Assembly (NCBI RefSeq): GCF_016806835.2
Contig: NZ_CP086111.1
Coordinates: forward strand, 5,821,471-5,885,470
Length of the DNA stretch: 64,000 nt
Source of the DNA: Skermanella rosea
GTDB taxonomy: Bacteria; Pseudomonadota; Alphaproteobacteria; Azospirillales; Azospirillaceae
Direction of reading: 5' to 3'
A program made the position numbers and the translations under genes. This document shows, in pieces, positions 1 to 64,000 of this stretch. Each line of letters starts with the position of its first letter. Within the stretch, counting starts at the first letter, position 1. Below the pieces are notes generated by a model that was not told where the DNA came from, did not search any database, and worked only from the letters and a program-made list of their open reading frames with translations.

Positions 1-134
1 GCCCGCGTCGCCCGGTACTCGGGAAGATACCGCCCGGCCTGACGCATCAGCCAGAACGGAGGCCTTGGCAGGGTCTCCCCGTTCAAGGCGCGGATGAACA
101 ACTTCTGCGAGCTTTCCAAGGTGCGAATTTCCAT
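1..134 (-). CDS. hemE: Uroporphyrinogen decarboxylase, N-terminal part (runs off the window)
   Basis: Uroporphyrinogen decarboxylase converts uroporphyrinogen III to coproporphyrinogen III in cytosolic haem synthesis. Translation of the minus strand from the ATG at 134 gives an N-terminus starting [13 protein letters not shown], followed by [18 protein letters not shown], the highly conserved substrate-binding start of HemE. Only about 44 residues are inside the window. The gene is divergent from the PPSR gene across a 440-bp non-coding gap, which is the arrangement found at alphaproteobacterial chromosome origins. Confidence 0.9.
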
Positions 135-574
135 TCCGAAAGAAGGCGAGGCGGAAGGCTCGGAAAGCCTTATCCCCACTCAGGTCCGAGACACTCTTCT
201 ATCCTGATTCTTTTTATAGAAGAAGGGTGGCTGTGGATGATCCCTGTGGAAACCGGTGATTACATTTCATCCCCATAATGATCCACAGGCTGTGGGAAGG
301 TCATCTGGATTTGTGGGCCTCTCCCCGGATCGTTTGAGCGATTCCACCGGCAATGCTATAGACTCAACAACTCTGGGAGTCATGGGGATAACATGCACCG
401 AATGGAGAGCTGTCCGCGACTCTCACAGCGACCCATTTATTTATCCGCAGCGGGGGCAGGTCACCGGCTTTCCGGGGCATTACGATCATCGACGGGGCGC
501 CATCAGGCATTGTCCCGGAAAAAGGCCGACTTATCCCCGGTAATCATCGAGATATACACAGGCTGACCCTTGGC
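135..574. other. Candidate chromosomal replication origin (oriC, Cori-like)
   Basis: This gap between divergent hemE and the PPSR gene holds no convincing gene. It carries DnaA-box-like 9-mers: TTATCCCCA at 170-178 and, reversed, at 383-391; TCATCCACA reversed at 232-240; TCATCCCCA at 267-275; TGATCCACA at 279-287 (the form I recall for Caulobacter G-boxes); TTATCCGCA at 441-449; TTATCCCCG at 531-539. An AT-rich stretch at 199-223 contains an inverted repeat CTTCTAT/ATAGAAG and could be the unwinding element. The order hemE-ori-DUF299-maf-aroE-coaE-dnaQ is the conserved alphaproteobacterial origin neighbourhood. Function is inferred from gene order and boxes. Confidence 0.75.
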
Positions 575-1438
575 ATGAACTCAAGTCTGAAGCAGTTCCA
601 CCTGCATCTGGTGTCCGACGCGACGGGAGAGACGATCAACAGCGTCGCGCGCGCCTGCGTGGCCCAGTTCGACCAGGTGCAGCCGATCGAGCATTTCTGG
701 AACCTGGTCCGGACGACGCGGCAGCTCGAAATGGTCATCGAGGGGATCAAGGATAATCCCGGCCTCGTGATGTTCACCCTGGTCGACGAGAAACTGCGCC
801 GCCGCCTGCAGGAGACCTGCCGCGAACTCCAGGTGCCCTGCATCCCCGTGCTCGACCCGCTGATCAACGCGCTGGCCGCGTATCTCGGGCTGGAGAGCCA
901 GAGCCAGCCGGGCCGCCAGCACATGCTGGACGCCGAGTATTTCGGCCGGATGGACGCGATGGACTTCGCGCTGGCCCACGACGACGGCCAGAGCACCTGG
1001 GACCTGCACGAGGCCGACGTGATCCTGATGGGCGTCTCGCGCACCTCCAAGACGCCGACCTGCATCTACCTGGCCAACCGCGGCATCAAGGCGGCCAACG
1101 TGCCGTTCGTGCCGGGCTGCCCCCTGCCGCCCGAGCTGTCCCAGGTCACCCGGCCGCTGATCGTGGGATTGACCAAGGATCCGGACCGCCTGATCCAGAT
1201 CCGCCGCAACCGGCTGAGGCTGCTGAACCAGGGCGAGGACACCGACTACGTCGATCCGGAGGTGGTCCGCCAGGAGGTCGCCGAGGCCCGCCGGCTCTAC
1301 AGCCGCCACGGCTGGGCGGTGATCGACGTGACCCGCCGCTCGATCGAGGAGACCGCGGCCGAGATCATGATGCTTCTGGCCCGGCGCCAGACCGGCTCGC
1401 CCGCCGCCCGCGCCGCGCTGGAGAGCGAGAAGCCATGA
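575..1438 (+). CDS. ppsR: PEP synthase/pyruvate dikinase regulatory kinase-phosphorylase (PPSR, DUF299)
   Basis: Bifunctional regulator that phosphorylates and dephosphorylates a threonine of PEP synthase or pyruvate phosphate dikinase using ADP and phosphate. At 287 aa it is of normal family length. It opens with the typical LHLVSDATGET start and has the P-loop-like GVSRTSKTPT motif at about residues 152-161. The ATG at 575 gives this N-terminus directly. It is first in a tightly packed operon with maf, aroE, coaE and dnaQ, and its stop overlaps the maf start by 4 bp (ATGA). Family members beside oriC in Alphaproteobacteria are orthologous to RP001/DUF299. Confidence 0.92.
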   Translation: MNSSLKQFHLHLVSDATGETINSVARACVAQFDQVQPIEHFWNLVRTTRQLEMVIEGIKDNPGLVMFTLVDEKLRRRLQETCRELQVPCIPVLDPLINALAAYLGLESQSQPGRQHMLDAEYFGRMDAMDFALAHDDGQSTWDLHEADVILMGVSRTSKTPTCIYLANRGIKAANVPFVPGCPLPPELSQVTRPLIVGLTKDPDRLIQIRRNRLRLLNQGEDTDYVDPEVVRQEVAEARRLYSRHGWAVIDVTRRSIEETAAEIMMLLARRQTGSPAARAALESEKP

Positions 1439-2058
1439 CGGAAGAGCCTGTCACCCTGTCCGAGCAGCCCGTCGTCCTGGCCTCCGCCTCCAAGGCCCGC
1501 CGGGCCATGCTGGAAGGCGCCGGGGTCGCCGTCGTGGCCGAGGCCGCCGCGGTGGACGAGGAGGAAGTCAAGCACAGCTTCCGCGCCGCCGGCCTGAAGG
1601 CGGAGGAGGTCGCGGAGGCGCTGGCCGAGCTGAAGGGCAAGCGCATCTCCTCGCGCTACCCAGGCGTCCTGGTGCTGGGGGCCGACCAGATGCTGGAATG
1701 CGACGGCGCCTGGTTCGACAAGCCGGCCGACCGGGCGGAGGCCAGGGCCCACCTCCAGGCGCTGCGCGGCCGGAAGCACCGACTGGTGTCGGGCGTGGTG
1801 GCCCTGATGAACGGCCAGCGCCAGTGGCACCACGTGGACGTCGCCACGCTCACCATGCGCGACTTCAGCGACGCGTTCATCGACCGCTATCTTGACGCGA
1901 TGGGCGACGCCGTGCTGACTTCGGTCGGCGCCTATCAGCTGGAGGGACTGGGAAGCCAGCTCTTCAACCGGATCGAGGGCGACTACTTCACCATCCTCGG
2001 CATGCCCCTGCTGCCGGTGCTGGACTATCTGAGACAGAGGCGAATCCTGGCATCATGA
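1435..2058 (+). CDS. maf: Maf-like nucleotide pyrophosphatase
   Basis: Maf/YhdE family nucleoside triphosphate pyrophosphatase (housecleaning of non-canonical or modified nucleotides, cytosolic). The 207-aa product has the diagnostic [11 protein letters not shown] phosphate-binding loop near residues 16-26, the GADQML motif at about residues 82-87 and the [10 protein letters not shown] segment in the C-terminal third. ATGA overlaps join it to the PPSR gene upstream and aroE downstream, so translation is probably coupled. Confidence 0.9.
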
Positions 2059-2897
2059 TCCTGACAGCGAAGGCGGTGGTGGCCGGCGTGATGGGCTGGC
2101 CGGTCGGCCATTCCCGCTCGCCCCGGCTCCATGGCTGGTGGCTCGACCGCTACGGCATCGACGGCGCCTACATCCCCTTGGCGGTTCCGCCCGACCGCGT
2201 CGCCGAGGCCGTCCGGGCCCTGCCGGCCCTGGGCCTGCGCGGCGCCAACGTGACCGTGCCCCACAAGGAGGCGGTGATCGCGGCCTGCGACCGGGTCGAT
2301 CCGGTGGCGCGCCGCATCGGCGCCGTGAACACGCTGGTGGTGGCGGAAGACGGCACGATCGAGGGCCGCAACACCGACGCCTTCGGCTTCATGGAGAACC
2401 TGCGCGCCGACCGGCCGGACTGGCGGGCCGGTGCCGGCCCCGCCGTGGTGCTGGGCGCCGGCGGCGCCGCCCGCGCGATCCTGGTGGCCCTGGCCGACGC
2501 GGGCGCCCCGGAGATCCGCCTGCTGAACCGGACCCGCGACCGCGCCGAGACCCTGGCATCCGAGCTGGGCGGCCCGGTCCGGGTGCTGCCGTGGGAGGAA
2601 CGCGCCTTCGCCCTGGACGGGGCCGCCCTGGTCGTCAACACGACCACCCAGGGCATGGGCGGCCAGCCGGCGCTCGACCTGGACCTCGGCCGGCTTCCGC
2701 CGGCGGCGCTGGTGACCGACATCGTCTATACGCCGCTCCATACCCCGCTCCTGAAGGCGGCGATGGAGCGCGGCAACCCCGTGGTGGACGGGCTGGGCAT
2801 GCTGCTCCACCAAGCCCGCCCCGGCTTCGAGGCTTGGTTCGGCCGGGTGCCCGAAGTCACGCCGGAACTTCGCCGGTTCGTCCTGGAAGGCCTCTGA
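2055..2897 (+). CDS. aroE: Shikimate dehydrogenase
   Basis: NADP-dependent reduction of 3-dehydroshikimate to shikimate in aromatic amino acid synthesis. The 280-aa protein has the shikimate-binding SRSPRLH motif near residue 20, the catalytic lysine in NVTVPHKE near residue 65, and the dinucleotide-binding GAGGAARAI loop near residue 135. The start overlaps the end of maf by 4 bp. The order maf-aroE-coaE-dnaQ is standard for this part of alphaproteobacterial chromosomes. Confidence 0.93.
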
Positions 2898-2910
2898 TGC
2901 CCGGGTGGCC

Positions 2911-3561
2911 ATGATCGTCCTGGGCCTGACCGGCTCGATCGGCATGGGCAAGAGCACGGCGGCGCGGATGCTGAAGCGGCTGGGCGTTCCGGTCCATGAT
3001 TCCGACGCCACGGTCCACCGGCTGCTGGGCCGGGGCGGCGCCGCCGTGCCCCTGATCGACCGGCAATTCCCCGGCACCGTGCGCGACGGCGCGGTGGACC
3101 GCCAGGCGCTCGGCGCCGTGGTGTTCCGCGATCCCCAGGCGCTGCGCCGGCTGGAGGGGATCCTCCACCCGCTGGTCCAGGGCTCCCAGCGCCGCTTCCT
3201 CGCGCGATGCGCCGCCCGGCGCGACCCCGTGGCCGTGCTGGACATTCCCCTGCTGTTCGAGACCGGCGGCGAGCGGCGGGTCGATGCCGTCGTCTGCGTC
3301 ACGGCGCCGCCCGCGATCCAGCGCGCCCGCGTGCTGGCCCGGCCCGGCATGACGGCGGAGAAGCTGGCCGGCATCCTGCGGCGCCAGATGCCCGACCGGG
3401 AGAAGCGCCGCCGCGCCGATTTCGTGGTGGAAACCGGCCTCGGCCGGGCCCGCACCTTGCGCGCGCTCGCCCGCATCGTCAGATTGGTCACAGGCCGGAG
3501 GTCCCGCGTCTGGCCACCCCGCAGATACAGTCCCGTCACGGTGAAGCACTTCCATGCGTGA
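2911..3561 (+). CDS. coaE: Dephospho-CoA kinase
   Basis: Last step of coenzyme A synthesis: ATP-dependent phosphorylation of dephospho-CoA. The Walker A loop GSIGMGKST lies at residues 7-15 when the ATG at 2911 is used; a GTG two codons earlier (2905) is an alternative start. The [10 protein letters not shown] segment and the HPLVQ region are typical of CoaE. The gene follows aroE by 13 bp and its last codons overlap the start of dnaQ. The C-terminal 20 residues ([11 protein letters not shown] onward) look poorly conserved. Confidence 0.9.
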
Positions 3562-4246
3562 AATCGTCCTCGACACCGAAACGACCGGCTTCGATCCCCT
3601 GACCGGCCACCGCATCGTGGAGATCGGCTGCGTGGAGGCGATCAACTTCGTTCCGACCGACCGGTACCTCCACCTCTACATCAATCCGGAGCGCGACATG
3701 CCGCCGGAGGCCTTCGCGGTCCACGGCCTGTCGGAGGAGTTCCTGAGGGACAAGCCGGTCTTCGCCGAGATCTGCGGCCAGTTCCTGGACTTCATCGGCG
3801 ATTCGCGGCTGGTCATCCACAATGCCGAATTCGACATGCGGTTCATCAATGCCGAGCTGAAGCGGCTCGGCATCCCGACGCTGCCGATGAGCCGCGCGCT
3901 CGACACCGTGCAGATGGCGCGCCGCAAGTTCCCCGGCGCCCCTGCCAGCCTGGACGCGCTGTGCCGGCGCTTCAACATCGACAATTCCAACCGCACGCTG
4001 CACGGCGCGCTGCTCGACGCCCAGCTGCTGGGCGAGGTCTATCTGGAGCTCCAGGGCGGCCGCCAGCCCGACCTCGTGCTGGCCGGCAACCGGCGCGGTG
4101 CCGCCGGCGACGCCGAAGGTCCGGTCAAGGTCGAGCGCATCCGCCGCGAACCGCGCCCCCACGCCCCGACCGAGGCCGAGCTGGAGGCCCACGGCGCCCT
4201 GCTCAAGCAGCTGAAGAACCCGATGTGGCTGGCCGGCGCGTCCTGA
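3554..4246 (+). CDS. dnaQ: DNA polymerase III epsilon subunit (3'-5' proofreading exonuclease)
   Basis: Proofreading exonuclease of the replicative polymerase core. The 230-aa protein carries the DEDDh exonuclease motifs: DTETTG at residues 7-12 (Exo I), HNAEFDMRF near residue 92 (Exo II) and HGALLDAQ near residue 150 (Exo III). A typical C-terminal tail binds the alpha subunit. It overlaps the end of coaE by 8 bp and closes the origin-proximal operon. Ten bp downstream lies the truncated metallophosphoesterase. Confidence 0.92.
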
Positions 4247-4256
4247 ACGGGACCTC

Positions 4257-4495
4257 ATGACCGTCTTCTTCACCAGCGACAGCCACTTCAACGACCATCG
4301 CGTCATCTTCATGTATGGCCGGCCCTTCGCCTCCACCGGCCCCATGGACGAGGCCATGGTCGCGCGCTGGAACGAGACGGTCGGCCCGGACGACACGGTC
4401 TGGCACCTGGGCGATTTCGCGGTCCGGCTGAACGAGCGCCGGGTGGACGACCTGCTGTTGCGCCTGAACGGCCGCAAGCACCTGATCACCGGGAA
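4257..4495 (+). pseudogene. Metallophosphoesterase, 5' fragment cut by island insertion
   Basis: Small calcineurin-like phosphoesterase. The N-terminal MTVFFTSDSHFNDHR (metal-binding DxH) and VWHLGDFA (GDxx) motifs are intact. The frame then reaches LNGRKHLITG, where the family normally continues into the third metal-binding motif GNHD or GNND. Instead it becomes KCECFSSLIF and stops at 4526, and base composition turns sharply AT-rich. The break at about 4495 is therefore the left junction of the mobile island. The remaining part of the gene should lie beyond the right end of the island, outside this window. Confidence 0.85.
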
Positions 4496-4628
4496 ATGTG
4501 AGTGTTTTAGCAGTCTCATTTTTTGATTTAGATCATGAAAATTCGAGATAAATATTATGATTTTACCAAATGATAAATTATCGATAGGCTACCTTCCTAA
4601 ACCTCATTAACTCCTTTAGGTTCTTGTT
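4496..4628. other. AT-rich left end of the island
   Basis: This 133-bp stretch between the broken metallophosphoesterase and ginA is strikingly AT-rich compared with the surrounding DNA, with runs such as ATAAATATTATGATTTT. It should contain the left attachment sequence and the promoter of the gin operon; TTGATT at 4523-4528 is a possible -35 element, but no clear matching -10 can be assigned. No gene is seen here. Confidence 0.6.
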
Positions 4629-5984
4629 TTGTTCTCAATCGCGACTCAAAATCGGGTGTGCCAGGAACGTGACTTGGACCCAGCATTGGAAGGGCGGAGG
4701 AACCGAGTGGAGATAGTGTTCACCCGCCGTAACATGCTCGAAAAGGATCTCGATCCAGAGATCCTCGGCCACGATTTTGAAACTATCTGGCAAACACAGC
4801 TACGGCCTATAGCGCTTCGAACGCTGGACGCCAGGGGGATCGACGATCGTGTTCCCTTTATCCTGGATGATCGGCTTAGCTGCGACGAAACGTTGTCTGG
4901 GGTCATGCTTGAGCTATCGTCCTTGATCGCTGGGCGCACGACAATGGAAAGTTATGCACGCCACGCCTTTCGCTTTTTGCGTTACCTCCAGCGCCGAAGC
5001 AAGACGCTATCAGAGTTAGACAATACGACACTCTCAGACTACAAGCGTTACCGACTTAAGACTGATGGGATTGAGGAGCGATCTTGGAATGCCGAGGCTG
5101 CAGCGTTGAAGCGCTTTTTCGACGCATGCGTACTGCGCGAGATACTCCCCCGCAATCCCGTAAATATGCCCCTGTTTGCGTGGGCGATCAGGAGCGCGGC
5201 TGCCGCACCGGAGAGAGCCAAGTTCATCACCCTTGCACAATTCAAGAAGTTTCGTGACGAGGGTCTCGCGCGGGGACGGTACGGGTCGCGTAACATTGCT
5301 TACGCCGACCTGCTCTTGACTACTGGATTACGGCTCGATGAGGGCAATGGATTCCGAGACAGTGATATCCCAAAACCCGCGGCGGCAATGCCACCATCAA
5401 CGGGAAAAGGGTTCAACCATCGTGTTCGCCCCGAAGTGGCCAAAGGAAGCAAAGGCCGAAAGGTAAGGATCTCGCCAAAGTGCGAAAATAGCTTACTTTT
5501 TTATCGTGATCTTTTACGGGTTGACCAAGTGGCTCGCGGTAAACGGGTGGGTCTTTACGATAGGCCTCCTCACGAGTTTTGGCTGAACCAATCGAACTTA
5601 CCGATGAGCGGAAACGGTTGGGAATTCGTATTCCGCAGAGCATCGCATTTGGCTGGAGTTGAAGCCACGCCTCATACTCTGCGCCATACTTTTGCTATTT
5701 ATACTTTATCCAAGCTAATACAACACAACCATGAATCTGTAGCTAGAGCGCAAGAAGAGGCACGAAAGCTCACCAGCGAATGCGCCGGTTACTCAGCCAA
5801 AACCCTTTACGACACTATTCTCGGGGACCCACTACGCCGACTACAAAAACTTCTAGGCCATTCGTCCTATGAGTCAACTTTCATCTATATCGACCTTCTG
5901 GCCGAGGATTTTCCCATCGATGAGATCTTGGAAGTTTTCCATGGGGCAATCGATTCTGAAGTGGAATACGGCTGTGGTGAGTGA
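4629..5984 (+). CDS. ginA: Tyrosine recombinase/integrase, first of trio
   Basis: Site-specific recombinase of about 451 aa (TTG start at 4629; an ATG at 4734 is an alternative). An N-terminal SAM-like DNA-binding region (about residues 90-185) precedes a catalytic domain with the full set: Arg in TTGLRLDEG (about 233), HxxR in PHTLRHTF (about 350-356), His in LLGHSS (about 409) and the nucleophile Tyr in TFIYIDLL (about 419). It is the only clearly complete catalytic protein of the trio. Its last codons overlap the ginB start. Codon use and GC are lower than in the flanking core genes, consistent with transfer. Confidence 0.85.
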   Translation: MFSIATQNRVCQERDLDPALEGRRNRVEIVFTRRNMLEKDLDPEILGHDFETIWQTQLRPIALRTLDARGIDDRVPFILDDRLSCDETLSGVMLELSSLIAGRTTMESYARHAFRFLRYLQRRSKTLSELDNTTLSDYKRYRLKTDGIEERSWNAEAAALKRFFDACVLREILPRNPVNMPLFAWAIRSAAAAPERAKFITLAQFKKFRDEGLARGRYGSRNIAYADLLLTTGLRLDEGNGFRDSDIPKPAAAMPPSTGKGFNHRVRPEVAKGSKGRKVRISPKCENSLLFYRDLLRVDQVARGKRVGLYDRPPHEFWLNQSNLPMSGNGWEFVFRRASHLAGVEATPHTLRHTFAIYTLSKLIQHNHESVARAQEEARKLTSECAGYSAKTLYDTILGDPLRRLQKLLGHSSYESTFIYIDLLAEDFPIDEILEVFHGAIDSEVEYGCGE

Positions 5985-7671
5985 TCACGCCCTTGCTCTG
6001 ACCAAACGAGGTCGGAAGGCAAAACCGATAGATGTTGCGTCCTCCCATATCATCGGTAATCCGCACGAATTTCACGGTCTGGCGAATTGGGTGCTGCGGT
6101 TCGAAGACAGTGCAGGCAAGGTCGTAGATCTGAGCTGGGCATGGGCAGCGAACAGATCGAAGCTTGGGCATCTTTTCCTTCGGACGCTTTACGAGCTAAC
6201 TGCACTTGGCGGACCTGTCAGATCTATCCACACTGCTCGTACTTGGCATAATTCAGCAAAGACTTTCTTTTTGTGGTTGAATGAAATTGATGTTGATCTC
6301 CAAATTGGAGTGCAGCGCCCGCTCGCGATGTGGATGTTCATAGCTTATAAGAGCCACATTGACGAACGCGTCGCGAACAAGAGTATCAAAAGCATCGTAG
6401 GATACCACAGAAAGCGCGTAATTACCCGCATCATTCAGCACATTCACAGTAAGCACCCTGAAGAACTCGAAGGTGAATGGTACAGTACTGTATTCCTGCT
6501 GGACCAGAAAGTGGATGATGCCGAGTCCCGTCTACCCTACAGCGTCAAAGAGGCCGGCCGCATACTCGACGCTATCTCGATGTTCTTGCGTAGCCACTTG
6601 GATAAGGATCGGGTTACCTCAACTTGGCCAGAGCAATGGCAACTCGACAGCCTGCGAGAACGTATGCTTATTACTGCTTTAGGCCTGACGCTTGGAATCG
6701 AGCCGGAATGCATAACTGGCCTTCAGGTCGAAAATATCACGGAGGTACGCAATAAGGTCCGGTTGCGTTATCGGAAGTCCCGCGCACCATCACATCCGCA
6801 CCGCGTCAAACAGGCGGATGCTATAGATTGGGGCGAGACTATCGTGCCATCCGATACGTTCAAAACAGCAGGCGGTCTGCTCGCTTATGCTAAACGATTG
6901 GCTGTTGCCCGAGGCGTCACACAGGGCGCCCTTTGGACTAAGTCTTACGAGCAGAACGAATTTGAAACGCTATCTCGCTACCTTTGTAAGTACTACAACC
7001 TTAAAGGCGATGACGGCAAGAAACTTAGGATTGTCCGGGCGCGGCTTCGCACTACCTGGAAAACAACACGTCTTCTCAAATCGAACGGCAACTTAAGCCT
7101 TACGACAGATGATCACACTAAAGACGTAGGTGCAAAACACTACTTGGAAAACAAGGCACTTATTCCTGTATACGAACAAACCGTCGTCAATGCCGCCCGA
7201 GCTGCTCTCGCCCACGCCCTTGAGAGTAACATCAAGGTAGTCGATATTCCTGAGGATGCGCCGGCTGAAGCAGTCGCAGCGGCAGCCAAGAAAATCAACG
7301 AACCGCCTGAACAGGTCCGCCAAGCTCTGTCTGGCGCAACTGACGCATGGCTGGCATCGTGCAAGAACTTTTACAACTCACCCTGGGATGCGCCGGGAGA
7401 TCCTTGCTCCAAGTCGTTCTGGGCCTGCTTCGAATGCCCAAACGCGCTTGTCACTCGACGTGTGCTCCCGCGCATCTTGCGCTACCTTGATCACATCACC
7501 GAACAACGAAGAGGTATTGCTGAGGCTGACTGGACAAAAAAGTTCAGCCTTGCTTATGCCCAGATCACTGAAGTCATTCTTCCGGCCTTTCCCGCGGGTG
7601 TGATTGGTGAGGCACGAGCCATTTCCGAAGGGCTATCAGGTTGTATTCATCTTCCTCCCGAACTGCTGTGA
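5977..7671 (+). CDS. ginB: Recombinase-like protein, second of trio (degenerate active site)
   Basis: Second gene of the gin operon, about 564 aa. The frame is open from 5869, but the plausible starts are GTG codons at 5974/5977 that overlap the end of ginA. Length and position match GinB. The expected Arg motif region reads TLGIEPECITGLQ, without the usual R-x-x-E, and no clear HxxR or final Tyr motif is seen apart from the RLRTTWKTTR and AKHYLENKA stretches. It may be a structural or DNA-binding partner. A Cys-containing segment (SFWACFECPNA, near residue 485) could bind metal. GInt work reported that all four gin genes are needed for movement. Confidence 0.75.
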   Translation: MSDHALALTKRGRKAKPIDVASSHIIGNPHEFHGLANWVLRFEDSAGKVVDLSWAWAANRSKLGHLFLRTLYELTALGGPVRSIHTARTWHNSAKTFFLWLNEIDVDLQIGVQRPLAMWMFIAYKSHIDERVANKSIKSIVGYHRKRVITRIIQHIHSKHPEELEGEWYSTVFLLDQKVDDAESRLPYSVKEAGRILDAISMFLRSHLDKDRVTSTWPEQWQLDSLRERMLITALGLTLGIEPECITGLQVENITEVRNKVRLRYRKSRAPSHPHRVKQADAIDWGETIVPSDTFKTAGGLLAYAKRLAVARGVTQGALWTKSYEQNEFETLSRYLCKYYNLKGDDGKKLRIVRARLRTTWKTTRLLKSNGNLSLTTDDHTKDVGAKHYLENKALIPVYEQTVVNAARAALAHALESNIKVVDIPEDAPAEAVAAAAKKINEPPEQVRQALSGATDAWLASCKNFYNSPWDAPGDPCSKSFWACFECPNALVTRRVLPRILRYLDHITEQRRGIAEADWTKKFSLAYAQITEVILPAFPAGVIGEARAISEGLSGCIHLPPELL

Positions 7672-7683
7672 CGTGAGGCTGAA

Positions 7684-9687
7684 GTGAAAGATACATACTT
7701 TTCATCTGCTGGCATCCCGGTTGCCGAAGTTGCTTCATCCTTGGCTGACCTTCGGGAAAAGACGCTTCTGCAACAACCCGAGAGAACGGAGGACATCACT
7801 AATGACACTCCCGTGCTATCAGGCATTCCAGGCGTCGCAAGCAAGTTCGGAGACGACGAGTGGGATCTGACGATGGCCGACTATGCGGATCGCCGCCGGC
7901 GTTTGCTGGTGCTCGACTTCCGATGGATCGCATCGCCAGATATCAAGCGTACCCTCAAAGAGCTTTACTACCACAGAATGAATACGCTTATATCTAATAG
8001 GGTTAAGTTCGTTTCCGCGGCGACCTGTGTTCAAGAACTTGGCTCGATGAAGCGGTTCATTCGGTGGTTAGCTCGCTACTATCCATTTGTTGAGTCGTTC
8101 TCGCATGTTACCCAGCCAATGGTTCATGCTTACCGAGTTTGGTTGCAGTACCCGAGTAATGCCGCTGCGTTCACAAGAGCAGAAGTCAGGAAAGCACGCG
8201 GCGACAAAGTTCATCCTTCAACCGTCTGGCAGCACCTAAAACCAATTTGGGCCCTCGACGCATACCGTTTTCACCTGAGCAGACCCATGACGTTCCGCCC
8301 CTATGGCGGCAAGCTCACGTCGCACCTCGTCGGCGTCGAGCCTAGAACTCGTGAAAATTCAACAGAAATCATCCCGGACGAAGTTCTGCATCCCATCATC
8401 GTTCATGCCTTGCGGTACGTGGATCGGTACGGAGACGACGTAGTGGCTCGGGTTGAGGCGTTTGAAGCTCACCTCGCGACGAGCGTCTATAGGCCTCGCG
8501 ACGGTCTTGACTGGTCAACCGTGCCCAAAACTTTGATTTCGAATTGCCCGGACCTCGGCCATCCTTGGCGTGAACCCTGGTTGATAGAGCCGGCGGGCAC
8601 GTACTCTCCCCGGTACGAAACGACTCAGGAGCTTCTGCACGTGACGGCCGCCTGCGCCTGCCTTCTTATGTACCTCAGCGGCATACGGCCTCTCGAATTA
8701 ACGATGCTTCGCCGCGACTGCTTGCAGGCGGTAAAAGACCCGAAAACAGGCGACGTGATCCGCTGGAAGGTTATCGGCTTGCCTGCGAAAAAGCGTGTGC
8801 AAAAAGGAAAAAAGCCGAAACCAGTTGAATGGGTCATCCCGGAAGAGGCCGCTCGCGCCGTTATGCTGCTTCAACGAGCATGGGAATCCATGCGCAGGCG
8901 TCATGACGATGATCACCTTGTGCTCAACGCCCATGCGTTGGGCACCAAATCCCGAAAACATGGATTCCCGACTACGCCCCAGCGTATCCAGACAATGACT
9001 TACAGTTTTGCAAAAATGATCACAAACCGCTTCGGTGTCAAGGTGCCAAGCCATTTCACACCGTCCCAGTTCCGCCGCACCTTGGCCCGGCACATCGCCC
9101 GCGAACCTTTCGGCATCATTGCCGGCAAACTCCAATACAATCACGTAAAAACGATGATCTTCGAGGGGTACGCGGGCAGCGATGATGATGGCTTGCGCAA
9201 TGAGATATTCGAGGAGAGAATCCTGGCCAACTTCGACCTTCTCGAGGAAATGGAGAAGGATGCCGATCAAGGCATCCATATTGGGCCTGGATCTAAACGG
9301 CTGGTCAGCACTTGGAAAGCCGCAAAAGCAGGAATCCAAGCTAAAATAGATACATCTCGCCATGAAATGGCCACGAATGGCGCACTACGATCAATTGCTT
9401 CAACCATTTACGTAGGTGCATTGAACCTCTGCAACTTCGATCCTATGACAGCTCTGTGTCTTCGACCGGAAGAGAAAGTGAACGCCAACGCGCCGGTGAT
9501 GCCGTTTTGCGCGCCAGGAAAATGTCCAAATTCCGTGGTCTGCCGGAACCATATCCCAGCGTGGAAGGAAATGCGTGACGATGCGGTTGCGCTGCGTGAT
9601 CAAGCCGGCCGCAGTGGTCCGCAACGCGCCAGCCTGACCAGGCAGATCCGTGAATACGATGAGATCATCATGAAAGCAGCCCCGTAA
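7684..9687 (+). CDS. ginC: Tyrosine recombinase-like protein, third of trio
   Basis: Large (667 aa) integrase-like protein, GTG start at 7684, 12 bp after ginB. The catalytic core is partly visible: Arg in YLSGIRPLELTMLR (about 340), a second box reading FTPSQFRRTLARH, where Gln stands in the usual His position before the Arg, and a candidate nucleophile Tyr in IFEGYAGS near residue 497. A C-terminal segment with several Cys (CNFDPMTALC, CAPGKCPNSVVCRNH) resembles a zinc-binding tail. Together with ginA and ginB it forms the three-integrase signature of GInts. Confidence 0.8.
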   Translation: MKDTYFSSAGIPVAEVASSLADLREKTLLQQPERTEDITNDTPVLSGIPGVASKFGDDEWDLTMADYADRRRRLLVLDFRWIASPDIKRTLKELYYHRMNTLISNRVKFVSAATCVQELGSMKRFIRWLARYYPFVESFSHVTQPMVHAYRVWLQYPSNAAAFTRAEVRKARGDKVHPSTVWQHLKPIWALDAYRFHLSRPMTFRPYGGKLTSHLVGVEPRTRENSTEIIPDEVLHPIIVHALRYVDRYGDDVVARVEAFEAHLATSVYRPRDGLDWSTVPKTLISNCPDLGHPWREPWLIEPAGTYSPRYETTQELLHVTAACACLLMYLSGIRPLELTMLRRDCLQAVKDPKTGDVIRWKVIGLPAKKRVQKGKKPKPVEWVIPEEAARAVMLLQRAWESMRRRHDDDHLVLNAHALGTKSRKHGFPTTPQRIQTMTYSFAKMITNRFGVKVPSHFTPSQFRRTLARHIAREPFGIIAGKLQYNHVKTMIFEGYAGSDDDGLRNEIFEERILANFDLLEEMEKDADQGIHIGPGSKRLVSTWKAAKAGIQAKIDTSRHEMATNGALRSIASTIYVGALNLCNFDPMTALCLRPEEKVNANAPVMPFCAPGKCPNSVVCRNHIPAWKEMRDDAVALRDQAGRSGPQRASLTRQIREYDEIIMKAAP

Positions 9688-9694
9688 CCGTCCG

Positions 9695-10237
9695 ATGAAA
9701 ATGAACCTTGAGGCTCGCGGAGAGATCATCCACCGCACCGAGCTCCGCGTCACCGAGCTAGAGGCCATTCCGTCGGAATGCCGCCGCAATAGGGAACGGA
9801 ATGAACTAGCCCTACGCACCGCGCTGCTGCGCCTCATACGGAGCCGTCCCGTCAAGACTGATGGCGCCCTGACAAACGAGAACCTGGTCATCGAGTCTGG
9901 AGTTTCTCGTGCTACCGTCTACCGTAACGCTGAAATCATGTCGGATTGGAAGATCCTTGTAGAGACGATGCCAGGTTCTTCTACTCCGGGCTTGCGCGAA
10001 CAGATACGCGACCTCAAAGTCACGATCAGCCGGCTGGAGGCGCAAATGTCGGAAGAGCGCCGACGGTTTCAGGCAGTTCAAGATATCCTGGTGCAGCGTC
10101 TTCAAGCGCTGACGCTGGCACTGGTCGAGGCACGGGACGGCTCAAAAGTCATGTCGGTAGGTGAACTCCGCCGGAAACGTCGGGTTGCACAGGAAGAATA
10201 CGAAACCAAATCCGGACATTCCGGTGGGGATATTTAA
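9695..10237 (+). CDS. ginD: Small HTH/coiled-coil partner of the integrase trio
   Basis: 180-aa basic protein, 7 bp after ginC. Residues about 65-90 (LTNENLVIESGVSRATVYRN) look like a helix-turn-helix, and about 100-145 form a charged coiled coil (LREQIRDLKVTISRLEAQM). This matches the small fourth gene of gin operons and is also reminiscent of TnpC of Tn554-type transposons, which regulates recombination. It ends the conserved operon; about 200 bp without a recognisable gene follow before the IS701-type element. Confidence 0.7.
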   Translation: MKMNLEARGEIIHRTELRVTELEAIPSECRRNRERNELALRTALLRLIRSRPVKTDGALTNENLVIESGVSRATVYRNAEIMSDWKILVETMPGSSTPGLREQIRDLKVTISRLEAQMSEERRRFQAVQDILVQRLQALTLALVEARDGSKVMSVGELRRKRRVAQEEYETKSGHSGGDI

Positions 10238-10510
10238 CTCACGGGAGAATTTGCCTGCTTCATTGTGCTACCTCTGATAAGCATAGGGTCTCACAAACTC
10301 CCCAATTGATTTCTGCCGATGCACAGCCAGCACTCGACATTTCTTGGAACAACAAACGAGATTTCATCTGCGTGTCTCCGGTTACGACGGAACATCGAGC
10401 AGCGAAACAGCCCTCGTTGGTTCCACTACGATAAGCCCTGCTAGTACTACAGCCGGGATAGATTGGCGTCAGGATTGTTGACCTAGCGTTCCGACTGATG
10501 GGGGCGCAGC

Positions 10511-11882
10511 ATGACGACGGTTACGGAAGCAGCGAGTTGGTCGAGCGGTTTGGACGCTGTTGTGGAACGGATCGGGCGCCGGTTTTATCGACGTGAGGCC
10601 CGGGAACGGGCACGGCGCTATCTGGCCGGTCTTCTTGCGCCCTTGGAACGGAAGAACGGCTGGCATCTGGCGGAAGCCGCCGGTGATACCAGTCCGGACA
10701 GCGTCCAGGACTTCCTGGCGCGCATGCGCTGGGATGCCGATGCGGTGCGCGATGACCTGCGCGCCTATGTCGTCGAGCATTTGGGCGACCCCGGTGCCGT
10801 TGTGGTGCTCGACGAGACCGGCTTTCTCAAGAAGGGCGAGCACTCCGTCGGAGTGCAGCGTCAGTACTCCGGGACTGCCGGACGCATCGAGAATTGCCAG
10901 ACGGAGGGCGGTCCGAAGGATCGAAGGCGAAGCCTTCGAAGGCCGTAGTCCGAGCGAGACTTGCGAGCGACGGTCGGCGTGTTCCTCGGTTACGCCGGCC
11001 AGCACGGCTACGCGCTGATCGATCGCGCCTTGTACCTGCCGCAGGCCTGGGCGACCGACGAGGCGCGCCGCCGGTCCGCCTGGGTGCCCGACACGGTGGC
11101 CTTCGCCACCAAGCCGAAACTGGGCCTGGCGATGCTGGAGCGCGCCCTGGATGCCGGCGTGCCCCGCGCCTGGGTAGCGGGCGACAGCGTCTATGGCGCC
11201 GACAGTGCGATCCGGCGCGCCCTGGAGCGCCGCCGCATCGGCTACGTGCTGGCCGTCACCAGTGGACAGCGCCTGTGGCCGGGGACGGTAAGTGATTGGG
11301 TCGAGGAGGTGCCGGCCGATGGATGGCACCGGCTCAGTGCGGGCGACGGCACCAAGGGACCCAGGCTGTACGACTGGGCCTGCCTTCCCTTCCGCGGCGC
11401 CCCGGAGGGGTGGCGGAAGGGACTGCTGATCCGGCGGCGGCTGGGTGATGGCGAGTTGACGTTCTATCTGACCTGCGCTCCGGACGGCACGACCCTGGCC
11501 GATCTGGTTCGCGTGGCTGGCGCGCGCTGGACCATTGAAAGCAGCTTCGAAATGGCCAAGCAGGAGGTCGGGCTTGACCAGTACGAGGTTCGCTCCTGGA
11601 CCGGCTGGCACCGGCATATCACCTTGGTCCTGCTGGCCTTCGCCTTTCTCACCGTCGTGCGTCAGGCGGCGATCGGGGGGAAAGGACCCGGCCGACTTGA
11701 TGGCCGACCTTCTACCCCTGACCGTGCCCGAGATACGTCGCCTGCTTCATTCCCTCGTCTCCCAAAGCCCGCGCGACCCCGGAACCGCTATCGCTTGGTC
11801 ACTCTGGCGAAGACGCCACCAGCAAAGGGCTCGACGCAGTCACTGGAAACGACGAACCTCAATCGAAAGTGAACGGCTGTAG
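10511..11882 (+). pseudogene. IS701-family transposase, broken by an internal insertion and a frameshift
   Basis: The N-terminal part ([25 protein letters not shown]) is the conserved first Asp region of IS701-type transposases. After GRIENCQ the frame enters 69 foreign bases ending in a TAG (10946-10948); the same frame resumes at about 10970 with VGVFLGYAGQHGYALIDR and runs through ARWTIESSFEMAKQEVGLDQYEVR (the catalytic Glu region). Near 11677-11690, around a run of six Gs, the frame shifts; the expected C-terminus LPLTVPEIRRLLH continues in another frame and ends at 11882. Two independent lesions make it a pseudogene. Confidence 0.85.
10901..10969 (+). repeat. 69-bp hairpin-bearing insertion inside the transposase
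   Basis: The reading frame before and after this segment is the same, so its length is a multiple of three (69, or 72 if no target duplication). It contains the inverted repeat TCGAAGGC/GCCTTCGA around GAA (10921-10939) and a second short repeat GCGAGAC/GCGAGCG. ACG occurs at both borders (10901-10903 and 10970-10972) and may be a 3-bp duplication. It looks like a small palindromic repeat element of REP or MITE type. Other copies in the genome would confirm this. Confidence 0.55.
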
Positions 11883-11884
11883 TA

Positions 11885-12290
11885 CTAGATCGCGGGCGAC
11901 TCCCTGCTGACCACCGAGCGATGCAATGGCGGCAATGAACCAGGTTTCGAATTCCTTGTTGGCGAGCACGACCAGATGACTGACATCACGCCTGACCCGT
12001 CTCGCCCTTTCCAGGAGATGCGGCCCCAGCGTCGCCGGGCACCATTTCGCATCGTCGCAATCCAGCAGGATCAGGACATGGCCTCCCTGCGGAGCGGCCT
12101 TGGCAGCCGCCAGGGCGACATGCTTGCGGAAATAGACGTCGTCGTTCAGGAAGGATCCGCATTTGACGCGGATCGGCGGGTTCACGCGCAGGGGAACATT
12201 CGACATATGGTGCGCTGCCATCCTGTGCAGCAGCACGGGTACGGCTTCCACTTCCCCATGTCCCTCGACGATCGGCGCGATGAAGACCAT
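11885..12290 (-). pseudogene. DUF4276 family protein, truncated by the IS
   Basis: Minus-strand frame from the ATG at 12290: MVFIAPIVEGHGEVEAVPVL is the hallmark N-terminus of DUF4276 (a TOPRIM-like fold, acidic residues in VEGHGE and LLDCDD). About 135 residues remain before the IS boundary at 11885. Joining across the IS through one CTAG gives a continuous frame to a stop at 10382-10384, but that tail does not look like DUF4276, so the gene may have been rearranged earlier. It lies 2 bp downstream of the AAA ATPase gene and was surely co-transcribed with it. Confidence 0.8.
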
Positions 12291-12292
12291 GG

Positions 12293-13507
12293 TCAGCGGC
12301 CGGCGCTGTCGAAAAGCTTCAACTGGCGATCGTTGGAGACATCCGTCACCGACGCCGGATCCGGGGAGAGCTGGTTCTGGCGCAGCAATTCACCCGGGGT
12401 GAACATCTTCTCGCGCAGCAACTCCCGCGTCTGCGGATCTATCCTGCCGATGCGGGTGAGACCAGCCTCGTTGTCCACCGCCAGGATCGCTTCAGGAGGT
12501 ATGTCGGTATTGTCCAGCAACTCGGGGCTATGGCTGGTGACCAGGATCTGGCAATCGGCCGCCCCCTCCCGCAGGGCGGACAAAAGCACGCTCGACGCCG
12601 CCGGGTGCAAGGCGATTTCCGGTTCCTCGAGCCCGATCAGCAACGGCGCGTTGGCGTGGTCCTTCGCCGACATCGCCTGGAGCACGGCCAGCAGGATGCC
12701 GAACGCCCTCAACGTGCCGTCGGACATGGCCGCCGCCAGGAAGCGCCAATGATGGGCCTGTCCCTTGACGTTCTGCCTGAATTCGATGGTTTCCTGGGAA
12801 CCGAGCGCTTTCACTTCGGCGTCCGAAATGCCGGGAACGATCCGCGAAAGGCTGTCGCGGACCTTGTCCTTGGCCTCGGCCGAGAACTGCTGGAAGACGC
12901 TCGCGGCATTGCTGCCGTCACGGCGGAGGATGTCCCCGGGATCAGGCCTTTGCATCGCGGCGATCGACGCCGGGTTCAGATTGTAGACCTCGATCCTCGA
13001 CAGGGCATCGAAGACCGGCCGAAACTCCGGAATCCCGGACGCCGCCACCAGGAACAGCCGGTCCGATAACGCGGCAGGCATCGGGGTGACCGAGGAGTTT
13101 TCCAGTCTCCCGGACTTCACACGGAAGTGGTGGAATACTCCCAGGGCTTCCGCCGGGGCGATACGGCATTCCTCATCCTGGACTTCGAATGCCCCGCTCG
13201 GTTTGGCACCGACGCGGACCGCATAATGTCCCCGACTTCCGTTCGGCAGCGTGAAATCGAACCTCAACGCGAAATGGTTGGGATGACCGCCGGACCGCCG
13301 CCGGACTTCCTTGATCGATCCACGCTCCCGAAGCGCATGATCAATGGACGTCCTCAAGGACTCGGCGACGAAGCGCAATGCGTCCAGGAAGTTGCTTTTG
13401 CCCGCTCCGTTCGGGCCGACCAGGAACATCAGCGGACCCAGCTCGAGCTGGCACGCAGCGATACTCTTGTAGTTCCGGATGGTCACCTGACGGATGAAGG
13501 CGGGCAT
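12293..13507 (-). CDS. AAA family ATPase (SMC/RecF-like, AAA_21 type)
   Basis: 404-aa ATPase from the ATG at 13507; the frame is open further upstream, but the family N-terminus is MPAFIRQVTIRNYKSI. Walker A is GPNGAGKSN at residues 31-39; LIGLEEPEIALHP near residue 290 is Walker B with the D-loop region; VTSHSPELLDN near residue 320 contains the H-loop. ABC-type AAA ATPases paired with TOPRIM-like proteins are common in phage defence (OLD, PARIS and similar systems). With the adjacent DUF4276 gene it makes a two-gene module, now probably inactive because the partner is truncated. Defence is an inference. Confidence 0.8.
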   Translation of the reverse strand: MPAFIRQVTIRNYKSIAACQLELGPLMFLVGPNGAGKSNFLDALRFVAESLRTSIDHALRERGSIKEVRRRSGGHPNHFALRFDFTLPNGSRGHYAVRVGAKPSGAFEVQDEECRIAPAEALGVFHHFRVKSGRLENSSVTPMPAALSDRLFLVAASGIPEFRPVFDALSRIEVYNLNPASIAAMQRPDPGDILRRDGSNAASVFQQFSAEAKDKVRDSLSRIVPGISDAEVKALGSQETIEFRQNVKGQAHHWRFLAAAMSDGTLRAFGILLAVLQAMSAKDHANAPLLIGLEEPEIALHPAASSVLLSALREGAADCQILVTSHSPELLDNTDIPPEAILAVDNEAGLTRIGRIDPQTRELLREKMFTPGELLRQNQLSPDPASVTDVSNDRQLKLFDSAGR

Positions 13508-13611
13508 GGAGGCAACTCCGGGACGGAAGGACAGCGCTGGATACCGTACTCTCGCACGGATTTCATCCGGCATCGATTTCCGGCCGTCGAGCAGAGCGCC
13601 CAGGAAACAGA

Positions 13612-13650
13612 AAAGGGGTGCTGCGCCCGGAAGCGCCGCACCCCTTTCCT
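13612..13650. terminator. Rho-independent terminator, usable in both directions
   Basis: Stem AAAGGGGTGC (13612-13621) pairs with GCACCCCTTT (13638-13647) around a 16-nt loop, with A/T runs on both sides. On the minus strand it follows the porin-like tail that stops at 13674; on that strand the next gene is the AAA ATPase. Confidence 0.75.
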
Positions 13651-13673
13651 TCCAGCCGGAGCCGTGCCGCGGA

Positions 13674-13694
13674 TCAGAAATCCAGGCGGGTGCT
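13674..13694 (-). pseudogene. C-terminal scrap of an outer-membrane porin-like gene
   Basis: The minus-strand frame reads STRLDF then a stop at 13674-13676, directly followed by the terminator. A terminal Phe after alternating residues is the usual last strand of outer-membrane beta-barrels. Upstream (above about 13695) sequence changes to an unrelated gene fragment on the other strand. Very short, so the assignment is tentative. Confidence 0.3.
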
Positions 13695-13928
13695 CTAATT
13701 CCCGCAATCGTAGCCAGCGCGCTGCCTGACCTGACCGGCAAGCGCGTCATGCTCGTCGATGATCTGCTTTCGACGGGGAGCACTCTTCGGTCAGCTAAGG
13801 TGCTTCTTGACACCGCCGGCGTTGCGGGCGTGTTTGGAGTTTGCCTCTTGAGCAGCACTGGCGGTGTTCGCACCGACGTCGCCAGGGTATTGACAGATGC
13901 GTTGGCGCGCCCTACTCTTGAAGCATAG
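13695..13928 (+). pseudogene. Phosphoribosyltransferase-like C-terminal fragment
   Basis: The frame ending at 13928 contains GKRVMLVDDLLSTGSTLRSA, a PRPP-binding loop (four hydrophobics, DD, then STGST) as in ComF- or orotate-type phosphoribosyltransferases. Upstream of about 13695 the same frame runs antisense through the porin tail and terminator and makes no sense, so the N-terminal half is missing. It is a remnant without its own start or promoter. Confidence 0.6.
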
Positions 13929-13932
13929 ACGT

Positions 13933-13957
13933 TGACCGCGCATACGCCTCGCGGTCA
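13933..13957. terminator. Hairpin between convergent gene ends
   Basis: TGACCGCG (13933-13940) and CGCGGTCA (13950-13957) form a perfect 8-bp stem with a 9-nt loop, followed by TTAAATAT on the plus strand. It sits 4 bp after the phosphoribosyltransferase fragment and directly at the end of the small ORF on the minus strand, so it probably terminates one or both. Confidence 0.5.
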
Positions 13958-14197
13958 TTAAATATCAGGCATTCCTTCGGGGATGTAGGTCCGGGCGAGC
14001 GCCAGAGCAAGGCCAAGCCACAAGGGCAAGAAGTTGCTTAGTCGGGGACCGGCCGACGCAGATTCAGGGGGTGGGCCGCAAGGTTCCGCCCCCTGAGTTT
14101 TTGTGCTCCTCAAACTGCGCCTCACCTCGTCAAGCAGCATTGCACTGGCGGGCATCGTTAGGGTCAGCATCAGAGCGACGGTTGTCAGAGTGCGCAT
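13958..14197 (-). CDS. Small secreted or membrane protein, unknown
   Basis: 79 aa from the ATG at 14197, which gives a clean signal-peptide-like start (MRTLTTVALMLTLTMPASA); in-frame upstream ATGs at 14224/14230 overlap the multicopper oxidase stop. A Pro/Ser-rich middle is followed by a hydrophobic stretch (NFLPLWLGLALALAR). It is the downstream neighbour of the decayed multicopper oxidase and was probably co-transcribed with it. No family recognised; it may itself be a truncated remnant. Confidence 0.35.
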   Translation of the reverse strand: MRTLTTVALMLTLTMPASAMLLDEVRRSLRSTKTQGAEPCGPPPESASAGPRLSNFLPLWLGLALALARTYIPEGMPDI

Positions 14198-14226
14198 AGG
14201 TGTGATCCTGGAAATCGGTTTCATCG

Positions 14227-15392
14227 TCAAGCGATGCGGATGGTGCTCATCATCCCGGCGATCTGGTGCTCGAGGATGTGGCAGTGGAACATCCAGTCGT
14301 CCGGATTATCGGCGACGAAGGCGATCTCGACACGATCGCGCGGCGCCAGCAGGACAGTGTCCTGCCACTCCTTGAACCGGGTTGGCTGACCGTTGCGGGA
14401 CAGCACCCGGAAGGTATGACCGTGCAAGTGCATGGGATGGTGTCAGGCCGTCTCGTTGATCATCGCGATGATGCAGGTTTGGCCACGCTCGATCGTGAAG
14501 ATGGGGTTCATGACATGGCCGCCGTGGTCACCCTCGGGACCATTATCGGCGATACCATTGATCGCCCAAGCCATGCCGCTGCGCATCATTGTGCGCATGT
14601 CGATCATCTTCCCGTTCACCATTGCTCCGGCCATCGTCCCCATCATGCCACCACCCAGGGTTACCTCATGGCGAGCCGCACCGGCAAGGTTCGGCTCCGG
14701 CACCGGATTGGGTGGCAAGTTGATGATGGGAGTGTCCAGCGGTCGGTCCCGCAGCCGCTCTGGCCCGTAGCTCAGGTCTACCATCCGGTAGGCGAGGTCA
14801 CGATAAAAGTCATCCACGACGGTGGTACGGTCACCGGGAGCGCCGGTCATATCGAGCACCAGGTCGATGCGCATGGCGGGCGCCAGCACCACCCGACCAC
14901 TTTCCGGCTCGTGCGGCTCCACGGGATGGCCGTCGATCGCGACAACCAGTGGCCGATGACCCTGGAACCGAAGGCCGAAGATGCGGGCATTGGCGGGTTT
15001 ATCAGACGCAGCCGGACCCGCTCGCCGGACCGGACAGGGAAGTCCTCGACCACCTGACCGTTGATGGTGACGCTGTTGCCGATCCTGCCGTTATGGCTCA
15101 GATCCATCATGTTGCCGAAGTCGTTGCTGATCGAGGCGTCCGCTTTCGAACGCCAGTCGCCCAGCATCCAGGTGAGGTCACGATCGACCTGGATCGGCTC
15201 CTGCTCTTCGACGATGAGCGCTCCGGAGAGGCCGCGGCCGACCTGTTCGTGGCTGCGAATGTGCGGGTGGTACCAGAAAGTGCCTGCGTCCACGACCTCG
15301 AACTCATAGGTGAAGGTTTCGCCGGGGGCGATCGGCGGCACGGGCATGTGCGGCACGCCGTCCATAGCATTCGGTACGCGGATTATGGCCCG
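14227..15392 (-). pseudogene. CopA/CueO-like multicopper oxidase, decayed
   Basis: Remains of a periplasmic three-domain multicopper oxidase. The readable part begins at RVPNAMDGVPHM, so about the first 80-100 residues (including the HWHG motif) are gone. FWYHPHIRSHEQ, HHPMHLHGHTF and MFHCHILEHQIAGMM are copper-ligand motifs. A one-base deletion at about 14996 breaks INAANARIFG, and the Trp codon in NETAWHHP has become TGA at 14443-14445. Three independent lesions mean it is dead. Intact multicopper oxidases elsewhere in the window may have made it dispensable. Confidence 0.9.
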
Positions 15393-15755
15393 ACAATCAG
15401 GATAGGAAGAGCGTCAATCAGGGGTTCTTCCGCACTTCCGGTGCACACGGATCAAGAGTGAAAACCGAGTGAATATATTGAGAGGGCGTTCCCACTCGTA
15501 ACCTGAAGCCACTCCTTGCTTGATTGCGCATTCTCCCTGCTGCCACCCGGCATGGCAGTCGATCGCCTGCTGCCGTCGGGCGACCATCTCGTTCTCGAGA
15601 TGCATGCTACCAGTTCATCGGCGGCTTGCCCCTTGACGTAAATTGCCGTGACCTCTATAGGCCCCTTATCTCAGCATCGCTCTCACTCACTCGGCGGAGA
15701 AGGATCGACAAATGACATTAGAATACAATGCTTTACAGACCTGTTGAAATTAAGA
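15393..15755. other. Intergenic region without a recognisable gene
   Basis: Between the broken end of the multicopper oxidase (about 15392) and the left palindrome no convincing gene was found; short open frames here show no family features. The sequence becomes AT-rich from about 15700 toward the palindrome. Confidence 0.5.
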
Positions 15756-15772
15756 TAAAAATTTTTACCTTA
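15756..15772 (+). repeat. Left copy of a 17-bp inverted repeat flanking the ATPase gene
   Basis: TAAAAATTTTTACCTTA, itself centred on the palindrome TAAAAATTTTTA, ends 5 bp before the ATG at 15778, where a ribosome binding site would be expected. Its exact reverse complement stands at 17317-17333, after the gene. It could be an operator of the enclosed gene, the end of a small mobile unit, or a binding site for the ATPase itself. Confidence 0.75.
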
Positions 15773-15777
15773 CCTAT

Positions 15778-17286
15778 ATGAAAACGACCTGGTCATTTTA
15801 CGGACGCGCTCGCGAGCGCGCTGACATCCTCCGGTTGATCCACCGTGGTCACTGGTTCTTCTGCTCGATCACCGGACGGCGACGGATTGGGAAGACAACT
15901 CTCATCCGCAACGCCGTGAAGGAGGCTGGTGTCAGAGCATTCTACGTACAGATGCCCGACAGCGATGCATTTGGTGTCGTCAATGCGATGCGCGACGCAG
16001 TCGAGGATCACGAAATGACGGACATCGTGAACCCGGAAAAGATTCGCAGCTTGGCGGACGTGGCGCAGGCGGTAGGGGCAATTTGCCGCAGCGGCTGCAT
16101 CGTGGTGATTGACGAGTTCCAATATTTTCATCGTAAAGCTCTTTACGAGTTCACAAGCTATCTACAGAATGACGTAGACCGTCTAAGAGAAATAGATGTC
16201 GGCGGCGGCCTTTTTGTACTTGGGTCTATTCATACGGAAATGACGGCTATCCTAGAGGACCAGAGCTCCCCACTCTTCAATCGACTAACTGACCGCTTGC
16301 AGCTTGGTCACTGGGATTTTGCTACCTTGGTCGAGATGTTCAGGGCACACGGAATCGAAGACCCGAGGGCTTGGCTGTTCTTCTGGACTCTCTTTGAGGG
16401 AGTGCCGAAGTTCTATCATGATGCATGGCAGCAAGATGCCCTCACTGGGGATGACGGGCACCGCCGAGTTGCGTTAACTCGGCTCTTTTTAGAGGGGCTC
16501 TCGCCTCTACGTGACGAAGCAGAGAATTGGTTCCTGCGCGAATTAAGAGGGCGGTATGACAGCGTCTTGAAGGTAGTTGCCGCCCGTCAGCCTTGTTCCC
16601 ATGCGGAACTACGCGATGCGTTCAAGGCTGAGGCAGGAGATGAGAAGCAGCTTGGTGGATATTTAAAGATCCTGATCGAGCGGTACAGCATGATCGAGAT
16701 GCGTAAGCCGATCTTCTCGGCGGATCGCCAACGCAATGCACGCTATGTCATTACCGATAACTTCCTCTCCGCCTGGCTAGTCGCCCTTGGGCGTGCCGCT
16801 GATCTAGCCCGGATCCAACCGGTCGAACGCGCGGTAGTTCGCGCCGATGAACGCCTCACCAACTTGGAAGGGTTTGCTTTTGAAAAAATGATACGCGAGG
16901 TGCTGCGGCAGGCTTCCGCCAACGGAAAGGGCCCCATATCCCTCACCATGATGGTGGAGGGTTGGTGGGACAAGCCGGACTCCGGGCTGTCGAACATCGA
17001 AATCGATGTTATCGGTGTGGATACCGATGCTGAGAGGATCCTCTTTGGCTCCTGCAAGCGTTCGGCGGATAAGCACACCGGAGCGAGCCTCGCCAAGTCA
17101 CGTGCCCATATCGAGAGTTTCCTGAGCACGAAATTGGGGGCAAATTATCGTCGTTATGAGCAGATCCACTATGCGTTTGCGCCGGTGATTGGAGTGGATC
17201 GTCGTCATGAAATTACAACTCATGGGTTTGTGCCAATGGACTTGCTGGAGTTTGCCCAGGCAGTCATGACAAGAAAAAACCTTTAG
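15778..17286 (+). CDS. ATPase with C-terminal DUF234-type nuclease-like domain
   Basis: 502-aa protein resembling the ATPase_2 plus DUF234 family known from archaea and bacteria. Walker A is GRRRIGKTTL at about residues 38-47 and Walker B is CIVVIDEFQYF at about 110-120. The middle contains a winged-helix-like region (about 255-320). The C-terminal part has spaced acidic residues and a Lys (NIEIDVIGVD and ILFGSCKRS, about 405-430), which fits a PD-(D/E)XK-like core as described for DUF234. Function in bacteria is unclear. Perfect inverted repeats flank the gene. GC content is lower than the neighbourhood, suggesting separate acquisition. Confidence 0.7.
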   Translation: MKTTWSFYGRARERADILRLIHRGHWFFCSITGRRRIGKTTLIRNAVKEAGVRAFYVQMPDSDAFGVVNAMRDAVEDHEMTDIVNPEKIRSLADVAQAVGAICRSGCIVVIDEFQYFHRKALYEFTSYLQNDVDRLREIDVGGGLFVLGSIHTEMTAILEDQSSPLFNRLTDRLQLGHWDFATLVEMFRAHGIEDPRAWLFFWTLFEGVPKFYHDAWQQDALTGDDGHRRVALTRLFLEGLSPLRDEAENWFLRELRGRYDSVLKVVAARQPCSHAELRDAFKAEAGDEKQLGGYLKILIERYSMIEMRKPIFSADRQRNARYVITDNFLSAWLVALGRAADLARIQPVERAVVRADERLTNLEGFAFEKMIREVLRQASANGKGPISLTMMVEGWWDKPDSGLSNIEIDVIGVDTDAERILFGSCKRSADKHTGASLAKSRAHIESFLSTKLGANYRRYEQIHYAFAPVIGVDRRHEITTHGFVPMDLLEFAQAVMTRKNL

Positions 17287-17316
17287 AAATACAACAAGTT
17301 ATGCGAGAAATACCCT

Positions 17317-17333
17317 TAAGGTAAAAATTTTTA
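17317..17333 (-). repeat. Right copy of the 17-bp inverted repeat flanking the ATPase gene
   Basis: TAAGGTAAAAATTTTTA is the exact reverse complement of 15756-15772 and lies 31 bp after the ATPase stop codon. The two copies bracket the ATPase gene and nothing else, giving a unit of about 1.58 kb. Confidence 0.75.
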
Positions 17334-17994
17334 CGTTAGCCTCGAAGCTTCTTGTGATGTTGAACTGAAGACGTGTTGGGCGGGCAATGACATGAACCGT
17401 TGTGGCAAACCTAGATTAATTCAACCGGCCAGCAACCAAGTCATAGGAGTGAATGCAGTTTGGGGGATGAAATAAATTTCTCCAGCCTGGAAGAAAAGGT
17501 AGCGTATAAGCTCCCTCTTCCTAGGCCCGCCAACAAATCTAGCGTGATTGCTTGTATAGGGTTTTTGGTGTCAAGCCAGTAATCGTTGTCGGGCTCCGTC
17601 TGTCCGAGGGGAGCCCGCCATCGGGCGCGGATCATCGCGCCGCAACCTTGTATCCGGTGGGCCTCGGAGGACCCGAACCATGATGCAGCCATGCGCATCG
17701 GGGCGATCGGCTGCGCCGAACGGTTCCGCTCCCCTGGTTTGCCGAGCAGGCTCGACAAACCAGGAGATGCTCACCTTCGCCCCATGCCCACCGGCATCAG
17801 CAACAACAAGGATTTGGATATTGAAAAGATAGCGATTACCCTACAACTCGCGCCGACACCGATGCCCGGCATCAACACGGCGCAATGATCCCGCGGGACT
17901 CTCGCTTAACCCGCCACCTCGATTGTCTCACCAACGGGGTCCATCTCACCCGAAATATGCAAGCATGCTTCGCCTTCGACTGCATCGGACCTCC
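17334..17994. other. Intergenic region with a long hairpin, no gene recognised
   Basis: About 660 bp separate the right repeat from mntR. Small open frames on both strands show no family features. A strong inverted repeat at 17733-17764 pairs CCTGGTTTGCCGAG with CTCGACAAACCAGG (one mismatch, 4-nt loop). It could be a terminator or the end of a lost mobile element. Composition returns to high GC at about 17580. Confidence 0.5.
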
Positions 17995-18417
17995 TCAGCC
18001 GACACGATTGGAGCGGATAAAGCGCTCGAAGGCCCTCAAGGTTTCCTCGCTGATGTGGTGCTCGACCCCCTCAGCGTCGCGCTCCGCCGTCTCCTCGGTC
18101 ACTCCGAGGGCCTTCAAGAAATTCACCACGACCTCGTGGCGGCGCTTGCAGCGCTCGGCCATCTTGCGTCCTGTCTCGGTCAGGAAGATCGACCTGTAGG
18201 GCAGGCTTGCCACCAAGCCCTCCCGTTGGAGCCTGCCGATGGTCTTGACCACGGTCGGATGTGCGACGCCCAGGCGCCGGGCGATGTCAGCCGCGCGCGC
18301 TTCACCGGTTGTGTCGATCAAGTCGGCGATAAGTTCGACATAATCCTCAGCCAACTCCGTCTGGTGGGCCTCGCGGACCCTCTGGAAGTTCGCGGCCTGC
18401 CGGTCCGCGTCAGGCAT
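17995..18417 (-). CDS. mntR: Manganese-responsive repressor, DtxR/MntR family
   Basis: 140 aa from the ATG at 18417; the frame is open further upstream to a TTG at 18492, so a longer N-terminus is possible. An N-terminal winged helix (ARAADIARRLGVAHPTVVKT) is followed by the metal-binding/dimerisation helices, with RHEVVVNFLKALGV and DAEGVEHHISEETL, which are very close to E. coli MntR (His-Glu ligands). Such proteins repress Mn/Fe uptake genes when Mn is sufficient. It is divergent from the multicopper oxidase and ZIP genes across a region with an MntR-like box. Confidence 0.88.
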   Translation of the reverse strand: MPDADRQAANFQRVREAHQTELAEDYVELIADLIDTTGEARAADIARRLGVAHPTVVKTIGRLQREGLVASLPYRSIFLTETGRKMAERCKRRHEVVVNFLKALGVTEETAERDAEGVEHHISEETLRAFERFIRSNRVG

Positions 18418-18567
18418 CTCCTCCGGCACTCTGCTCGCATTCCTTCCGATCACTGTTCGGTTTTCCCTCCGGTTCCGGCGATCCTGCCACAACGTTCCCT
18501 ACCTATGCCAGCGGGCTTCCGGATCCTCCGAGTGGATTGTTGACGAGGGGTCGATTCGGCGCGACTA

Positions 18568-18579
18568 TAGCACTTGCTA
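18568..18579. promoter_or_regulatory. Putative MntR operator
   Basis: Perfect inverted repeat TAGCA-CT-TGCTA inside TATAGCACTTGCTACATG, resembling the enterobacterial and rhizobial MntR box (ATAGC...GCTAT). A further TATAGCA copy lies at 18585-18591. The site is in the divergent region between mntR and the multicopper oxidase gene, so it could control both. Assignment rests on resemblance and position. Confidence 0.55.
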
Positions 18580-18645
18580 CATGTTATAGCATCGGACAAA
18601 TGCCTGAAGTAAGGCCTTGTCGGCTTGAATACAGGAGCGATGAGC

Positions 18646-19779
18646 ATGAGGTCCCTGTTCGGTCAGCCCGTGACGCGACGTTTGCTCCTCGCAGGAGGGG
18701 CCCTTCTGGGAGGGGTGCACGCCGCACGGCTCGCCCTCGGTGGTGCCGCGGCCCAGACGCACGGCCCCGGGCACGCGATGCCGATCACAGACGGCCAGCC
18801 GTCGGCGGCGCTTTCGGCGGCGCACGCCTCGCATGGCGGCATGATGACCGTGGGTGAGGTCGATACCGCGCGGAACGGCTTCGATCCACACACCCTTCTC
18901 ACCGACTGGGATACCGGCGAAGTCATCCGGGATGACCAAGGGCGCCCTTGCCGCGAGTTCGTGGTCGAGGCCATCGACAAGGAAGTCGAGATCGCCCCGG
19001 GCATTTTCTTTCCGGCTTGGACCTACAACGGACGCATCCCCGGCCCGACCATCCGGGCCGTCGAGGGCGAGCGGGTCCGCATCACCTTCCGGAACCGCGG
19101 ATCGCACCCGCACTCCATGCATTTCCACGGCATCCACTCCGCCCGGATGGACGGTGTCCCGGGAGCTGGCGACGTCCTTCCTGGCGGTCAATTCGTCTAC
19201 GAGTTCGACGCCAGGCCTTTCGGCTGCCACCTCTACCACTGCCACACCGTTCCGCTGAAGCGCCACATTCATAAAGGCCTGTACGGTGCCTTCATCGTGG
19301 ATCCTGATCCGGCGCGCCATCCCGAGCACGAAGCGGTCGCCCGCTCCCGCCTGCTCGGCACACCCGAGAACCGGGAGTGGCAGGAGTTTGTCATGGTCAT
19401 GAACGCCTTCGACACGAACTTCGACGAGGAGAACGAGGTTTACGCCGTCAATACGGTGGCGCATGCCTATTCCAAACGCCCGATCGTGATCGACCGGGGG
19501 CGGCCGGTCCGGATTTACCTGGTCAACGTGACCGAGTTCGATCCTATCAACAGCCTTCACCTGCACGGCAACTTTTTCGACTACTACGACAGTGGCACAA
19601 CGCTGACGCCGACGCTCAGGACCGTGGACATCATCACGCAGTGCCAGGGCCAGCGCGGCATCCTGGAGTTCACATACCAGGATCACGAACCGGGGCATTA
19701 CATGTTCCACGCGCACCAGTCCGAGTTCGTCGAACTCGGCTGGATGAGCCTGTTCGATGTTCGGGGGGAGGTCGCATGA
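18646..19779 (+). CDS. Two-domain multicopper oxidase, Tat-exported
   Basis: 377 aa from the ATG at 18646 (RBS CAGGAG at 18632; upstream in-frame starts are less well placed). The N-terminus PVTRRLLLAGG suits a Tat signal. Cupredoxin domain 1 has HSMHFHGIH and HLYHCHTVPLKRHIHKGLYG (type-1 Cys and His); domain 2 has NSLHLHG and HYMFHAHQSEF. The usual axial Met after the second His of the type-1 site is replaced (HKGLYG). It overlaps the ZIP gene by ATGA and lies behind an MntR-like box, which points to oxidation of Mn or Fe linked to uptake. Substrate is inferred. Confidence 0.8.
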   Translation: MRSLFGQPVTRRLLLAGGALLGGVHAARLALGGAAAQTHGPGHAMPITDGQPSAALSAAHASHGGMMTVGEVDTARNGFDPHTLLTDWDTGEVIRDDQGRPCREFVVEAIDKEVEIAPGIFFPAWTYNGRIPGPTIRAVEGERVRITFRNRGSHPHSMHFHGIHSARMDGVPGAGDVLPGGQFVYEFDARPFGCHLYHCHTVPLKRHIHKGLYGAFIVDPDPARHPEHEAVARSRLLGTPENREWQEFVMVMNAFDTNFDEENEVYAVNTVAHAYSKRPIVIDRGRPVRIYLVNVTEFDPINSLHLHGNFFDYYDSGTTLTPTLRTVDIITQCQGQRGILEFTYQDHEPGHYMFHAHQSEFVELGWMSLFDVRGEVA

Positions 19780-20936
19780 CCACCCGCCGCATGATCTTGG
19801 CGTTGGCGGTCGCAGCTCCGCTGCTCCTGATCGTGGCGGTGGCGATTGCCTTCCTCGCCGCCGACCCACTGCGCTCGCTGACCGGGGCAGCGCCTCCGGT
19901 CGAGCAGGTCACGGTCGAGCGCCAAGTCCTCGATGGCGACGGTATCGGGCTGCTGGTTCGGGTGGGTGGCACGGAGCCGGTCCGCATTGCCCAGGTGCAG
20001 GTGGATGGCGCCTACTGGACATTCGTCCAGGAGCCGTCCGGCGAACTCGGCAATCTGTCCTCGGCCTGGCTGCGTATTCCGTACCCGTGGGTGCTCGGGG
20101 AGACCCACCATATCGCCCTCATAACGCGCACCGGTCTGGCCTTCGAGCACACCATCGACGTCGCCGTGGCCACGCCTGATACCAACAGCCTTGGCGTCCT
20201 CGGGATGGTGGGCCTGTTCGTCGGTGTCGTACCGGTCGCGCTCGGCATGCTGTTCTACCCGGCCTTGCAGGTGGGCGGCACACGGGCGTTCAGTTTCTCA
20301 CTGGCGCTGACCATCGGTCTGCTCGGATTCCTGCTGGTGGACACTCTCCAGGAGGCGTTGGAACTCGCCGCCGATGCCGCCCCAGGCTTGCACGGGGTGG
20401 CACTGGTCTGGCTGGTCGCTGCGCTGGCGTTCGTGCTTCTGCTGGCTGTCGGCCGTCGCAAGGGCGGCGAGGTCAGTGGCCTCGCCCTGGCGACCTCCAT
20501 TGCGCTCGGCATCGGCCTGCACAACCTCGGCGAGGGTCTCGCCATCGGGTCGGCTTTCGCGACCGGTGCGGCGGCGCTGGGCACCTTCCTGGTGCTGGGA
20601 TTTACCCTGCACAACGTGACCGAGGGCATCGGCATCGTGGCGCCGCTCGTCCAGGAACCACCACGCTGGCCGGTCTTCATCGGCCTGGCGGCGCTTGCCG
20701 GACTTCCTGCGGTCGCGGGCATCTGGCTCGGCAGCTACGCCTTCTCGCCGCACTGGGCGGCGCTGGCGCTGGCGGTGGGGGCCGGGGCGATCCTCCAGGT
20801 CATCGTCGAGGTTAGTGGATTGCTGATGAGGCGCTCGGCAACCCAGGGAACTCCGTGGGCCTCGGCGTCGGCGGTACTGGGCGTCATCCTCGGTGTGACG
20901 GTCATGTATGGGACCGCGCTACTCGTGCAGGCATGA
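19776..20936 (+). CDS. ZIP-family metal transporter with an N-terminal extracytoplasmic domain
   Basis: 386 aa from the ATG at 19776 (ATGA overlap with the oxidase). After one N-terminal membrane segment (residues 5-28), about 110 residues form a soluble beta-rich domain; eight or so membrane helices follow from about residue 140. TM4 and TM5 motifs are SIALGIGLHNLGEGLAIG and LGFTLHNVTEGIG, the conserved HNxxEG metal sites of ZIP proteins. The extra N-terminal domain is not usual for ZIP. Coupling to the multicopper oxidase suggests the oxidase product or substrate is the transported metal. Confidence 0.8.
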   Translation: MTTRRMILALAVAAPLLLIVAVAIAFLAADPLRSLTGAAPPVEQVTVERQVLDGDGIGLLVRVGGTEPVRIAQVQVDGAYWTFVQEPSGELGNLSSAWLRIPYPWVLGETHHIALITRTGLAFEHTIDVAVATPDTNSLGVLGMVGLFVGVVPVALGMLFYPALQVGGTRAFSFSLALTIGLLGFLLVDTLQEALELAADAAPGLHGVALVWLVAALAFVLLLAVGRRKGGEVSGLALATSIALGIGLHNLGEGLAIGSAFATGAAALGTFLVLGFTLHNVTEGIGIVAPLVQEPPRWPVFIGLAALAGLPAVAGIWLGSYAFSPHWAALALAVGAGAILQVIVEVSGLLMRRSATQGTPWASASAVLGVILGVTVMYGTALLVQA

Positions 20937-20937
20937 G

Positions 20938-21250
20938 TTGAGTGGCCATTTCTTCCACCGAAGCCGTCGTGGCAGTCGAAACACTCCTGCCCGACATGAA
21001 CCATTACGGATCCTCCCACGAAACCGAGGGAAATGGCTCGTAACGGCCGTTTTCGTGCTGCTCTCCTGCATTCTGCTTCTGATCTATGCGAGTGGCGGCC
21101 ATGTTACCGATCTGATCGCCAGTTGGTTGGAAAGCATCTAGGTTTCTACTTCCAGCAGGAAACTTCGTGGATCTCGGGGCTGGCAGTCCTCGGTGTGGCG
21201 GTCATGTATAGAACCGCGCTGTTCGTGCAGACATGGGGCTGCGGTGTTGG
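20938..21250 (+). pseudogene. Remnant of a second ZIP gene end
   Basis: The last 50 or so bases of the ZIP gene (20886-20936) recur in degenerate form at 21186-21234, with one 12-base gap; the translation VLGVAVMYRTALFVQ matches LGVTVMYGTALLVQ. Between the copies one hydrophobic segment can be read (LVTAVFVLLSCILLLIYASG), ending at 21141, but no complete gene. This looks like the scar of a duplicated or replaced transporter gene. Confidence 0.5.
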
Positions 21251-21988
21251 TCAACCGGCCTCGAAATACGAGGCGATCAGCGTGAACAGGGCGAAGCCGC
21301 CGACCAGCGACATGGCCGACCAGCGGGAATCGGCGGCAGCCTCGTGGGCTTCCGTGATCATGTCCTCAATGGCGGCGACCAGCAGGAGGCCGGCCACGAA
21401 GGCCAGCGCGGACAGCTGCCAGATCTCGCCGGCGCCCCGCAGCAGCCAGTACCCGAGAGCAGCACCGAGGAGGGCCGGGACGACGAAGGATGCCGAGAGC
21501 AGGATGCGTTTCGCGCGCGGCACTCCCTTATCCTTGAAGTTCGCAATGGTCGCGAATCCCTCCGGGATGTCGGCGGTGACCTGGCCGATGGCGAGGATGA
21601 CCGCAAGGCCGAATGACACCGCCGAGCCTACCCCGATCATCAGACCGTCGCTGAACAGATCCACCGAAACGGCAGCGTAGATCATCCAGGCCCCGGTACC
21701 GGTTTCACCACCGCCGAGGCGGTCCTTCAGGGCATCAACGCCGCGCTCCAGCACGACCGAGAAGGCGCCACCGAGGAGGAACGCGAGGACGACGGCCCAG
21801 GGTGGAGCTCCGCCCAGGGCCTCCGGCATCAGCTCGATGGCGACCACGGCGGTGACGATGCCGGCCGCCGCGTGCAGCGCCAGGCTGAGTGTCCGCCGGG
21901 TAGTTCTCAGGTACTCGGCGAGGAGTCCTCCACCGAAGTTGCCGATGGCTGGCAGCAGGGCCAGCGCCATGACCTTCAGAAACTCCAT
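21251..21988 (-). CDS. ZIP-family (ZupT-like) metal transporter
   Basis: 245-aa protein with eight predicted membrane helices, the normal length for short ZIP proteins. Metal-site helices are VDLFSDGLMIGVG (replacing HNxxEG with DxxSDG) and ILAIGQVTADIPEGFAT (IPEG). The variant sites mean the metal is uncertain; some such proteins act in Zn, Fe or Mn uptake. It is convergent with the MntR-linked ZIP gene and divergent from the CDF exporter gene. Confidence 0.75.
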   Translation of the reverse strand: MEFLKVMALALLPAIGNFGGGLLAEYLRTTRRTLSLALHAAAGIVTAVVAIELMPEALGGAPPWAVVLAFLLGGAFSVVLERGVDALKDRLGGGETGTGAWMIYAAVSVDLFSDGLMIGVGSAVSFGLAVILAIGQVTADIPEGFATIANFKDKGVPRAKRILLSASFVVPALLGAALGYWLLRGAGEIWQLSALAFVAGLLLVAAIEDMITEAHEAAADSRWSAMSLVGGFALFTLIASYFEAG

Positions 21989-22236
21989 GAATCCCCGCGC
22001 ATAACGATTTTCCCGAATTATCCCATCATTCGGTCCAACACCGGTCCAATCCGATCATCGCAGGATTTCGCAGGGCGCTGGTTGCCTGATCCGTCCGGGA
22101 GCACGGTCGCCACCCCGGTCGGCGATGATTGCGCAGACCCGATATCCGCATCATCTCGATCCCGGCGCGGGATCAAAGCCGCCGTCATGTGATTAGTACC
22201 TGGAGAGGGTAGCAGCAGAACTCAGGGATTTCAGCG

Positions 22237-23145
22237 ATGGGCCATACACACGCCGGCGGCGAGGATGAGAGCGGCAAGGGTAAGCGCCTCCTGATCGCCC
22301 TCGCGCTCAACGTCGGCATAACTGTCGCGCAGATTGTCGGCGGGGTGATCTCCGGCAGCCTGTCGGTGCTCGCGGACGCCGCGCACAACGCCAGTGACGC
22401 CGCCTCGCTGGGTATCTCCTACGGCGCCTGGCGCGTATCGAAGCGCAGGCCTGACCAGCATCGGACCTTCGGTTACAGGAGAGCCGAGACGATCGGCGCC
22501 TTGATCAATCTGACGACCCTGTTCGTTATCGCCCTCTATCTCCTCTATGAGGCCGGGAACAGGTTCCTCCATCCCCAGGACGTCGGGGGTTGGACCATGA
22601 TCATCGTCGGCGTGATCGCGGCCGTGGAGGACGCGCTTTCTGTCTGGGTCCTCTCGAAGGACCGCGGAAGCCTGAACGTGAAAAGCGCGTTCCTTCACAT
22701 GATCGCCGACACCATGGCCACTGTCGGCGTCATCATCGGGGGCGTCCTGATCCTGCTCTTCGGCATTACCTGGGTCGATCCGCTGATAACCGCCGCGATC
22801 GCCATCTACATCTTCATTCATGCCTTCCACGAGATCAGGTCGGCGATTGCACTCCTGATGGAGAGCGCGCCCAAGGACTTCGACGTGGACCGCATGGTGG
22901 CGGAGATGACCTCGATGGCAGCCGTGGAAGGCGTCCATCACGTCCATGTCTGGCAGCTCGATGAGGGGCGGACAGCGGTGGAGGCCCACGTCGCGGTGAG
23001 CGAGCGCGACCTCGCGGCGGCTGACCGGATCCGGCGCGGGTTGAAAGATATGCTTCGCGACCGTTTCGGTGTGGCACATGCAACGCTCGAGGTCGAGTTC
23101 GCTCAGGACGTCCGGCACGACCGGAGCCTCATCCGGCAGGAATAG
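22237..23145 (+). CDS. CDF-family cation efflux protein (CzcD/DmeF type)
   Basis: 302-aa proton-coupled metal exporter of the inner membrane. Six membrane helices with the metal-site motif HNASD in TM2 (ADAAHNASDAASLG) and HMIADT in TM5 (HxxxD), followed by a cytoplasmic ferredoxin-like C-terminal domain with HHVHVWQL. The HxxxD/HxxxD arrangement is typical of Zn/Cd/Co CDF proteins. The start ATG at 22237 follows a leader that contains TACCTGGAGAGGGTA (22198-22212), loosely like CsoR/RcnR-type operators. It is convergent with the CtaG gene. Confidence 0.88.
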   Translation: MGHTHAGGEDESGKGKRLLIALALNVGITVAQIVGGVISGSLSVLADAAHNASDAASLGISYGAWRVSKRRPDQHRTFGYRRAETIGALINLTTLFVIALYLLYEAGNRFLHPQDVGGWTMIIVGVIAAVEDALSVWVLSKDRGSLNVKSAFLHMIADTMATVGVIIGGVLILLFGITWVDPLITAAIAIYIFIHAFHEIRSAIALLMESAPKDFDVDRMVAEMTSMAAVEGVHHVHVWQLDEGRTAVEAHVAVSERDLAAADRIRRGLKDMLRDRFGVAHATLEVEFAQDVRHDRSLIRQE

Positions 23146-23159
23146 GCCCTGCGGCACTA

Positions 23160-24155
23160 TCACCGCGTGCCGTCGGGATTGCGTTGGGGACCTGAGCTTT
23201 GAGGATGGCGCCGCTCCAGGCGGTTCAGGTACCCCGCAACGAGACCAAGGCCGCCGACGAAATACGGGATGGACGCGGGCACCCACATGATCAGTCCAGC
23301 CAGCTGCTGGTCCTCCAGGGCGCTCAACCCCCATGGCTCGCTGCGGCCGATGTATGCGGGGTAAAGCGGGACCGGGGCGAAGACCAGCAAGGCCGACAGG
23401 AAACCCATGTACATCATGGTGCTGACAATACCGATACCCGCGAATGCCGGGCCGACATCCTGATGGTAACAGCGGACCAGTGACCACCAGAACAGCAGGC
23501 CCGCGACAAGGTAGCTGATGTGCATGGCGTCATGCACCGGATCGACGACCAGTGCCAGTTCCAGGATTTTCGGGAGATGCCACGCGAACAGGGCCAGTCC
23601 CTGGATGATGGAGGCGGTCCCCGGGCTCGCCACCCTGTTCCAGAACGCCCTGGTCCACGATCGACGGTTCCACCACCGTGAGAGGGCATTGCCCCAGCCC
23701 CCGGGCAGCCCGGCCAGGAAAGCCACTACCGGAGATCCTACGACGAGAAGCGGGGCCACCGCCGACATCAGGACCATGTGCTGGGTCATGTGGACCGAAA
23801 ACAGGACGTCGAGTGGTCCCACGATGGCGAGCGTCAGCAGGACCATGCCGCAGGCGAATGCCCAGACCCGCCAGATCCGGATACCGCGACCCACACCGGC
23901 ACGGCTCCACAGCCGGTGGACACCCCGCGCGTACAGGACCGATGCCAATCCCAGCAGGAAGACCAATAGAGGATCGAAAGCCCACGCGGACCAGAAATCA
24001 TGAATAGCCTGCGCCTCGCCGGCATGGGCTGCGGCCTCGGGCGGAACCAACGTGGCCGCACCGAGCACCGAGCCGAAGCCTGGGATCCGAGTCCATATGC
24101 CTCGGACGCATGCCATCCAGGCGGGGCGCTGTGACCGATCATCAGCGCAGTCCAT
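23160..24155 (-). CDS. CtaG-like (caa3-type) cytochrome oxidase assembly/copper protein
   Basis: 331-aa integral membrane protein of the caa3_CtaG family, with seven or so helices and conserved His-rich segments (FSVHMTQHMVLM, AWHLPKILE, DAMHISYLVAG). In Bacillus CtaG is needed for Cu-A assembly of caa3 oxidase; in copper islands such genes often follow copCD. The start at 24155 overlaps the end of the copCD gene by 14 bp, so both belong to one operon: cytochrome c', DUF2946, ycnI, copCD, ctaG. Confidence 0.8.
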   Translation of the reverse strand: MDCADDRSQRPAWMACVRGIWTRIPGFGSVLGAATLVPPEAAAHAGEAQAIHDFWSAWAFDPLLVFLLGLASVLYARGVHRLWSRAGVGRGIRIWRVWAFACGMVLLTLAIVGPLDVLFSVHMTQHMVLMSAVAPLLVVGSPVVAFLAGLPGGWGNALSRWWNRRSWTRAFWNRVASPGTASIIQGLALFAWHLPKILELALVVDPVHDAMHISYLVAGLLFWWSLVRCYHQDVGPAFAGIGIVSTMMYMGFLSALLVFAPVPLYPAYIGRSEPWGLSALEDQQLAGLIMWVPASIPYFVGGLGLVAGYLNRLERRHPQSSGPQRNPDGTR

Positions 24156-25773
24156 GGTCGCCCTCGATGTCGATAATGAACTCGGCCGTCCGTTTCTCGA
24201 AGTCGCTGACCAGCAGGTCGGCTCCGAAGCGCCAACGTCCCGAAACCGCGAGTTCCGGTCCCTGAAGACGGTAGCTGCCCGGGCCCGTACGAGCCATGGC
24301 GCGCGGGATATTCTCTATGCCCAGGTCAGGGCTCCCGAGATGCAGCGTCACCGACAGGACATCCCGGAGGGAACCATCGCTCCCCGCCACCCTGAGTTCG
24401 ATCGCGTTCTCGCCGGGACGCGCCGGTGTCACGCTGAGTGTCAAGTCGAGCGGCCCCGTCGAGGAGCGGACGACCTGACCCGGGTCGGTGCCATGCCGGG
24501 TGTGCTCGCCTGTGCTCCCGCCTGCCGGCGGCGGCACGCTGGTCAAGACAGCCGTCGCCACGAACACGGCGCCGGCCAGAGCCGCCTCGCCAAGGATGGA
24601 TCGACGAAGGCGTTCCGAAGCGTCTGCCCCCTGCCGCAACGCCGGGACAAGGCGCCACTTGTTCAGGGCGGCCAGACCGAGCATACCGGCCACGATCAGG
24701 ATCTTCGCCGACAGGGTCAGGCCGTAAGCCGTGGTCACCAGCGCGCTCCAGCTGCCGACCAAGCGCCAGGCCATAACCAGCCCGGCGCCCACCAGTAGGG
24801 GAACGATCACAGTCGCCACGCCGGAGAATGCGACCATCAGCTGGGCGACCCCGTTACGGTCAGAGTGACGCGTGGCGACGAGCAGGGGCCAGAAAGCCCC
24901 GGCCCAGAACGCTATCGCGAGCAGATGAAGGACAAGCAGGCCGGAAAGCCAGAGCGAATCCCAGGGCGCCGTATGACCGGTGAACGCGAACGATGCCGCG
25001 ACCATCACCGCTCCCAAGGGTCCCAGCACGGGAAGGCTCCACTGCCAAGCCGCCGCCGCGAGGAGGAGGGCGAGCCCGTCAAGCCGCAGCAGAGCGCTCA
25101 CAGTTGTGCCTGGAGCCAGGAAGGTGCTGAAATCGGCAGGGGCGAGGAAGGCGGCGGCACTTCCGAGGATCAGTGCCTGAAGCCCCAATCCGAGTACCGT
25201 GGATACTGCCGCGATGGATGTGGACAGGAGGACCGCAAGGTACGGTGATGCGACGACTGCATGGCGACGAAACAGCAGGGCAAATATGACCAGTCCTGCC
25301 GTGAGCAGCGATGCGCCATAGGTTACGACCCTGGCGGCGGCATACAGGACCGTCAGGCCAACCGGCACGCTATCAGTGACTGGTCCAGCAGATCCGGAAG
25401 GGTTGCCGCTCGGTGCCCCAACCGAAAACACCAGGGAGCCGCCGAGCGGATGCCCGTCCGCCGATGCCAGGCGCCAGCTCAGCACATAGGTTCCGCTGCT
25501 CAGTTCCGGGAGAGCGGCCGTCACACGATCGGGCGGACCGCCCGTTTCGGGCCGAAGCTGTACCGCGCCTCCGGCCGGATCGACCAACCGAAGCGAGGTC
25601 ACCTGGACCGGCTCGTTGAAGCGGAGAAGAACACGGTCTGGTGCCTGGGCAAGCACCTCGCTGTCCGCCGGCGAGCTTTCCAGCAGACCGGCATGGGCGT
25701 GCGCGGCGCCGGACCAGAGGATCGACAGGACGGCCATCAGGATGGCGACAGACCATCTGACAGAAGGGAACAC
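24142..25773 (-). CDS. CopC-CopD fusion (YcnJ-like) copper import/resistance protein
   Basis: 543 aa. Signal peptide (1-27, cleaved after AHA) then a CopC domain beginning HAGLLESSPADSE, whose N-terminal His is a Cu(II) ligand, and DGHPLGGSLVF with the second His (about 105-115). CopD membrane region spans about 140-430 with eight helices. A C-terminal soluble domain of about 100 residues follows, as in YcnJ. The gene follows ycnI and precedes ctaG, the usual ycnIJ-type order. Probably moves copper across the inner membrane or hands it to oxidase assembly. Confidence 0.85.
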   Translation of the reverse strand: MFPSVRWSVAILMAVLSILWSGAAHAHAGLLESSPADSEVLAQAPDRVLLRFNEPVQVTSLRLVDPAGGAVQLRPETGGPPDRVTAALPELSSGTYVLSWRLASADGHPLGGSLVFSVGAPSGNPSGSAGPVTDSVPVGLTVLYAAARVVTYGASLLTAGLVIFALLFRRHAVVASPYLAVLLSTSIAAVSTVLGLGLQALILGSAAAFLAPADFSTFLAPGTTVSALLRLDGLALLLAAAAWQWSLPVLGPLGAVMVAASFAFTGHTAPWDSLWLSGLLVLHLLAIAFWAGAFWPLLVATRHSDRNGVAQLMVAFSGVATVIVPLLVGAGLVMAWRLVGSWSALVTTAYGLTLSAKILIVAGMLGLAALNKWRLVPALRQGADASERLRRSILGEAALAGAVFVATAVLTSVPPPAGGSTGEHTRHGTDPGQVVRSSTGPLDLTLSVTPARPGENAIELRVAGSDGSLRDVLSVTLHLGSPDLGIENIPRAMARTGPGSYRLQGPELAVSGRWRFGADLLVSDFEKRTAEFIIDIEGDHGLR

Positions 25774-25836
25774 GGCGAACCTCCCGACGGAAGCGACGCC
25801 GGTTCAGGTACCGACGCCGCCGTCCGCCCCGCTGGT

Positions 25837-25983
25837 CTACTTGGCCTTCGGGGTCAGCCTGATGGCCGGGGCGGGCTCCTTCAGATCATCGGATTTCTGA
25901 CCGGCAGCCGGGATCTCGATCCAGCGCGACTCGCCTTTCTCGCAGATCTGGACGATCGGCACGTACAGGGTTTCGTCGGGCCG
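25837..25983 (-). pseudogene. YcnI-like (DUF1775) copper-binding protein, 3' part
   Basis: Minus-strand frame RPDETLYVPIVQICEKG, then SRWIEIPAAGQKSDDLKEPAP, is the C-terminal portion of DUF1775/YcnI (the conserved Trp and the EPAP motif). It is separated from the 5' part (28587-28961) by a serine-recombinase element. The 3' part is 49 codons and the 5' part 125 codons, so removal of 25984-28586 restores a continuous 173-aa protein. The copCD gene follows 63 bp downstream. Confidence 0.85.
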
Positions 25984-25991
25984 ATCCGGGG

Positions 25992-26474
25992 ATTGAGCGT
26001 CATTCAGCATACAGTTTCGAGTCGGCGCGGGTCGAGTATCCGTGGCACCCGCTGTACGGGCAGACCCTCCGGGTAGTAAACCGGACAGCACGCAGCGGCC
26101 ATCCGGTCATCTGGCTTGAGGAGCGCTCCGGAACAGCCCGGGAATTACCGGCCTGGATGTGCGACGCGGCGTACTGCCTTGATATGGCGGTGTTGGGGCC
26201 GCCACAGGCCGCCATCACGGCCCTTGGTGCATTGGCGGCAGTTCTCTCGGATTTGCGGCACACGGCTGGCGATCACACACCATCGGACAAATCCCTCACC
26301 GAGGAGGCTGCCGATGACCAGACGACCACGACCGCTGACCCAGTTCTCGCTGAACCTCAATGTTCCTCCCCCGGACGTCGTGGTTCCGGACGAGGTCGTG
26401 CAGGTGCTGGCGGACCTTCTCCTGGAAGCCGTGGGCGCCCGGTTGGGCATCGAGGACAGGGAGGACGGCCGTGA
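25992..26474 (+). CDS. DUF5372-like accessory protein of the serine-recombinase element (start unresolved)
   Basis: The frame reads VEYPWHPLYGQTLRVVNRT, then HPVIWLEERSGTARELPAWM, DAAYCLDM and ALGALAAVLSDL. This fits small DUF5372 proteins that I recall upstream of this type of recombinase. The frame is open from about 25992, but no in-frame ATG/GTG is seen before the conserved part, so the start is uncertain (possibly a rare codon). The conserved portion ends near 26260; the frame then overlaps the 59-aa ORF. Role unknown, possibly directionality or target recognition. Confidence 0.45.
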   Translation: MERHSAYSFESARVEYPWHPLYGQTLRVVNRTARSGHPVIWLEERSGTARELPAWMCDAAYCLDMAVLGPPQAAITALGALAAVLSDLRHTAGDHTPSDKSLTEEAADDQTTTTADPVLAEPQCSSPGRRGSGRGRAGAGGPSPGSRGRPVGHRGQGGRP

Positions 26475-26493
26475 GCCCCAAGATCACCGCTGA
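26314..26493 (+). CDS. 59-aa protein of the serine-recombinase element
   Basis: ATG at 26314 with a strong RBS GAGGAGG at 26301-26307. The product starts MTRRPRPLTQFSLNLN and includes an acidic helix (DEVVQVLADLLLEAVG). It overlaps the recombinase start by 23 bp in another frame, implying translational coupling. Small ORFs of this kind commonly precede such recombinases in related bacteria; function unknown. Confidence 0.6.
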   Translation: MTRRPRPLTQFSLNLNVPPPDVVVPDEVVQVLADLLLEAVGARLGIEDREDGREPQDHR

Positions 26494-28561
26494 CCATCCT
26501 GGCCGCGGTGCCGCGGTCTATGTCCGCCAGTCCTCACCCGGACAAGTAGCCAGTCACACGGAAAGCCGCCGTCGGCAGTATGACCTGGCCGATGCCGCAC
26601 GCGCGGTGGGATTTGTCGATGTCATGATCATTGACGAGGATCTTGGCCGCTCCGGGTCCGGCCTCGAAGCCCGACCAGGATTCCAGAAGTTGGTGGCAGT
26701 GGTCTGCGCCGGCACGGTCGGCGCAGTCTACTGCATCGAGGCCTCACGGCTGGCCCGCAACGGTCGGGATTGGCACCACCTCATTGACCTCTGCGCTCTG
26801 GCCGGAACACTGGTCGTTGATCCCGACGGGGTTTACGATCCTTGTCTGATTAACGACCGGCTTCTGCTTGGCCTGAAGGGCACCATGTCCGAGTACGAAC
26901 TCAGCCTGCTGCGCCAGCGCGGCATCGAGGCCCGGGATGGCAAAGCTCGCAGGGGCGAGTTGCAGTTCACCCTGCCGCCCGGCTATTGCTGGAACGAGGC
27001 CGGAAGGATTGAAATTGACCCTGATGAGCGTGTCGCCGGCGCGATCCGCATGCTGTTCAGCAAGTTCCGCGAACTGGGCAGCGCCCGCCAGGTCTTTCTG
27101 TGGGCGCGGGCAACCGACCTGTCGCTTCCTGTCGTGCGGCGCAATCTCACCGCCTGCAAGATCCTCTGGCAGCCGCCGGCCTATCACACGGTCATCCAAG
27201 TCTTGAACAACCCGATCTATGCCGGCGCATACGTGTTCGGCCGGACAGCCAGCAGGACACGGGTCATTGAGGGTCGGGCTCGCAAGACCACTGGGCACAG
27301 ACGGGAACGCACCGAATGGAACGCCCTGCTGCGCGACAACCACGAAGGCTATATCACCTGGGCCGAGTTCGAGGAACATCAGCGCATGCTGGAAGAGAAC
27401 GCCCACATGCAGAAGCGCGCCTCTCGCAAGGCCGGCCGGGGCGGGCGGGCCTTGCTGACGGGACTGGTCCGGTGCGGACGCTGCGGCCGCAGGATGCGGG
27501 TGTTCTACGGTATGCAATCCGGGCATGCCCACCGCTACCAGTGCCGGGGAGACGACGCCCACGTCGGTGTCGGCCTGTGCATCGGGATCGGTGGCGTCCG
27601 TGTCGATCGGGCGATCGTGGCCCAGATGCTGGAGGCCGTGTCTGCCCGTGCGGTGGAGGCCGCCCTGCTCGCCGCCGACCAGGCATCCGCCGCCGGGGCG
27701 GAGGAGCGGGCGGCCCTGGAACGGGAACTGGAAGCGGCCCGCTATGACACATCGTTGGCCGCACGCCGGTACGATTTTGTGGACCCGGGCAAGCGCCATG
27801 TCGTGAGGGAACTGGAAGCTCGGTGGAATACCGCGCTGGAACGGGTGGCGCAGATTGAACGTCGGATTGCCGAAGCCGAGGCAAGATCCGCGGCACGCCC
27901 GAAGGTGGACAAGGCGGCGCTCCTGGGACTGGCTCACAACCTGTCCGCAGCTTGGAATGCACCGACGGCGGACGCGCGGACCCGGCAGCGCTTGACCCGG
28001 CTGCTCGTGGAGGAAGTGGTGATTGACCTCGACGACGCGGCACACGAGGCGGTGCTGCGGATCCACTGGGTTGGGGGCGGTCACACCGAACTGCGCGTCC
28101 CGCGTCGCAGAATAGAGGGCCGGCAGGAAAAGGGAAATCCCGGAGCCGTCGAGGTCGTGCGTCAGCTCTCCGGTCACTGGCCAGACCATGAGATCTCCGT
28201 CACGCTGAACCGCATGAAGTGCCGGAGCGAAAACGGTGAGACCTGGACGACCGTGAAGGTTCGGCTGTTACGAGAACGGCTTGGCATTCCCGACTTCGAT
28301 CCGTCAGTACCCCGTCCCGAGATGCTGACGGCCGAGAAAGCGGCGAAGCGGCTCGGCATCTCCATCCCGTCCGTGCATCGCCTCATCCAACGCGGGGCCC
28401 TGCCGGCAACCCAGCTTGTCCCTTCGGCTCCCTGGCACATTCCAGCCGCCGCCTTGGACACCGATGCCCTACAAACGGGCGTGAACGAGATTAAGGCGCG
28501 GCGCCCGAAAAACCTTATTGATTATCATAGAGATGAAACGATGCGCCTGCCAGGATTGTGA
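26471..28561 (+). CDS. Large serine recombinase
   Basis: 696 aa from the GTG at 26471 (frame open upstream). Resolvase domain with the catalytic Ser in AVYVRQSSPGQ (about residue 18), ASRLARNGRDW and the SEYELSLLRQRG helix; recombinase domain with PPGYCW near 165; zinc ribbon CGRCGRRMRVF with CRGDDAHVGVGLC (about 330-375); long coiled coil (about 415-485); C-terminal HTH (LTAEKAAKRLGISIPSVHRL, about 618-637). It catalyses integration and perhaps excision of the element splitting ycnI. Confidence 0.9.
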   Translation: MSPKITADHPGRGAAVYVRQSSPGQVASHTESRRRQYDLADAARAVGFVDVMIIDEDLGRSGSGLEARPGFQKLVAVVCAGTVGAVYCIEASRLARNGRDWHHLIDLCALAGTLVVDPDGVYDPCLINDRLLLGLKGTMSEYELSLLRQRGIEARDGKARRGELQFTLPPGYCWNEAGRIEIDPDERVAGAIRMLFSKFRELGSARQVFLWARATDLSLPVVRRNLTACKILWQPPAYHTVIQVLNNPIYAGAYVFGRTASRTRVIEGRARKTTGHRRERTEWNALLRDNHEGYITWAEFEEHQRMLEENAHMQKRASRKAGRGGRALLTGLVRCGRCGRRMRVFYGMQSGHAHRYQCRGDDAHVGVGLCIGIGGVRVDRAIVAQMLEAVSARAVEAALLAADQASAAGAEERAALERELEAARYDTSLAARRYDFVDPGKRHVVRELEARWNTALERVAQIERRIAEAEARSAARPKVDKAALLGLAHNLSAAWNAPTADARTRQRLTRLLVEEVVIDLDDAAHEAVLRIHWVGGGHTELRVPRRRIEGRQEKGNPGAVEVVRQLSGHWPDHEISVTLNRMKCRSENGETWTTVKVRLLRERLGIPDFDPSVPRPEMLTAEKAAKRLGISIPSVHRLIQRGALPATQLVPSAPWHIPAAALDTDALQTGVNEIKARRPKNLIDYHRDETMRLPGL

Positions 28562-28586
28562 GAGGAGGGATGCACTATGTCACGCA

Positions 28587-28961
28587 GTTCGGCAGCTGGC
28601 CGCGGAACACGAACTCGTCATAGTGCTCGTCGAGCAGCTGGCCGCCGGTCCAGCGAACCTCTGTGACGCCCTCGGTGATGGTCTTGCCGTGGCTCTCGTA
28701 CGGCGTTGCGAGCTTGCCGATCACGGTCGAGACCTCCCAGCCCGGCTTCGGCATGGGCTTCACGCTGACCATGCCGTCCGGCACCTTGACCCGCATCTCC
28801 CGCATGGGAGAACCCTCGCAGCCGTGACCGACCCGCATCACGGCCTTGTAGTAGCTCCCGGCGGGTGCCTCGGCGGTTTCGAGCGTGACATGTGCCATCG
28901 CCGCGCCGGTCATGGCGAGCGTCGTCGTGACCGCCAGCGCGGCCATCCTGATCCTGTTCAT
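28587..28961 (-). pseudogene. YcnI-like (DUF1775) copper-binding protein, 5' part
   Basis: From the ATG at 28961 (RBS GGAGGAG just upstream): signal peptide ending AAMA, then HVTLETAEAPAGSYYKAV, the typical DUF1775 start whose first His binds Cu(II) in YcnI. It runs to YDEFVFRGQLPN and then enters the recombinase element, stopping at 28575. The conserved Trp motif region is split off in the 3' part. A truncated copper-binding domain might still be made and exported. Confidence 0.85.
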
Positions 28962-29060
28962 CTGAATCACTCCTCCAGCATGGATGCGGACATCCATGCG
29001 GGCCAGCCCAGCGCGCCCAGCGTGGGACAGGCGGTTTCTGAAACGGCTGAAATCTCGAGA

Positions 29061-29453
29061 TCAGCTGCTTTGGGGAGGAGCGCGAGCCTGGGCAATGATC
29101 AGGAAATCGAGGGAGGGCACCCAATCGCGGGCAACCATGGACCAGGGTGCTTCAGTCGGGGCAAGCGTCCGGGCAATAACGGGGACGGATGAGGGCGGCG
29201 GGAGCAGCGCTTCCTGGAACCGACAGAAATGACAAACCTCATGATGTCCATCGGCTCCGTCACGATTTCCCGATGGTTGGCTGTTGGATGGCTGCGTTTC
29301 ATGGGCGGTATGCCGGTGTTCGTGACCGGCTTCGGCGGAGGCAACTGGAAGGAGCGGCAACAGCAGCCGGAACAGTAACAAGGCCGCCGCCAGCAGCGGC
29401 TTCAGCCGAACGGCCTGCCTCCCGCTTTCGATTAAGTGGCCTTGTTTCACCAT
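29061..29453 (-). CDS. DUF2946 family protein
   Basis: 130 aa from the ATG at 29453 (MVKQGHLIE); an in-frame ATG at 29489 is possible. One N-terminal hydrophobic segment (PLLAAALLLFRLLLPLLP) then a His-rich stretch and the motif HHEVCHFCRFQEALLPP, with a CxxC pair typical of DUF2946. Proteins of this family are common in copper or metal loci and are likely membrane-anchored metal-binding factors. It lies between the cytochrome c' gene and ycnI in the same operon. Confidence 0.65.
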   Translation of the reverse strand: MVKQGHLIESGRQAVRLKPLLAAALLLFRLLLPLLPVASAEAGHEHRHTAHETQPSNSQPSGNRDGADGHHEVCHFCRFQEALLPPPSSVPVIARTLAPTEAPWSMVARDWVPSLDFLIIAQARAPPQSS

Positions 29454-29510
29454 GATCCGTCCACGCAGCCCATGCTGTTTCCGTATCATCCCAGCGTTCA
29501 GTTTGCATTG

Positions 29511-29981
29511 TTACTTTTTCTGACGGAAGCCGTCATGGCATCCGGAGCATTCCTGGCCTACCCGTTTGAACTCGGACTGCAGCTGCGTCTTCTCGCCGGA
29601 GGCTGCCGCGGCCACCAGATCCTCGACGGCGGCATCGAAGCTGCGCATGCGCACATCGAATTCCGGGCGGCGGTCCCAAACGGCCTCGGTAGCCTCAGTG
29701 TGGTGACCGTCGCTGCCGGGCGGGAACATGTGCATCACATGCTCGCAGTGCTGGTGCATGGTCTCCGCGAGGCGCCGCGCCGTTTCCTGGTCGAACGCGG
29801 TCTTGCCGGCCAGCATGGCACCCAGCGCTTTCATGTGCTGGCCCATCTGCTTCATGAGATCCATGCGCTGGGCCACCACGCCGGTCGCTCCCTCGTGAGC
29901 CATGGCCGTCCCGGCTGTCAGGAGGACAGCAAAGGCGATCGCGGCAATGCGGCGCTGGGAGTTGGTTGCTATCCGTGACAT
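29511..29981 (-). CDS. Cytochrome c' family protein
   Basis: 156 aa with a signal peptide cleaved after TAMA. The mature part is helical and has a single C-terminal haem site ECSGCHDGFRQKK, the place used in cytochrome c' proteins. His- and Met-rich helices (MHQHCEHVMHMF) could contact copper. It opens the operon leading to DUF2946, ycnI, copCD and ctaG. Periplasmic c'-type proteins bind NO or buffer redox stress; the exact role here is inferred only from context. Confidence 0.82.
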   Translation of the reverse strand: MSRIATNSQRRIAAIAFAVLLTAGTAMAHEGATGVVAQRMDLMKQMGQHMKALGAMLAGKTAFDQETARRLAETMHQHCEHVMHMFPPGSDGHHTEATEAVWDRRPEFDVRMRSFDAAVEDLVAAAASGEKTQLQSEFKRVGQECSGCHDGFRQKK

Positions 29982-30634
29982 GCCGAGCTTCTTGCTGTGG
30001 TTCGAGAAATCCTCAGGAAGACGGCTGAGCCTCGAACTTATTCCGTCTCAGCTTTCCGGTTCCAGACCATGTCCCGCTTTCCCCTGCGGTTCAGCCGCAG
30101 CCAACTGCCGAGCGACTGCTGAGAGTGTCGAGGTCATCGCCTCGGGGGATCTGGCCCTCAAACTTCAGGGTACTCCCACTCTGTCGGAAGCGGCGCAAGC
30201 TGGGCCGACCTCGGGCACGGAATGACCGGTATCCTCGCATCATTTGGCGATAGTGCCGTCATGGGATTACTTAGCTTTGGAAATTTTTGCCCTCCGAAGA
30301 ATTAATACCAGACAATGCGGAATATGAGTATGGGCCGATTCGTCATGCTCCCGAAAACATCGCAAAGGGCGCAAGTGAACACATCCGCAGATATCAGCCT
30401 CGCAGAGATACAGTAGAAGGCCACATTTAGAATGAATGAAGCTGGATGCTCGGGATGTCGAGCATACTGCCGCGCTATGTTTTCAAGTGTTCGGCGCAAT
30501 CCAAATTTGTCAATTTGAGATTTAAACTAGGATTAGTACGGAAGTGTAGTTTGAAATGGAACGGTAAAGTTTATCTAGCCTTCCAATTTTGGTGCGTTTA
30601 CAAGTTTTGCCTTCGAAACAGGGAGTGCTGTCTG
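29982..30634. other. Long intergenic region, AT-rich in its right half
   Basis: About 650 bp between divergent cytochrome c' and multicopper oxidase genes. The left part (to about 30225) is GC-rich with no recognisable gene; from about 30230 to 30620 the sequence is AT-rich and should contain the promoter of the oxidase. Short open frames on both strands show no family features. No operator palindrome stood out. Confidence 0.5.
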
Positions 30635-31819
30635 ATGCGTAGGCGCCAATTCTTGAAGTATGGCAGTGTCTTTGCTGTGTTCACCACGGCCACCGCTTCC
30701 CTGACGTCCTTGGCTGCTGCGCAGACATCCGATCCTGGCGACTTGCCAACCGGCGATGACGCCGATTTCGACCTGGAAATCGTTGACGTTGATGTTGAGC
30801 TGATCGACGGCAGCACCGTGCCGATGTACGCGTTCGCCCATGCAGGAAAGCCGCCGTCGATACCGGGCCCGATCCTCCGGGTTAAGCAGGGAGACACGGT
30901 CCGTATCGACATCCGGAACTCCAGTTCCCGCCCTCACGGCTTCCAGATCCTGGGCCAGAACATGTCCGCCATCGTCGGCCTAGCCCCGAGTGAGGGCGAC
31001 GGCGAAGACAAGGCTCGGGTCGAGTTCACGGCAACGAAGCCGGGAACCTATTTCTACGTGGACGGCGACAACGCTCCGGTCAACCGCGTGCTCGGCCTGC
31101 ACGGCGCGCTGATCGTGGAACCGGCGAACGGCTATGCCGACGGCAAAGTCAGGAAGAAACCGATGCCCTATCCGCCGGGAACCGCAACGACGAACATGAA
31201 GTCGCTGTTCACGGCGCTCGGCGAGGCAACCATCGACGGCAAACCGGCCCGCTTCCCTGGCAAACCTTGGCAGGCCGGACGCGAGTATGTCTGGATCTTC
31301 AACCAGATTGACCCGGTCATGTGCCGCCGGATTGCCGCCGGGGAAGTACTCTCGGCATCGGAGTTCCAGGAGCAATTCCATCCCCGCTACTTCACGATCA
31401 ACGGCCTGTGCGGCATGGACGCGGCGCATGACAAGGCCACGTGCCCGACCGGGCATGTCGGCGAGCCGGCGCTGCTGCGCACGATGAACGCCGGCCTGGC
31501 GACGCACTGTCCGCACATTCACGGCAACCATGTTTTCGTGCTGACCCAGAGCAACGCCAATGGCGTTCCCGTCTATCAGCAGGACATCTACGAACACGAC
31601 GTCTGGCTCATGCCGCCCATGATGATCAAGGATGTCCTGCTTCCCTTCACCACCCCGCCGGACCTGCCGCCCGCGCCCTGGAAAATGGTGCAGGAGAAAT
31701 ACCCTCTCCAGTACCCCATGCACTGCCACAACGAAATCTCCCAGACTTCCGCCGGCGGCTCCTATCCGATGGGCTTGATGACGGACTGGGAAATCGAGGG
31801 GCCACTGGTAACCAGCTGA
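30635..31819 (+). CDS. Multicopper oxidase-like cupredoxin protein with C-terminal ligand set
   Basis: 394 aa from the ATG at 30635 (MRRRQFLKYGSVFAVF, a Tat-type start). The first cupredoxin domain has no HxHG motif (it reads SSRPHGFQILGQ). The second carries ATHCPHIHGNHVFV, like the HPxHxHG motif of domain 3, and YPMHCHNEISQTSAGGSYPMG, an HCH...M type-1 site with a spacer different from normal. Upstream frames are open but have no oxidase character. It is followed by a second oxidase gene that holds the complementary N-terminal motifs. Confidence 0.75.
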   Translation: MRRRQFLKYGSVFAVFTTATASLTSLAAAQTSDPGDLPTGDDADFDLEIVDVDVELIDGSTVPMYAFAHAGKPPSIPGPILRVKQGDTVRIDIRNSSSRPHGFQILGQNMSAIVGLAPSEGDGEDKARVEFTATKPGTYFYVDGDNAPVNRVLGLHGALIVEPANGYADGKVRKKPMPYPPGTATTNMKSLFTALGEATIDGKPARFPGKPWQAGREYVWIFNQIDPVMCRRIAAGEVLSASEFQEQFHPRYFTINGLCGMDAAHDKATCPTGHVGEPALLRTMNAGLATHCPHIHGNHVFVLTQSNANGVPVYQQDIYEHDVWLMPPMMIKDVLLPFTTPPDLPPAPWKMVQEKYPLQYPMHCHNEISQTSAGGSYPMGLMTDWEIEGPLVTS

Positions 31820-31966
31820 GCATCCGGGCGGAGACATCGGCAACGTTCCGGTGGTCACGGTTGCACCGCCGTCCGGCAGATATGTGCCCATAAAACACTG
31901 TGATGGATGTCAGGACAGGCTCAGGGATCGAGATCTGTCCGGTCAGCTTGGCCTTGGAGGTTATCA

Positions 31967-33028
31967 ATGACAATCATTTACCGCCCTATTTTCGATCCCC
32001 TCGAGTTCGATACTTTCGGCTGCCACCCGTTCGAAGACGATCCCGCGACGCCTGACCGGACCAACCGGCAGGTCTTCGTGCGCCGCCAGGTCGCCGACTG
32101 GAACGTCGATATGAAGGACGGCTCGCAGCTGCAGTTCTGGGGCTTCAAGGATCCGGATATCTCCGGCAGCGACTCGCCGTGGCCGTCCAAGATCATCCGG
32201 GTCAAGCAGGGCCAGATCTTCCATTGCGAGTTCAAGCCGACCAAGGGCGCCCACACCATCCACTGGCACGGCATCGAACCCACGCCCATGAACGACGGCG
32301 TCGGCCACACCTCGTTCGAGGTCAAGAGCAGCTACGTCTACCAGTGGTGCGCCCACCAGGCCGGCACGTACCTCTACCACTGCCACAAGAACACTGTGTT
32401 GCACTTCGAGATGGGCATGTACGGCGTGCTCATCGTCGATCCGCTCACCAAACCCTCGGACACGAGGAACCCGAACTACCTCTACGATCCCCTGCCGGGT
32501 GACTTGACCCCCGGCATCACCCCCGGAGCACCCTACGGGGCGGAGTCGATCCTGGTGTTCGACGACGTCGATCCGGTGTGGCACAAGCTCGACCACAACG
32601 CCGGTATGTGCGGCGACGACGTCGGACTCGACAAGTTCAATCCGACGTACTTCCTGATCAACGGCGTCCACAACGGACTGTCGCAGATCGACAGGCGGAC
32701 TGTCACCACGACCCAGGCCGGCAAGAACGTGCTGGTCCGTCTCGCCAACGCCTCCTACAGCCGGCTCTACGTGACGCTCCCCGTCGATGCCTGGATCGTC
32801 GAGGTCGATGGTCGTCCGCTTCGGGTAAACCGGGCCAAAGGTGCCTTCGCGGGACCCAGGAAGCTCGCCGCGAACACCCGGCTCGAGATCGCTGTGGCAC
32901 AGCGCTATGCCCTCTGGATCCCGAACATCCCGAGGGGTGATCACAGGATTACCGGCCATTTCCATCACTGGATCACCAACAAGCGGCATTTCGACGGGAC
33001 GGCCGTCGCCAAGATCATCGCCACCTGA
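31967..33028 (+). CDS. Multicopper oxidase-like cupredoxin protein with N-terminal ligand set
   Basis: 353 aa from the ATG at 31967 (RBS TTGGAGG at 31954-31960). No signal peptide is visible. Domain 1 has HTIHWHGIEPTPMNDGVGH and TYLYHCHKNTVLHFEMGMYG, with type-1 Cys, His and Met. The second half ends GHFHHWITNKRHFDG and lacks the HCHxxxH motif. The preceding gene holds the opposite set, so the two may act together. The SCO-like gene starts 18 bp downstream. If not exported by a partner it would stay cytosolic, which would be odd for this family. Confidence 0.75.
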   Translation: MTIIYRPIFDPLEFDTFGCHPFEDDPATPDRTNRQVFVRRQVADWNVDMKDGSQLQFWGFKDPDISGSDSPWPSKIIRVKQGQIFHCEFKPTKGAHTIHWHGIEPTPMNDGVGHTSFEVKSSYVYQWCAHQAGTYLYHCHKNTVLHFEMGMYGVLIVDPLTKPSDTRNPNYLYDPLPGDLTPGITPGAPYGAESILVFDDVDPVWHKLDHNAGMCGDDVGLDKFNPTYFLINGVHNGLSQIDRRTVTTTQAGKNVLVRLANASYSRLYVTLPVDAWIVEVDGRPLRVNRAKGAFAGPRKLAANTRLEIAVAQRYALWIPNIPRGDHRITGHFHHWITNKRHFDGTAVAKIIAT

Positions 33029-33046
33029 GAAGAGGGTCTTTTGACC

Positions 33047-34057
33047 ATGCGGACCAAATTTTTTCTGAAAAGCTCCGGGCGGGCGGCGGTCCTGGCGACC
33101 CTCCTGATGGGCGGCACGGCATTGTACTTCGGCACTCTGGCAATGTCCGCTAGCGCAACCCAGGACCAGGGCGCTCACGGCGCAGCCGTCCAGGCCGCTG
33201 AGCCGCAAGCCGGCGGCGGACACGGCTCGGGACATGGGTCTTCCGAACAGGCAAACCCCGAGGAAGCCCAGTCGGGCAGCCAGGGCTCCGGGCACGGCAG
33301 CGGCTACGGCGCTCATAGCGGCTGGCCGGAGCCGCGGCAGCTCGGCGGTGACTTCAGCCTGACCGACCATACGGGCCGCAAAGTCACTCTGGCCGATTTC
33401 AAGGGCAAGGCTGCCGCCTTCTACTTCGGCTATGCGCAGTGCGGCGACATTTGCCCGATCATCGGCACCAAGCTCGGCATGGCGGTCGATCTGATGGGCG
33501 ACAAAGCGGATCAGATCAACATCGCCATGGTCAGTGTCGATGACCGCAACGATGGTCCGAAGGAACTCGCCGCCTTCGTTGCCAAGCAGCACCCGCGCTT
33601 AATCGGCCTGTCCGGAACCCGCGGGGAGATCTACGACATCGCGGCCAAGTTCCGGGTTCGCCGGGACTATGTGACACAGAACCAGGTTGCCAAGGAAGGC
33701 GAGGAGCAGGCCGAAGCTCACAGCGGCGGCGCCCACGCAAGTGGAGCGGAGAGTCCCCAGACCTCCCATGAGGCGGCTTCCGGGCAGACTCATGAGGGCG
33801 CAGCAGCCGTGCAGACCGCGGGCAGCACGACTGAAGCCCAAGCCAAGACCACTACCCCAAGAGAGACGACTCCGGGCCAGCGGATCAGGATCCGATCCGC
33901 CTCGGACGACGCAACGCGGCTGCACAACATGGCGATGGCGCATACCACGCACATCTACCTGCTGAACAAGAATGGCCAGGTGGTTCGATACATCTATCCC
34001 AGCATGACGCCGGAAAACCTCGCCAAGCGCCTCACCGATCTGGTTGACGAAGGCTGA
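33047..34057 (+). CDS. SCO1/SenC-like copper chaperone with low-complexity insertions
   Basis: 336 aa from the ATG at 33047 (RBS GAGGG; a TTG at 33041 is possible). One N-terminal anchor (residues 13-35), a Gly/His/Ser-rich linker (about 45-95), then a thioredoxin fold with the copper-binding AQCGDICPIIG (CxxxC). The distal His, expected in D-H-x-x, is in AHTTHIYLLNKNGQ near residue 303, after an unusual Ala/Ser/Thr/Glu-rich insert of about 75 residues (about 220-295). SCO proteins insert Cu into cytochrome oxidase; here it follows two oxidase-like genes. Confidence 0.8.
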   Translation: MRTKFFLKSSGRAAVLATLLMGGTALYFGTLAMSASATQDQGAHGAAVQAAEPQAGGGHGSGHGSSEQANPEEAQSGSQGSGHGSGYGAHSGWPEPRQLGGDFSLTDHTGRKVTLADFKGKAAAFYFGYAQCGDICPIIGTKLGMAVDLMGDKADQINIAMVSVDDRNDGPKELAAFVAKQHPRLIGLSGTRGEIYDIAAKFRVRRDYVTQNQVAKEGEEQAEAHSGGAHASGAESPQTSHEAASGQTHEGAAAVQTAGSTTEAQAKTTTPRETTPGQRIRIRSASDDATRLHNMAMAHTTHIYLLNKNGQVVRYIYPSMTPENLAKRLTDLVDEG

Positions 34058-34064
34058 ACCAGGG

Positions 34065-34265
34065 TCACTGGCCGGAGCCGGTTCCCGGCGGGAGCGAGGG
34101 GCGGTGCGGTTCGGCCATGGTTTCATGGCGCCGCTCCTCGACCTCGGACATGCGGACGTAGGTGACCGCGAACAGGAGGGCGGCCAACCCAAGCAGGACG
34201 ACAAAAAGTGCCCTGTTCTTCGACTTCAATCTCCGGGACTGCTCATCCGGCAGTAGGTTTGACAT
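34065..34265 (-). CDS. Small single-pass membrane protein (CtaK/CoxF-like)
   Basis: 66 aa: basic N-terminus SRRLKSKNRALFVVLLGLAA with one membrane helix and a charged tail. The KNRAL...VVLLGLAALLFAVTYVRM pattern resembles small proteins found in alphaproteobacterial cytochrome oxidase (cta/cox) operons. It is convergent with the SCO-like gene. Assignment is by memory of that pattern and is tentative. Confidence 0.45.
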   Translation of the reverse strand: MSNLLPDEQSRRLKSKNRALFVVLLGLAALLFAVTYVRMSEVEERRHETMAEPHRPSLPPGTGSGQ

Positions 34266-34350
34266 CCTTCACCCCTGACGGCTTCGGTCTACAGGTAGGA
34301 GGCTTAACATTGCTCTGCATGGACAAGCATAGTCTATCTGCTTCGTCTCC

Positions 34351-34369
34351 GGCGCTCCATCGGAGCGCC
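34351..34369. terminator. Hairpin downstream of the TMEM43-like gene
   Basis: GGCGCTCC (34351-34358) pairs with GGAGCGCC (34362-34369) around a 3-nt loop, 12 bp beyond the stop of the TMEM43-like gene on the minus strand. No U-run follows, so it may be a weak or Rho-assisted terminator. Confidence 0.45.
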
Positions 34370-34380
34370 CCGCATGCGGA

Positions 34381-35424
34381 TCAGCGCAGGGTGCCGCGCC
34401 GCCAGGCAAGGAGCCCGACCAGCAGCACGTAGCCGGTCGCAACGGCCTGACCAGCGAAAAAGCTGCCCCCGAGGCCACCCGGTACGGCCGCGGCCATAGC
34501 GGCACCGAGTGTCGCCATGACACCGGCCAGGGGGACAAGGGTCAGGCCAATCCAGCGCCGCATTGGTGCCCAGAATGCCGGGATCATGAACACCGCCCAC
34601 CCGGCGGCAAGCGCCCAGAGCGTTGCCTCGACACGCGCTGCGTTGGCGTCCTCCAATGCATCGTCGATTATGGCCGCGGCATCGACGCTCCCCTTCGCCA
34701 CGAGCGCCAGATCGTCCTGGTCCATGCGAAGCGGGACCAGTCCGTGGCCGCTTTTGTCAACCGCGGCGATTACGCTCAAGGGACCGTCCCGCAACACCCG
34801 GTATACAACCCGACGGTCGCCGGCCGCCGGACGGTACACGGGATCGGAGGATTGAGCTTTGCCGCTTGGTTGAAAGACGCCATAGGAGTCGCTGTCGGAG
34901 AGCACCATGCCCGTGGGCGGCTGGTAATCCTCACCCGGGCGCAAGGTCTCCAGCGCCGAGGGCGCCGCAGCAAGGAGCGCCTCGGTCAAAGCCCAACCGT
35001 CTAGACGCGCGCCGGGCGACGGTATGTACTGCGTCTCCTCGGGGATCCATCCTGTTTTACGCCCGCTGCGGTAGCGTTCCACGATACGTTGGACGGCCAA
35101 CGCCCGCTCGAAGGTGACGCCCAGACTGGTGTCGGTAATCGGCTGACTGGCGGCTGCGGTCCCTCGAACGTAGACGACACGCCCGGCCAGATCCGAATTC
35201 GGTCTGGCAGGTTCGTCGCTGGCGAGCAGCGACTGAAGCGTGCCCACATGCGCCGCCCGCACTGCGGCGTCGGTATAGAACCAAGCGTGGATGCTGACGA
35301 GCACGAAGCTCAGGAAGAGAAAAGCTACCGACGCCGCCATGAACAGAACCATCCGCCGCCTCCAAGGCACGCTCTGCTTCGGGGATGCAACGGTAAGGGT
35401 CATTGGGTCAGTTCTCATGGTCAT
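34381..35424 (-). CDS. TMEM43-family membrane protein
   Basis: 347 aa: an N-terminal helix (residues 25-48), a large soluble domain of about 210 residues, then three or four C-terminal helices (about 265-345), the layout of the TMEM43/DUF1625 family. The soluble part has the family-like GRVVYVRGTA and RVVYRVLRDG segments. Bacterial members are uncharacterised; several sit in metal or stress clusters. It is the last gene of the minus-strand operon that includes PCuAC, SCO, DsbA-like, ScsB and CDF genes. Confidence 0.65.
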   Translation of the reverse strand: MTMRTDPMTLTVASPKQSVPWRRRMVLFMAASVAFLFLSFVLVSIHAWFYTDAAVRAAHVGTLQSLLASDEPARPNSDLAGRVVYVRGTAAASQPITDTSLGVTFERALAVQRIVERYRSGRKTGWIPEETQYIPSPGARLDGWALTEALLAAAPSALETLRPGEDYQPPTGMVLSDSDSYGVFQPSGKAQSSDPVYRPAAGDRRVVYRVLRDGPLSVIAAVDKSGHGLVPLRMDQDDLALVAKGSVDAAAIIDDALEDANAARVEATLWALAAGWAVFMIPAFWAPMRRWIGLTLVPLAGVMATLGAAMAAAVPGGLGGSFFAGQAVATGYVLLVGLLAWRRGTLR

Positions 35425-35449
35425 GAAAGGTTGGCGTCCGGCTTCAACG

Positions 35450-35671
35450 TTATTCCGGGCGACGCTCGCGAGCCTTGATCTGGCTCAAGAGGTACTGCTC
35501 ACGCGATGCCGGCATATGCTTCTCTTTCTGCTCGTCCAGGCCGCTGTCCAGGGCATCGGCACCTTGCGTCTGACAAAGCGGAGCATCCTCATGCGTCCGC
35601 GCACCGTAGCGGGGCACCGTTGCGGGCACCCAGACGGCCGGGAGCTCAGGACTGGCGACAATCCTCGCCAT
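35450..35671 (-). CDS. Small hypothetical protein downstream of the CDF exporter
   Basis: 73-aa frame starting inside the end of the CDF gene (26-bp overlap). The only distinctive part is a charged C-terminus, ASREQYLLSQIKARERRPE, also reachable from an internal ATG (MPASREQ). No family recognised; it may not be expressed. Confidence 0.3.
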   Translation of the reverse strand: MARIVASPELPAVWVPATVPRYGARTHEDAPLCQTQGADALDSGLDEQKEKHMPASREQYLLSQIKARERRPE

Positions 35672-36734
35672 GCGCGCAGGCTCCGCGCTCGACCTGAACG
35701 GTTGCGTGGTCGAAGCCGAACCGCTCCTTCAAGGCGTGATTGATGGCTGCAACGGCCTCGTTCTGGTCCGCTGCCTCGTCCACGACCGCGTGCAGAGTGA
35801 TCATCCGGCGCTCGCTGGTGAGCGACCAGGCATGAACATGGTGGACGTCGATGACGCCGGCGACGCAGCGGACGGCGGCGCCGACACGCGCACTGTCGAT
35901 GCCGTCTGGCGTGCCCTCCAGAAGGATATGCCCGGACTCCTTGGTCACCCTCCAGGCGCCGCGCAGGATGAGAAGAACGACCACGACCGACAGGATCGGG
36001 TCGATGGGAGTCCAGCCTGTCCACAGGATGATGAGGGCCGCGGCGATCGCGCCGACCGATCCCAGCATGTCCCCGAGGACGTGGAGCGCGGCTCCGCGAA
36101 CATTCAGGTTCTCCTCCCCGCCCCGATGCAGGATCCAGAACGCGGCTATGTTCACCAGCAGGCCCAGGATCGCGACGACGAGCATCTGCCCGCCGAGCAC
36201 CTCGACTGGATCGAACAGACGGCCGACAGCCTCGACGGTAATCCAGGCCGAGATGACGAACAGTGAGATACCGTTCACGAAAGCGGCGAGCACCTGGAAC
36301 CGGTGGTAACCGTAGGACCGCTTGAGGTCGGCCGGGCGTCTGGCCAGACGGAATGCGAACCAGGCCAACGCAAGGGAGGCGAAGTCGGTCAGCATATGCC
36401 CGGCGTCGGCGATCAGGGCCAGCGAGCCGGAGACGAGACCGCCGACGACCTCGGCGAACATGAAGCCGCCGGTCAGCACCATGGCCCACAGGACCTTGCG
36501 CTCGCTGCTGGTCGTTACCGCGTGACTGTGCCCCCCGGGACCATGCTCGTGTGCGGCGTGCGAACCGTGGTCGTGTCCGACATGTGAGGCGTGATCATGC
36601 CCCGCGTGCGGCGCATGGTCCTGTTCGAGGCCGCTCGGGTGTCCCTGACCGTCGTGGTCATGATCGGCGTGATCATGCCCGTGGCTTGTGCCACTCGGGG
36701 ATTTCTGATTGTGCGTTTCTATATCCGTGTTCAT
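35646..36734 (-). CDS. CDF-family cation efflux protein with His-rich N-terminus
   Basis: 362 aa from the ATG at 36734 (RBS GAGAG 8 bp upstream). The first 70 residues are packed with His (GHDHADHDHD, GHDHASHVGHDH), a metal-buffering tail. Six membrane helices follow with HMLTDFASL in TM2 (HxxxD) and HVLGDMLGS in TM5, and a C-terminal domain with HHVHAWSL. This is the CzcD/ZitB pattern for Zn/Cd/Co export. It follows the scsB-like gene with an 11-bp gap or overlap, inside a copper-handling operon. Confidence 0.88.
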   Translation of the reverse strand: MNTDIETHNQKSPSGTSHGHDHADHDHDGQGHPSGLEQDHAPHAGHDHASHVGHDHGSHAAHEHGPGGHSHAVTTSSERKVLWAMVLTGGFMFAEVVGGLVSGSLALIADAGHMLTDFASLALAWFAFRLARRPADLKRSYGYHRFQVLAAFVNGISLFVISAWITVEAVGRLFDPVEVLGGQMLVVAILGLLVNIAAFWILHRGGEENLNVRGAALHVLGDMLGSVGAIAAALIILWTGWTPIDPILSVVVVLLILRGAWRVTKESGHILLEGTPDGIDSARVGAAVRCVAGVIDVHHVHAWSLTSERRMITLHAVVDEAADQNEAVAAINHALKERFGFDHATVQVERGACAHGEDCRQS

Positions 36735-36744
36735 CCGTGTTCTC

Positions 36745-38898
36745 TCATCGCGCTTGTGGCGCATCGTCGGAAGCGTTCACCTCAAGACCGCCCTTGATGT
36801 TCTGTGAATTCAGGGTGGAAGCGCCCCGTGCTCGCCCAAGCGCCTCAAGGACGGTCTCTGTTGACAGGAGTTCCGGCAGGACGATCCCGCTCGGCGCGCC
36901 GGGTCCGTAGACGGCGTTGAACGGAATGCCGTAGCGGTCGTTCCGGGCCAGGTAGTCCGAGATCCGTGGGTCGGGACGCGTCCAGTCGGCCCGCATCGGC
37001 ACCACGCCCGGGGCCGTCAGCGCATCCGCGACCTCGCCCCGGTCGATGACCAGCGACTTGTTCGCCTGGCAGGTGATACACCAGTCAGCCGTCACGTCCA
37101 CGAACACCGTCCTTCCCTGTGCGACCAGCCGGCCGATCTCGGCCTGGTCGAATGGTGCCCATGCCGTCGCCGTCACGGATGTTTCCGCAGGCTTGCCCAT
37201 CATCGCCGGGGACGCCACCGCGGCGGACAGCGACACCGCCACCAGCCCCAGCGTCGCCGGGAAGCCGAGGCGGTTCCGGAGGATCAGTGCCGCGCCGAGC
37301 ACGGCCAGGGTGCCTGCGATGACGAAGGCGGCTTGCCAGGAGGTCTGGGCCGCCAGCACCGCCAGCAGCCATGCCGCGGTCCCGAGGAGTGCTACGGCCA
37401 ACACCCGGCGAAGCGTGGCCATCCACCGACCGGGCCGCGGCATGAGGCTGACCAGCCGTGGAAAGGCTGCAACCAGCAGGTAGGGCGATGCCAGACCGAC
37501 GCCCAGTGCGGCGAAGATGGTCAGGATCTCCACCGGACCGCGCGCCAGTGCGAAGCCCACGGCGGTGCCGACGAACGGGGCCGAGCACGGCGTCGCCAGC
37601 AGGGTCGCGAAGGCCCCGGTTGCGAAGTCGCCGGCATGTCCGCTCCCGCCCGCGCGCCCCAGGACCGTGGCGAAACGGGATGGCAGGGAAATGTCGAGAC
37701 CACCCGCAAGGCTGGCGGAGAAGGCGACCAGCACGGCGGCCATGGCCACCAGGAACAGCGGCTGCTGGAATTGCACGCCCCAACCGACGACGGATCCCGC
37801 AAGTTTCAGGCCGATGAGCATGCCCGCCAGCAGGAGCATGGAGGTCACGACCCCCGCGGCCGTCGTCAGGAAGCCCAGCCGCACGCGACGACGCCCGGCG
37901 TCGTGTCGGTCGATCACCGACAGCAGCTTCAGGCTGAGCACCGGCAGCACACACGGCATCAGGTTCAGTACAAGCCCGCCGAGCAGCGCCAGGAGAAGGA
38001 TTGGAACCAAGTCACCAATACCCGTGCCGCCGGTCTTTGATGCGGCGACCCTGACCCGGGCTTCTGCAGCCCTTGGGCCGTCCGTCACGGTGACCACAAA
38101 CATCCTGCCAGGCATGGTCACCAGATCCGGACCGGACGTGACCGGCAGTCTGGCCGTGGCCCCGTGGCCATCCGGTGCGAATGAGAACTCCGGCTTGCCG
38201 AACGTCCAGTCACCGCCCTCGACCAGCACGTCGGGTTCGACCATCGGCCTGCTGGAGGCGATGCGAACCGCCAGGGCCCCCGGCTTGCCGGTCTCGACCG
38301 AAGCTGCCTCGACCTCCAGGCCTGAGTGTACGCCGTCGTCGGGCACCTGCGCTTCGAAGCGGGCGACCAGGTTGGCGGCTTCGGCGTCGGCCGCAGCCGG
38401 CCCGGATGGCAGGTCGAGTGCGATCTCCAGGGAGACCGGGATGCAGACGGTGCTGCACACCAGCACGTCTGCTCGGCCGCGCAGGGCCACCGGCTCACCC
38501 TGACGTTCGACCCGGATGTCGAGCGGGAAGACGACCTCACGGTCATAACCGAAGGTCTCCAGCCCGAACAAGGTGAAGCGGTGCGGCGCGGGCCATCGCC
38601 AGTCCACCCCGGCGACGTTCGCAGAGGCCGACCAGTCCACCGTCGGCGGCGCACCGGCATCGCCGGGCGAACGCCAATAGGTTTTCCAGCCGTCCGCGAG
38701 CATCAGGTGCAGGCCCACCGGAATGGTTTCCCGATCGCCGCCAGCCTCCACGGGCGAGACTAGCCGGGCCTGCAGGGTGTCGTGGCTCGACCATTCACCG
38801 GTCGCGGCGGCGGCAGGACTGCCGAACCACGCAGCTGCCATGGCGAGCACTGCCGCGACGCTTCGGATGCCCAGGCCCGCCGTCATCCTGTTTCTCAT
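36745..38898 (-). CDS. scsB: ScsB/DsbD-like transmembrane thiol reductase
   Basis: 717 aa from the ATG at 38898 (MRNRMTAGL, a signal-peptide start). N-terminal periplasmic domain (about 35-270) with the Cys pair in VLVCSTVCIPVS; eight-helix DsbD core (about 300-540) with CVLPVLSLK and TPCSAPFVG Cys; C-terminal thioredoxin-like domain with WCITCQANKS (about 605). This is the suppressor-of-copper-sensitivity form of DsbD. It would pass electrons from cytosolic thioredoxin to the DsbA-like partner encoded just upstream, protecting periplasmic thiols from copper. Confidence 0.85.
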   Translation of the reverse strand: MRNRMTAGLGIRSVAAVLAMAAAWFGSPAAAATGEWSSHDTLQARLVSPVEAGGDRETIPVGLHLMLADGWKTYWRSPGDAGAPPTVDWSASANVAGVDWRWPAPHRFTLFGLETFGYDREVVFPLDIRVERQGEPVALRGRADVLVCSTVCIPVSLEIALDLPSGPAAADAEAANLVARFEAQVPDDGVHSGLEVEAASVETGKPGALAVRIASSRPMVEPDVLVEGGDWTFGKPEFSFAPDGHGATARLPVTSGPDLVTMPGRMFVVTVTDGPRAAEARVRVAASKTGGTGIGDLVPILLLALLGGLVLNLMPCVLPVLSLKLLSVIDRHDAGRRRVRLGFLTTAAGVVTSMLLLAGMLIGLKLAGSVVGWGVQFQQPLFLVAMAAVLVAFSASLAGGLDISLPSRFATVLGRAGGSGHAGDFATGAFATLLATPCSAPFVGTAVGFALARGPVEILTIFAALGVGLASPYLLVAAFPRLVSLMPRPGRWMATLRRVLAVALLGTAAWLLAVLAAQTSWQAAFVIAGTLAVLGAALILRNRLGFPATLGLVAVSLSAAVASPAMMGKPAETSVTATAWAPFDQAEIGRLVAQGRTVFVDVTADWCITCQANKSLVIDRGEVADALTAPGVVPMRADWTRPDPRISDYLARNDRYGIPFNAVYGPGAPSGIVLPELLSTETVLEALGRARGASTLNSQNIKGGLEVNASDDAPQAR

Positions 38899-38962
38899 CA
38901 CACTGCCTCTCGATGTCCCGCGCCTCAGCCTCAGCACGCGAAATCCTCTCGCTGGCGGCGAC

Positions 38963-39580
38963 TCAGGGCTTCGGCAGCAGCGGTTCGACAGCCTTCTTGA
39001 ACTCATCGATCGGGAGCACGCCCTTGTAGGTCTTGCCGTCGATCACGAAGGAGGGGGTCGATTCCACTCCGTGCTTCTGCTCGCCCTCCAAGCGGGACTG
39101 GACGATGGAGTCCTGAAGCGCCTTGTCGGCCCGGCAGGCGTCGTAGGCAGGGCGTGACAGGCCGGCCAGTGCGCCGATGCGCGCCAGAGCCTCGACCGGG
39201 TCCTTCCCGTGGGACCAATCCTCCTGCTTCGAGAACAGGACCGAGAGGACCGGAAAATAGCGCTCAGGTGCTACGCACCGTGCCAGGATCGCCGCTTCCA
39301 GGGCTATACGGTCCAGGGGGAAGTCGCGGTAGACGAGGCGGACCTTGCCGGTGTCGATCAGTTCCTTCTTCACCTGCGCCAGGACCTCGTTGTGGAAGGT
39401 CGCGCAGTGGTGACAGGTCAGTGAGGCATACTCGATCACCTCGACCGGCGCGTCCGGGCTGCCCAGCGCGCGGGGCGCTGTGGCGGTCTGCGGGACAGTC
39501 GGCGTTTGGGCAAAGGCGGCGCCGGAGAACAGGCACGAGGCCGCCAGGACGGCGGCGCGAAGGGTTCGGTTCAGGGGCAT
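38963..39580 (-). CDS. DsbA/ScsC-like periplasmic thiol-disulfide protein
   Basis: 205 aa from the ATG at 39580 (RBS GGAG). Signal peptide to about residue 24, then a thioredoxin fold with a CHHC active site at about 55-59 (ASLTCHHCATFHN) and the cis-Pro loop STPSFVIDGKTYKG. CHHC with an inserted helical domain fits DsbA/DsbG-like proteins, and the scsB-like gene follows 64 bp downstream. It could be a disulfide isomerase kept reduced by ScsB under copper stress. Confidence 0.85.
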   Translation of the reverse strand: MPLNRTLRAAVLAASCLFSGAAFAQTPTVPQTATAPRALGSPDAPVEVIEYASLTCHHCATFHNEVLAQVKKELIDTGKVRLVYRDFPLDRIALEAAILARCVAPERYFPVLSVLFSKQEDWSHGKDPVEALARIGALAGLSRPAYDACRADKALQDSIVQSRLEGEQKHGVESTPSFVIDGKTYKGVLPIDEFKKAVEPLLPKP

Positions 39581-39648
39581 CGGGTAACTCCAAGAGGGGC
39601 TGGTTGGTTTATCGGGATCTGGCGACGGGTTCTGGCCCGTCTTCCGGT

Positions 39649-40269
39649 TCATGAGTTCTCAAGCAGGAGGCGGAGTTTGCCGGCGGCGACCTCCGGCTTC
39701 TCGTGGATGTCGAGGGTCGAGCGCGGACGGCCCTCATCGTCCAGCAGCAGCATCGTCGCCGTATGGTCCATGGTGTAGCCCCCGTCGTCCTGGGGAACCT
39801 TGCGCGAATAGGCGCCCAGGCTCTTGAGGGCGGCAACGACCTGATCCGGGGCGCCGGTCACGCCGACGATGCGCGGATCGAACAGGTCGGTATACTCGGC
39901 CATGACGTCGGCCGTGTCGCGCTCCGGATCGACCGTCACGAACAAGGGTCGTACCGCCTCCGCCTGCGGGCCGAGCGCCTGGAGCGTGCTCGCCACGTAG
40001 GACAGCGAGGTCGGGCAGACGTCGGGACAGTGCGTGAAACCGAACACCACCAGCGTTGGCTTGGCCCGCAAGTCATCGGGCGTGAAGGCTCTGCCCGTCT
40101 CGTCCAGGAGCCGCCAGTCAGCTCCTTCGGCCATCGGACGACCGGGTTCGACCAAGCCCTCGCGCAATGGTACGTCGCGCGATACCAGCCAGGTCAGCAA
40201 GGCGGCCGAGATAACGACCATGCCGACGAGCGCCCACAGGAAGAAGCGGAGGTTTCTCAGGTTGGCCAT
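39649..40269 (-). CDS. SCO1/SenC-family copper chaperone
   Basis: 206 aa, normal family length: one N-terminal anchor helix (10-30), then a thioredoxin fold with FGFTHCPDVCPTSL (CxxxC, about 80-88) and the metal-binding His in MDHTATMLLLDD (about 168). SCO proteins deliver copper to the Cu-A site of cytochrome oxidase or work as thiol reductases. It lies 7 bp after the PCuAC gene, a frequent pair in which PCuAC loads copper. Confidence 0.9.
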   Translation of the reverse strand: MANLRNLRFFLWALVGMVVISAALLTWLVSRDVPLREGLVEPGRPMAEGADWRLLDETGRAFTPDDLRAKPTLVVFGFTHCPDVCPTSLSYVASTLQALGPQAEAVRPLFVTVDPERDTADVMAEYTDLFDPRIVGVTGAPDQVVAALKSLGAYSRKVPQDDGGYTMDHTATMLLLDDEGRPRSTLDIHEKPEVAAGKLRLLLENS

Positions 40270-40276
40270 GGCATCC

Positions 40277-40786
40277 TCACTCCGGTCCCATGGCGCCGGG
40301 CTTGCCGACCTTGACCGGGACCTCGACCTGTCCGGCCTTCTCGAAGGTGATGGTCAACGGGAACTGCTGGCCGAGCTTCAGTCCGCCCTTGAGATCCATC
40401 AGCATGATGTGCGTCCCGCCGGGCTTCATCTCCAGCGCGCCGCCAGGCGGGACACTGAGCGGACCAGCCTCGCTCATGCGCGAAACGTCGCCTTCCTGTC
40501 TGGTCTGGTGGGCCACGGCATGGCCCGCAACCGGCGTTTCCATGGACAGGATGCTGTCGGGCTCGGGGCCGGTGTTCCTGACCTCCAGATAGGTGGCGCC
40601 GGTCTTGGCGGACGGTGTGGTGGCGCGCGCCCAGGCCTGCTCGACAACCAGGGCACCTGCGGTTACCTCGGCGGCGTACGCCACCGGGGTGAGCATGGTA
40701 ATCGATACGGCAATGGCTGAGACAAAGGATATCACTCTTGCTCTCCTGGATTGAGCGGGCAATCGGGGCCGGGAGGCCGCACTCAC
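40277..40786 (-). CDS. PCuAC-type periplasmic copper chaperone (DUF461)
   Basis: 169 aa, GTG start at 40786 overlapping the upstream stop. Signal peptide ends near AYAAE. The Cu(I) site of PCuAC, H(M)x10Mx21HxM, is readable as HQTRQEGDVSRM and THIMLM. It probably moves Cu(I) to the SCO protein encoded directly downstream and so to cytochrome oxidase, or sequesters it. Confidence 0.88.
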   Translation of the reverse strand: MSAASRPRLPAQSRRARVISFVSAIAVSITMLTPVAYAAEVTAGALVVEQAWARATTPSAKTGATYLEVRNTGPEPDSILSMETPVAGHAVAHQTRQEGDVSRMSEAGPLSVPPGGALEMKPGGTHIMLMDLKGGLKLGQQFPLTITFEKAGQVEVPVKVGKPGAMGPE

Positions 40787-41175
40787 ATAGAAGCTTTGGC
40801 ATTCCGGGCCGTAAGTTCGTGGATGGCCTTTCTTGTGTCAGACCGGATGGCGCGTTTGAAGTTACTGGCGAGTCGCTCGCCCGCGCCTTCGCCATTCAAC
40901 CCGATGAGGTGCCGTCGGCTCTTCTCGAAGTCATCGGCGCAGGCCTGTTCCGCGTCGGCGATAATGCCGCCAATCTCCGGACCCGCCAGATCCCGACGGT
41001 TCGCGACAAGCGCTTCGGCTTGGTTGATCATGCACACGTGATAAGATGCCATAGCGAACTCGGCCTTATGCTCGTCATGATCCACCGCATTCGGCCGCTG
41101 GCAGGCGGTGACCAGTGAGGCCAGCAGCGCGGTTGCGAGCAGGCCGCCTTTCTGCCGGTCAGCCACGTATACCAT
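40783..41175 (-). CDS. Putative lipoprotein of unknown function
   Basis: 130 aa with an N-terminal hydrophobic segment and lipobox-like LVTACQ. The remainder is helical and charged (YHVCMINQAEALVANRRDLA, ADDFEKSRRHLIGL). No family recognised. It overlaps the PCuAC start by 4 bp and the small upstream ORF by 17 bp, so it belongs to the same operon. Confidence 0.55.
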   Translation of the reverse strand: MVYVADRQKGGLLATALLASLVTACQRPNAVDHDEHKAEFAMASYHVCMINQAEALVANRRDLAGPEIGGIIADAEQACADDFEKSRRHLIGLNGEGAGERLASNFKRAIRSDTRKAIHELTARNAKASM

Positions 41176-41299
41176 CCTGTGGCTGCCCGCCTGCGGTGAC
41201 GAAGTTCACGCACGCGTTGATCAACCGCTGGTGCTGCAAACGCAGTATCGGATCTTTCCGCAGCACGGACTGAATCAGATCAGGGATAGGATGCGCCAT
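41159..41299 (-). CDS. 46-aa small protein at the head of the PCuAC operon
   Basis: ATG at 41299 preceded by a near-ideal RBS (GGAGGAATTC, spacing 6-7). The product starts MAHPIPDLIQSVLRKDPILR and ends VTAGGQPQDGIRG. The end overlaps the lipoprotein start (translation coupling). No family recognised; the strong RBS and position argue that it is translated. Confidence 0.5.
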   Translation of the reverse strand: MAHPIPDLIQSVLRKDPILRLQHQRLINACVNFVTAGGQPQDGIRG

Positions 41300-41442
41300 T
41301 GAATTCCTCCGTCAGGCTCCCGCGCTTGTGCCTTGAAATTTGGTGCGCGCCTCAGCGCCCTCGATCTTGGCCACGCACGGCGGGCAGTTCATTCTGGTTA
41401 CGCGGTATCGGACAGTCTTATTATTCTGGGGCAATCCGGCTG

Positions 41443-42003
41443 TCATGCCTCGCTCTTGTCATTCTCAATGCGGGTGCACAGCGGCTGCGCGTTGACCTTC
41501 TTGTCGGCGGCACGATCAGCAGCCCACGAATGCAGCAGCAATGCCGCGACGCCGCAGAAGATGGCTGCGTCGGCCAGGTTGAAGGCGGGCCAGTGCCAGC
41601 CGAGCGCGTGGAAATCCAGGAAATCGGTCACCGCTCCCTGACGCACTCGGTCGATCACGTTGCCGATGGCGCCGCCAATGACGCCGCCGATGGCCGCGGC
41701 CTCGATCCGGCTGCCGACACGGCGGGCCCACACGATGAGAGCGGCCACTATGCCCAGGGTGAGGCCGACCAGTAGCCAGGGGCCGAGCGCCTCGTCACTG
41801 CTGAGCATCCCGAAGCTGACCCCGCGGTTGAAGCCAAGTGTCAGGTTGAAGAACGGGGTCACCTCGATGAGACGCGGAGGATCCATGACATGCTCAAGGA
41901 TCACCCGCTTGGATGCCTGATCGGCGGCCGCCGCAAGGAGGGCAATCGCCAGCGCCAGCCATAGGCCAGTCCTTCTGCTTGCGGCGTTTTCAGAGTTCGT
42001 CAT
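41443..42003 (-). CDS. lspA: Signal peptidase II (lipoprotein peptidase)
   Basis: 186 aa from the ATG at 42003 (AAGGAAG RBS); an upstream GTG at 42018 is possible. Four membrane helices with the catalytic Asp motifs GNVIDRVRQGAVTDFLDF and FNLADAAIFCG, and the conserved DQASK and FNRGVSFG segments. LspA cleaves prolipoproteins after lipidation. It follows the cadA-like gene by 11 bp. Such lspA copies next to P-type ATPases and MerR regulators are typical of Pb/Cd/Zn operons (as pbrABCD has a fused or linked peptidase). Confidence 0.9.
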   Translation of the reverse strand: MTNSENAASRRTGLWLALAIALLAAAADQASKRVILEHVMDPPRLIEVTPFFNLTLGFNRGVSFGMLSSDEALGPWLLVGLTLGIVAALIVWARRVGSRIEAAAIGGVIGGAIGNVIDRVRQGAVTDFLDFHALGWHWPAFNLADAAIFCGVAALLLHSWAADRAADKKVNAQPLCTRIENDKSEA

Positions 42004-42014
42004 AGCGGCTTCCT

Positions 42015-44183
42015 TCACTTCGCCCGGCGGAGCAGCCGCAAGGCGTTGAGGGTGACCAGCACGGTGGCCCCGGTGTCGGCCAGGATGGCGAGCCAGAGGT
42101 CAGTGACACCGAGCAGGGTGGTGACGAGGAACACGGCCTTGAGGCCCAGGGCGACGGCCACGTTCTGGTGGATGTTCGTCATCGTCGCGCGGGACAGCGC
42201 GATGAGGTCGGCAACCCCCTCGACCCGGTTGCCCAGCAGTGCGGCGTCCGCGGTCTCCAGAGCAACGTCGGTCCCGCCACCCATGGCGATGCCGACATCG
42301 GCCGCCGCCAGCGCCGGGCCGTCGTTGATGCCGTCTCCAACCATAGCGACCGGTGCCCCGACCTTCAGGGCCGCAATCTCGCTCAGCTTGTTCTCGGGCA
42401 GAAGATCCGCCTTGACCTCGATGCCGAGCTTCCGTCCGATGGCCTGCCCGGTTCGGGCATTGTCGCCGGTCAGCATGACGCTGCGGACGCCGAGTTGCCG
42501 GAGTGCCGCGATGCCCCGCAAAGCGTCGGGCCGCGGTTCGTCGCGCAGTGCCATCAGGCCCACCGGCTGTGTGTCGGCCAGGACCACGACGACGGTCTTG
42601 CCCTCGTCCTCCAGGGTGGTGATGCGGTCGGCGGGAAGGTTCCCCGGGCCGCAGCTTTCCACCGCGTGGCGCGGCGAGCCGACCTCGATGAGCTTCCCGC
42701 CAACCACGGCCTGCGCTGCCCGTCCTGGAAGGGCCTTCTGCCCGCGTGCCGGTCGGAGCGGTATGCCATCGCTTGCTGCCCGGTCCAGGATGGCCCGGGC
42801 GATCGGGTGGCTGGAGCCGTTCTCCACGGCCGCCGCCATCCCGAGCAGTGAGCGTTCGTTCCCCGTCAGCGACACCAGGTCGGTCACCTGCGGCCGTCCC
42901 TGCGTCAGCGTCCCGGTCTTGTCGAAGGCGATGGCGCCGACGCGGCCGATCGTCTCCAGGGCAGCACCGCCCTTGATGAGCAGGCCGCGCCGCGCGCCGG
43001 CGGCGATGCCGGAGGTGATTGCGGCCGGCGTGGAGAGGACCAGGGCGCACGGGCACCCGATCAGCAGAAGCGCCAGGCCGCGATAGATCCACGTGTGCCA
43101 GTCCGCCCCGAAGGCGAGCGGCGGGACCAGCACGGTCAGTACCGCGACCAGGATGACGAAGGGCGTGTACCGCGCGCTGAACCGCTCGATGAAACGCGCC
43201 GTCGGCGACTTGGACGCCTGCGCTTCCTCGATGAGGTGGATGATGCGGGCGATGGTGTTGTCAGCCGCCGCCCGCGTTACCCGGACCTGCAGTGCGCCGG
43301 TTGCGTTGATGCCGCCCGCGATGACCGCTGAGCCGACCTGCTTGGGAACGGGAACCGACTCCCCGGTGACCGGGGACTCGTCCACGTCGGACTCGCCATC
43401 GACGACCTCGCCGTCGGCTGGGACGCGATCACCGGGCCGGACGAGCACCACTTGTCCAATTTCCAGGCGCGACGCCGGAACCTCGCGGGCGATCTCCCCG
43501 TCGATCACGAGGGCGGTTCGTGGCACGAGTGCTGTCAGCGCTTCGATGCCGGACCGGGCTGAGCCCGCCGCAACACCCTCCAGGAGCTCGCCGACGGCGA
43601 ACAGCAGGACGACGATCGATGCCTCGGCCGTCTCGCCGATGATGAGTGCTCCCGCGGTGGCGATCGACATCAGCATCTCGATGCTGAAAGGCGAGCCAAC
43701 GCGGGCCAGGGCCAGTGCTCGACGGCCGAACACAACTAGCCCCACGAGGGCGGCGGGGACCAGGGCATAATCCCCCAGAGATGGGGCAAACCAAGAAACC
43801 AGAAAGCCCACGGCGACGAGGAGCCCGATCAGGCCGGTCAGTCGGGCCTTGGGCGTCCACCACCACGGCTGCGTCGCGGGAGCCGGGACGTCGGTGTCCG
43901 TCTCGCCTTCAGCCACCACCCGGATGCGGTCCATGTCCTCGATGCCGAACCCGAGGCTCCGGATCGTGCCCTCCAGCCGCTCACGGGGTGTCGCGGCCTC
44001 GTCGAGCCGAAGCTTCAGGACCTGGGAGTGATAGCTCAGGCTGACGTCCTCGATGCCCGGGAGGCGGCCGACGGCCGTCTCGATCTTGGTCGCGCAGCTC
44101 GGGCAGTCCATGCCCGCTACCTTGTAGCGAAGAGCGCTTTTGCCCTCCGCCGCTACCTGCCCGATGTGTGCCTCGTCCAGCAT
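42015..44183 (-). CDS. cadA: Zn/Cd/Pb-exporting P1B-type ATPase (CadA/ZntA-like)
   Basis: 722 aa from the ATG at 44183 (RBS GGGGAG); an ATG at 44201 is also in frame. One HMA domain with MDCPSCATKIE (about 24-34), membrane helices, the actuator motif SPVTGESVPV, transport-site CPCALVLSTP (about 375), phosphorylation loop DKTGTLTQG (about 424) and the HP locus SSHPIA. CPC with this TM context and the MerR/lspA neighbours points to Zn, Cd or Pb. Transcribed from a MerR-type promoter shared divergently with the merR gene. Confidence 0.9.
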   Translation of the reverse strand: MLDEAHIGQVAAEGKSALRYKVAGMDCPSCATKIETAVGRLPGIEDVSLSYHSQVLKLRLDEAATPRERLEGTIRSLGFGIEDMDRIRVVAEGETDTDVPAPATQPWWWTPKARLTGLIGLLVAVGFLVSWFAPSLGDYALVPAALVGLVVFGRRALALARVGSPFSIEMLMSIATAGALIIGETAEASIVVLLFAVGELLEGVAAGSARSGIEALTALVPRTALVIDGEIAREVPASRLEIGQVVLVRPGDRVPADGEVVDGESDVDESPVTGESVPVPKQVGSAVIAGGINATGALQVRVTRAAADNTIARIIHLIEEAQASKSPTARFIERFSARYTPFVILVAVLTVLVPPLAFGADWHTWIYRGLALLLIGCPCALVLSTPAAITSGIAAGARRGLLIKGGAALETIGRVGAIAFDKTGTLTQGRPQVTDLVSLTGNERSLLGMAAAVENGSSHPIARAILDRAASDGIPLRPARGQKALPGRAAQAVVGGKLIEVGSPRHAVESCGPGNLPADRITTLEDEGKTVVVVLADTQPVGLMALRDEPRPDALRGIAALRQLGVRSVMLTGDNARTGQAIGRKLGIEVKADLLPENKLSEIAALKVGAPVAMVGDGINDGPALAAADVGIAMGGGTDVALETADAALLGNRVEGVADLIALSRATMTNIHQNVAVALGLKAVFLVTTLLGVTDLWLAILADTGATVLVTLNALRLLRRAK

Positions 44184-44243
44184 GGTGCTCCCCGTGAACA
44201 TCGGAAGGCGGATGCCGCCGCCGCCTGAGTGTGCTAAACATGG

Positions 44244-44264
44244 ACCCTGTAGCAGCTACAGGGT
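44244..44264 (-). promoter_or_regulatory. MerR-family operator/promoter of cadA
   Basis: Perfect 10-bp arms ACCCTGTAGC and GCTACAGGGT around one base. Read on the minus strand it lies between a -35 TTGACC (overlapping its left edge) and a -10-like CATGTT, separated by 19 bp. This overlong spacer is what MerR-type activators need to untwist. It sits between divergent cadA and the merR-like gene. Confidence 0.85.
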
Positions 44265-44273
44265 CAAGGGGAG

Positions 44274-44687
44274 ATGTCGGAAAAAATCATGTCGGACGAT
44301 CACACCATCGGCGCGCTGGGCAAGCTGACCGGCGTGAATATCGAGACCATCCGCTACTATGAGCGGATCGGCCTGCTGCCCGAACCGGCGCGTAATTCGG
44401 GCAACTACCGCGTCTACGGCGACACGCACGTCCGGCGGCTGACGTTTATCCGCAAGGCACGCGACCTCGGGTTCCCGATCGAGGCGGTGCGCCGAATGCT
44501 GGCCCTGTCGGACCAGCCAGACCGGCCCTGCGGCGAGGTAGACGCCCTGGTCGTCGAGCAGATGCGCGAGGTTGAGCGCAAGATCGCGGATCTGGAGCGG
44601 CTCCGGGCGGAACTCGACAGGCTCGCCCACCAGTGCCGCGGCGGGCTGGTTTCGGACTGCCGGATCATCGAGGCGTTGTCACCGTGA
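44274..44687 (+). CDS. MerR-family Cd/Zn/Pb-responsive regulator (CadR/ZntR-like)
   Basis: 137 aa. N-terminal winged helix (IGALGKLTGVNIETIRYYERIGLL), dimerisation coiled coil, and metal ligands Cys in RPCGEVDALV (about 83) and HQCRGGLVSDCRII (about 121 and 129), the spacing of CadR/PbrR/ZntR rather than of CueR, which ends differently. The ATG at 44274 follows GGGG A/G-rich sequence; an ATG at 44289 is an alternative. It is divergent from cadA and the palindrome at 44244-44264 is its evident operator. Confidence 0.88.
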   Translation: MSEKIMSDDHTIGALGKLTGVNIETIRYYERIGLLPEPARNSGNYRVYGDTHVRRLTFIRKARDLGFPIEAVRRMLALSDQPDRPCGEVDALVVEQMREVERKIADLERLRAELDRLAHQCRGGLVSDCRIIEALSP

Positions 44688-44699
44688 GGCGTAAGGCGG

Positions 44700-45047
44700 C
44701 TAACTGGTTGTTTCCCGCTCGCCATAATTACCGCAGACGCGCACGCCGCACGCCGTGTCTGCCAGCAGCTCATCGGCCAAACGCAACAGCTGTTCGATCC
44801 GCTCATCGCCGAGTCGGTAATGCACGAACCGACCGCGCGTTTCGGCGCTTACCAGGCCGCACTCGCTCAGGCAACGCAGGTGGTTCGAGACGTTGGGCTG
44901 CGAAGGGCCTGTTACTGTCACGATGGCGCTGACATGCAGCGGCCCCTGACGCAGCACCTGGAGGATCGCCAGACGCGATGGATCGGCCAGCCCACGGAAC
45001 AGCTTGGCCTGGAGTTGAGAGGTGCGGATTACAGTTTCTGACGCCAT
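44700..45047 (-). CDS. ArsR/SmtB-family repressor, CmtR-like
   Basis: 115-aa winged-helix repressor (GPLHVSAIVTVTGPSQPNVSNHLR recognition region). The Cys pair in HLRCLSECGLV lies in the recognition helix, the alpha-4C arrangement of CmtR, and DTACGVRVC near the C-terminus may supply a further thiolate. CmtR senses Cd or Pb. It is divergent from a (now truncated) HMA-CDF exporter gene with a palindromic site in between. Confidence 0.85.
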   Translation of the reverse strand: MASETVIRTSQLQAKLFRGLADPSRLAILQVLRQGPLHVSAIVTVTGPSQPNVSNHLRCLSECGLVSAETRGRFVHYRLGDERIEQLLRLADELLADTACGVRVCGNYGERETTS

Positions 45048-45098
45048 GCACCTTGTTTAACAGCTCGACATATGGGTCGCCACTGATATGCTTCATCG

Positions 45099-45116
45099 TA
45101 TCACCAGCTGCTGATA
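45099..45116. promoter_or_regulatory. Putative ArsR/CmtR operator
   Basis: Imperfect 18-bp palindrome TATCACCAGCTGCTGATA in the 80-bp gap between the divergent ArsR-like repressor gene and the HMA-CDF gene, 12 bp before the latter's start codon. Assigned from symmetry and position. Confidence 0.55.
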
Positions 45117-45127
45117 TAACGGGTGTC

Positions 45128-45487
45128 ATGACTGCCACCACCAGCTCCCCACCTGAAACCGTCCGTTACCGCGTCACCGGGATGGATTGCCCATCCTGCG
45201 CCGCCAAAATCGAGAAGGAGACTCGGAGGGTCGGCGGGGTGGAGGATGTGAAGGTGTCCATCGCCTCGCAGATCATGACGCTGCGCCTGGTGAATGGCGA
45301 GCGGTTGCCGGAAATCGAACGCGCGGTCGCCGGCCTCAGCTACCAACTCGACCGGCTGGACGTCGCCCGCCCCCAGGCGGCAAGGGATGACGATGACGAC
45401 GAGCTGCCCAAGGACCTCAGCCACATCACACCCGGCCACAAGCAGGCGCTGTGGATCGTTGTGCTGCTCAATGTCGGCTACGGTGCG
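45128..45487 (+). pseudogene. HMA-domain CDF exporter, truncated by IS66 remnant
   Basis: ATG at 45128. HMA domain with VTGMDCPSCAAKIEKE (about 17-30), an Asp-rich linker, then the first membrane segment of a CDF-like exporter (KQALWIVVLLNVGYG). At about 45485 the frame passes without a stop into IS66 transposase sequence (VTLAFCWSHSRRQF). The remaining five helices and metal sites are missing and no downstream half was found past the IS66 remnant. The adjacent CmtR-like regulator has thus lost its probable target. Confidence 0.8.
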
Positions 45488-46191
45488 GGCGCCGTCACCC
45501 TCGCGTTCTGCTGGTCACACAGCCGTCGGCAGTTCTTCGAAATTCACCAGTCAAGCCAGTCGCCGATCGCCGGCGAGGTGCTCCGGCGGATAGCTGAGTT
45601 GTACCGCATCGAAGATGAGATCCGGGGGCAGCCGCCTGATGTCCGGCGGACGGTTCGTCAGGACAGAAGCAGGCCGAAGGTCGAGGCGCTCAAGGTCTAC
45701 CTGGAGGAGCAATTGGCACGCGTCTCCGGGACGTTGGGGTGGAGGGCCCCCAACGCCGGTGGCCAAGGCGATCCGCTACATGCTGAGGCACTGGGCCGGC
45801 CTGTGCGTCTTCCTGAACGACGGCCGGGTCGAGCTGGACACCAACAGCATCGAGCGCCTGCATCGGATCGTGGCAACGACGCGGAAGAACGCTCTGTTCG
45901 CCGGGGCGGACTCCGGCGCCCGATCCTGGGCGATCTTCACCTCGCTGATCCAGAGCGCCAGGATGAACGGCCTCAATCCGTTCGAATACCTGAAGGATGT
46001 GCTCGAGCGCATCGTGTCCAGCGACGTCAAGGCCCATCAACTCGACTGTCTGCTACCGTGGACCTGGAAGACTCAGCAGGCCGGTCGCCAGACAGTTCAG
46101 GCAGCCTGATACAACTCCCGTTCAGGAAACCATCCCACCAGTGTCGCGCGCGACCATCCTCTCGGCAACGTGGTCAGCAGATGACGCTTAC
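45485..46191 (+). mobile_element. IS66-family remnant (3' part of transposase and right end)
   Basis: C-terminal part of the IS66 TnpC transposase: LAFCWSHSRRQFFEI, then after a frameshift near 45738 AKAIRYMLRHWAGL, FLNDGRVELDTNSIER, RKNALFAGADSGAR, and the conserved end LLPWTWK, stopping at 46109. The right terminus CAGCAGATGACGCTTAC ends at 46191 and fits IS66 ends (GTAAGCG reversed). The left half with tnpA/tnpB is absent, so this is a deletion derivative fused to the exporter gene. About 240 bp to 46434 hold no recognisable gene. Confidence 0.85.
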
Positions 46192-46434
46192 AGAAGATCC
46201 GCCTAATGTGGGGCCGGGCCTTGACCTGCTGGCGCCACCTGGGTTTGGAGGCTGCACAACACTCAGGGAGCATGACTTGGAAAAAGGGGCTTGGTGCTTG
46301 TGCACCGGGAGTGCGGATGGCCTGAACTTAACTGATTATTGAAGCCGACAAGGAAATCGCTACCTTGAAGTGCATCGGTGGTTGTTAGGAATTGTTGTGA
46401 AGGCAAAACCATGCTTTATGATCTCTGCTTCATT

Positions 46435-46701
46435 CTAACGGGTCCCTTTTTGGTCGTGCGGCGGCGCGGGCATCTTTCCGTCGGGCTTCCTCAACTGCCA
46501 GTCCGGCTGACCCTCCAGGTTGGTTCCGTGGCACGACGCGCAATGCTGGACATAGACGGCCTTGCCCAGCGTCACCTGGGCGGCATCGGTCGGATCGGCC
46601 CGGTCGCCGCCCGGCATCAGGATCCAGGCCACTGCGCCTCCGGCGACGAGGAGGGCCAGTGCGGCACTCCACATCCATATCACAGATCGATGCCGCGTCA
46701 T
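46435..46701 (-). pseudogene. Membrane-anchored cytochrome c, C-terminally truncated
   Basis: From the ATG at 46701: N-terminal anchor (SVIWMWSAALALLVAGGAVAW), then a class I cytochrome c start with GKAVYVQHCASCHGTNLEGQ (CxxCH). It proceeds to KMPAPPHD and then reads QKGTR and stops at 46435, where full-length homologues continue for about 80 residues including the distal Met ligand. The missing end suggests the same rearrangement that brought in the IS66 remnant. Confidence 0.75.
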
Positions 46702-46961
46702 CCGATCACGAACATCTGCGGTTCGCCGCTGTCGCCGAAGGTAGAGGTGACGAGTGGCCTTATCCTTGGTCCTTCCATGCTCGGTGAGCCGGCCGGTATG
46801 CCGAGCAGCGAGTTGCCCCAAATGGCAGAGCATTCTGCCAGCAGTCGCTTGACCGCCGAGGCGAAGACGTGGCTCTCGACCACATAGCCGTCAATCAGCA
46901 TCATGCGGCAGCCAACGAGTTCCATCTGGGCGGCCTGACCGTCACGCGGGTTATCTCTCAT
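46698..46961 (-). pseudogene. DUF411 metal-binding protein, N-terminally truncated
   Basis: 87 aa from the ATG at 46961 (TAATG overlap with the glucan phosphorylase stop). ELVGCRMMLIDGYVVESHVFAS and PAGSPSMEGPR are the C-terminal signature of DUF411 (in full proteins SCHTAxVDGYVVEGHVPA and GSPGMEG). The N-terminal half with the CGCC metal motif and signal peptide is missing, so it cannot be a normal periplasmic protein. DUF411 genes are common in copper islands next to c-type cytochromes. Confidence 0.75.
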
Positions 46962-48706
46962 TACGGCCTCGCGAAGTAAGCCTGGACGGCGTAGCTCTTC
47001 ATCATCCGGTGGCTGTTGAAATAGCTTCCGATCTTGGACAGGGATTGTTTCATCATCCAAACCCACCGATCCCTGTCGCCGTAATAGAGGGGAAGCACGG
47101 TGCGCTCCAGCTTGACGTAAAGCTCCTCGGCGTCGTCACCTGCCGTGCCGAGCGCGGTGTCGCCGATCGCCCAGCCGGTCACACCCTCGATGCACGCTTC
47201 CAGCCACCAGCCGTCGAGCGTACTAAGGCACAGGACACCGTTCAACGCTGCTTTCATGCCGCTGGTCCCGGACGCCTCGAGGGGCGGCAGCGGGGTGTTC
47301 AGCCAGATGTCCGAGCCGGAAACCAGGGCGTGGGCGAACTCCATGTCGTAGCCGGGAACAAACGTCATCGGGATGTCGCCTGCTAGGTCGCGGATGTGGC
47401 CGTGGATCTCCTGGATCAGCTGCTTTCCCGGTTCGTCCCGCGGGTGCGCCTTTCCCGCCATGACCAGCTGGAATGGGAACAAACGACTGATCGAACGCAG
47501 ACGCTCAAGGTCAGCGAACAGGAGATCCGGACGCTTGTAGGCGGTCATGCGCCTGGCGAAACCGATCAGGGGCCGCTCGGGCGTCATCGCCACTCCTGTT
47601 CTACGTTGTATCTCTTCAAGGAGGGCGTGCTTGGCCTCCTGATGCGCGGCGCAGACCTCGGTATTCGGCAACTGGTCCGCCCGGACAAGGAGCTCTGGTT
47701 CGAGGCCCCAGCCCGGCACGGCTCCATCGAGAAGACGGGCAAGGCCAGGGTGAACCCAGGTGGCGGGGTGAACTCCGTTCGTGACGGCCGAAATCCGATA
47801 GCCTGGGAACAGGTGTCTCGTCGTTTCCGCATGTCGTCGCGCGACGCCGTTGACGTAGCCGCTCAGGTTCAGAGCCAGCCTGGTCATGTTCAGGAGGTCC
47901 GGACCGCCCAGCAGCCGCAGCTGATCGATGCGGATGAAGTCGCCAAGGACACGTTTGACGTCCTCGTAGTCGAACCGGTCGTGTCCGGCCTCGACGGGCG
48001 TGTGGGTAGTGAACGCGCATCGTGCCCGTACATGGGCGACATCGAACAGGCACTGCGCACACAGGTCCTGGTCGAAGGGTGCGTCGGATGGGCAATCGTC
48101 CGGCCGCTCATTGGCGACGGGATTGGGGGTCCTTCGAAGAAGCTCGACGGCCAGGAGCGCTGCATGGCCCTCATTGAGGTGGTAGAACTCAATCTCGAAG
48201 CCCAGGGCGCGCAGCATGCGAGCGGCGCCGATGCCCAGGACCGTCTCCTGCCTCAGCCTGTGGACGGCATCACCGCCGTACAACCTATCGGTGATCCGGC
48301 GGTCATCGGCGTTGTTTTGATCGACATCGGTGTCCAGCAGGATAACTGGGACATCGCCCCCCAGGGGGCTTTCGACGACATGGAGCCAGGCGCGGGTCCA
48401 AACCGGCCGACCCTCGATCTCGACTGCAATCATCGCATCGAGCGGGACCGCCCAGTCTGCTGGAATCCATGGGTCCGGATGATCGACCTGCCGACCGTCC
48501 GGAGCGATCTCCTGCCGGAGATAGCCCTCTCTGCTCACCAGGGTAACGAGAACCACGGGCAATTCGAGGTCCGCGCACGAACGCGCCACATCCCCGGCCA
48601 GGATGCCCAGGCCGCCGCTGTAGGTGTGGATCTCAGGCTTGATCGCGATTTCCATGGAAATATAGGCAATCCGGGAACGTTCGATGAAGGGATCCAGGCC
48701 AGTCAT
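46961..48706 (-). CDS. glgP: Alpha-glucan phosphorylase, short form
   Basis: 581-aa glycogen/maltodextrin phosphorylase of the short bacterial-archaeal type. Recognisable parts: AYISMEIAIKPEIHTYSGGLG at the N-terminus (active-site loop), FYHLNEGHAALL, CAFTTHTPVEAGHDRF, NGVHPATW and the C-terminal EASGTSGMKAALNG with the PLP-binding Lys. It releases glucose-1-phosphate from alpha-glucan. It appears intact between two truncated genes and the copA gene; a role in metal resistance is not obvious, though energy supply under stress is possible. Confidence 0.9.
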   Translation of the reverse strand: MTGLDPFIERSRIAYISMEIAIKPEIHTYSGGLGILAGDVARSCADLELPVVLVTLVSREGYLRQEIAPDGRQVDHPDPWIPADWAVPLDAMIAVEIEGRPVWTRAWLHVVESPLGGDVPVILLDTDVDQNNADDRRITDRLYGGDAVHRLRQETVLGIGAARMLRALGFEIEFYHLNEGHAALLAVELLRRTPNPVANERPDDCPSDAPFDQDLCAQCLFDVAHVRARCAFTTHTPVEAGHDRFDYEDVKRVLGDFIRIDQLRLLGGPDLLNMTRLALNLSGYVNGVARRHAETTRHLFPGYRISAVTNGVHPATWVHPGLARLLDGAVPGWGLEPELLVRADQLPNTEVCAAHQEAKHALLEEIQRRTGVAMTPERPLIGFARRMTAYKRPDLLFADLERLRSISRLFPFQLVMAGKAHPRDEPGKQLIQEIHGHIRDLAGDIPMTFVPGYDMEFAHALVSGSDIWLNTPLPPLEASGTSGMKAALNGVLCLSTLDGWWLEACIEGVTGWAIGDTALGTAGDDAEELYVKLERTVLPLYYGDRDRWVWMMKQSLSKIGSYFNSHRMMKSYAVQAYFARP

Positions 48707-48787
48707 TGCTTTTCTCTCTTACAGAAGCGACGTGGACGACCGACACCCAGCCGGATCAGGCGGAGAACCGATCGCCCGGTCAGGGGT

Positions 48788-51184
48788 CTAGAGCTTGACC
48801 GTTCGCAGGCGCAGCGCGTTGCCCACCACGGATACCGAACTCAGGGCCATGGCCGCGGCCGCGATGATGGGCGACAGGGTCCACCCGAACAGCGGATAGA
48901 AGACGCCCGCGGCGACCGGCACGCCGAGCGCGTTGTAGACGAACGCCAGGAACAGGTTCTGACGGATGTTGCGCATCGTCGCCCGGCTCAGGACCCGCGC
49001 GCGGGCGATGCCGGCGAGATCGCCCTTGACCAGGGTGACGCCAGCACTCTGGATCGCGACCTCGGTGCCGGTGCCCATCGCGACGCCGATGTCCGCTTCC
49101 GCCAGCGCCGGGGCGTCGTTGACGCCGTCGCCCGCCATCGCCACCACGCGGCCCTGTGCTTTCAGGCGCTTGACGACCTGGTTTTTGTCCTCGGGCAGAA
49201 CTTCGGCCTCGACGTCATCAATGCCGAGCTTGCGGGCCACCGCCTCGGCGGTGGTCCGGTTGTCGCCGGTCAGCATCACGATCCGGACGCCGTCGGCCCG
49301 CAGCGTCTCCAGCGCGTGCGGCGTGCTCGCCTTGATCGGATCCGCGACCGCGATCACGCCGCCGGGCCTGCCGTCGATCGCGGCGAACAGGGCCGTGGCG
49401 CCCTCGCGCCGGAGGTCGTCGGCGCGCGCCTCCAGATCACCGAGGGTGATGCCCTGGTCCTGCATCATCCTCGCGTTGCCGAGGGCCACCGTTCGCCCGC
49501 CAACCTTGCCGACCACACCCTTGCCGGTGACGGAGTCGAAATCGACGACATCCTCCACTGGCACGCCCCGCTCCTTGGCGGAGGCGACGATGGCCGCGGC
49601 CAGGGGGTGTTCGCTGGACCGTTCCAGGCTGGCCGCCAGCGACAGGACGGTTGCCTCGTCCATGCCCGGGGCGGCGACCACCGCCGTCACCCGGGGCTTG
49701 CCCTCGGTCAGCGTGCCGGTCTTATCGACGACCAGCGTGTCCACCTTCTCGAACCGCTCCAGCGCCTCGGCGTTCTTGATCAGCACGCCCGCGGTGGCGC
49801 CTTTCCCGACGCCGACCATGATCGACATGGGCGTGGCGAGACCGAGCGCGCAGGGGCAGGCGATGATCAGGACCGACACGGCCGCGATCAGTCCGTAGGC
49901 GAAGGCGGGAGTCGGTCCCCAGATCGCCCAGGCAATGAAGGACAGGATTGCGATCACGACGACCGTCGGGACGAACCATCCGGAAACCACGTCGGCGAGC
50001 CGCTGGATTGGCGCCCGGCTACGCTGGGCCTCGGCGACCATGGTCACGATCCGGGACAGCATGGTGTCCGCACCGACCTTGTCGGCGCGCATCACCAGGG
50101 ATCCTGTCTGGTTCACCGTGCCGCCGATCACCTTGGAGCCGGGTTCTTTTGCTACCGCCATGGACTCGCCGGTCACCATGGATTCGTCCACGGCGCTGCG
50201 ACCCTCCAGCACCTCGCCATCGACGGGCACGCCCTCTCCGGGGCGGACCCGCAGCCGATCACCGACATGAACGACCTCGAGCGGCACCTCCTCGTCCTCG
50301 CCGTCTACTCGGATGCGGCGCGCTGCCTTCGGCGCCAGGTTCAGCAAGGCTTTGATGGCGCCACCAGTCTGCTCGCGCGCCCGGAGTTCCAGAACCTGCC
50401 CGAGTAGCACCAGCACGGTAATCACGGCTGCCGCCTCATAGTAGACTGATACCAGACCCTCAGCACTGCGGAAACCTGCCGGGAAGATGCCGGGCAAAAA
50501 GGTCGCGACGAGGCTGAACAGGTAGGCGACGCCCACGCCCAGAGCTATCAGGCTGAACATGTTCAGGCTGCGGTTCACGAACGACCGCCACCCCCGCTCC
50601 AGCAGCGGCCAGCCGGACCACAGGACCACCGGCGTTGCCAGCAGGAACTGCAGCCATAGGGATGTCTGAGGGGAGATCAGGGCGTGGAGCCCGAGACCCG
50701 GCAGATGGGCGCCCAGCTCCAGAAGGACCAGCGGCACTGTCAGGGCGGCTCCGATCCAGAACCGCCGGGTCATGTCCACGAGTTCGGGATTAGGTTCACC
50801 CTCGACGCCGCCCGTGACGGGCTCCAGGGCCATGCCGCAGATCGGGCAATTGCCCGGTCCTTCCTGGCGGATCTCCGGGTGCATCGGACAGGTGTAGATA
50901 ACCCCCGGCTTCGGTGCGGGATGACCCGCCTGCTCCGCTGCGGCCGGTTTGGCCGCTGGTTTCAGGTACTGCTCCGGATCAGCGGCGAACTTGTCGCGGC
51001 ATCGTGCGGAGCAGAAGTGGAAGATCTCATTCCCGTGCCGCGCGTGATACTCTGTTTGTTCGGGATCCACCGTCATGCCGCAGACGGGGTCCTTCACCGT
51101 CGCCCGGTTCACGTGACCGGCTTGATGCCCGGTATGATGATGATCATGGTCATGATGTTCATGGCCTCGATGCAGGTCGGTCAT
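48788..51184 (-). CDS. copA: Cu(I)-exporting P1B-type ATPase with YHS and heavy-metal-binding N-terminal domains
   Basis: 798 aa, RBS AAGGAG. His-rich start ([13 protein letters not shown]), YHS domain with [11 protein letters not shown] and FHFCSARC (about 30-75), then a small metal-binding domain YTCPMHPEI...CPICGMALE (about 97-122) instead of HMA. Core motifs: actuator [14 protein letters not shown] (about 443), DKTGTLTEG (about 485), [10 protein letters not shown]. The [10 protein letters not shown] form and the CueR-type promoter 85-110 bp upstream indicate Cu(I) export to the periplasm. Confidence 0.92.
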
Positions 51185-51268
51185 TGCCGCTCCTTATCAG
51201 ATGCTTGATGCCGGCGGCCTGGGCTGGATACTCCCCTCTCGGGCCGTCGAACACTTGCTCTAGCCTCC

Positions 51269-51289
51269 ACCTTCCAACGATTGGAAGGT
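51269..51289 (-). promoter_or_regulatory. CueR-type operator/promoter of copA
   Basis: ACCTTCCAA-N3-TTGGAAGGT palindrome. On the minus strand the -35 TTGACC overlaps it and GAGGCT follows after a 19-bp spacer, the geometry of CueR/HmrR-activated promoters. It lies in the gap between the propeller-like gene on one side and copA on the other and points to copA. Confidence 0.85.
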
Positions 51290-51321
51290 CAACAGGATTT
51301 GCGGGGACGATTTGATCGACG

Positions 51322-52206
51322 TCAGGACTGCAGCGGCTTCCATGTTTTGCCGCCGTCCCGACTGGCCAGGATGACGTTCTTGTCGGTCACCGCGTAGAGC
51401 CTCTCGGGATCGGTAGGATCGGCCGCGAAGTGCAGCAGGACGGATTCGCCGAAACCGCTTCCGACCGTCTGCCAAGCCAAACTCGGCTCGGTGGTCCTGA
51501 GCAGGCCGATACCGACCTGGAATGCATAGACCGTGCCGTTCACGGTCGTCGCGACCATGGTCGCCGGTCGCTGGACCAGGGAGGCGGCTTGCCAGGTCCT
51601 GCCCGCATCACGGCTGATCATCAGGCCGCTGCGGGTGGCGGCGTAGACTGTATTCGGGTCCTTCCCGGATGCCGCGAGGTCGAATATGTCAGCGGGTGGC
51701 TTGCCCGCCATCTCCCAGATCTTTCCGCCGTCCCGACTGACCTGGACGCTCCCATAGTGGCCGTACAGGATGTTCGGGTCGGCTGCGCTGACATCCATGG
51801 AATGGAAGTCAACAGGGCCATTAACGCCTGCGGAAACCTGCCTCCAGGTCCTCGCGCCATCGCTTGAGGACAGAACGCCCAGGTTGCCGCCCCGTTCGGG
51901 ATGGCCGCTGGCGAAGAACGATCCGGGCCGGGCCGGGTTGGGCGTGAAGCCCATGTAGTCGTTCCGATTGTCGGATACCCGGGTCGCCGTGCCATCCGGG
52001 TTGGTCACCCAGACGCCATGGTGGGAGGCGAGATACAGTCGTGACGGATCCGTTGCATCGACGGCGATCCCATGCAGGTGGGAAACCTCCGACAGCCTCA
52101 CCGTCTCGGCGGCCCGCACCGGCCCGGCGAGAGCGGCACCGAGGAGCAGGGTCCCGGTTGCCGCGGCCAAAGCCCTGACAAACAGCCTGCGCTGCACATC
52201 ATTCAT
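51322..52206 (-). CDS. Secreted BNR-repeat protein (F510_1955-type glycosylhydrolase-like)
   Basis: 294 aa from the ATG at 52206 (MNDVQRRLFVRALAAATG); the frame is open upstream. Signal peptide to about residue 32, then a beta-propeller with several BNR/sialidase-type repeats (SSDGARTWRQV, SRDGGKIWEMAG, SRDAGRTWQAAS, SRDGGKTWKPL). Proteins like this are frequent in copper-resistance clusters though no enzymatic activity is established. Likely periplasmic. Confidence 0.7.
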   Translation of the reverse strand: MNDVQRRLFVRALAAATGTLLLGAALAGPVRAAETVRLSEVSHLHGIAVDATDPSRLYLASHHGVWVTNPDGTATRVSDNRNDYMGFTPNPARPGSFFASGHPERGGNLGVLSSSDGARTWRQVSAGVNGPVDFHSMDVSAADPNILYGHYGSVQVSRDGGKIWEMAGKPPADIFDLAASGKDPNTVYAATRSGLMISRDAGRTWQAASLVQRPATMVATTVNGTVYAFQVGIGLLRTTEPSLAWQTVGSGFGESVLLHFAADPTDPERLYAVTDKNVILASRDGGKTWKPLQS

Positions 52207-52286
52207 AGTCGATTTCCTTGTTTGTTTCGGGCCGCGTATCCGTCCCAGCGGTTCCCTTGCGTACAGCTTCGTACCGTCACGATGGG

Positions 52287-52772
52287 TCATGTCCGGATCC
52301 CTGCGGGATGACCAGGCTTCAGGACGCTCCGTCGGATATGCCAGAAGCCGAGTCCGGGAATGACCAGCCACTGGGCGAGTGGCGTCAGGCCGGTTCCCAA
52401 CCAGGGCAGTGTCGGCATCAGGTCCGAGTAGGACCAGGATCGGCGGATCTCGATGTTGAGCCACTCACTGAATACGGTGTAGCCGAGGCCCAGGATGACC
52501 GTCATGGCCGCGACGGGCAGAAAACCCTCGCGCGGCCAGGCCGGTCGTCCGCCGATCAGGAGCGCCAGCATCAGCGACATGGTTGCGATCAGTATGTCCC
52601 CGCCCGTGCAGTGGACGGCGGCGAAGACGATTTCTGCCGCCGTGCCGGTCTGCCAGAGCGTGTAGAGCGGCATGTGAGCGAACTCCCAAATGAGACTGCC
52701 CAGGGCGATCACCACCAGGTATCGGCGGATCGCCGAAAGCCAGTCATCCGGAGGCATCCACATGACGTTCAT
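52287..52772 (-). CDS. Small integral membrane protein, unknown
   Basis: 161 aa with four or five predicted membrane helices (YLVVIALGSLIWEFAHMPLY, ILIATMSLMLALLIGG, LPVAAMTVILGLGYTVF, PLAQWLVIPGLGF). Conserved-looking polar residues (EFAHMP, HCTGGD, SEWLN, SYSD) could form a metal site. Seen by memory in copper clusters near isoprenylcysteine methyltransferase-like genes. Start 52772; 12 bp separate it from the upstream methyltransferase stop. Confidence 0.6.
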   Translation of the reverse strand: MNVMWMPPDDWLSAIRRYLVVIALGSLIWEFAHMPLYTLWQTGTAAEIVFAAVHCTGGDILIATMSLMLALLIGGRPAWPREGFLPVAAMTVILGLGYTVFSEWLNIEIRRSWSYSDLMPTLPWLGTGLTPLAQWLVIPGLGFWHIRRSVLKPGHPAGIRT

Positions 52773-52784
52773 TTGCCGAAATCC

Positions 52785-53462
52785 CTAGGCACCCGCAGCC
52801 CCGCCCTGTCTCGGTCCAGCGGCATTCCGACCGCCGAGGCGTGGAAACCAGGCGGTGGTGACGGCGGCGTAACGCCCGTATTCGGCTCCGAACGTCCGGG
52901 CGGCTTCGCGCTCCTCGGATCGGGCCAGACGCACGTACATGAGAACGAGCAGCGGGAACATCGCGAGCGTCAGGATGGTCGGCCACTGGAGCAGGAAGCC
53001 GAACAGAATGGCGATGAAGGCGATGTACTGGGGGTGCCGAACATAGGCATAGGCGCCCGTCGTGGCGAGCCGGCGGTGTCGCTGCGCCTCGAAGAGCACC
53101 TTCCAGGCCGCCGAGAGCAGGATGAAGCCGCCCAGGATCACCAGGTTGCTGAAGACGTGGAGGACGTTGAAGTGCGGATTGCCCTTCAGGCCGAAGATCG
53201 TTGACCAGAGGTGACCGGCATCGTGCGACAGCAGGTCCAGACCCGGATAACGGGTCTGAAGCCAGCCCGAGAGTAGGTAGATGGTCAGCGGGAAGCCGTA
53301 CATCTCGGTGAACAGGGCGACGATGAAGGCACTGAAGGCCCCGAAGGAGCGCCAGTCCCGCGGCGATTGCGGCTTGCCGAAACTAAAGGCGAAGATGATG
53401 AAAATGGCCGAGTTTAGGATGACCAGCATCCACAGTCCGTAGGCCGGGGCATCGTGGGTCAT
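52785..53462 (-). CDS. Isoprenylcysteine/phospholipid methyltransferase-like membrane protein
   Basis: 225 aa with five or so membrane helices. The C-terminal part has the ICMT/PEMT signature: TTGAYAYVRHPQYIAFI and the SEEREAARTFGAEYGRYAA segment, which bind S-adenosylmethionine in this superfamily. Substrate unknown; members occur commonly in copper and other metal islands. The start overlaps the DUF2933 stop by 4 bp. Confidence 0.78.
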   Translation of the reverse strand: MTHDAPAYGLWMLVILNSAIFIIFAFSFGKPQSPRDWRSFGAFSAFIVALFTEMYGFPLTIYLLSGWLQTRYPGLDLLSHDAGHLWSTIFGLKGNPHFNVLHVFSNLVILGGFILLSAAWKVLFEAQRHRRLATTGAYAYVRHPQYIAFIAILFGFLLQWPTILTLAMFPLLVLMYVRLARSEEREAARTFGAEYGRYAAVTTAWFPRLGGRNAAGPRQGGAAGA

Positions 53463-53749
53463 GGCGAGCCTCTCTCGTTCAGGTCGGCGTCATCACTCCG
53501 GCTGGCGCGGTCGCCGTGTCCATGCCCGCCATGCCCACCGTGCCCGCCATGCATGAACAGGTGCATCAGCGGGCAGGCCGCCAGAAGCAGCCACGGCAGC
53601 GCGCCGAAAACGTGAGCCGTGTGCTCTGTCAGCAGGAAGAAAGCCGCCACCGCCAGAAAGCCGAGCAGAACGACGCCGCTCCTCGAGCGCCACCATGAGC
53701 TTTCCGGCCGATGCGTCTCGGCATTCCGATTGGCGTAATCGTGCGTCAT
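53459..53749 (-). CDS. DUF2933 family small membrane protein
   Basis: 96 aa from the ATG at 53749. Two short membrane helices (SGVVLLGFLAVAAFFLLTEH and LPWLLLAACPLMHLFMH) followed by a Gly/His-rich tail (GGHGGHGGHGHGD) that probably binds metal. The layout, two helices ending in CPLMHLFMHGGHG, is the DUF2933 pattern seen in copper loci. It is coupled to the methyltransferase gene downstream. Confidence 0.8.
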   Translation of the reverse strand: MTHDYANRNAETHRPESSWWRSRSGVVLLGFLAVAAFFLLTEHTAHVFGALPWLLLAACPLMHLFMHGGHGGHGGHGHGDRASRSDDADLNERGSP

Positions 53750-53768
53750 GATTGCCTCCCTTGGCTGG

Positions 53769-54491
53769 TCACATCGTTCCCATGGGGCCGGACAGGAGTT
53801 GGTCGGCGATCTTTCGCTGCTCATCGGTCAGCGCGGCATAGAGGGGCTTGGCAGCAACCGCCAAATCGTTGAGGCTGTTCAGTCGGGCTGAAAGTGCCTT
53901 CTGCTGGAAGGCAAGGCGCTCCGGCCATGAGGATGGCATGCCGCCTTTTGTCATCTGTTCATGCATCGACTGGTGAGTCCTGGCGCTCTCCCGCAGGATG
54001 TTCGCGAAGGCCTCCCACTGTGGTTTCTGAGCGTCCGTGATCCTGAGTTCCGTCTTCAGGAAAGCGATCCGGCCCTCGACATGCTCGAAGGGCATGCCTA
54101 TGCCGTCCTGCCGGCCCATCATCATTTGGCGCATCATGGGCATCATCTGCCCCATGTTTCCCATCATTCCCATGTCGCCCATCATTCCCATGTTTCCCAT
54201 CATTCCCATGTCGCCCATCATTCCCATGTCGCCCATCATGTTGGTCTGGCCGCGCGGCTGCTGAGTGCCTGGTTGGACGACCATGCCGCTGCCCATGCCT
54301 TGGCCGGTCCCGGGGGCGTTGCCGGCCTGACCCGCATTCGGCACTTCCCGGGGCTGTGCTGCGCCAGTGCCGTCGGGATGGTGGGAGGTATGGTCCTGAT
54401 CGATGGTTTGTGCCTGGGCAGCCGCCATCATGGCGACCAGCGCGAAAACCGGCAGCATTGTACGGGTGAGAGACAACATCGTGTCCTCCAT
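53769..54491 (-). CDS. Spy/CpxP-like periplasmic protein with Met-rich repeats
   Basis: 240 aa. Signal peptide (to about residue 27), a Gly/Pro/Gln-rich stretch, then eight or so MGDMGMM/MGNMGMM repeats and MMPMMRQMMMG (about 85-127), rich in Met for Cu(I). The rest is helical with LRITDAQKPQWEAF and LTDEQRKIADQLL, the LTxxQ motifs of Spy/CpxP. A periplasmic chaperone or copper buffer is likely. An alternative start is the ATG of MLSLTRTML at 54479. Confidence 0.78.
   Translation of the reverse strand: MEDTMLSLTRTMLPVFALVAMMAAAQAQTIDQDHTSHHPDGTGAAQPREVPNAGQAGNAPGTGQGMGSGMVVQPGTQQPRGQTNMMGDMGMMGDMGMMGNMGMMGDMGMMGNMGQMMPMMRQMMMGRQDGIGMPFEHVEGRIAFLKTELRITDAQKPQWEAFANILRESARTHQSMHEQMTKGGMPSSWPERLAFQQKALSARLNSLNDLAVAAKPLYAALTDEQRKIADQLLSGPMGTM
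54120..54245. repeat. In-gene tandem repeats encoding Met-rich motif
   Basis: Imperfect tandem copies of an 18- to 24-base unit (CCCATCATTCCCATGTC/TTTC) inside the Spy-like gene, all in frame and encoding GMMGDM/GNM units. Such repeats can expand or contract by slippage and thereby change the number of Met ligands. Confidence 0.75.
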
Positions 54492-54625
54492 CTGTCATCT
54501 GGGTCGAGGCTGCCCCGAACGAACTCCACACGGAGCGCCCGGGAGACGAGTTGCAGCCACATGGACCGGGTCCGATATCCTTGACCAAACCGAAATTCAG
54601 GTTGGGCGCGGACGGACTCGTGGCG

Positions 54626-55036
54626 TCAGATGATCAGACGTGGAGGACGCTGGGCGGGAGAGCTGCCGATGCCCTCGGGTATCATGGGTGCGGGGAGATG
54701 GTTGGCCATAACCAAGCGCGGGACACTTACCGCGACAGCGTCCGTGATCAGGCCGCCGTGCATGGTGGCGCACTGCGCCACGCTACAGCAGACGCCGCCC
54801 TCGGGGAGGCCCTCATCGGCACAAGGAGCCTGGTCGCGGTCACGGGTGGCAGTCGTTTCGTCGATCGTCACAGCCGCCGCGTGCTCGTGCGGGGCCGCGG
54901 ACCGGTCGTAAGGCACCAGGATGGCGTGGCTCGGGGCGGCGTAGACGAGCAGCGTCGCCAGCATAAGCAGGCACACCATCGCCGTCCTGAACGTCGCCCA
55001 CGATCCACGCCACATGGCGATTACTTTCATTCCCAC
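54626..55036 (-). CDS. Cys-containing secreted protein, copy 1
   Basis: 136 aa. Signal peptide ending APSHA near residue 38, then a short mature part with His (APHEHA) and Cys residues in APCADEG and GVCCSVAQCATMHGG. The paralogue at 56500-56910 is the same length and about two-thirds identical, with Cys and His positions kept (VCCSVAQCATMH). No family recognised; a metal-binding periplasmic peptide is plausible. An FNR-type box lies about 100 bp upstream. Confidence 0.65.
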   Translation of the reverse strand: MGMKVIAMWRGSWATFRTAMVCLLMLATLLVYAAPSHAILVPYDRSAAPHEHAAAVTIDETTATRDRDQAPCADEGLPEGGVCCSVAQCATMHGGLITDAVAVSVPRLVMANHLPAPMIPEGIGSSPAQRPPRLII

Positions 55037-55133
55037 TCTGGTGAAGGTGCCGCAGGTTCAGGCACCAGCCGCTCCGGCAGGTTAAGACGATGAACCGGCA
55101 CATGCAATATTACGGCGTTCCGGGACAACCGCA

Positions 55134-55147
55134 TTGATCGAGATCAA
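55134..55147. promoter_or_regulatory. FNR/CRP-type box upstream of copy 1
   Basis: TTGATCGAGATCAA matches the FNR consensus TTGAT-N4-ATCAA exactly. It lies 98 bp upstream of the start codon of the Cys-containing protein gene (minus strand) and just behind the end of the beta-propeller gene (stop at 55193). Oxygen- or nitric-oxide-dependent control by an FNR, FixK or NnrR-type protein is suggested. Confidence 0.65.
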
Positions 55148-55192
55148 GAAAGCGGTTGAGGGTGCAGCTTGCGCTTGAACCAGCCCGACTAC

Positions 55193-56332
55193 TCACCTCG
55201 GCATCGACCGGTATGTTACGCCGTTGGGACCACGCCCCACCGCGAAGGTTGTCAGGACCCGCCGTGTCGCGGTGTCGATTACAGAGACGGTGCTGTCCAC
55301 GATATTGGTGACGAGGACGACGGCTCCGTCATCGCTCAGGCTGACACCATGCGCTCCTTTTCCAGTGCGAATAGTATCGATGACGCGACCGGCGGCCACG
55401 CTGATCACTGAGACGGTGTCGGCCGGTTCGGCGTCCGTGCCCTGGTTGGCGGCGTAGACAAAGCGCCCATCCGGTGTGGCGTGGACCTGGATCGGGTTCC
55501 GCCCGACTTCGATCGTTCCGATCAGGGTCCGCGAGGCGGTGTCAACCACGGCGACACGGTTTTCATCGCGCAGCGAGACGTAAACACGGCCGCCGTTCGG
55601 GGTGAAACCGACCTGAACCGGCGTGGTGCCGACCGGGATCCGCGCCACTTCCGTGAGCGAATTGGTATCAATGACGGACAGGCTGCCGTCCTGAACGTTG
55701 GCGACGTAGACCTCGCGCCCGTTCGGGCTTATCCGAAGTCCATGCGGATAGCGACCGGTAGCGATCGTCTTGACCACCGACATCCGCGCCAGATCCACCA
55801 CACTGACGGTGTTGTCGCCAGCGTTGGTCACGAATGCCCGCCGACCGTCCGGCCCAGGGACGACATGGGCCGGATGGGCGCCGACACTGATCTCCCCGAC
55901 GGGACCTTTGGCTAGGAACGCCGCATCGAAGACCAGCAGCCGTCCCTTGGTCTCACCCGCATCATGTGTGGCTCCGCCATGGCTGTGTCCGTGACCGTCG
56001 GTGACCGGGGCGCCGACCGCCAGAAGCCGGGTGCCGTCTGTCGTGATTTGGACGTTATGCGGCGAGATCGGGATCGGAGTCGTCGTAACCCGGGTGGTGG
56101 CGAGATCGATCGCGCTGATGGAATTGCCATGCTCATCGGCGGTGTAAACGAAGCCTCCTTCAATCACCATGGGAGTTTGTGCGTGGGCTGTGCCGACGGC
56201 AAGCGTCGCCACGACTGCCGCGACAAGCGGCAGCAGGGACAGTCGCCTGACTTCGTGGTCGCGGCCGGGAAGCGTCCCTTTCGAGTTGCGAGAAAATTGC
56301 GGAAAGTTGATGCTCATGATCATCCTGTTCAC
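55193..56332 (-). CDS. YVTN-type seven-bladed beta-propeller, secreted
   Basis: 379 aa. N-terminal signal region (LSLLPLVAAVVATLAVGTAHA) preceded by about 30 residues, so an internal start may be used. Repeated units such as FVTNAGDNTVSVVDLA, YVANVQDGSLSVIDT and LVTNIVDSTVSVID are YVTN propeller blades, seven of them. A His-rich insertion (DGHGHSHGGATHDAG) near residue 110 may bind metal. Periplasmic; function unknown. It is flanked on both sides by the duplicated Cys-containing genes. Confidence 0.78.
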   Translation of the reverse strand: MNRMIMSINFPQFSRNSKGTLPGRDHEVRRLSLLPLVAAVVATLAVGTAHAQTPMVIEGGFVYTADEHGNSISAIDLATTRVTTTPIPISPHNVQITTDGTRLLAVGAPVTDGHGHSHGGATHDAGETKGRLLVFDAAFLAKGPVGEISVGAHPAHVVPGPDGRRAFVTNAGDNTVSVVDLARMSVVKTIATGRYPHGLRISPNGREVYVANVQDGSLSVIDTNSLTEVARIPVGTTPVQVGFTPNGGRVYVSLRDENRVAVVDTASRTLIGTIEVGRNPIQVHATPDGRFVYAANQGTDAEPADTVSVISVAAGRVIDTIRTGKGAHGVSLSDDGAVVLVTNIVDSTVSVIDTATRRVLTTFAVGRGPNGVTYRSMPR

Positions 56333-56499
56333 GTTCGCTCAGGCCCGATACTCGATGGTTGTCATCATACCGGTAGCCATGTGGTGGTGATCCCGAACGG
56401 CTCCCTGCGGAGATGCCGGGGACTTAAAGGCTATGGCCACGGGTGGCTGGGTCCGACGTCCGTTGCCGAACCTTGGCGCGGGCGGACTCACTCGTGGCG

Positions 56500-56910
56500 T
56501 CAGATGATCCGGCGGGGAGGGCGCAGGGCGGGAGGGCTGCCGACGCCCTCGGACATGGCGGGAGCGGGCAGATTGCTGGACAGGTCAAGGTCCGGGATGA
56601 GCGTCTCGACAGCACCCGCGGTCAGACCAGCGTGCATGGTGGCGCACTGCGCCACGCTACAGCAGACGCCGTCGTCGAGGCGGTCCTCATCAGTGCAAGG
56701 GGCCTGGTCGTGGTCAAGGACGGCAGTGGTTTCGTTGGCCGTCGCGGTCACCGCGTGCTCGTGCGGGGCCACGGACCGGGCATGAGACATCAGGCTGGCG
56801 TGGCTCGGGGCGGCGTAGACGAGCAGCGTCGCCAGCATCAGCAGGCTCGCCATCCCCGTCCTGAACGTCACCCACGACCCGCGCCACATGTCGATTACTT
56901 TCAGTCCCAC
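56500..56910 (-). CDS. Cys-containing secreted protein, copy 2
   Basis: 136-aa paralogue of the product of 54626-55036: same start (MGLKVIDMWRGSWVTFR versus MGMKVIAMWRGSWATFR), same signal peptide end (APSHA), same DQAPC and GVCCSVAQCATMH segments and the same C-terminus (RPPRRII/RPPRLII). DNA similarity extends some tens of bases on each side. It also has an FNR-type box about 100 bp upstream. Function unknown. Confidence 0.65.
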   Translation of the reverse strand: MGLKVIDMWRGSWVTFRTGMASLLMLATLLVYAAPSHASLMSHARSVAPHEHAVTATANETTAVLDHDQAPCTDEDRLDDGVCCSVAQCATMHAGLTAGAVETLIPDLDLSSNLPAPAMSEGVGSPPALRPPRRII

Positions 56911-57006
56911 TATGGTGATGATGCCATTGAGCAGACACCAACCGCTCCGTCAGGCTGATGCGACGGGTTGGCATCGACACCATGATGGAGGTTTGGAACA
57001 GCCGCC

Positions 57007-57020
57007 TTGATCATGATCAA
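57007..57020. promoter_or_regulatory. FNR/CRP-type box upstream of copy 2
   Basis: TTGATCATGATCAA is a perfect palindrome and exact match to TTGAT-N4-ATCAA, 97 bp upstream of the start of the second Cys-containing gene. The same arrangement at copy 1 suggests the box was duplicated with the gene and is functional. Confidence 0.7.
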
Positions 57021-57070
57021 GGAAGCCGTACAGGCTGCATCCTGCTCTCGAGGCCCTGCCTCCGGGACAG

Positions 57071-58420
57071 TCAGGAGACCCATGGGAGCGTAATCAAGGC
57101 GCGCAGCCCGCCGGACGGGCGGTTCTCCAGGACCAGATCGCCGCCATGCCCCCTGATGACCGACCGGGCCACCGTCAAGCCGAGACCGAAGCCGCCGGTT
57201 TCCCTGTTGCGGGACTCCTCAAGACGGTAGAACGGGTTGAACACCGTTTCCAGTTCGCTGTCGGGGATGCCCGGACCCTCGTCGTCGATCGAGATCACCA
57301 GACGGTCCGGCAGAGTCTCCAGGATCACAGTGGCGGAGGCGCCATACTTGACCGCGTTCCCGGCCAGGTTCGCCAAGGCGCGCTTCAGGCCGATCGGACG
57401 GCATCTCATCGTTGCCCCGGTGGGACCCCGGAAACACGCCGGACGCCCCGCATCGGACAAGTCGTCACAGATGGTCGCCAGCAGCGCGCTGATATCGACC
57501 ACCTTGGTGTCCTCCCGTCCTCCATCGTCCCTGAGAAATGACAGCGTGGCGGACACCATGGCCTCCATTTCGTCCAGCTGGGCCACGATGCGGTCACGCT
57601 CTTCGCCCTCTTCGATGAATTCCGCGCGCAGCCGGATGGTCGTGATGGGAGAGCGAAGATCGTGAGAGATGGCGGCAAGCATCTGTGTCCGATCCGTTAC
57701 CAGGGTGCGGATCCTGCCCTGCATCTCGTTGAACGCCATGGCAGCCTCCCGCACCTCTTCCGGCCCATGAACCGGCAGGGGCGGCGCTGTCACATCAACC
57801 CCGAGCCGCCGCGCCGCGCGGGCGATGCTCCTGAACTCGGCGGTGCAGACGCGGACCAGATAGATGGAGACGGCCAGGATGGCGAGCGACATCAACGTGG
57901 TCGGAACGATGAAGTGCCGGTCCTGCCTGTCCAGGGTGCTCAGTGCCGTCGCCCGAGCGTTGATCCAGCTTCCGTCGGGCAGCCTTGTCGATACCAGCAG
58001 AACATGGTCGGCGCCGTGTCCCTCCGCCGCGTAGGCGACGCGCAGGCCGTTGCCGTGGATCCCGGGAACCAGCTGCTGCAGGCGTCGCACCAGCATGTCG
58101 AGTCGGTCGTCTCGGGCGGACGCCTCCTCGACCAACGGAATGGCGCTCCAATGGGTGGTGAGGCCGCGGCCGGACAGGGAATGCGCGGCACTCTCGCGCT
58201 CCTCGGGCGGCAGGGCCATGACGGCTTGTTTGACCGCAGCAATCCGCTCGGCCGCGACCCGCTCATCAGCCAGGTCTGCCTGATACGACAGGTAGGATTG
58301 GTACCAGACCATGCTGAGCAGGTGCGACAGAGCCAGTGCTACCAGCAGGATCGCCACGGCACGGCCGACGATAGTGTTTGGCGCCATCAATTGCAGAGCC
58401 GCCACCACCCTCGCCATCAA
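57071..58420 (-). CDS. Sensor histidine kinase of an OmpR-type two-component system
   Basis: 449 aa: TM1 (about 18-40), a periplasmic sensor region of about 125 residues, TM2 (about 170-190), HAMP, HisKA with AAISHDLRSPITTIRLR (phospho-His about 254), HATPase with NLAGNAVKYG (N box), DEGPGIP (G1) and GFGLGLTVAR (G2). It sits in the inner membrane and overlaps the regulator gene by ATGA. In a copper island a CusS/CopS-like metal sensor is likely, but the sensor region shows no obvious Met/His motif. Confidence 0.88.
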   Translation of the reverse strand: MMARVVAALQLMAPNTIVGRAVAILLVALALSHLLSMVWYQSYLSYQADLADERVAAERIAAVKQAVMALPPEERESAAHSLSGRGLTTHWSAIPLVEEASARDDRLDMLVRRLQQLVPGIHGNGLRVAYAAEGHGADHVLLVSTRLPDGSWINARATALSTLDRQDRHFIVPTTLMSLAILAVSIYLVRVCTAEFRSIARAARRLGVDVTAPPLPVHGPEEVREAAMAFNEMQGRIRTLVTDRTQMLAAISHDLRSPITTIRLRAEFIEEGEERDRIVAQLDEMEAMVSATLSFLRDDGGREDTKVVDISALLATICDDLSDAGRPACFRGPTGATMRCRPIGLKRALANLAGNAVKYGASATVILETLPDRLVISIDDEGPGIPDSELETVFNPFYRLEESRNRETGGFGLGLTVARSVIRGHGGDLVLENRPSGGLRALITLPWVS

Positions 58421-59142
58421 GCTCGCTCGACATCCGCGGTGAGAACATAGCCGGACCCCCGTATCGTCTTGATGAGTGGCCTGGAAGATGTGTCGTCACC
58501 CATCTTATGCCTGAGACGGCTGACCTGGACATCGACGCTCCTGCCGTAGCCGTGGATGCGGTTTCGCGCGAGTTCCAGCAACTGGTCGCGGCTCAGCACC
58601 TGGCCGGGCCGCTCCAGAAAAGCGAGAAGCAGGTCGTACTCGGCGCCCGTGAGGGTGACCAGGGCTCCGGGCGGGGATGTCAGCTCCCGCCGGACGAGGT
58701 CCAGAGCCCATCCGGAAAAACGGTACTCATGCGGTGCCTTGACGATGTCGGAGTGAGAGCTGGCCGTGCGGCGAAGAACGGCCCTGATGCGGGCGAGGAG
58801 TTCTCGGGGGTTGAACGGCTTCGGGAGGTAGTCGTCGGCTCCCACCTCCAGGCCGACGATCCGGTCAGTTTCCTCGCTCATCGCCGTCAGCATGATGATG
58901 GGGATGTCGGGGTTCCCGGCCTCGGGCGATCGAAGTTCGCGGCAGAGCTTGAGCCCGTCGTCCCCGGGCAGCATCAGATCGAGGACGATGAGGTCGAAAC
59001 GGGCGGCCTCGAGGGCCCGCCGCATCTCGGCTCCGTCCCGACAGGCGGTCGATCGGAATCCATGTCGCTCCAGGAAGCGGCCGAGCAGATCCCGGATTTC
59101 CTGATGGTCGTCAACAATAAGGATGTGGGCTGCGGTTTCCAT
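58417..59142 (-). CDS. OmpR/PhoB-family response regulator
   Basis: 241 aa from the ATG at 59142; the frame is open further upstream, but METAAHILIVDDHQE is the receiver start. Phospho-Asp in LIVLDLMLPGDDG (about 54), Lys in YLPKPFNPRE, then a winged-helix domain (about 135-238) with LTGAEYDLLLAFLERPG and RSVDVQVSRLRHKMG. It is followed directly by its kinase gene (overlap). A short palindrome just upstream of the start may serve autoregulation. Confidence 0.9.
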   Translation of the reverse strand: METAAHILIVDDHQEIRDLLGRFLERHGFRSTACRDGAEMRRALEAARFDLIVLDLMLPGDDGLKLCRELRSPEAGNPDIPIIMLTAMSEETDRIVGLEVGADDYLPKPFNPRELLARIRAVLRRTASSHSDIVKAPHEYRFSGWALDLVRRELTSPPGALVTLTGAEYDLLLAFLERPGQVLSRDQLLELARNRIHGYGRSVDVQVSRLRHKMGDDTSSRPLIKTIRGSGYVLTADVERA

Positions 59143-59144
59143 GA

Positions 59145-59165
59145 CATCTAGATAACACCTAGATG
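59145..59165. promoter_or_regulatory. Palindrome upstream of the response-regulator gene
   Basis: CATCTAG and CTAGATG form perfect 7-bp arms around ATAACAC, beginning 2 bp upstream of the start codon at 59142 (minus strand). It could be an autoregulatory site or affect translation initiation. The gap up to 59483 otherwise shows no gene; it is the shared upstream region with the divergent Csp-like gene. Confidence 0.45.
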
Positions 59166-59483
59166 GGTGCTCTGATGCAGGCTCTTCTGCTTCAAAGAGT
59201 TTCTGTTTGTTACGAAGTGTTACAAGTGAGCCTGGGCGCGAAACGGCTAGACGATGTGGAATGTTTGAAGGGCACCAACCGGATGAGGAAGCCGTCATGA
59301 ACATGGCCACGTGCTCAGACATTCTTGAAGGAGTTATCTGAACGAGATCATGTCCTTACTGAAAGCATCTTCTGTTTCGGACGCTGGAACGATATACGCG
59401 CTAGATCGCACCTCTATTACGGCTGGAAAGAAGAGGCGCTATGTTGGGTCAAGCCTTTACGTCAAACATTGGGAGAACATGAG

Positions 59484-59888
59484 ATGCTAGCTCGCGAGAT
59501 GATCGGAACACACCCTGAAGTAAAGGGGAACATCAATGATGCCCTGATCCGCTGCATCGAGGAGTGTTACTCCTGCGCCCAGACCTGCATCTCGTGCGCG
59601 GATGCCTGCCTCGCTGAAGACATGGTCAAGGAGCTTCGCCAGTGCATTCGGCTCAACCTTGACTGTGCGGACATCTGTGCTGCCACTGGATCGGTTGCGA
59701 CTCGCCGTACGGGGTCGAATGAAGAACTGATCCGCTTGACGCTGCAAGCCTGCGCGGCCGCTTGCCGTATCTGTGGTGCTGAATGCGACAGCCATGCATC
59801 GATGCACGAGCATTGCCGGATCTGCGCGGAATCCTGCCGACGCTGTGAGCAGGCTTGTCAGTCAGCACTTCAGAGCATGGCCGCCTGA
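59484..59888 (+). CDS. Four-helix Cys-rich copper storage protein (Csp/DUF326-like)
   Basis: 134 aa from the ATG at 59484 (RBS GGGAGAA). 18 Cys residues, mostly in CxxxC spacing along amphipathic helices (CIEECYSCAQTCISCADAC, CADICAAT, CAAACRICGAEC, CRICAESCRRCEQAC), the layout of Csp proteins that hold many Cu(I) ions inside a four-helix bundle. No signal peptide, so the cytosolic Csp3-like form. Divergent from the two-component system. Confidence 0.85.
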   Translation: MLAREMIGTHPEVKGNINDALIRCIEECYSCAQTCISCADACLAEDMVKELRQCIRLNLDCADICAATGSVATRRTGSNEELIRLTLQACAAACRICGAECDSHASMHEHCRICAESCRRCEQACQSALQSMAA

Positions 59889-60146
59889 TCGACTTGAGCG
59901 ACCTCGTGGGGCCGTTCTCTGCGGGTTGCTCATCCGAGAGAAGACCGCACCCGGACCGGTTGCCGGACGGCGGACGAGGCCTTGTTCGGCAACGTCGTCA
60001 CTGGTTCGAAGGCTCCGCACCGGCGGGTTGAACGGACAGGCGAGTATGGATCAAGTCTGGCAGCCTTGTACACCGGTGCCGGCATGCTGTGGCAGGCGCT
60101 CCAGGCATTTATCGTAATTAATTGTAAGGCGCATCAACCAGGGAGA

Positions 60147-60611
60147 ATGAGCCTCATGCAGATGTCTTACTGGCGCTTCGCCGCAATGATCGCGACCTCA
60201 ACCATCGTCATGTACGGCCTGATGTACCTGAATACCTATTCGTTCGAGCATATTTTCTGGAGCGAGACCCGCGCCTGGATGGCCCTCGTCATGGGGGCAA
60301 CCATGTCCGTCATCATGCTCGGGTACATGCTCGGCATGTACAGGAATCGGACGATCAACCTCGTCATATTCGGAGGATCCATCGCGATGTTTGCCTTTGC
60401 GCTCTGGATCGTGCGCAGTCAGGCGACGGTGGATGATGTTGACTACATGAGGGCGATGATCCCACACCATTCGATCGCTATCCTGACAAGCGAGCGTGCG
60501 CAGATCACCGATCCACGAGTCCGTAAGCTCGCGGACGAGATCATCGAGGCGCAGGAGCGTGAAATCGCGGAAATGAAGTCTCTCGCTGCCGACCTGGAGG
60601 CGCGGGAATGA
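60147..60611 (+). CDS. DUF305-family membrane protein
   Basis: 154 aa from the ATG at 60147 (RBS GGGAG; ATGs at 60156 and 60162 also possible). Three N-terminal membrane helices with many Met residues (MIATSTIVMYGLMY, MALVMGATMSVIMLGYMLGMY), then a helical domain with DYMRAMIPHHSIAI, the DUF305 HH motif. DUF305 proteins are linked to copper and are Met/His-rich. It is followed by a 75-aa ORF with an ATGA overlap. The 258-bp gap before it (59889-60146) shows no gene. Confidence 0.78.
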   Translation: MSLMQMSYWRFAAMIATSTIVMYGLMYLNTYSFEHIFWSETRAWMALVMGATMSVIMLGYMLGMYRNRTINLVIFGGSIAMFAFALWIVRSQATVDDVDYMRAMIPHHSIAILTSERAQITDPRVRKLADEIIEAQEREIAEMKSLAADLEARE

Positions 60612-60835
60612 TCGGTAAGTTCTTTCCCCGGGTCAGACCGGCACCTTTTCGTCAGATACTCGTACCCAGGCTGCTCGCGGGGTGCGGTCACAACGACGCA
60701 CCGGATGACGGCTTGGAAGCCGTGCGAGCATCTGGAATTGCGAGGCTCGTGGCCGCGGAGGAAGCACTCTCGGCGGAGCATGAGCAACTCCGAAGAATAA
60801 TCTTGACCTTCCAGCAGTGGGAAACCCGAGGCTGA
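60608..60835 (+). CDS. Small hypothetical protein coupled to DUF305
   Basis: 75 aa, starting in an ATGA overlap with the DUF305 gene. A basic start (MIGKFFPRVRPAPFRQ) leads to RLLAGCGHNDAPDD, which looks like an eroded lipobox, then a helical segment. The end overlaps the CueR-type box at 60803-60826, so the last codons double as promoter. It may be a decayed lipoprotein gene. No family recognised. Confidence 0.4.
   Translation: MIGKFFPRVRPAPFRQILVPRLLAGCGHNDAPDDGLEAVRASGIARLVAAEEALSAEHEQLRRIILTFQQWETRG
60803..60833 (+). promoter_or_regulatory. CueR-type promoter of the copZ-like gene
   Basis: -35 TTGACC at 60803-60808, degenerate palindrome ACCTTCC...GGGAAAC, and GAGGCT at 60828-60833 after a 19-bp spacer, identical in -35, spacer length and -10 to the copA promoter at 51269-51289. 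It lies inside the end of the upstream ORF and 29 bp before the copZ-like start. Confidence 0.75.
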
Positions 60836-60861
60836 GGCCATTATCCACGGAGGAGATGATC

Positions 60862-61062
60862 ATGCTGAAGCTCAAAGTCGAGGGAATGACCTGTGGCCAC
60901 TGCGCCCAAACCGTCACCAAGGCGGTCGAGGCCGTGCCCGCGGTCGAACGCGCTCTTGTGGATCTGAAGGCCGGCGAGGTGACTATCGAGGGCAGCGCCG
61001 ACGAGCGCGCGGTTCGACAGGCCATTGAGGACGCCGGATACGACGTCCGCAACGCCGCGTAA
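60862..61062 (+). CDS. copZ: CopZ-like HMA copper chaperone
   Basis: 66 aa from the ATG at 60862 (RBS GGAGG, spacing 8; an ATG at 60856 is also in frame). Single HMA ferredoxin-like domain with VEGMTCGHCAQTVTKAVE, the MTCxHC Cu(I) site. It would carry Cu(I) in the cytosol to the P-type ATPases and to a CueR-type regulator. A CueR-type promoter lies directly upstream and a strong hairpin directly downstream. Confidence 0.9.
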   Translation: MLKLKVEGMTCGHCAQTVTKAVEAVPAVERALVDLKAGEVTIEGSADERAVRQAIEDAGYDVRNAA

Positions 61063-61081
61063 AGGCATAGTGATAAGGCTT

Positions 61082-61106
61082 CCGGATGATCAGCATGATC
61101 ATCCGG
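61082..61106. terminator. Hairpin after the copZ-like gene
   Basis: Perfect 11-bp stem CCGGATGATCA / TGATCATCCGG with a GCA loop, 20 bp after the copZ-like stop. No U-run follows, so it could be a terminator that needs Rho, or an mRNA-stabilising stem. Confidence 0.55.
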
Positions 61107-61313
61107 AGACCGAAAACCCGACAGATCAATGCCATAGGCATTGGTTGGAAGGTCATACCGACCGTTGGAACCGTTTCGGCATGACAAGGGAGCTGAGGTG
61201 ACGCTGCGCGTTCCCAGGCTGCTCCGTTTCGGATGGGAACCGAACATCCGCGAAGGTTGTCCCGACGGCTGGCGGCTCCTGCTGGTTTTTGAACAGTGTC
61301 AGGGAGAGAGACG

Positions 61314-61658
61314 ATGATGATCAGTTACACGCTACGGACCAGCGCTTTCGCCGCCCTTGCGGTGGGCTTGGCCGCCTGCTCCAGCGGAACAGCCCAGGCG
61401 CCACGGACGGCTTCACCGACCAGCCAGAGCGGGGCCATGGGCACCTCCGGCATGGGGCAGATGGACCACTCGCGCATGGGTCAGATGGATCACAACCAGA
61501 TGATGCAGCACTGCCGAGCCATGATGCAGGGTGGCGGATCCGGTACGGCGCAGGGTGGCGGCATGGCGCACGGTGGCGGCGCCGGGAATTCCGGTGGCAT
61601 GGGCCAGATGGATCATGCCCAGATGATGCAGCACTGCCGAGAAATGATGTCTCAGTAG
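61314..61658 (+). CDS. Met/His-rich lipoprotein
   Basis: 114 aa from the ATG at 61314 (RBS GGAGAGAG). Signal and lipobox end at LAACSS. The mature protein has repeated MGQMDHSRMGQMDHNQMMQHC and, near the end, MGQMDHAQMMQHCREMM, separated by Gly/Ala-rich linker. MxxMDHxxMMxHC motifs would bind several Cu(I) or Cu(II) in the periplasm. No named family recognised. Ends well before a strong terminator. Confidence 0.75.
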   Translation: MMISYTLRTSAFAALAVGLAACSSGTAQAPRTASPTSQSGAMGTSGMGQMDHSRMGQMDHNQMMQHCRAMMQGGGSGTAQGGGMAHGGGAGNSGGMGQMDHAQMMQHCREMMSQ

Positions 61659-61733
61659 TACGAGGGCGACGTACTGGCCCGCCGGCAGGATCAAGGTGGG
61701 CCAAGTTTTGCGTCCGTTGCGAGCACGGGAAGC

Positions 61734-61766
61734 GGCCAGCGCGAGCATTGCGCTGGCCGTTTTTTG
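61734..61766 (+). terminator. Rho-independent terminator after the Met/His-rich lipoprotein
   Basis: GGCCAGCGC (61734-61742) and GCGCTGGCC (61750-61758) form a perfect 9-bp GC-rich stem with a 7-nt loop, followed by GTTTTTTG. A textbook intrinsic terminator on the plus strand that isolates the lipoprotein gene from the next CueR-type promoter. Confidence 0.9.
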
Positions 61767-61824
61767 TCAATTTGGCTACTGCCCTGGAGTTGCCACCGGT
61801 GAAACGCTCGATCAAGAAATCCTC

Positions 61825-61855
61825 TTGACCTTCCAACAGCTGGAAGGCCCATCTA
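61825..61855 (+). promoter_or_regulatory. CueR-type promoter of the second copA-like gene
   Basis: -35 TTGACC at 61825-61830 and palindrome CCTTCCAACAGCTGGAAGG at 61829-61847, with a -10-like CATCTA at 61850-61855 after a 19-bp spacer. The ATPase start is 32 bp downstream. Third promoter of this type in the window. Confidence 0.82.
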
Positions 61856-61886
61856 CATCTGCAGTTAGGGAGAACAGGAGCCATTC

Positions 61887-64000
61887 ATGGCTTATGCAAC
61901 TGCAAGGGAGCCGGTCGCGCCGCAGGAGCAGGTCGCGTCCGAAATAGATATCGGGATCGGTGGGATGACCTGCGCGTCGTGCGTCGGGCGCGTCGAGAAG
62001 GCCATCCGCAAGGTGGAGGGCGTCACGGACGTGTCCGTGAACCTCGCGACCGAAAGGGCGCGCGTCGCCTTCACCGATCCCAGACCGAATACTCAGGGCG
62101 TCGTCGATGCCATCGCCAGGGCGGGCTACGAGCCCGCTAAGGCTGAATTCGACCTCCGGGTCCAGGGCATGACCTGCGCATCCTGCGTCGGCCGGGTTGA
62201 GAAGGCGCTGAAGAGGGTGCCAGGCGTCTCCGACGCCGCCGTGAACCTCGCCACCGAGCGTGCGCACGTCACCGGACAGGGCATCGATGCTGCAGCCCTG
62301 GTCGCGGCTATCGAAAAGACGGGTTTTCAGGCCACCTCAGTCACCCAGGACAAGGCGACCACCGGGGCGCCGGACGAGGCGCAAGTGCGGAGCCGCCGTG
62401 AACTTCGCCACGTCCTGATCGGTGCGGCACTGTCGCTTCCCCTCGTAGCCGGCATGATCGGCGATCTCGCCGGTTATCGCATGATGCCGCCGGGCTGGGT
62501 CCAGTTCCTGCTGGCCACGCCCGTGCAGTTCTGGCTGGGCTGGCGTTTCTACAAGGCGGCATACAAGGCCGTGCGGGCAGGCACCGGCAACATGGACCTG
62601 CTGGTCGCCATCGGCACCACCGCGGCCTGGGGTCTCAGCGTTTACATGATGCTGACCGCGCATCCTGAGCACGGCATGCCGCACCTCTACTTCGAGGGTT
62701 CGGCCGTTCTGATCACCTTCGTGCTGCTGGGCAAATGGCTTGAGACCCGCGCCAAGGGACAGACGGCCGCGGCAATCCGCGCCCTGATGGATCTCCGGCC
62801 GGACACCGCCCGGGTGCGGCGGGACGGCACCGAGGTCGAGGTGCCGGTCGATCAGGTGAAGCAGGGCGACGTCGTGGTCGTCCGTCCCGGCGAGCGCATT
62901 CCGGTGGACGGCAAGGTGCTGGAGGGCGCCGGCAGTGTCGATGAAGCCATGCTGACCGGAGAGCCGCTGCCGGTCGAGAAGACAGTCGGCGTTAAGGTCA
63001 CCGGCGGTTCCATCAACGTGGACGGCCTGCTCGCGGTGGAGACCACGGCGGTCGGCTCCGAGACCATGCTGTCGAAGATCGTGCGCATGGTCGAAGGAGC
63101 CCAGGCATCCAAGGCGCCGATCCAGCGCACCGTTGACCGGGTCAGCGCGGTGTTCGTGCCGATCGTCCTCGTCATCGCCGCGGTCACCTTCGCGGCCTGG
63201 TGGAGCGTTTCGGGCGATGCGGAAACCGCCATCATCACCGCCGTCTCGGTGCTAGTCATCGCCTGTCCCTGCGCGCTGGGCCTCGCGACCCCGACGTCGA
63301 TCATGGTCGGCACCGGTGCCGCGGCCCGGCACGGCATCCTGATCAAGGACGCCGAGGCGCTGGAGCGGGCCCACGCCGTCACGGTCGTGGCTTTCGACAA
63401 GACCGGCACGCTGACCGAGGGCAAGCCTCGGGTGACCGACATCATCCCGGCGGAGGGCCTGGACCGCGCCGCCCTGCTTCGGCTGTCCGCCTCGCTCCAG
63501 CAAGGCAGCGAGCATCCGCTGGCGCGCGCGGTTCGTGAGCTGGCCGAGGCGGAGAGTATCGCTCCGGCTGCCCTGACCGACTTCAAGGCACTCGCCGGGC
63601 GCGGCGTATCCGGCTCGGTCGAGGAACGCTCGGTACAGTTCGGCACCAAGCGTCTGATGGCGGAGAGCGGACTGGAGGATGACGTTCTGGGGGGCAAGGC
63701 GGCGGAGCTCGAAGCGTCGGGCCGGACAGTTTCCTGGTTGGCCGAGATGGCTCCTGAGCGACGTGTGCTGGCGCTGGTGGCGTTCGGCGACACGGTAAAG
63801 CAGGCGGCTCGCGAGGCCGTCCGGGCGCTGCACGAGCAGGGCATCGAAGCCGTTATGGTCACGGGCGACAGCAAAGGCGCCGCCGAGGCCGTCGCGCGGG
63901 ATCTGGACATTGATCGGGTATTCGCCGAGGTCCTGCCGGGTGACAAGGCCGACGTGGTGGCGACTCTCAAGCATGAGGGCAAGGTCGTCGCGATGGTCGG
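61887..64000 (+). CDS. copA: Cu(I)-exporting P1B-type ATPase with two HMA domains (3' end outside window)
   Basis: At least 704 aa; ATG at 61887 with RBS ACAGGAG. Two HMA domains with [15 protein letters not shown] and [15 protein letters not shown] (about residues 26 and 94), eight membrane helices, actuator [21 protein letters not shown] (about 460), DKTGTLTEG (about 504), HP locus SEHPLA. The sequence leaves the window at VVAMVG, just before the GDGINDAPAL motif. It differs from the YHS-type copA at 48788-51184 and may serve a different rate or destination. Driven by its own CueR-type promoter. Confidence 0.92.

Follow-up and report, generated by a model that had tools for sequence, protein, structure and literature searches.

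Two adjacent paralogous genes of Skermanella rosea carry opposite halves of a trinuclear copper site: a putative heteromeric four-domain multicopper oxidase

Can the trinuclear copper site of a multicopper oxidase be divided between the products of two neighbouring genes? The question is raised by two genes, here called P1 and P2, which lie on the same strand, 147 bases apart, in the 64,000-nucleotide stretch of Skermanella rosea DNA analysed as a whole (the window). A preliminary description of this DNA had suggested that a complete trinuclear site may form only between the two proteins. Ligand conservation, natural fusions and two joint structure models support this idea, as far as sequences and models can carry it.

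Reciprocal ligand loss in two paralogues

P1 (30635-31819, + strand; ATG at 30635, stop at 31819) encodes a protein of 394 aa with two cupredoxin domains. Its first domain is devoid of copper-ligand motifs, neither HxHG nor HCH being found there in the protein sequence, and the second holds, according to sequence and alignment, four trinuclear-site histidines. The first pair, H294/H296, belongs to HCPHIHG (residues 291-297; 31505-31525, + strand), in which H291 occupies a type-1 ligand position; the second, H363/H365, belongs to HCHNEISQ (residues 363-370; 31721-31744, + strand), where the cysteine is retained and the third type-1 histidine is gone. The motifs had been described as HCPHIHG and HCH...M in the last domain, with a first domain free of HxHG. 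This distribution stands, except that HCH...M falls short of a complete type-1 motif: its third histidine is always replaced, by E-x-S-Q, and the methionine is G, Q or D in relatives.

P2 (31967-33028, + strand), whose ATG at 31967 is preceded by GGAG, encodes 353 aa, also in two cupredoxin domains. Here it is domain 1 that carries the ligands: HTIHWHG (residues 96-102; 32252-32272, + strand) provides the type-1 histidine H96 and the pair H99/H101, and HCHKNTVLHFEM (residues 138-149; 32378-32413, + strand) provides the pair H138/H140 together with the type-1 Cys, His (C+7) and Met (C+10). Domain 2 is without ligands and no C-terminal HCH was found in the protein sequence, so that the open reading frame agrees with what had been claimed for its motifs. 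In both proteins the roles of the histidines are those that we assume from motif position.

A profile-profile alignment of the two family alignments identifies P1 and P2 as full-length, collinear two-domain paralogues (288 columns, E 7e-23), a separate alignment giving the same result for the first domain. In domain 1, HTIHWHG and YHCH of P2 face PHGFQIL and YVDG of P1; in domain 2, HCPHIHG of P1 faces ligand-free P2 residues. The alignment stops short of the P1 HCH, whose P2 counterpart is simply absent. Opposite halves of the trinuclear site have thus been lost, four histidines being left in P1 domain 2 and four in P2 domain 1. Neither the family nor the profile alignments contain conserved His pairs in P1 domain 1 or P2 domain 2. 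As regards the multicopper oxidase superfamily, the four His-pair motifs are brought together by P1 and P2 jointly and by neither alone, and the complete type-1 site (H96, C139, H146 and M149) is found in P2 only. Pfam recognises partial multicopper-oxidase domains in both proteins, and no NCBIfam model scores above its cut-off for either. With a family profile, P2 domain 1 aligns strongly to domain 1 of 2zwn and 3g5w, and P1 domain 2 weakly to their domain 2 (i-Evalue 0.015 and 0.034, respectively).

Conservation was followed in two sets of relatives. The first came from a P1-profile scan with one genome per species, combined with two sequence patterns; 124 stretches matched, at least 80 of them encode a relative, and 78 loci were retained. 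Four plasmid loci and the other copy found in the genome of the window bring the total to 83. Among these listed loci, the P1 motifs occur in 83/83 and the strict P2 patterns in 77/83 each, five of the misses being loci without P2; L020 (HTIHNHAV) and L023 (FFYHCHKNT) have the histidines in an altered context. In the family alignments, residues H291, H294, H296, H299, M362, H363, C364 and H365 of P1 are present in 79/79 rows and H101 in 75/79. As for P2, H96, H99, H101, H138, C139, H140, H146 and M149 are present in 75/75 rows, followed by H206 (74), H114 (72), H210 (70), M151 (67), H86 (60) and H334 (43). Part of this invariance is built in, and the P1 HCH count is biased, because YPMHCH[NAS]E was one of the two scan patterns and rows were cut by motif. 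Fragments or frameshifted copies (L022, L085, L086, L089 and L090) were left out of the residue counts, as were, for P2, L051 (motif broken by the frame) and L011, L053 and L057 (P2 absent). The omission of L086 hid an axial Met-to-Leu change in the alignment, which is visible in the second set.

That second, profile-found set was read without any motif requirement. Its source is a search of 197 genomes of the family to which the genome holding locus L052 (Arthrobacter globiformis NBRC 12137) belongs, and it comprises every P2 place found there (40) as well as the lone P1 places. It shares several genomes with the scan set, so the two are not independent. All 44 P1-bearing loci keep H291, H294, H296, H363, C364, H365 and E367 (S369 in 43/44), and both P2 His motifs are kept in all 40 P2-bearing loci. 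The axial M149 is replaced by Leu in 2/40 P2 loci, one being a lone P2 (L106, G346:C147) and the other a split copy (L141).

Two further conserved features lie outside the shared site. P1 retains the type-1 His and Cys and the Glu next to HCH (residues 291, 364 and 367) in 44/44 loci, even though the third type-1 histidine is lost. The proposal of a heteromer leaves the retention of H291 and C364 unexplained; these leftover residues of domain 2 may form a further, non-canonical copper site. In P2, a WHxLxHxAG motif following domain 1 (32582-32596) is near-invariant (H206 in 74/75 rows, H210 in 70/75); it does not belong to the known ligands and may bind a metal.

Linkage, fusion and joint models

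It had been proposed to check whether the order and spacing of the pair are conserved, and they are. Among the loci listed, 78/83 have P2 immediately after P1 in the same orientation, or joined to it in one open reading frame (the exceptions are L011, L053, L057, L085 and L090). In the 197-genome search (E 1e-30 for both proteins), P1 and P2 occur in the identical 24 genomes, and P1 is upstream at 39 of at least 40 P2 places, place counts being lower bounds since the best 8 to 10 candidates per genome were scored. The remaining place is L106, whose locus shows no P1 motif. The window's genus is represented by five genomes, four of which have the genes, with P1 beside P2 at 12/12 P2 places; the P1 places number 14 and include one lone gene followed by different DNA and one apparent half gene at a contig end. 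Across the 289 genomes of the class, P2 was detected at E 1e-30 in one, namely its own genome. Named homologues belong to Azospirillaceae and other Pseudomonadota, Desulfuromonadales/Geobacteraceae, Actinomycetota and one genome placed in Myxococcota by NCBI ranks.

It had also been stated that homologues standing alone, with the same ligands and full activity, would speak against the idea. On the genomic side such homologues are mostly missing: one lone P2 is known from 40 places. P1 genes that stand alone and keep these ligands are also known (six match rows corresponding to five places, one of them in two pieces), in 4/24 genomes, all of which have pairs elsewhere. Plasmid pTC1, searched as a single record, has P1 and no P2.

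A single open reading frame encodes both parts in 31 of the 75 loci in which both could be aligned, mostly in Arthrobacter and also in L023. On a quick tree with long branches, the fused or split state changes at least five times, or four times when L010 is not counted. The latter (3577-5924, on a plasmid of Arthrobacter FW305-BF8) is a fused gene that a frameshift has interrupted; its annotation shows two overlapping genes. The matched region spans 785-840 aa in 30 natural fusions and consists of four domains. Pairwise identities of P1 and of P2 are correlated (0.97 over the 75 loci), with the same nearest neighbour for both parts in just 29/75.

The window pair was modelled with AlphaFold as a single chain, with stops read through and 35 aligned relatives (pTM 0.82, mean pLDDT 77), and AlphaFold gave pTM 0.89 and pLDDT 86 for the natural fusion L052; read-through or fused chains set P1 beside P2, which favours contact in such models. 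The P1 side of the window model matches 3g5w (Z 28.1, rmsd 2.0 Å, 264 residues), and for the P2 side of the L052 model the matches are chains of nitrite reductases and oxidases, with Z about 21 (3wia, Z 21.8); that other families are missing from the VIA lists behind these two sets of matches carries no evidential weight. Taken together, the natural fusions and the two joint models support P1 and P2 as one predicted physical unit.

A proposed four-domain oxidase and its alternatives

We consider, with a probability of roughly 0.8, that P1 and P2 form a heteromeric four-domain multicopper oxidase with an oxygen-reducing cluster between P1 domain 2 and P2 domain 1. Very probably the two proteins work as an enzyme together and not singly. 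Duplication of a two-domain oxidase would have given rise to P1 and P2, each of which would then have given up the cluster ligands that the other kept. The trinuclear site would consist of eight histidines, H294, H296, H363 and H365 from P1 with H99, H101, H138 and H140 from P2, at the interface of the two different proteins. The type-1 copper of P2 domain 1 would accept electrons from the substrate and hand them on, by way of the HCH bridge, to the cluster for the reduction of oxygen to water. The unit would thereby amount to one interface of the two-domain-oxidase type, built from different chains.

The closest known relatives in ligand arrangement are 2zwn and 3g5w, which we take to be type-C two-domain multicopper oxidases. 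P1-P2 resembles them by a type-1 site in domain 1, with His at C+7 and Met at C+10 exactly as in 3g5w. Types A, B and C are distinguished in PMC13151041 and PMC3192119, and the former describes two-domain oxidases as trimers with the cluster common to two chains. Type-C homotrimers hold both halves in each chain, whereas in P1-P2 they are divided between paralogous genes and either protein has one ligand-free domain; His pairs in both domains, together with a type-1 site in the first, occur in neither chain. P1-P2 would therefore work like a type-C oxidase yet is not one, because each chain is without half of the ligands. With three-domain laccases, CueO and CopA it shares the cupredoxin fold and the ligand motifs, but the NCBIfam models of CopA and CueO require 479 and 525 bits and P1 and P2 reach 23-51, which places them outside both families. 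They also fall outside NirK (TIGR02376), with 41.9 bits for P1 and 37.5 for P2 vs. a cut-off of 296.3.

It is improbable, though the best of the alternatives, that P2, and perhaps P1, acts alone in electron transfer or copper binding, the His pairs being relics. P2 domain 1 does have a complete type-1 set, and lone P1 genes and one lone P2 are on record; yet relics would hardly be kept as the eight trinuclear-site histidines are (44/44 and 40/40 profile-found loci for P1 and P2, respectively), and the repeated fusion of the two genes also speaks against this reading.

Fold comparisons of whole models lead to a second, still less probable alternative, in which P1 and P2 are two thirds of an MnxG-like six-domain ring whose third two-domain partner is missing or encoded elsewhere. 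The best Foldseek match of the window model is indeed MnxG (9bxa_A, E 6.6e-29), and six-domain proteins head the lists of both models, with TMq 0.53 (window) and 0.48 (L052) for MnxG and 0.49-0.52 (window) and 0.45-0.46 (L052) for ceruloplasmin entries; three-domain oxidases are listed at 0.23-0.29. TMq reaches 0.53 at most, and the rmsd, 8 Å or more, is too large for this overlap to establish ring geometry. P1-P2 is similar to four of the six MnxG-type domains, shares with MnxG and ceruloplasmin the tandem two-domain units and would also share a cluster between domains 2 and 3, as reported for bacterial six-domain oxidases in PMC3600357. The same paper, however, locates their type-1 site in domain 2, as opposed to the third domain of P1-P2. 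MnxG and ceruloplasmin moreover have six domains in one chain, as opposed to four in one or two chains here, and the natural fusions modelled (L052) or aligned have four. Lastly, no cupredoxin was recognised among the 22 commonest clusters of neighbouring genes, some of which were run through Pfam. A third cupredoxin subunit was looked for and not seen among the neighbours identified.

Separate P1 and P2 homotrimers, in the manner of two-domain laccases or nitrite reductases, are the least probable arrangement: each protein has the two-domain fold, as the matches to 3g5w and 3wia given above illustrate, but just four of the eight histidines would meet at each interface.

To return to the heteromeric enzyme, we lean towards treating it as a separate architectural class, i.e. 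a multicopper oxidase of four cupredoxin domains, made as a single chain or else by obligate association of two paralogues, each deprived of the trinuclear half that the other keeps. A search of open-licence literature returned no description of a four-domain or four-cupredoxin trinuclear multicopper oxidase and, by titles and the beginnings of abstracts, nothing related on heterodimeric or split oxidases or on a Skermanella multicopper oxidase.

Copper context, export and significance

A gene for a SCO1/SenC-like protein (33041-34057, + strand) starts 12 bases after P2. From its family it is likely a copper-insertion helper and would probably aid copper loading of the pair. A SCO1 homologue follows P2 in 8 of the 11 further pair loci of the Skermanella type; L022 and L103 are without it, the sequence of L018 ends early, and none was seen in the two Indioceanicola loci. 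Other neighbours in the window encode DUF1775 and DUF2946 proteins, cytochrome c', a cation efflux protein, DsbD, a DsbA-like thioredoxin, a second SCO1, heavy-metal ATPases and CopC-CopD, and the pair is thus placed among copper-handling genes. Its likely role would be oxidation of a reduced metal, with Cu(I) first in line, a substrate that is a guess from this copper island. A family-wide Mn(II) oxidase role was considered and not adopted, as neither an Nramp transporter nor a metal-dependent regulator was seen among the 22 commonest, partly identified, neighbour clusters. Two of the copies on Actinobacterial plasmids do have an Nramp gene beside them, and one of these two also has a metal-dependent regulator.

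The window also contains another multicopper oxidase-like gene with HSMHFHG, HCH and HLHG in a single chain (18625-19779, + strand), a long open reading frame resembling, from its sequence, a large serine recombinase and adjoining the copper island (26360-28561, + strand), and a single frame with matches to an IS66 transposase as well as to a heavy-metal-associated domain (44978-46342, + strand). Elsewhere, a second Skermanella arrangement of P1, P2 and SCO1 occurs in L104 (8012-16015; C1:2796000-2814000 of the window's own genome), L102, L105 and L016, with genes for PilN-like, T2SS GspM-like and MauG-like di-haem proteins downstream and, in L104, a T2SS ATPase upstream; a link of this second copy to secretion outside the cell is possible.

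Concerning export, the contrast drawn earlier between a Tat-like start in P1 and no signal-like start in P2 was borne out. The N-terminus of P1 reads MRRRQFLKYGS, the signal sequence covers 30635-30721 (+ strand, end approximate), and other P1 proteins also begin with twin arginines. By our own motif-and-hydropathy test, Tat-like starts occur in 15/50 P1 frames, 0/45 separate P2 frames and 2/32 fused frames; the test is strict, missing the visible MRRREFLKYGG of L002. In the window, P1 would be the sole bearer of an export signal, and its folded P2 partner would probably travel with it through Tat, the two being co-exported by one signal. Such Tat hitch-hiking is generally known.

In Actinobacteria, a small protein, mostly with a twin-arginine start and an HG-rich stretch, is often encoded just upstream of P1 (e.g. 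L067, 4123-4719; L058, 3789-4418; L011, 3704-4369). Its cluster touches 32/82 loci, a few members being chance open reading frames. Two of three members tested had no Pfam match at E 0.01, and one had a DUF4352 match below the cut-off. It is a candidate third subunit or exporter, and the export signal of most Arthrobacter fusions may reside on it.

Present annotation overlooks the proposed enzyme: in L012, for instance, the label for P1 is 'hypothetical protein' and that for P2 'multicopper oxidase domain-containing protein', and either gene expressed alone would likely give an inactive protein. In two-domain laccases the cluster lies between identical chains, and in ceruloplasmin-like enzymes between domains of a single chain. 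If the reading is correct, the four-domain class would link two-domain homotrimers to six-domain rings as an intermediate form, and P1-P2 would provide a clear case in which reciprocal degeneration locks two genes into one enzyme. Half-site paralogues, split or fused according to lineage, would thus offer a testable intermediate for the evolution of ring-shaped copper oxidases.
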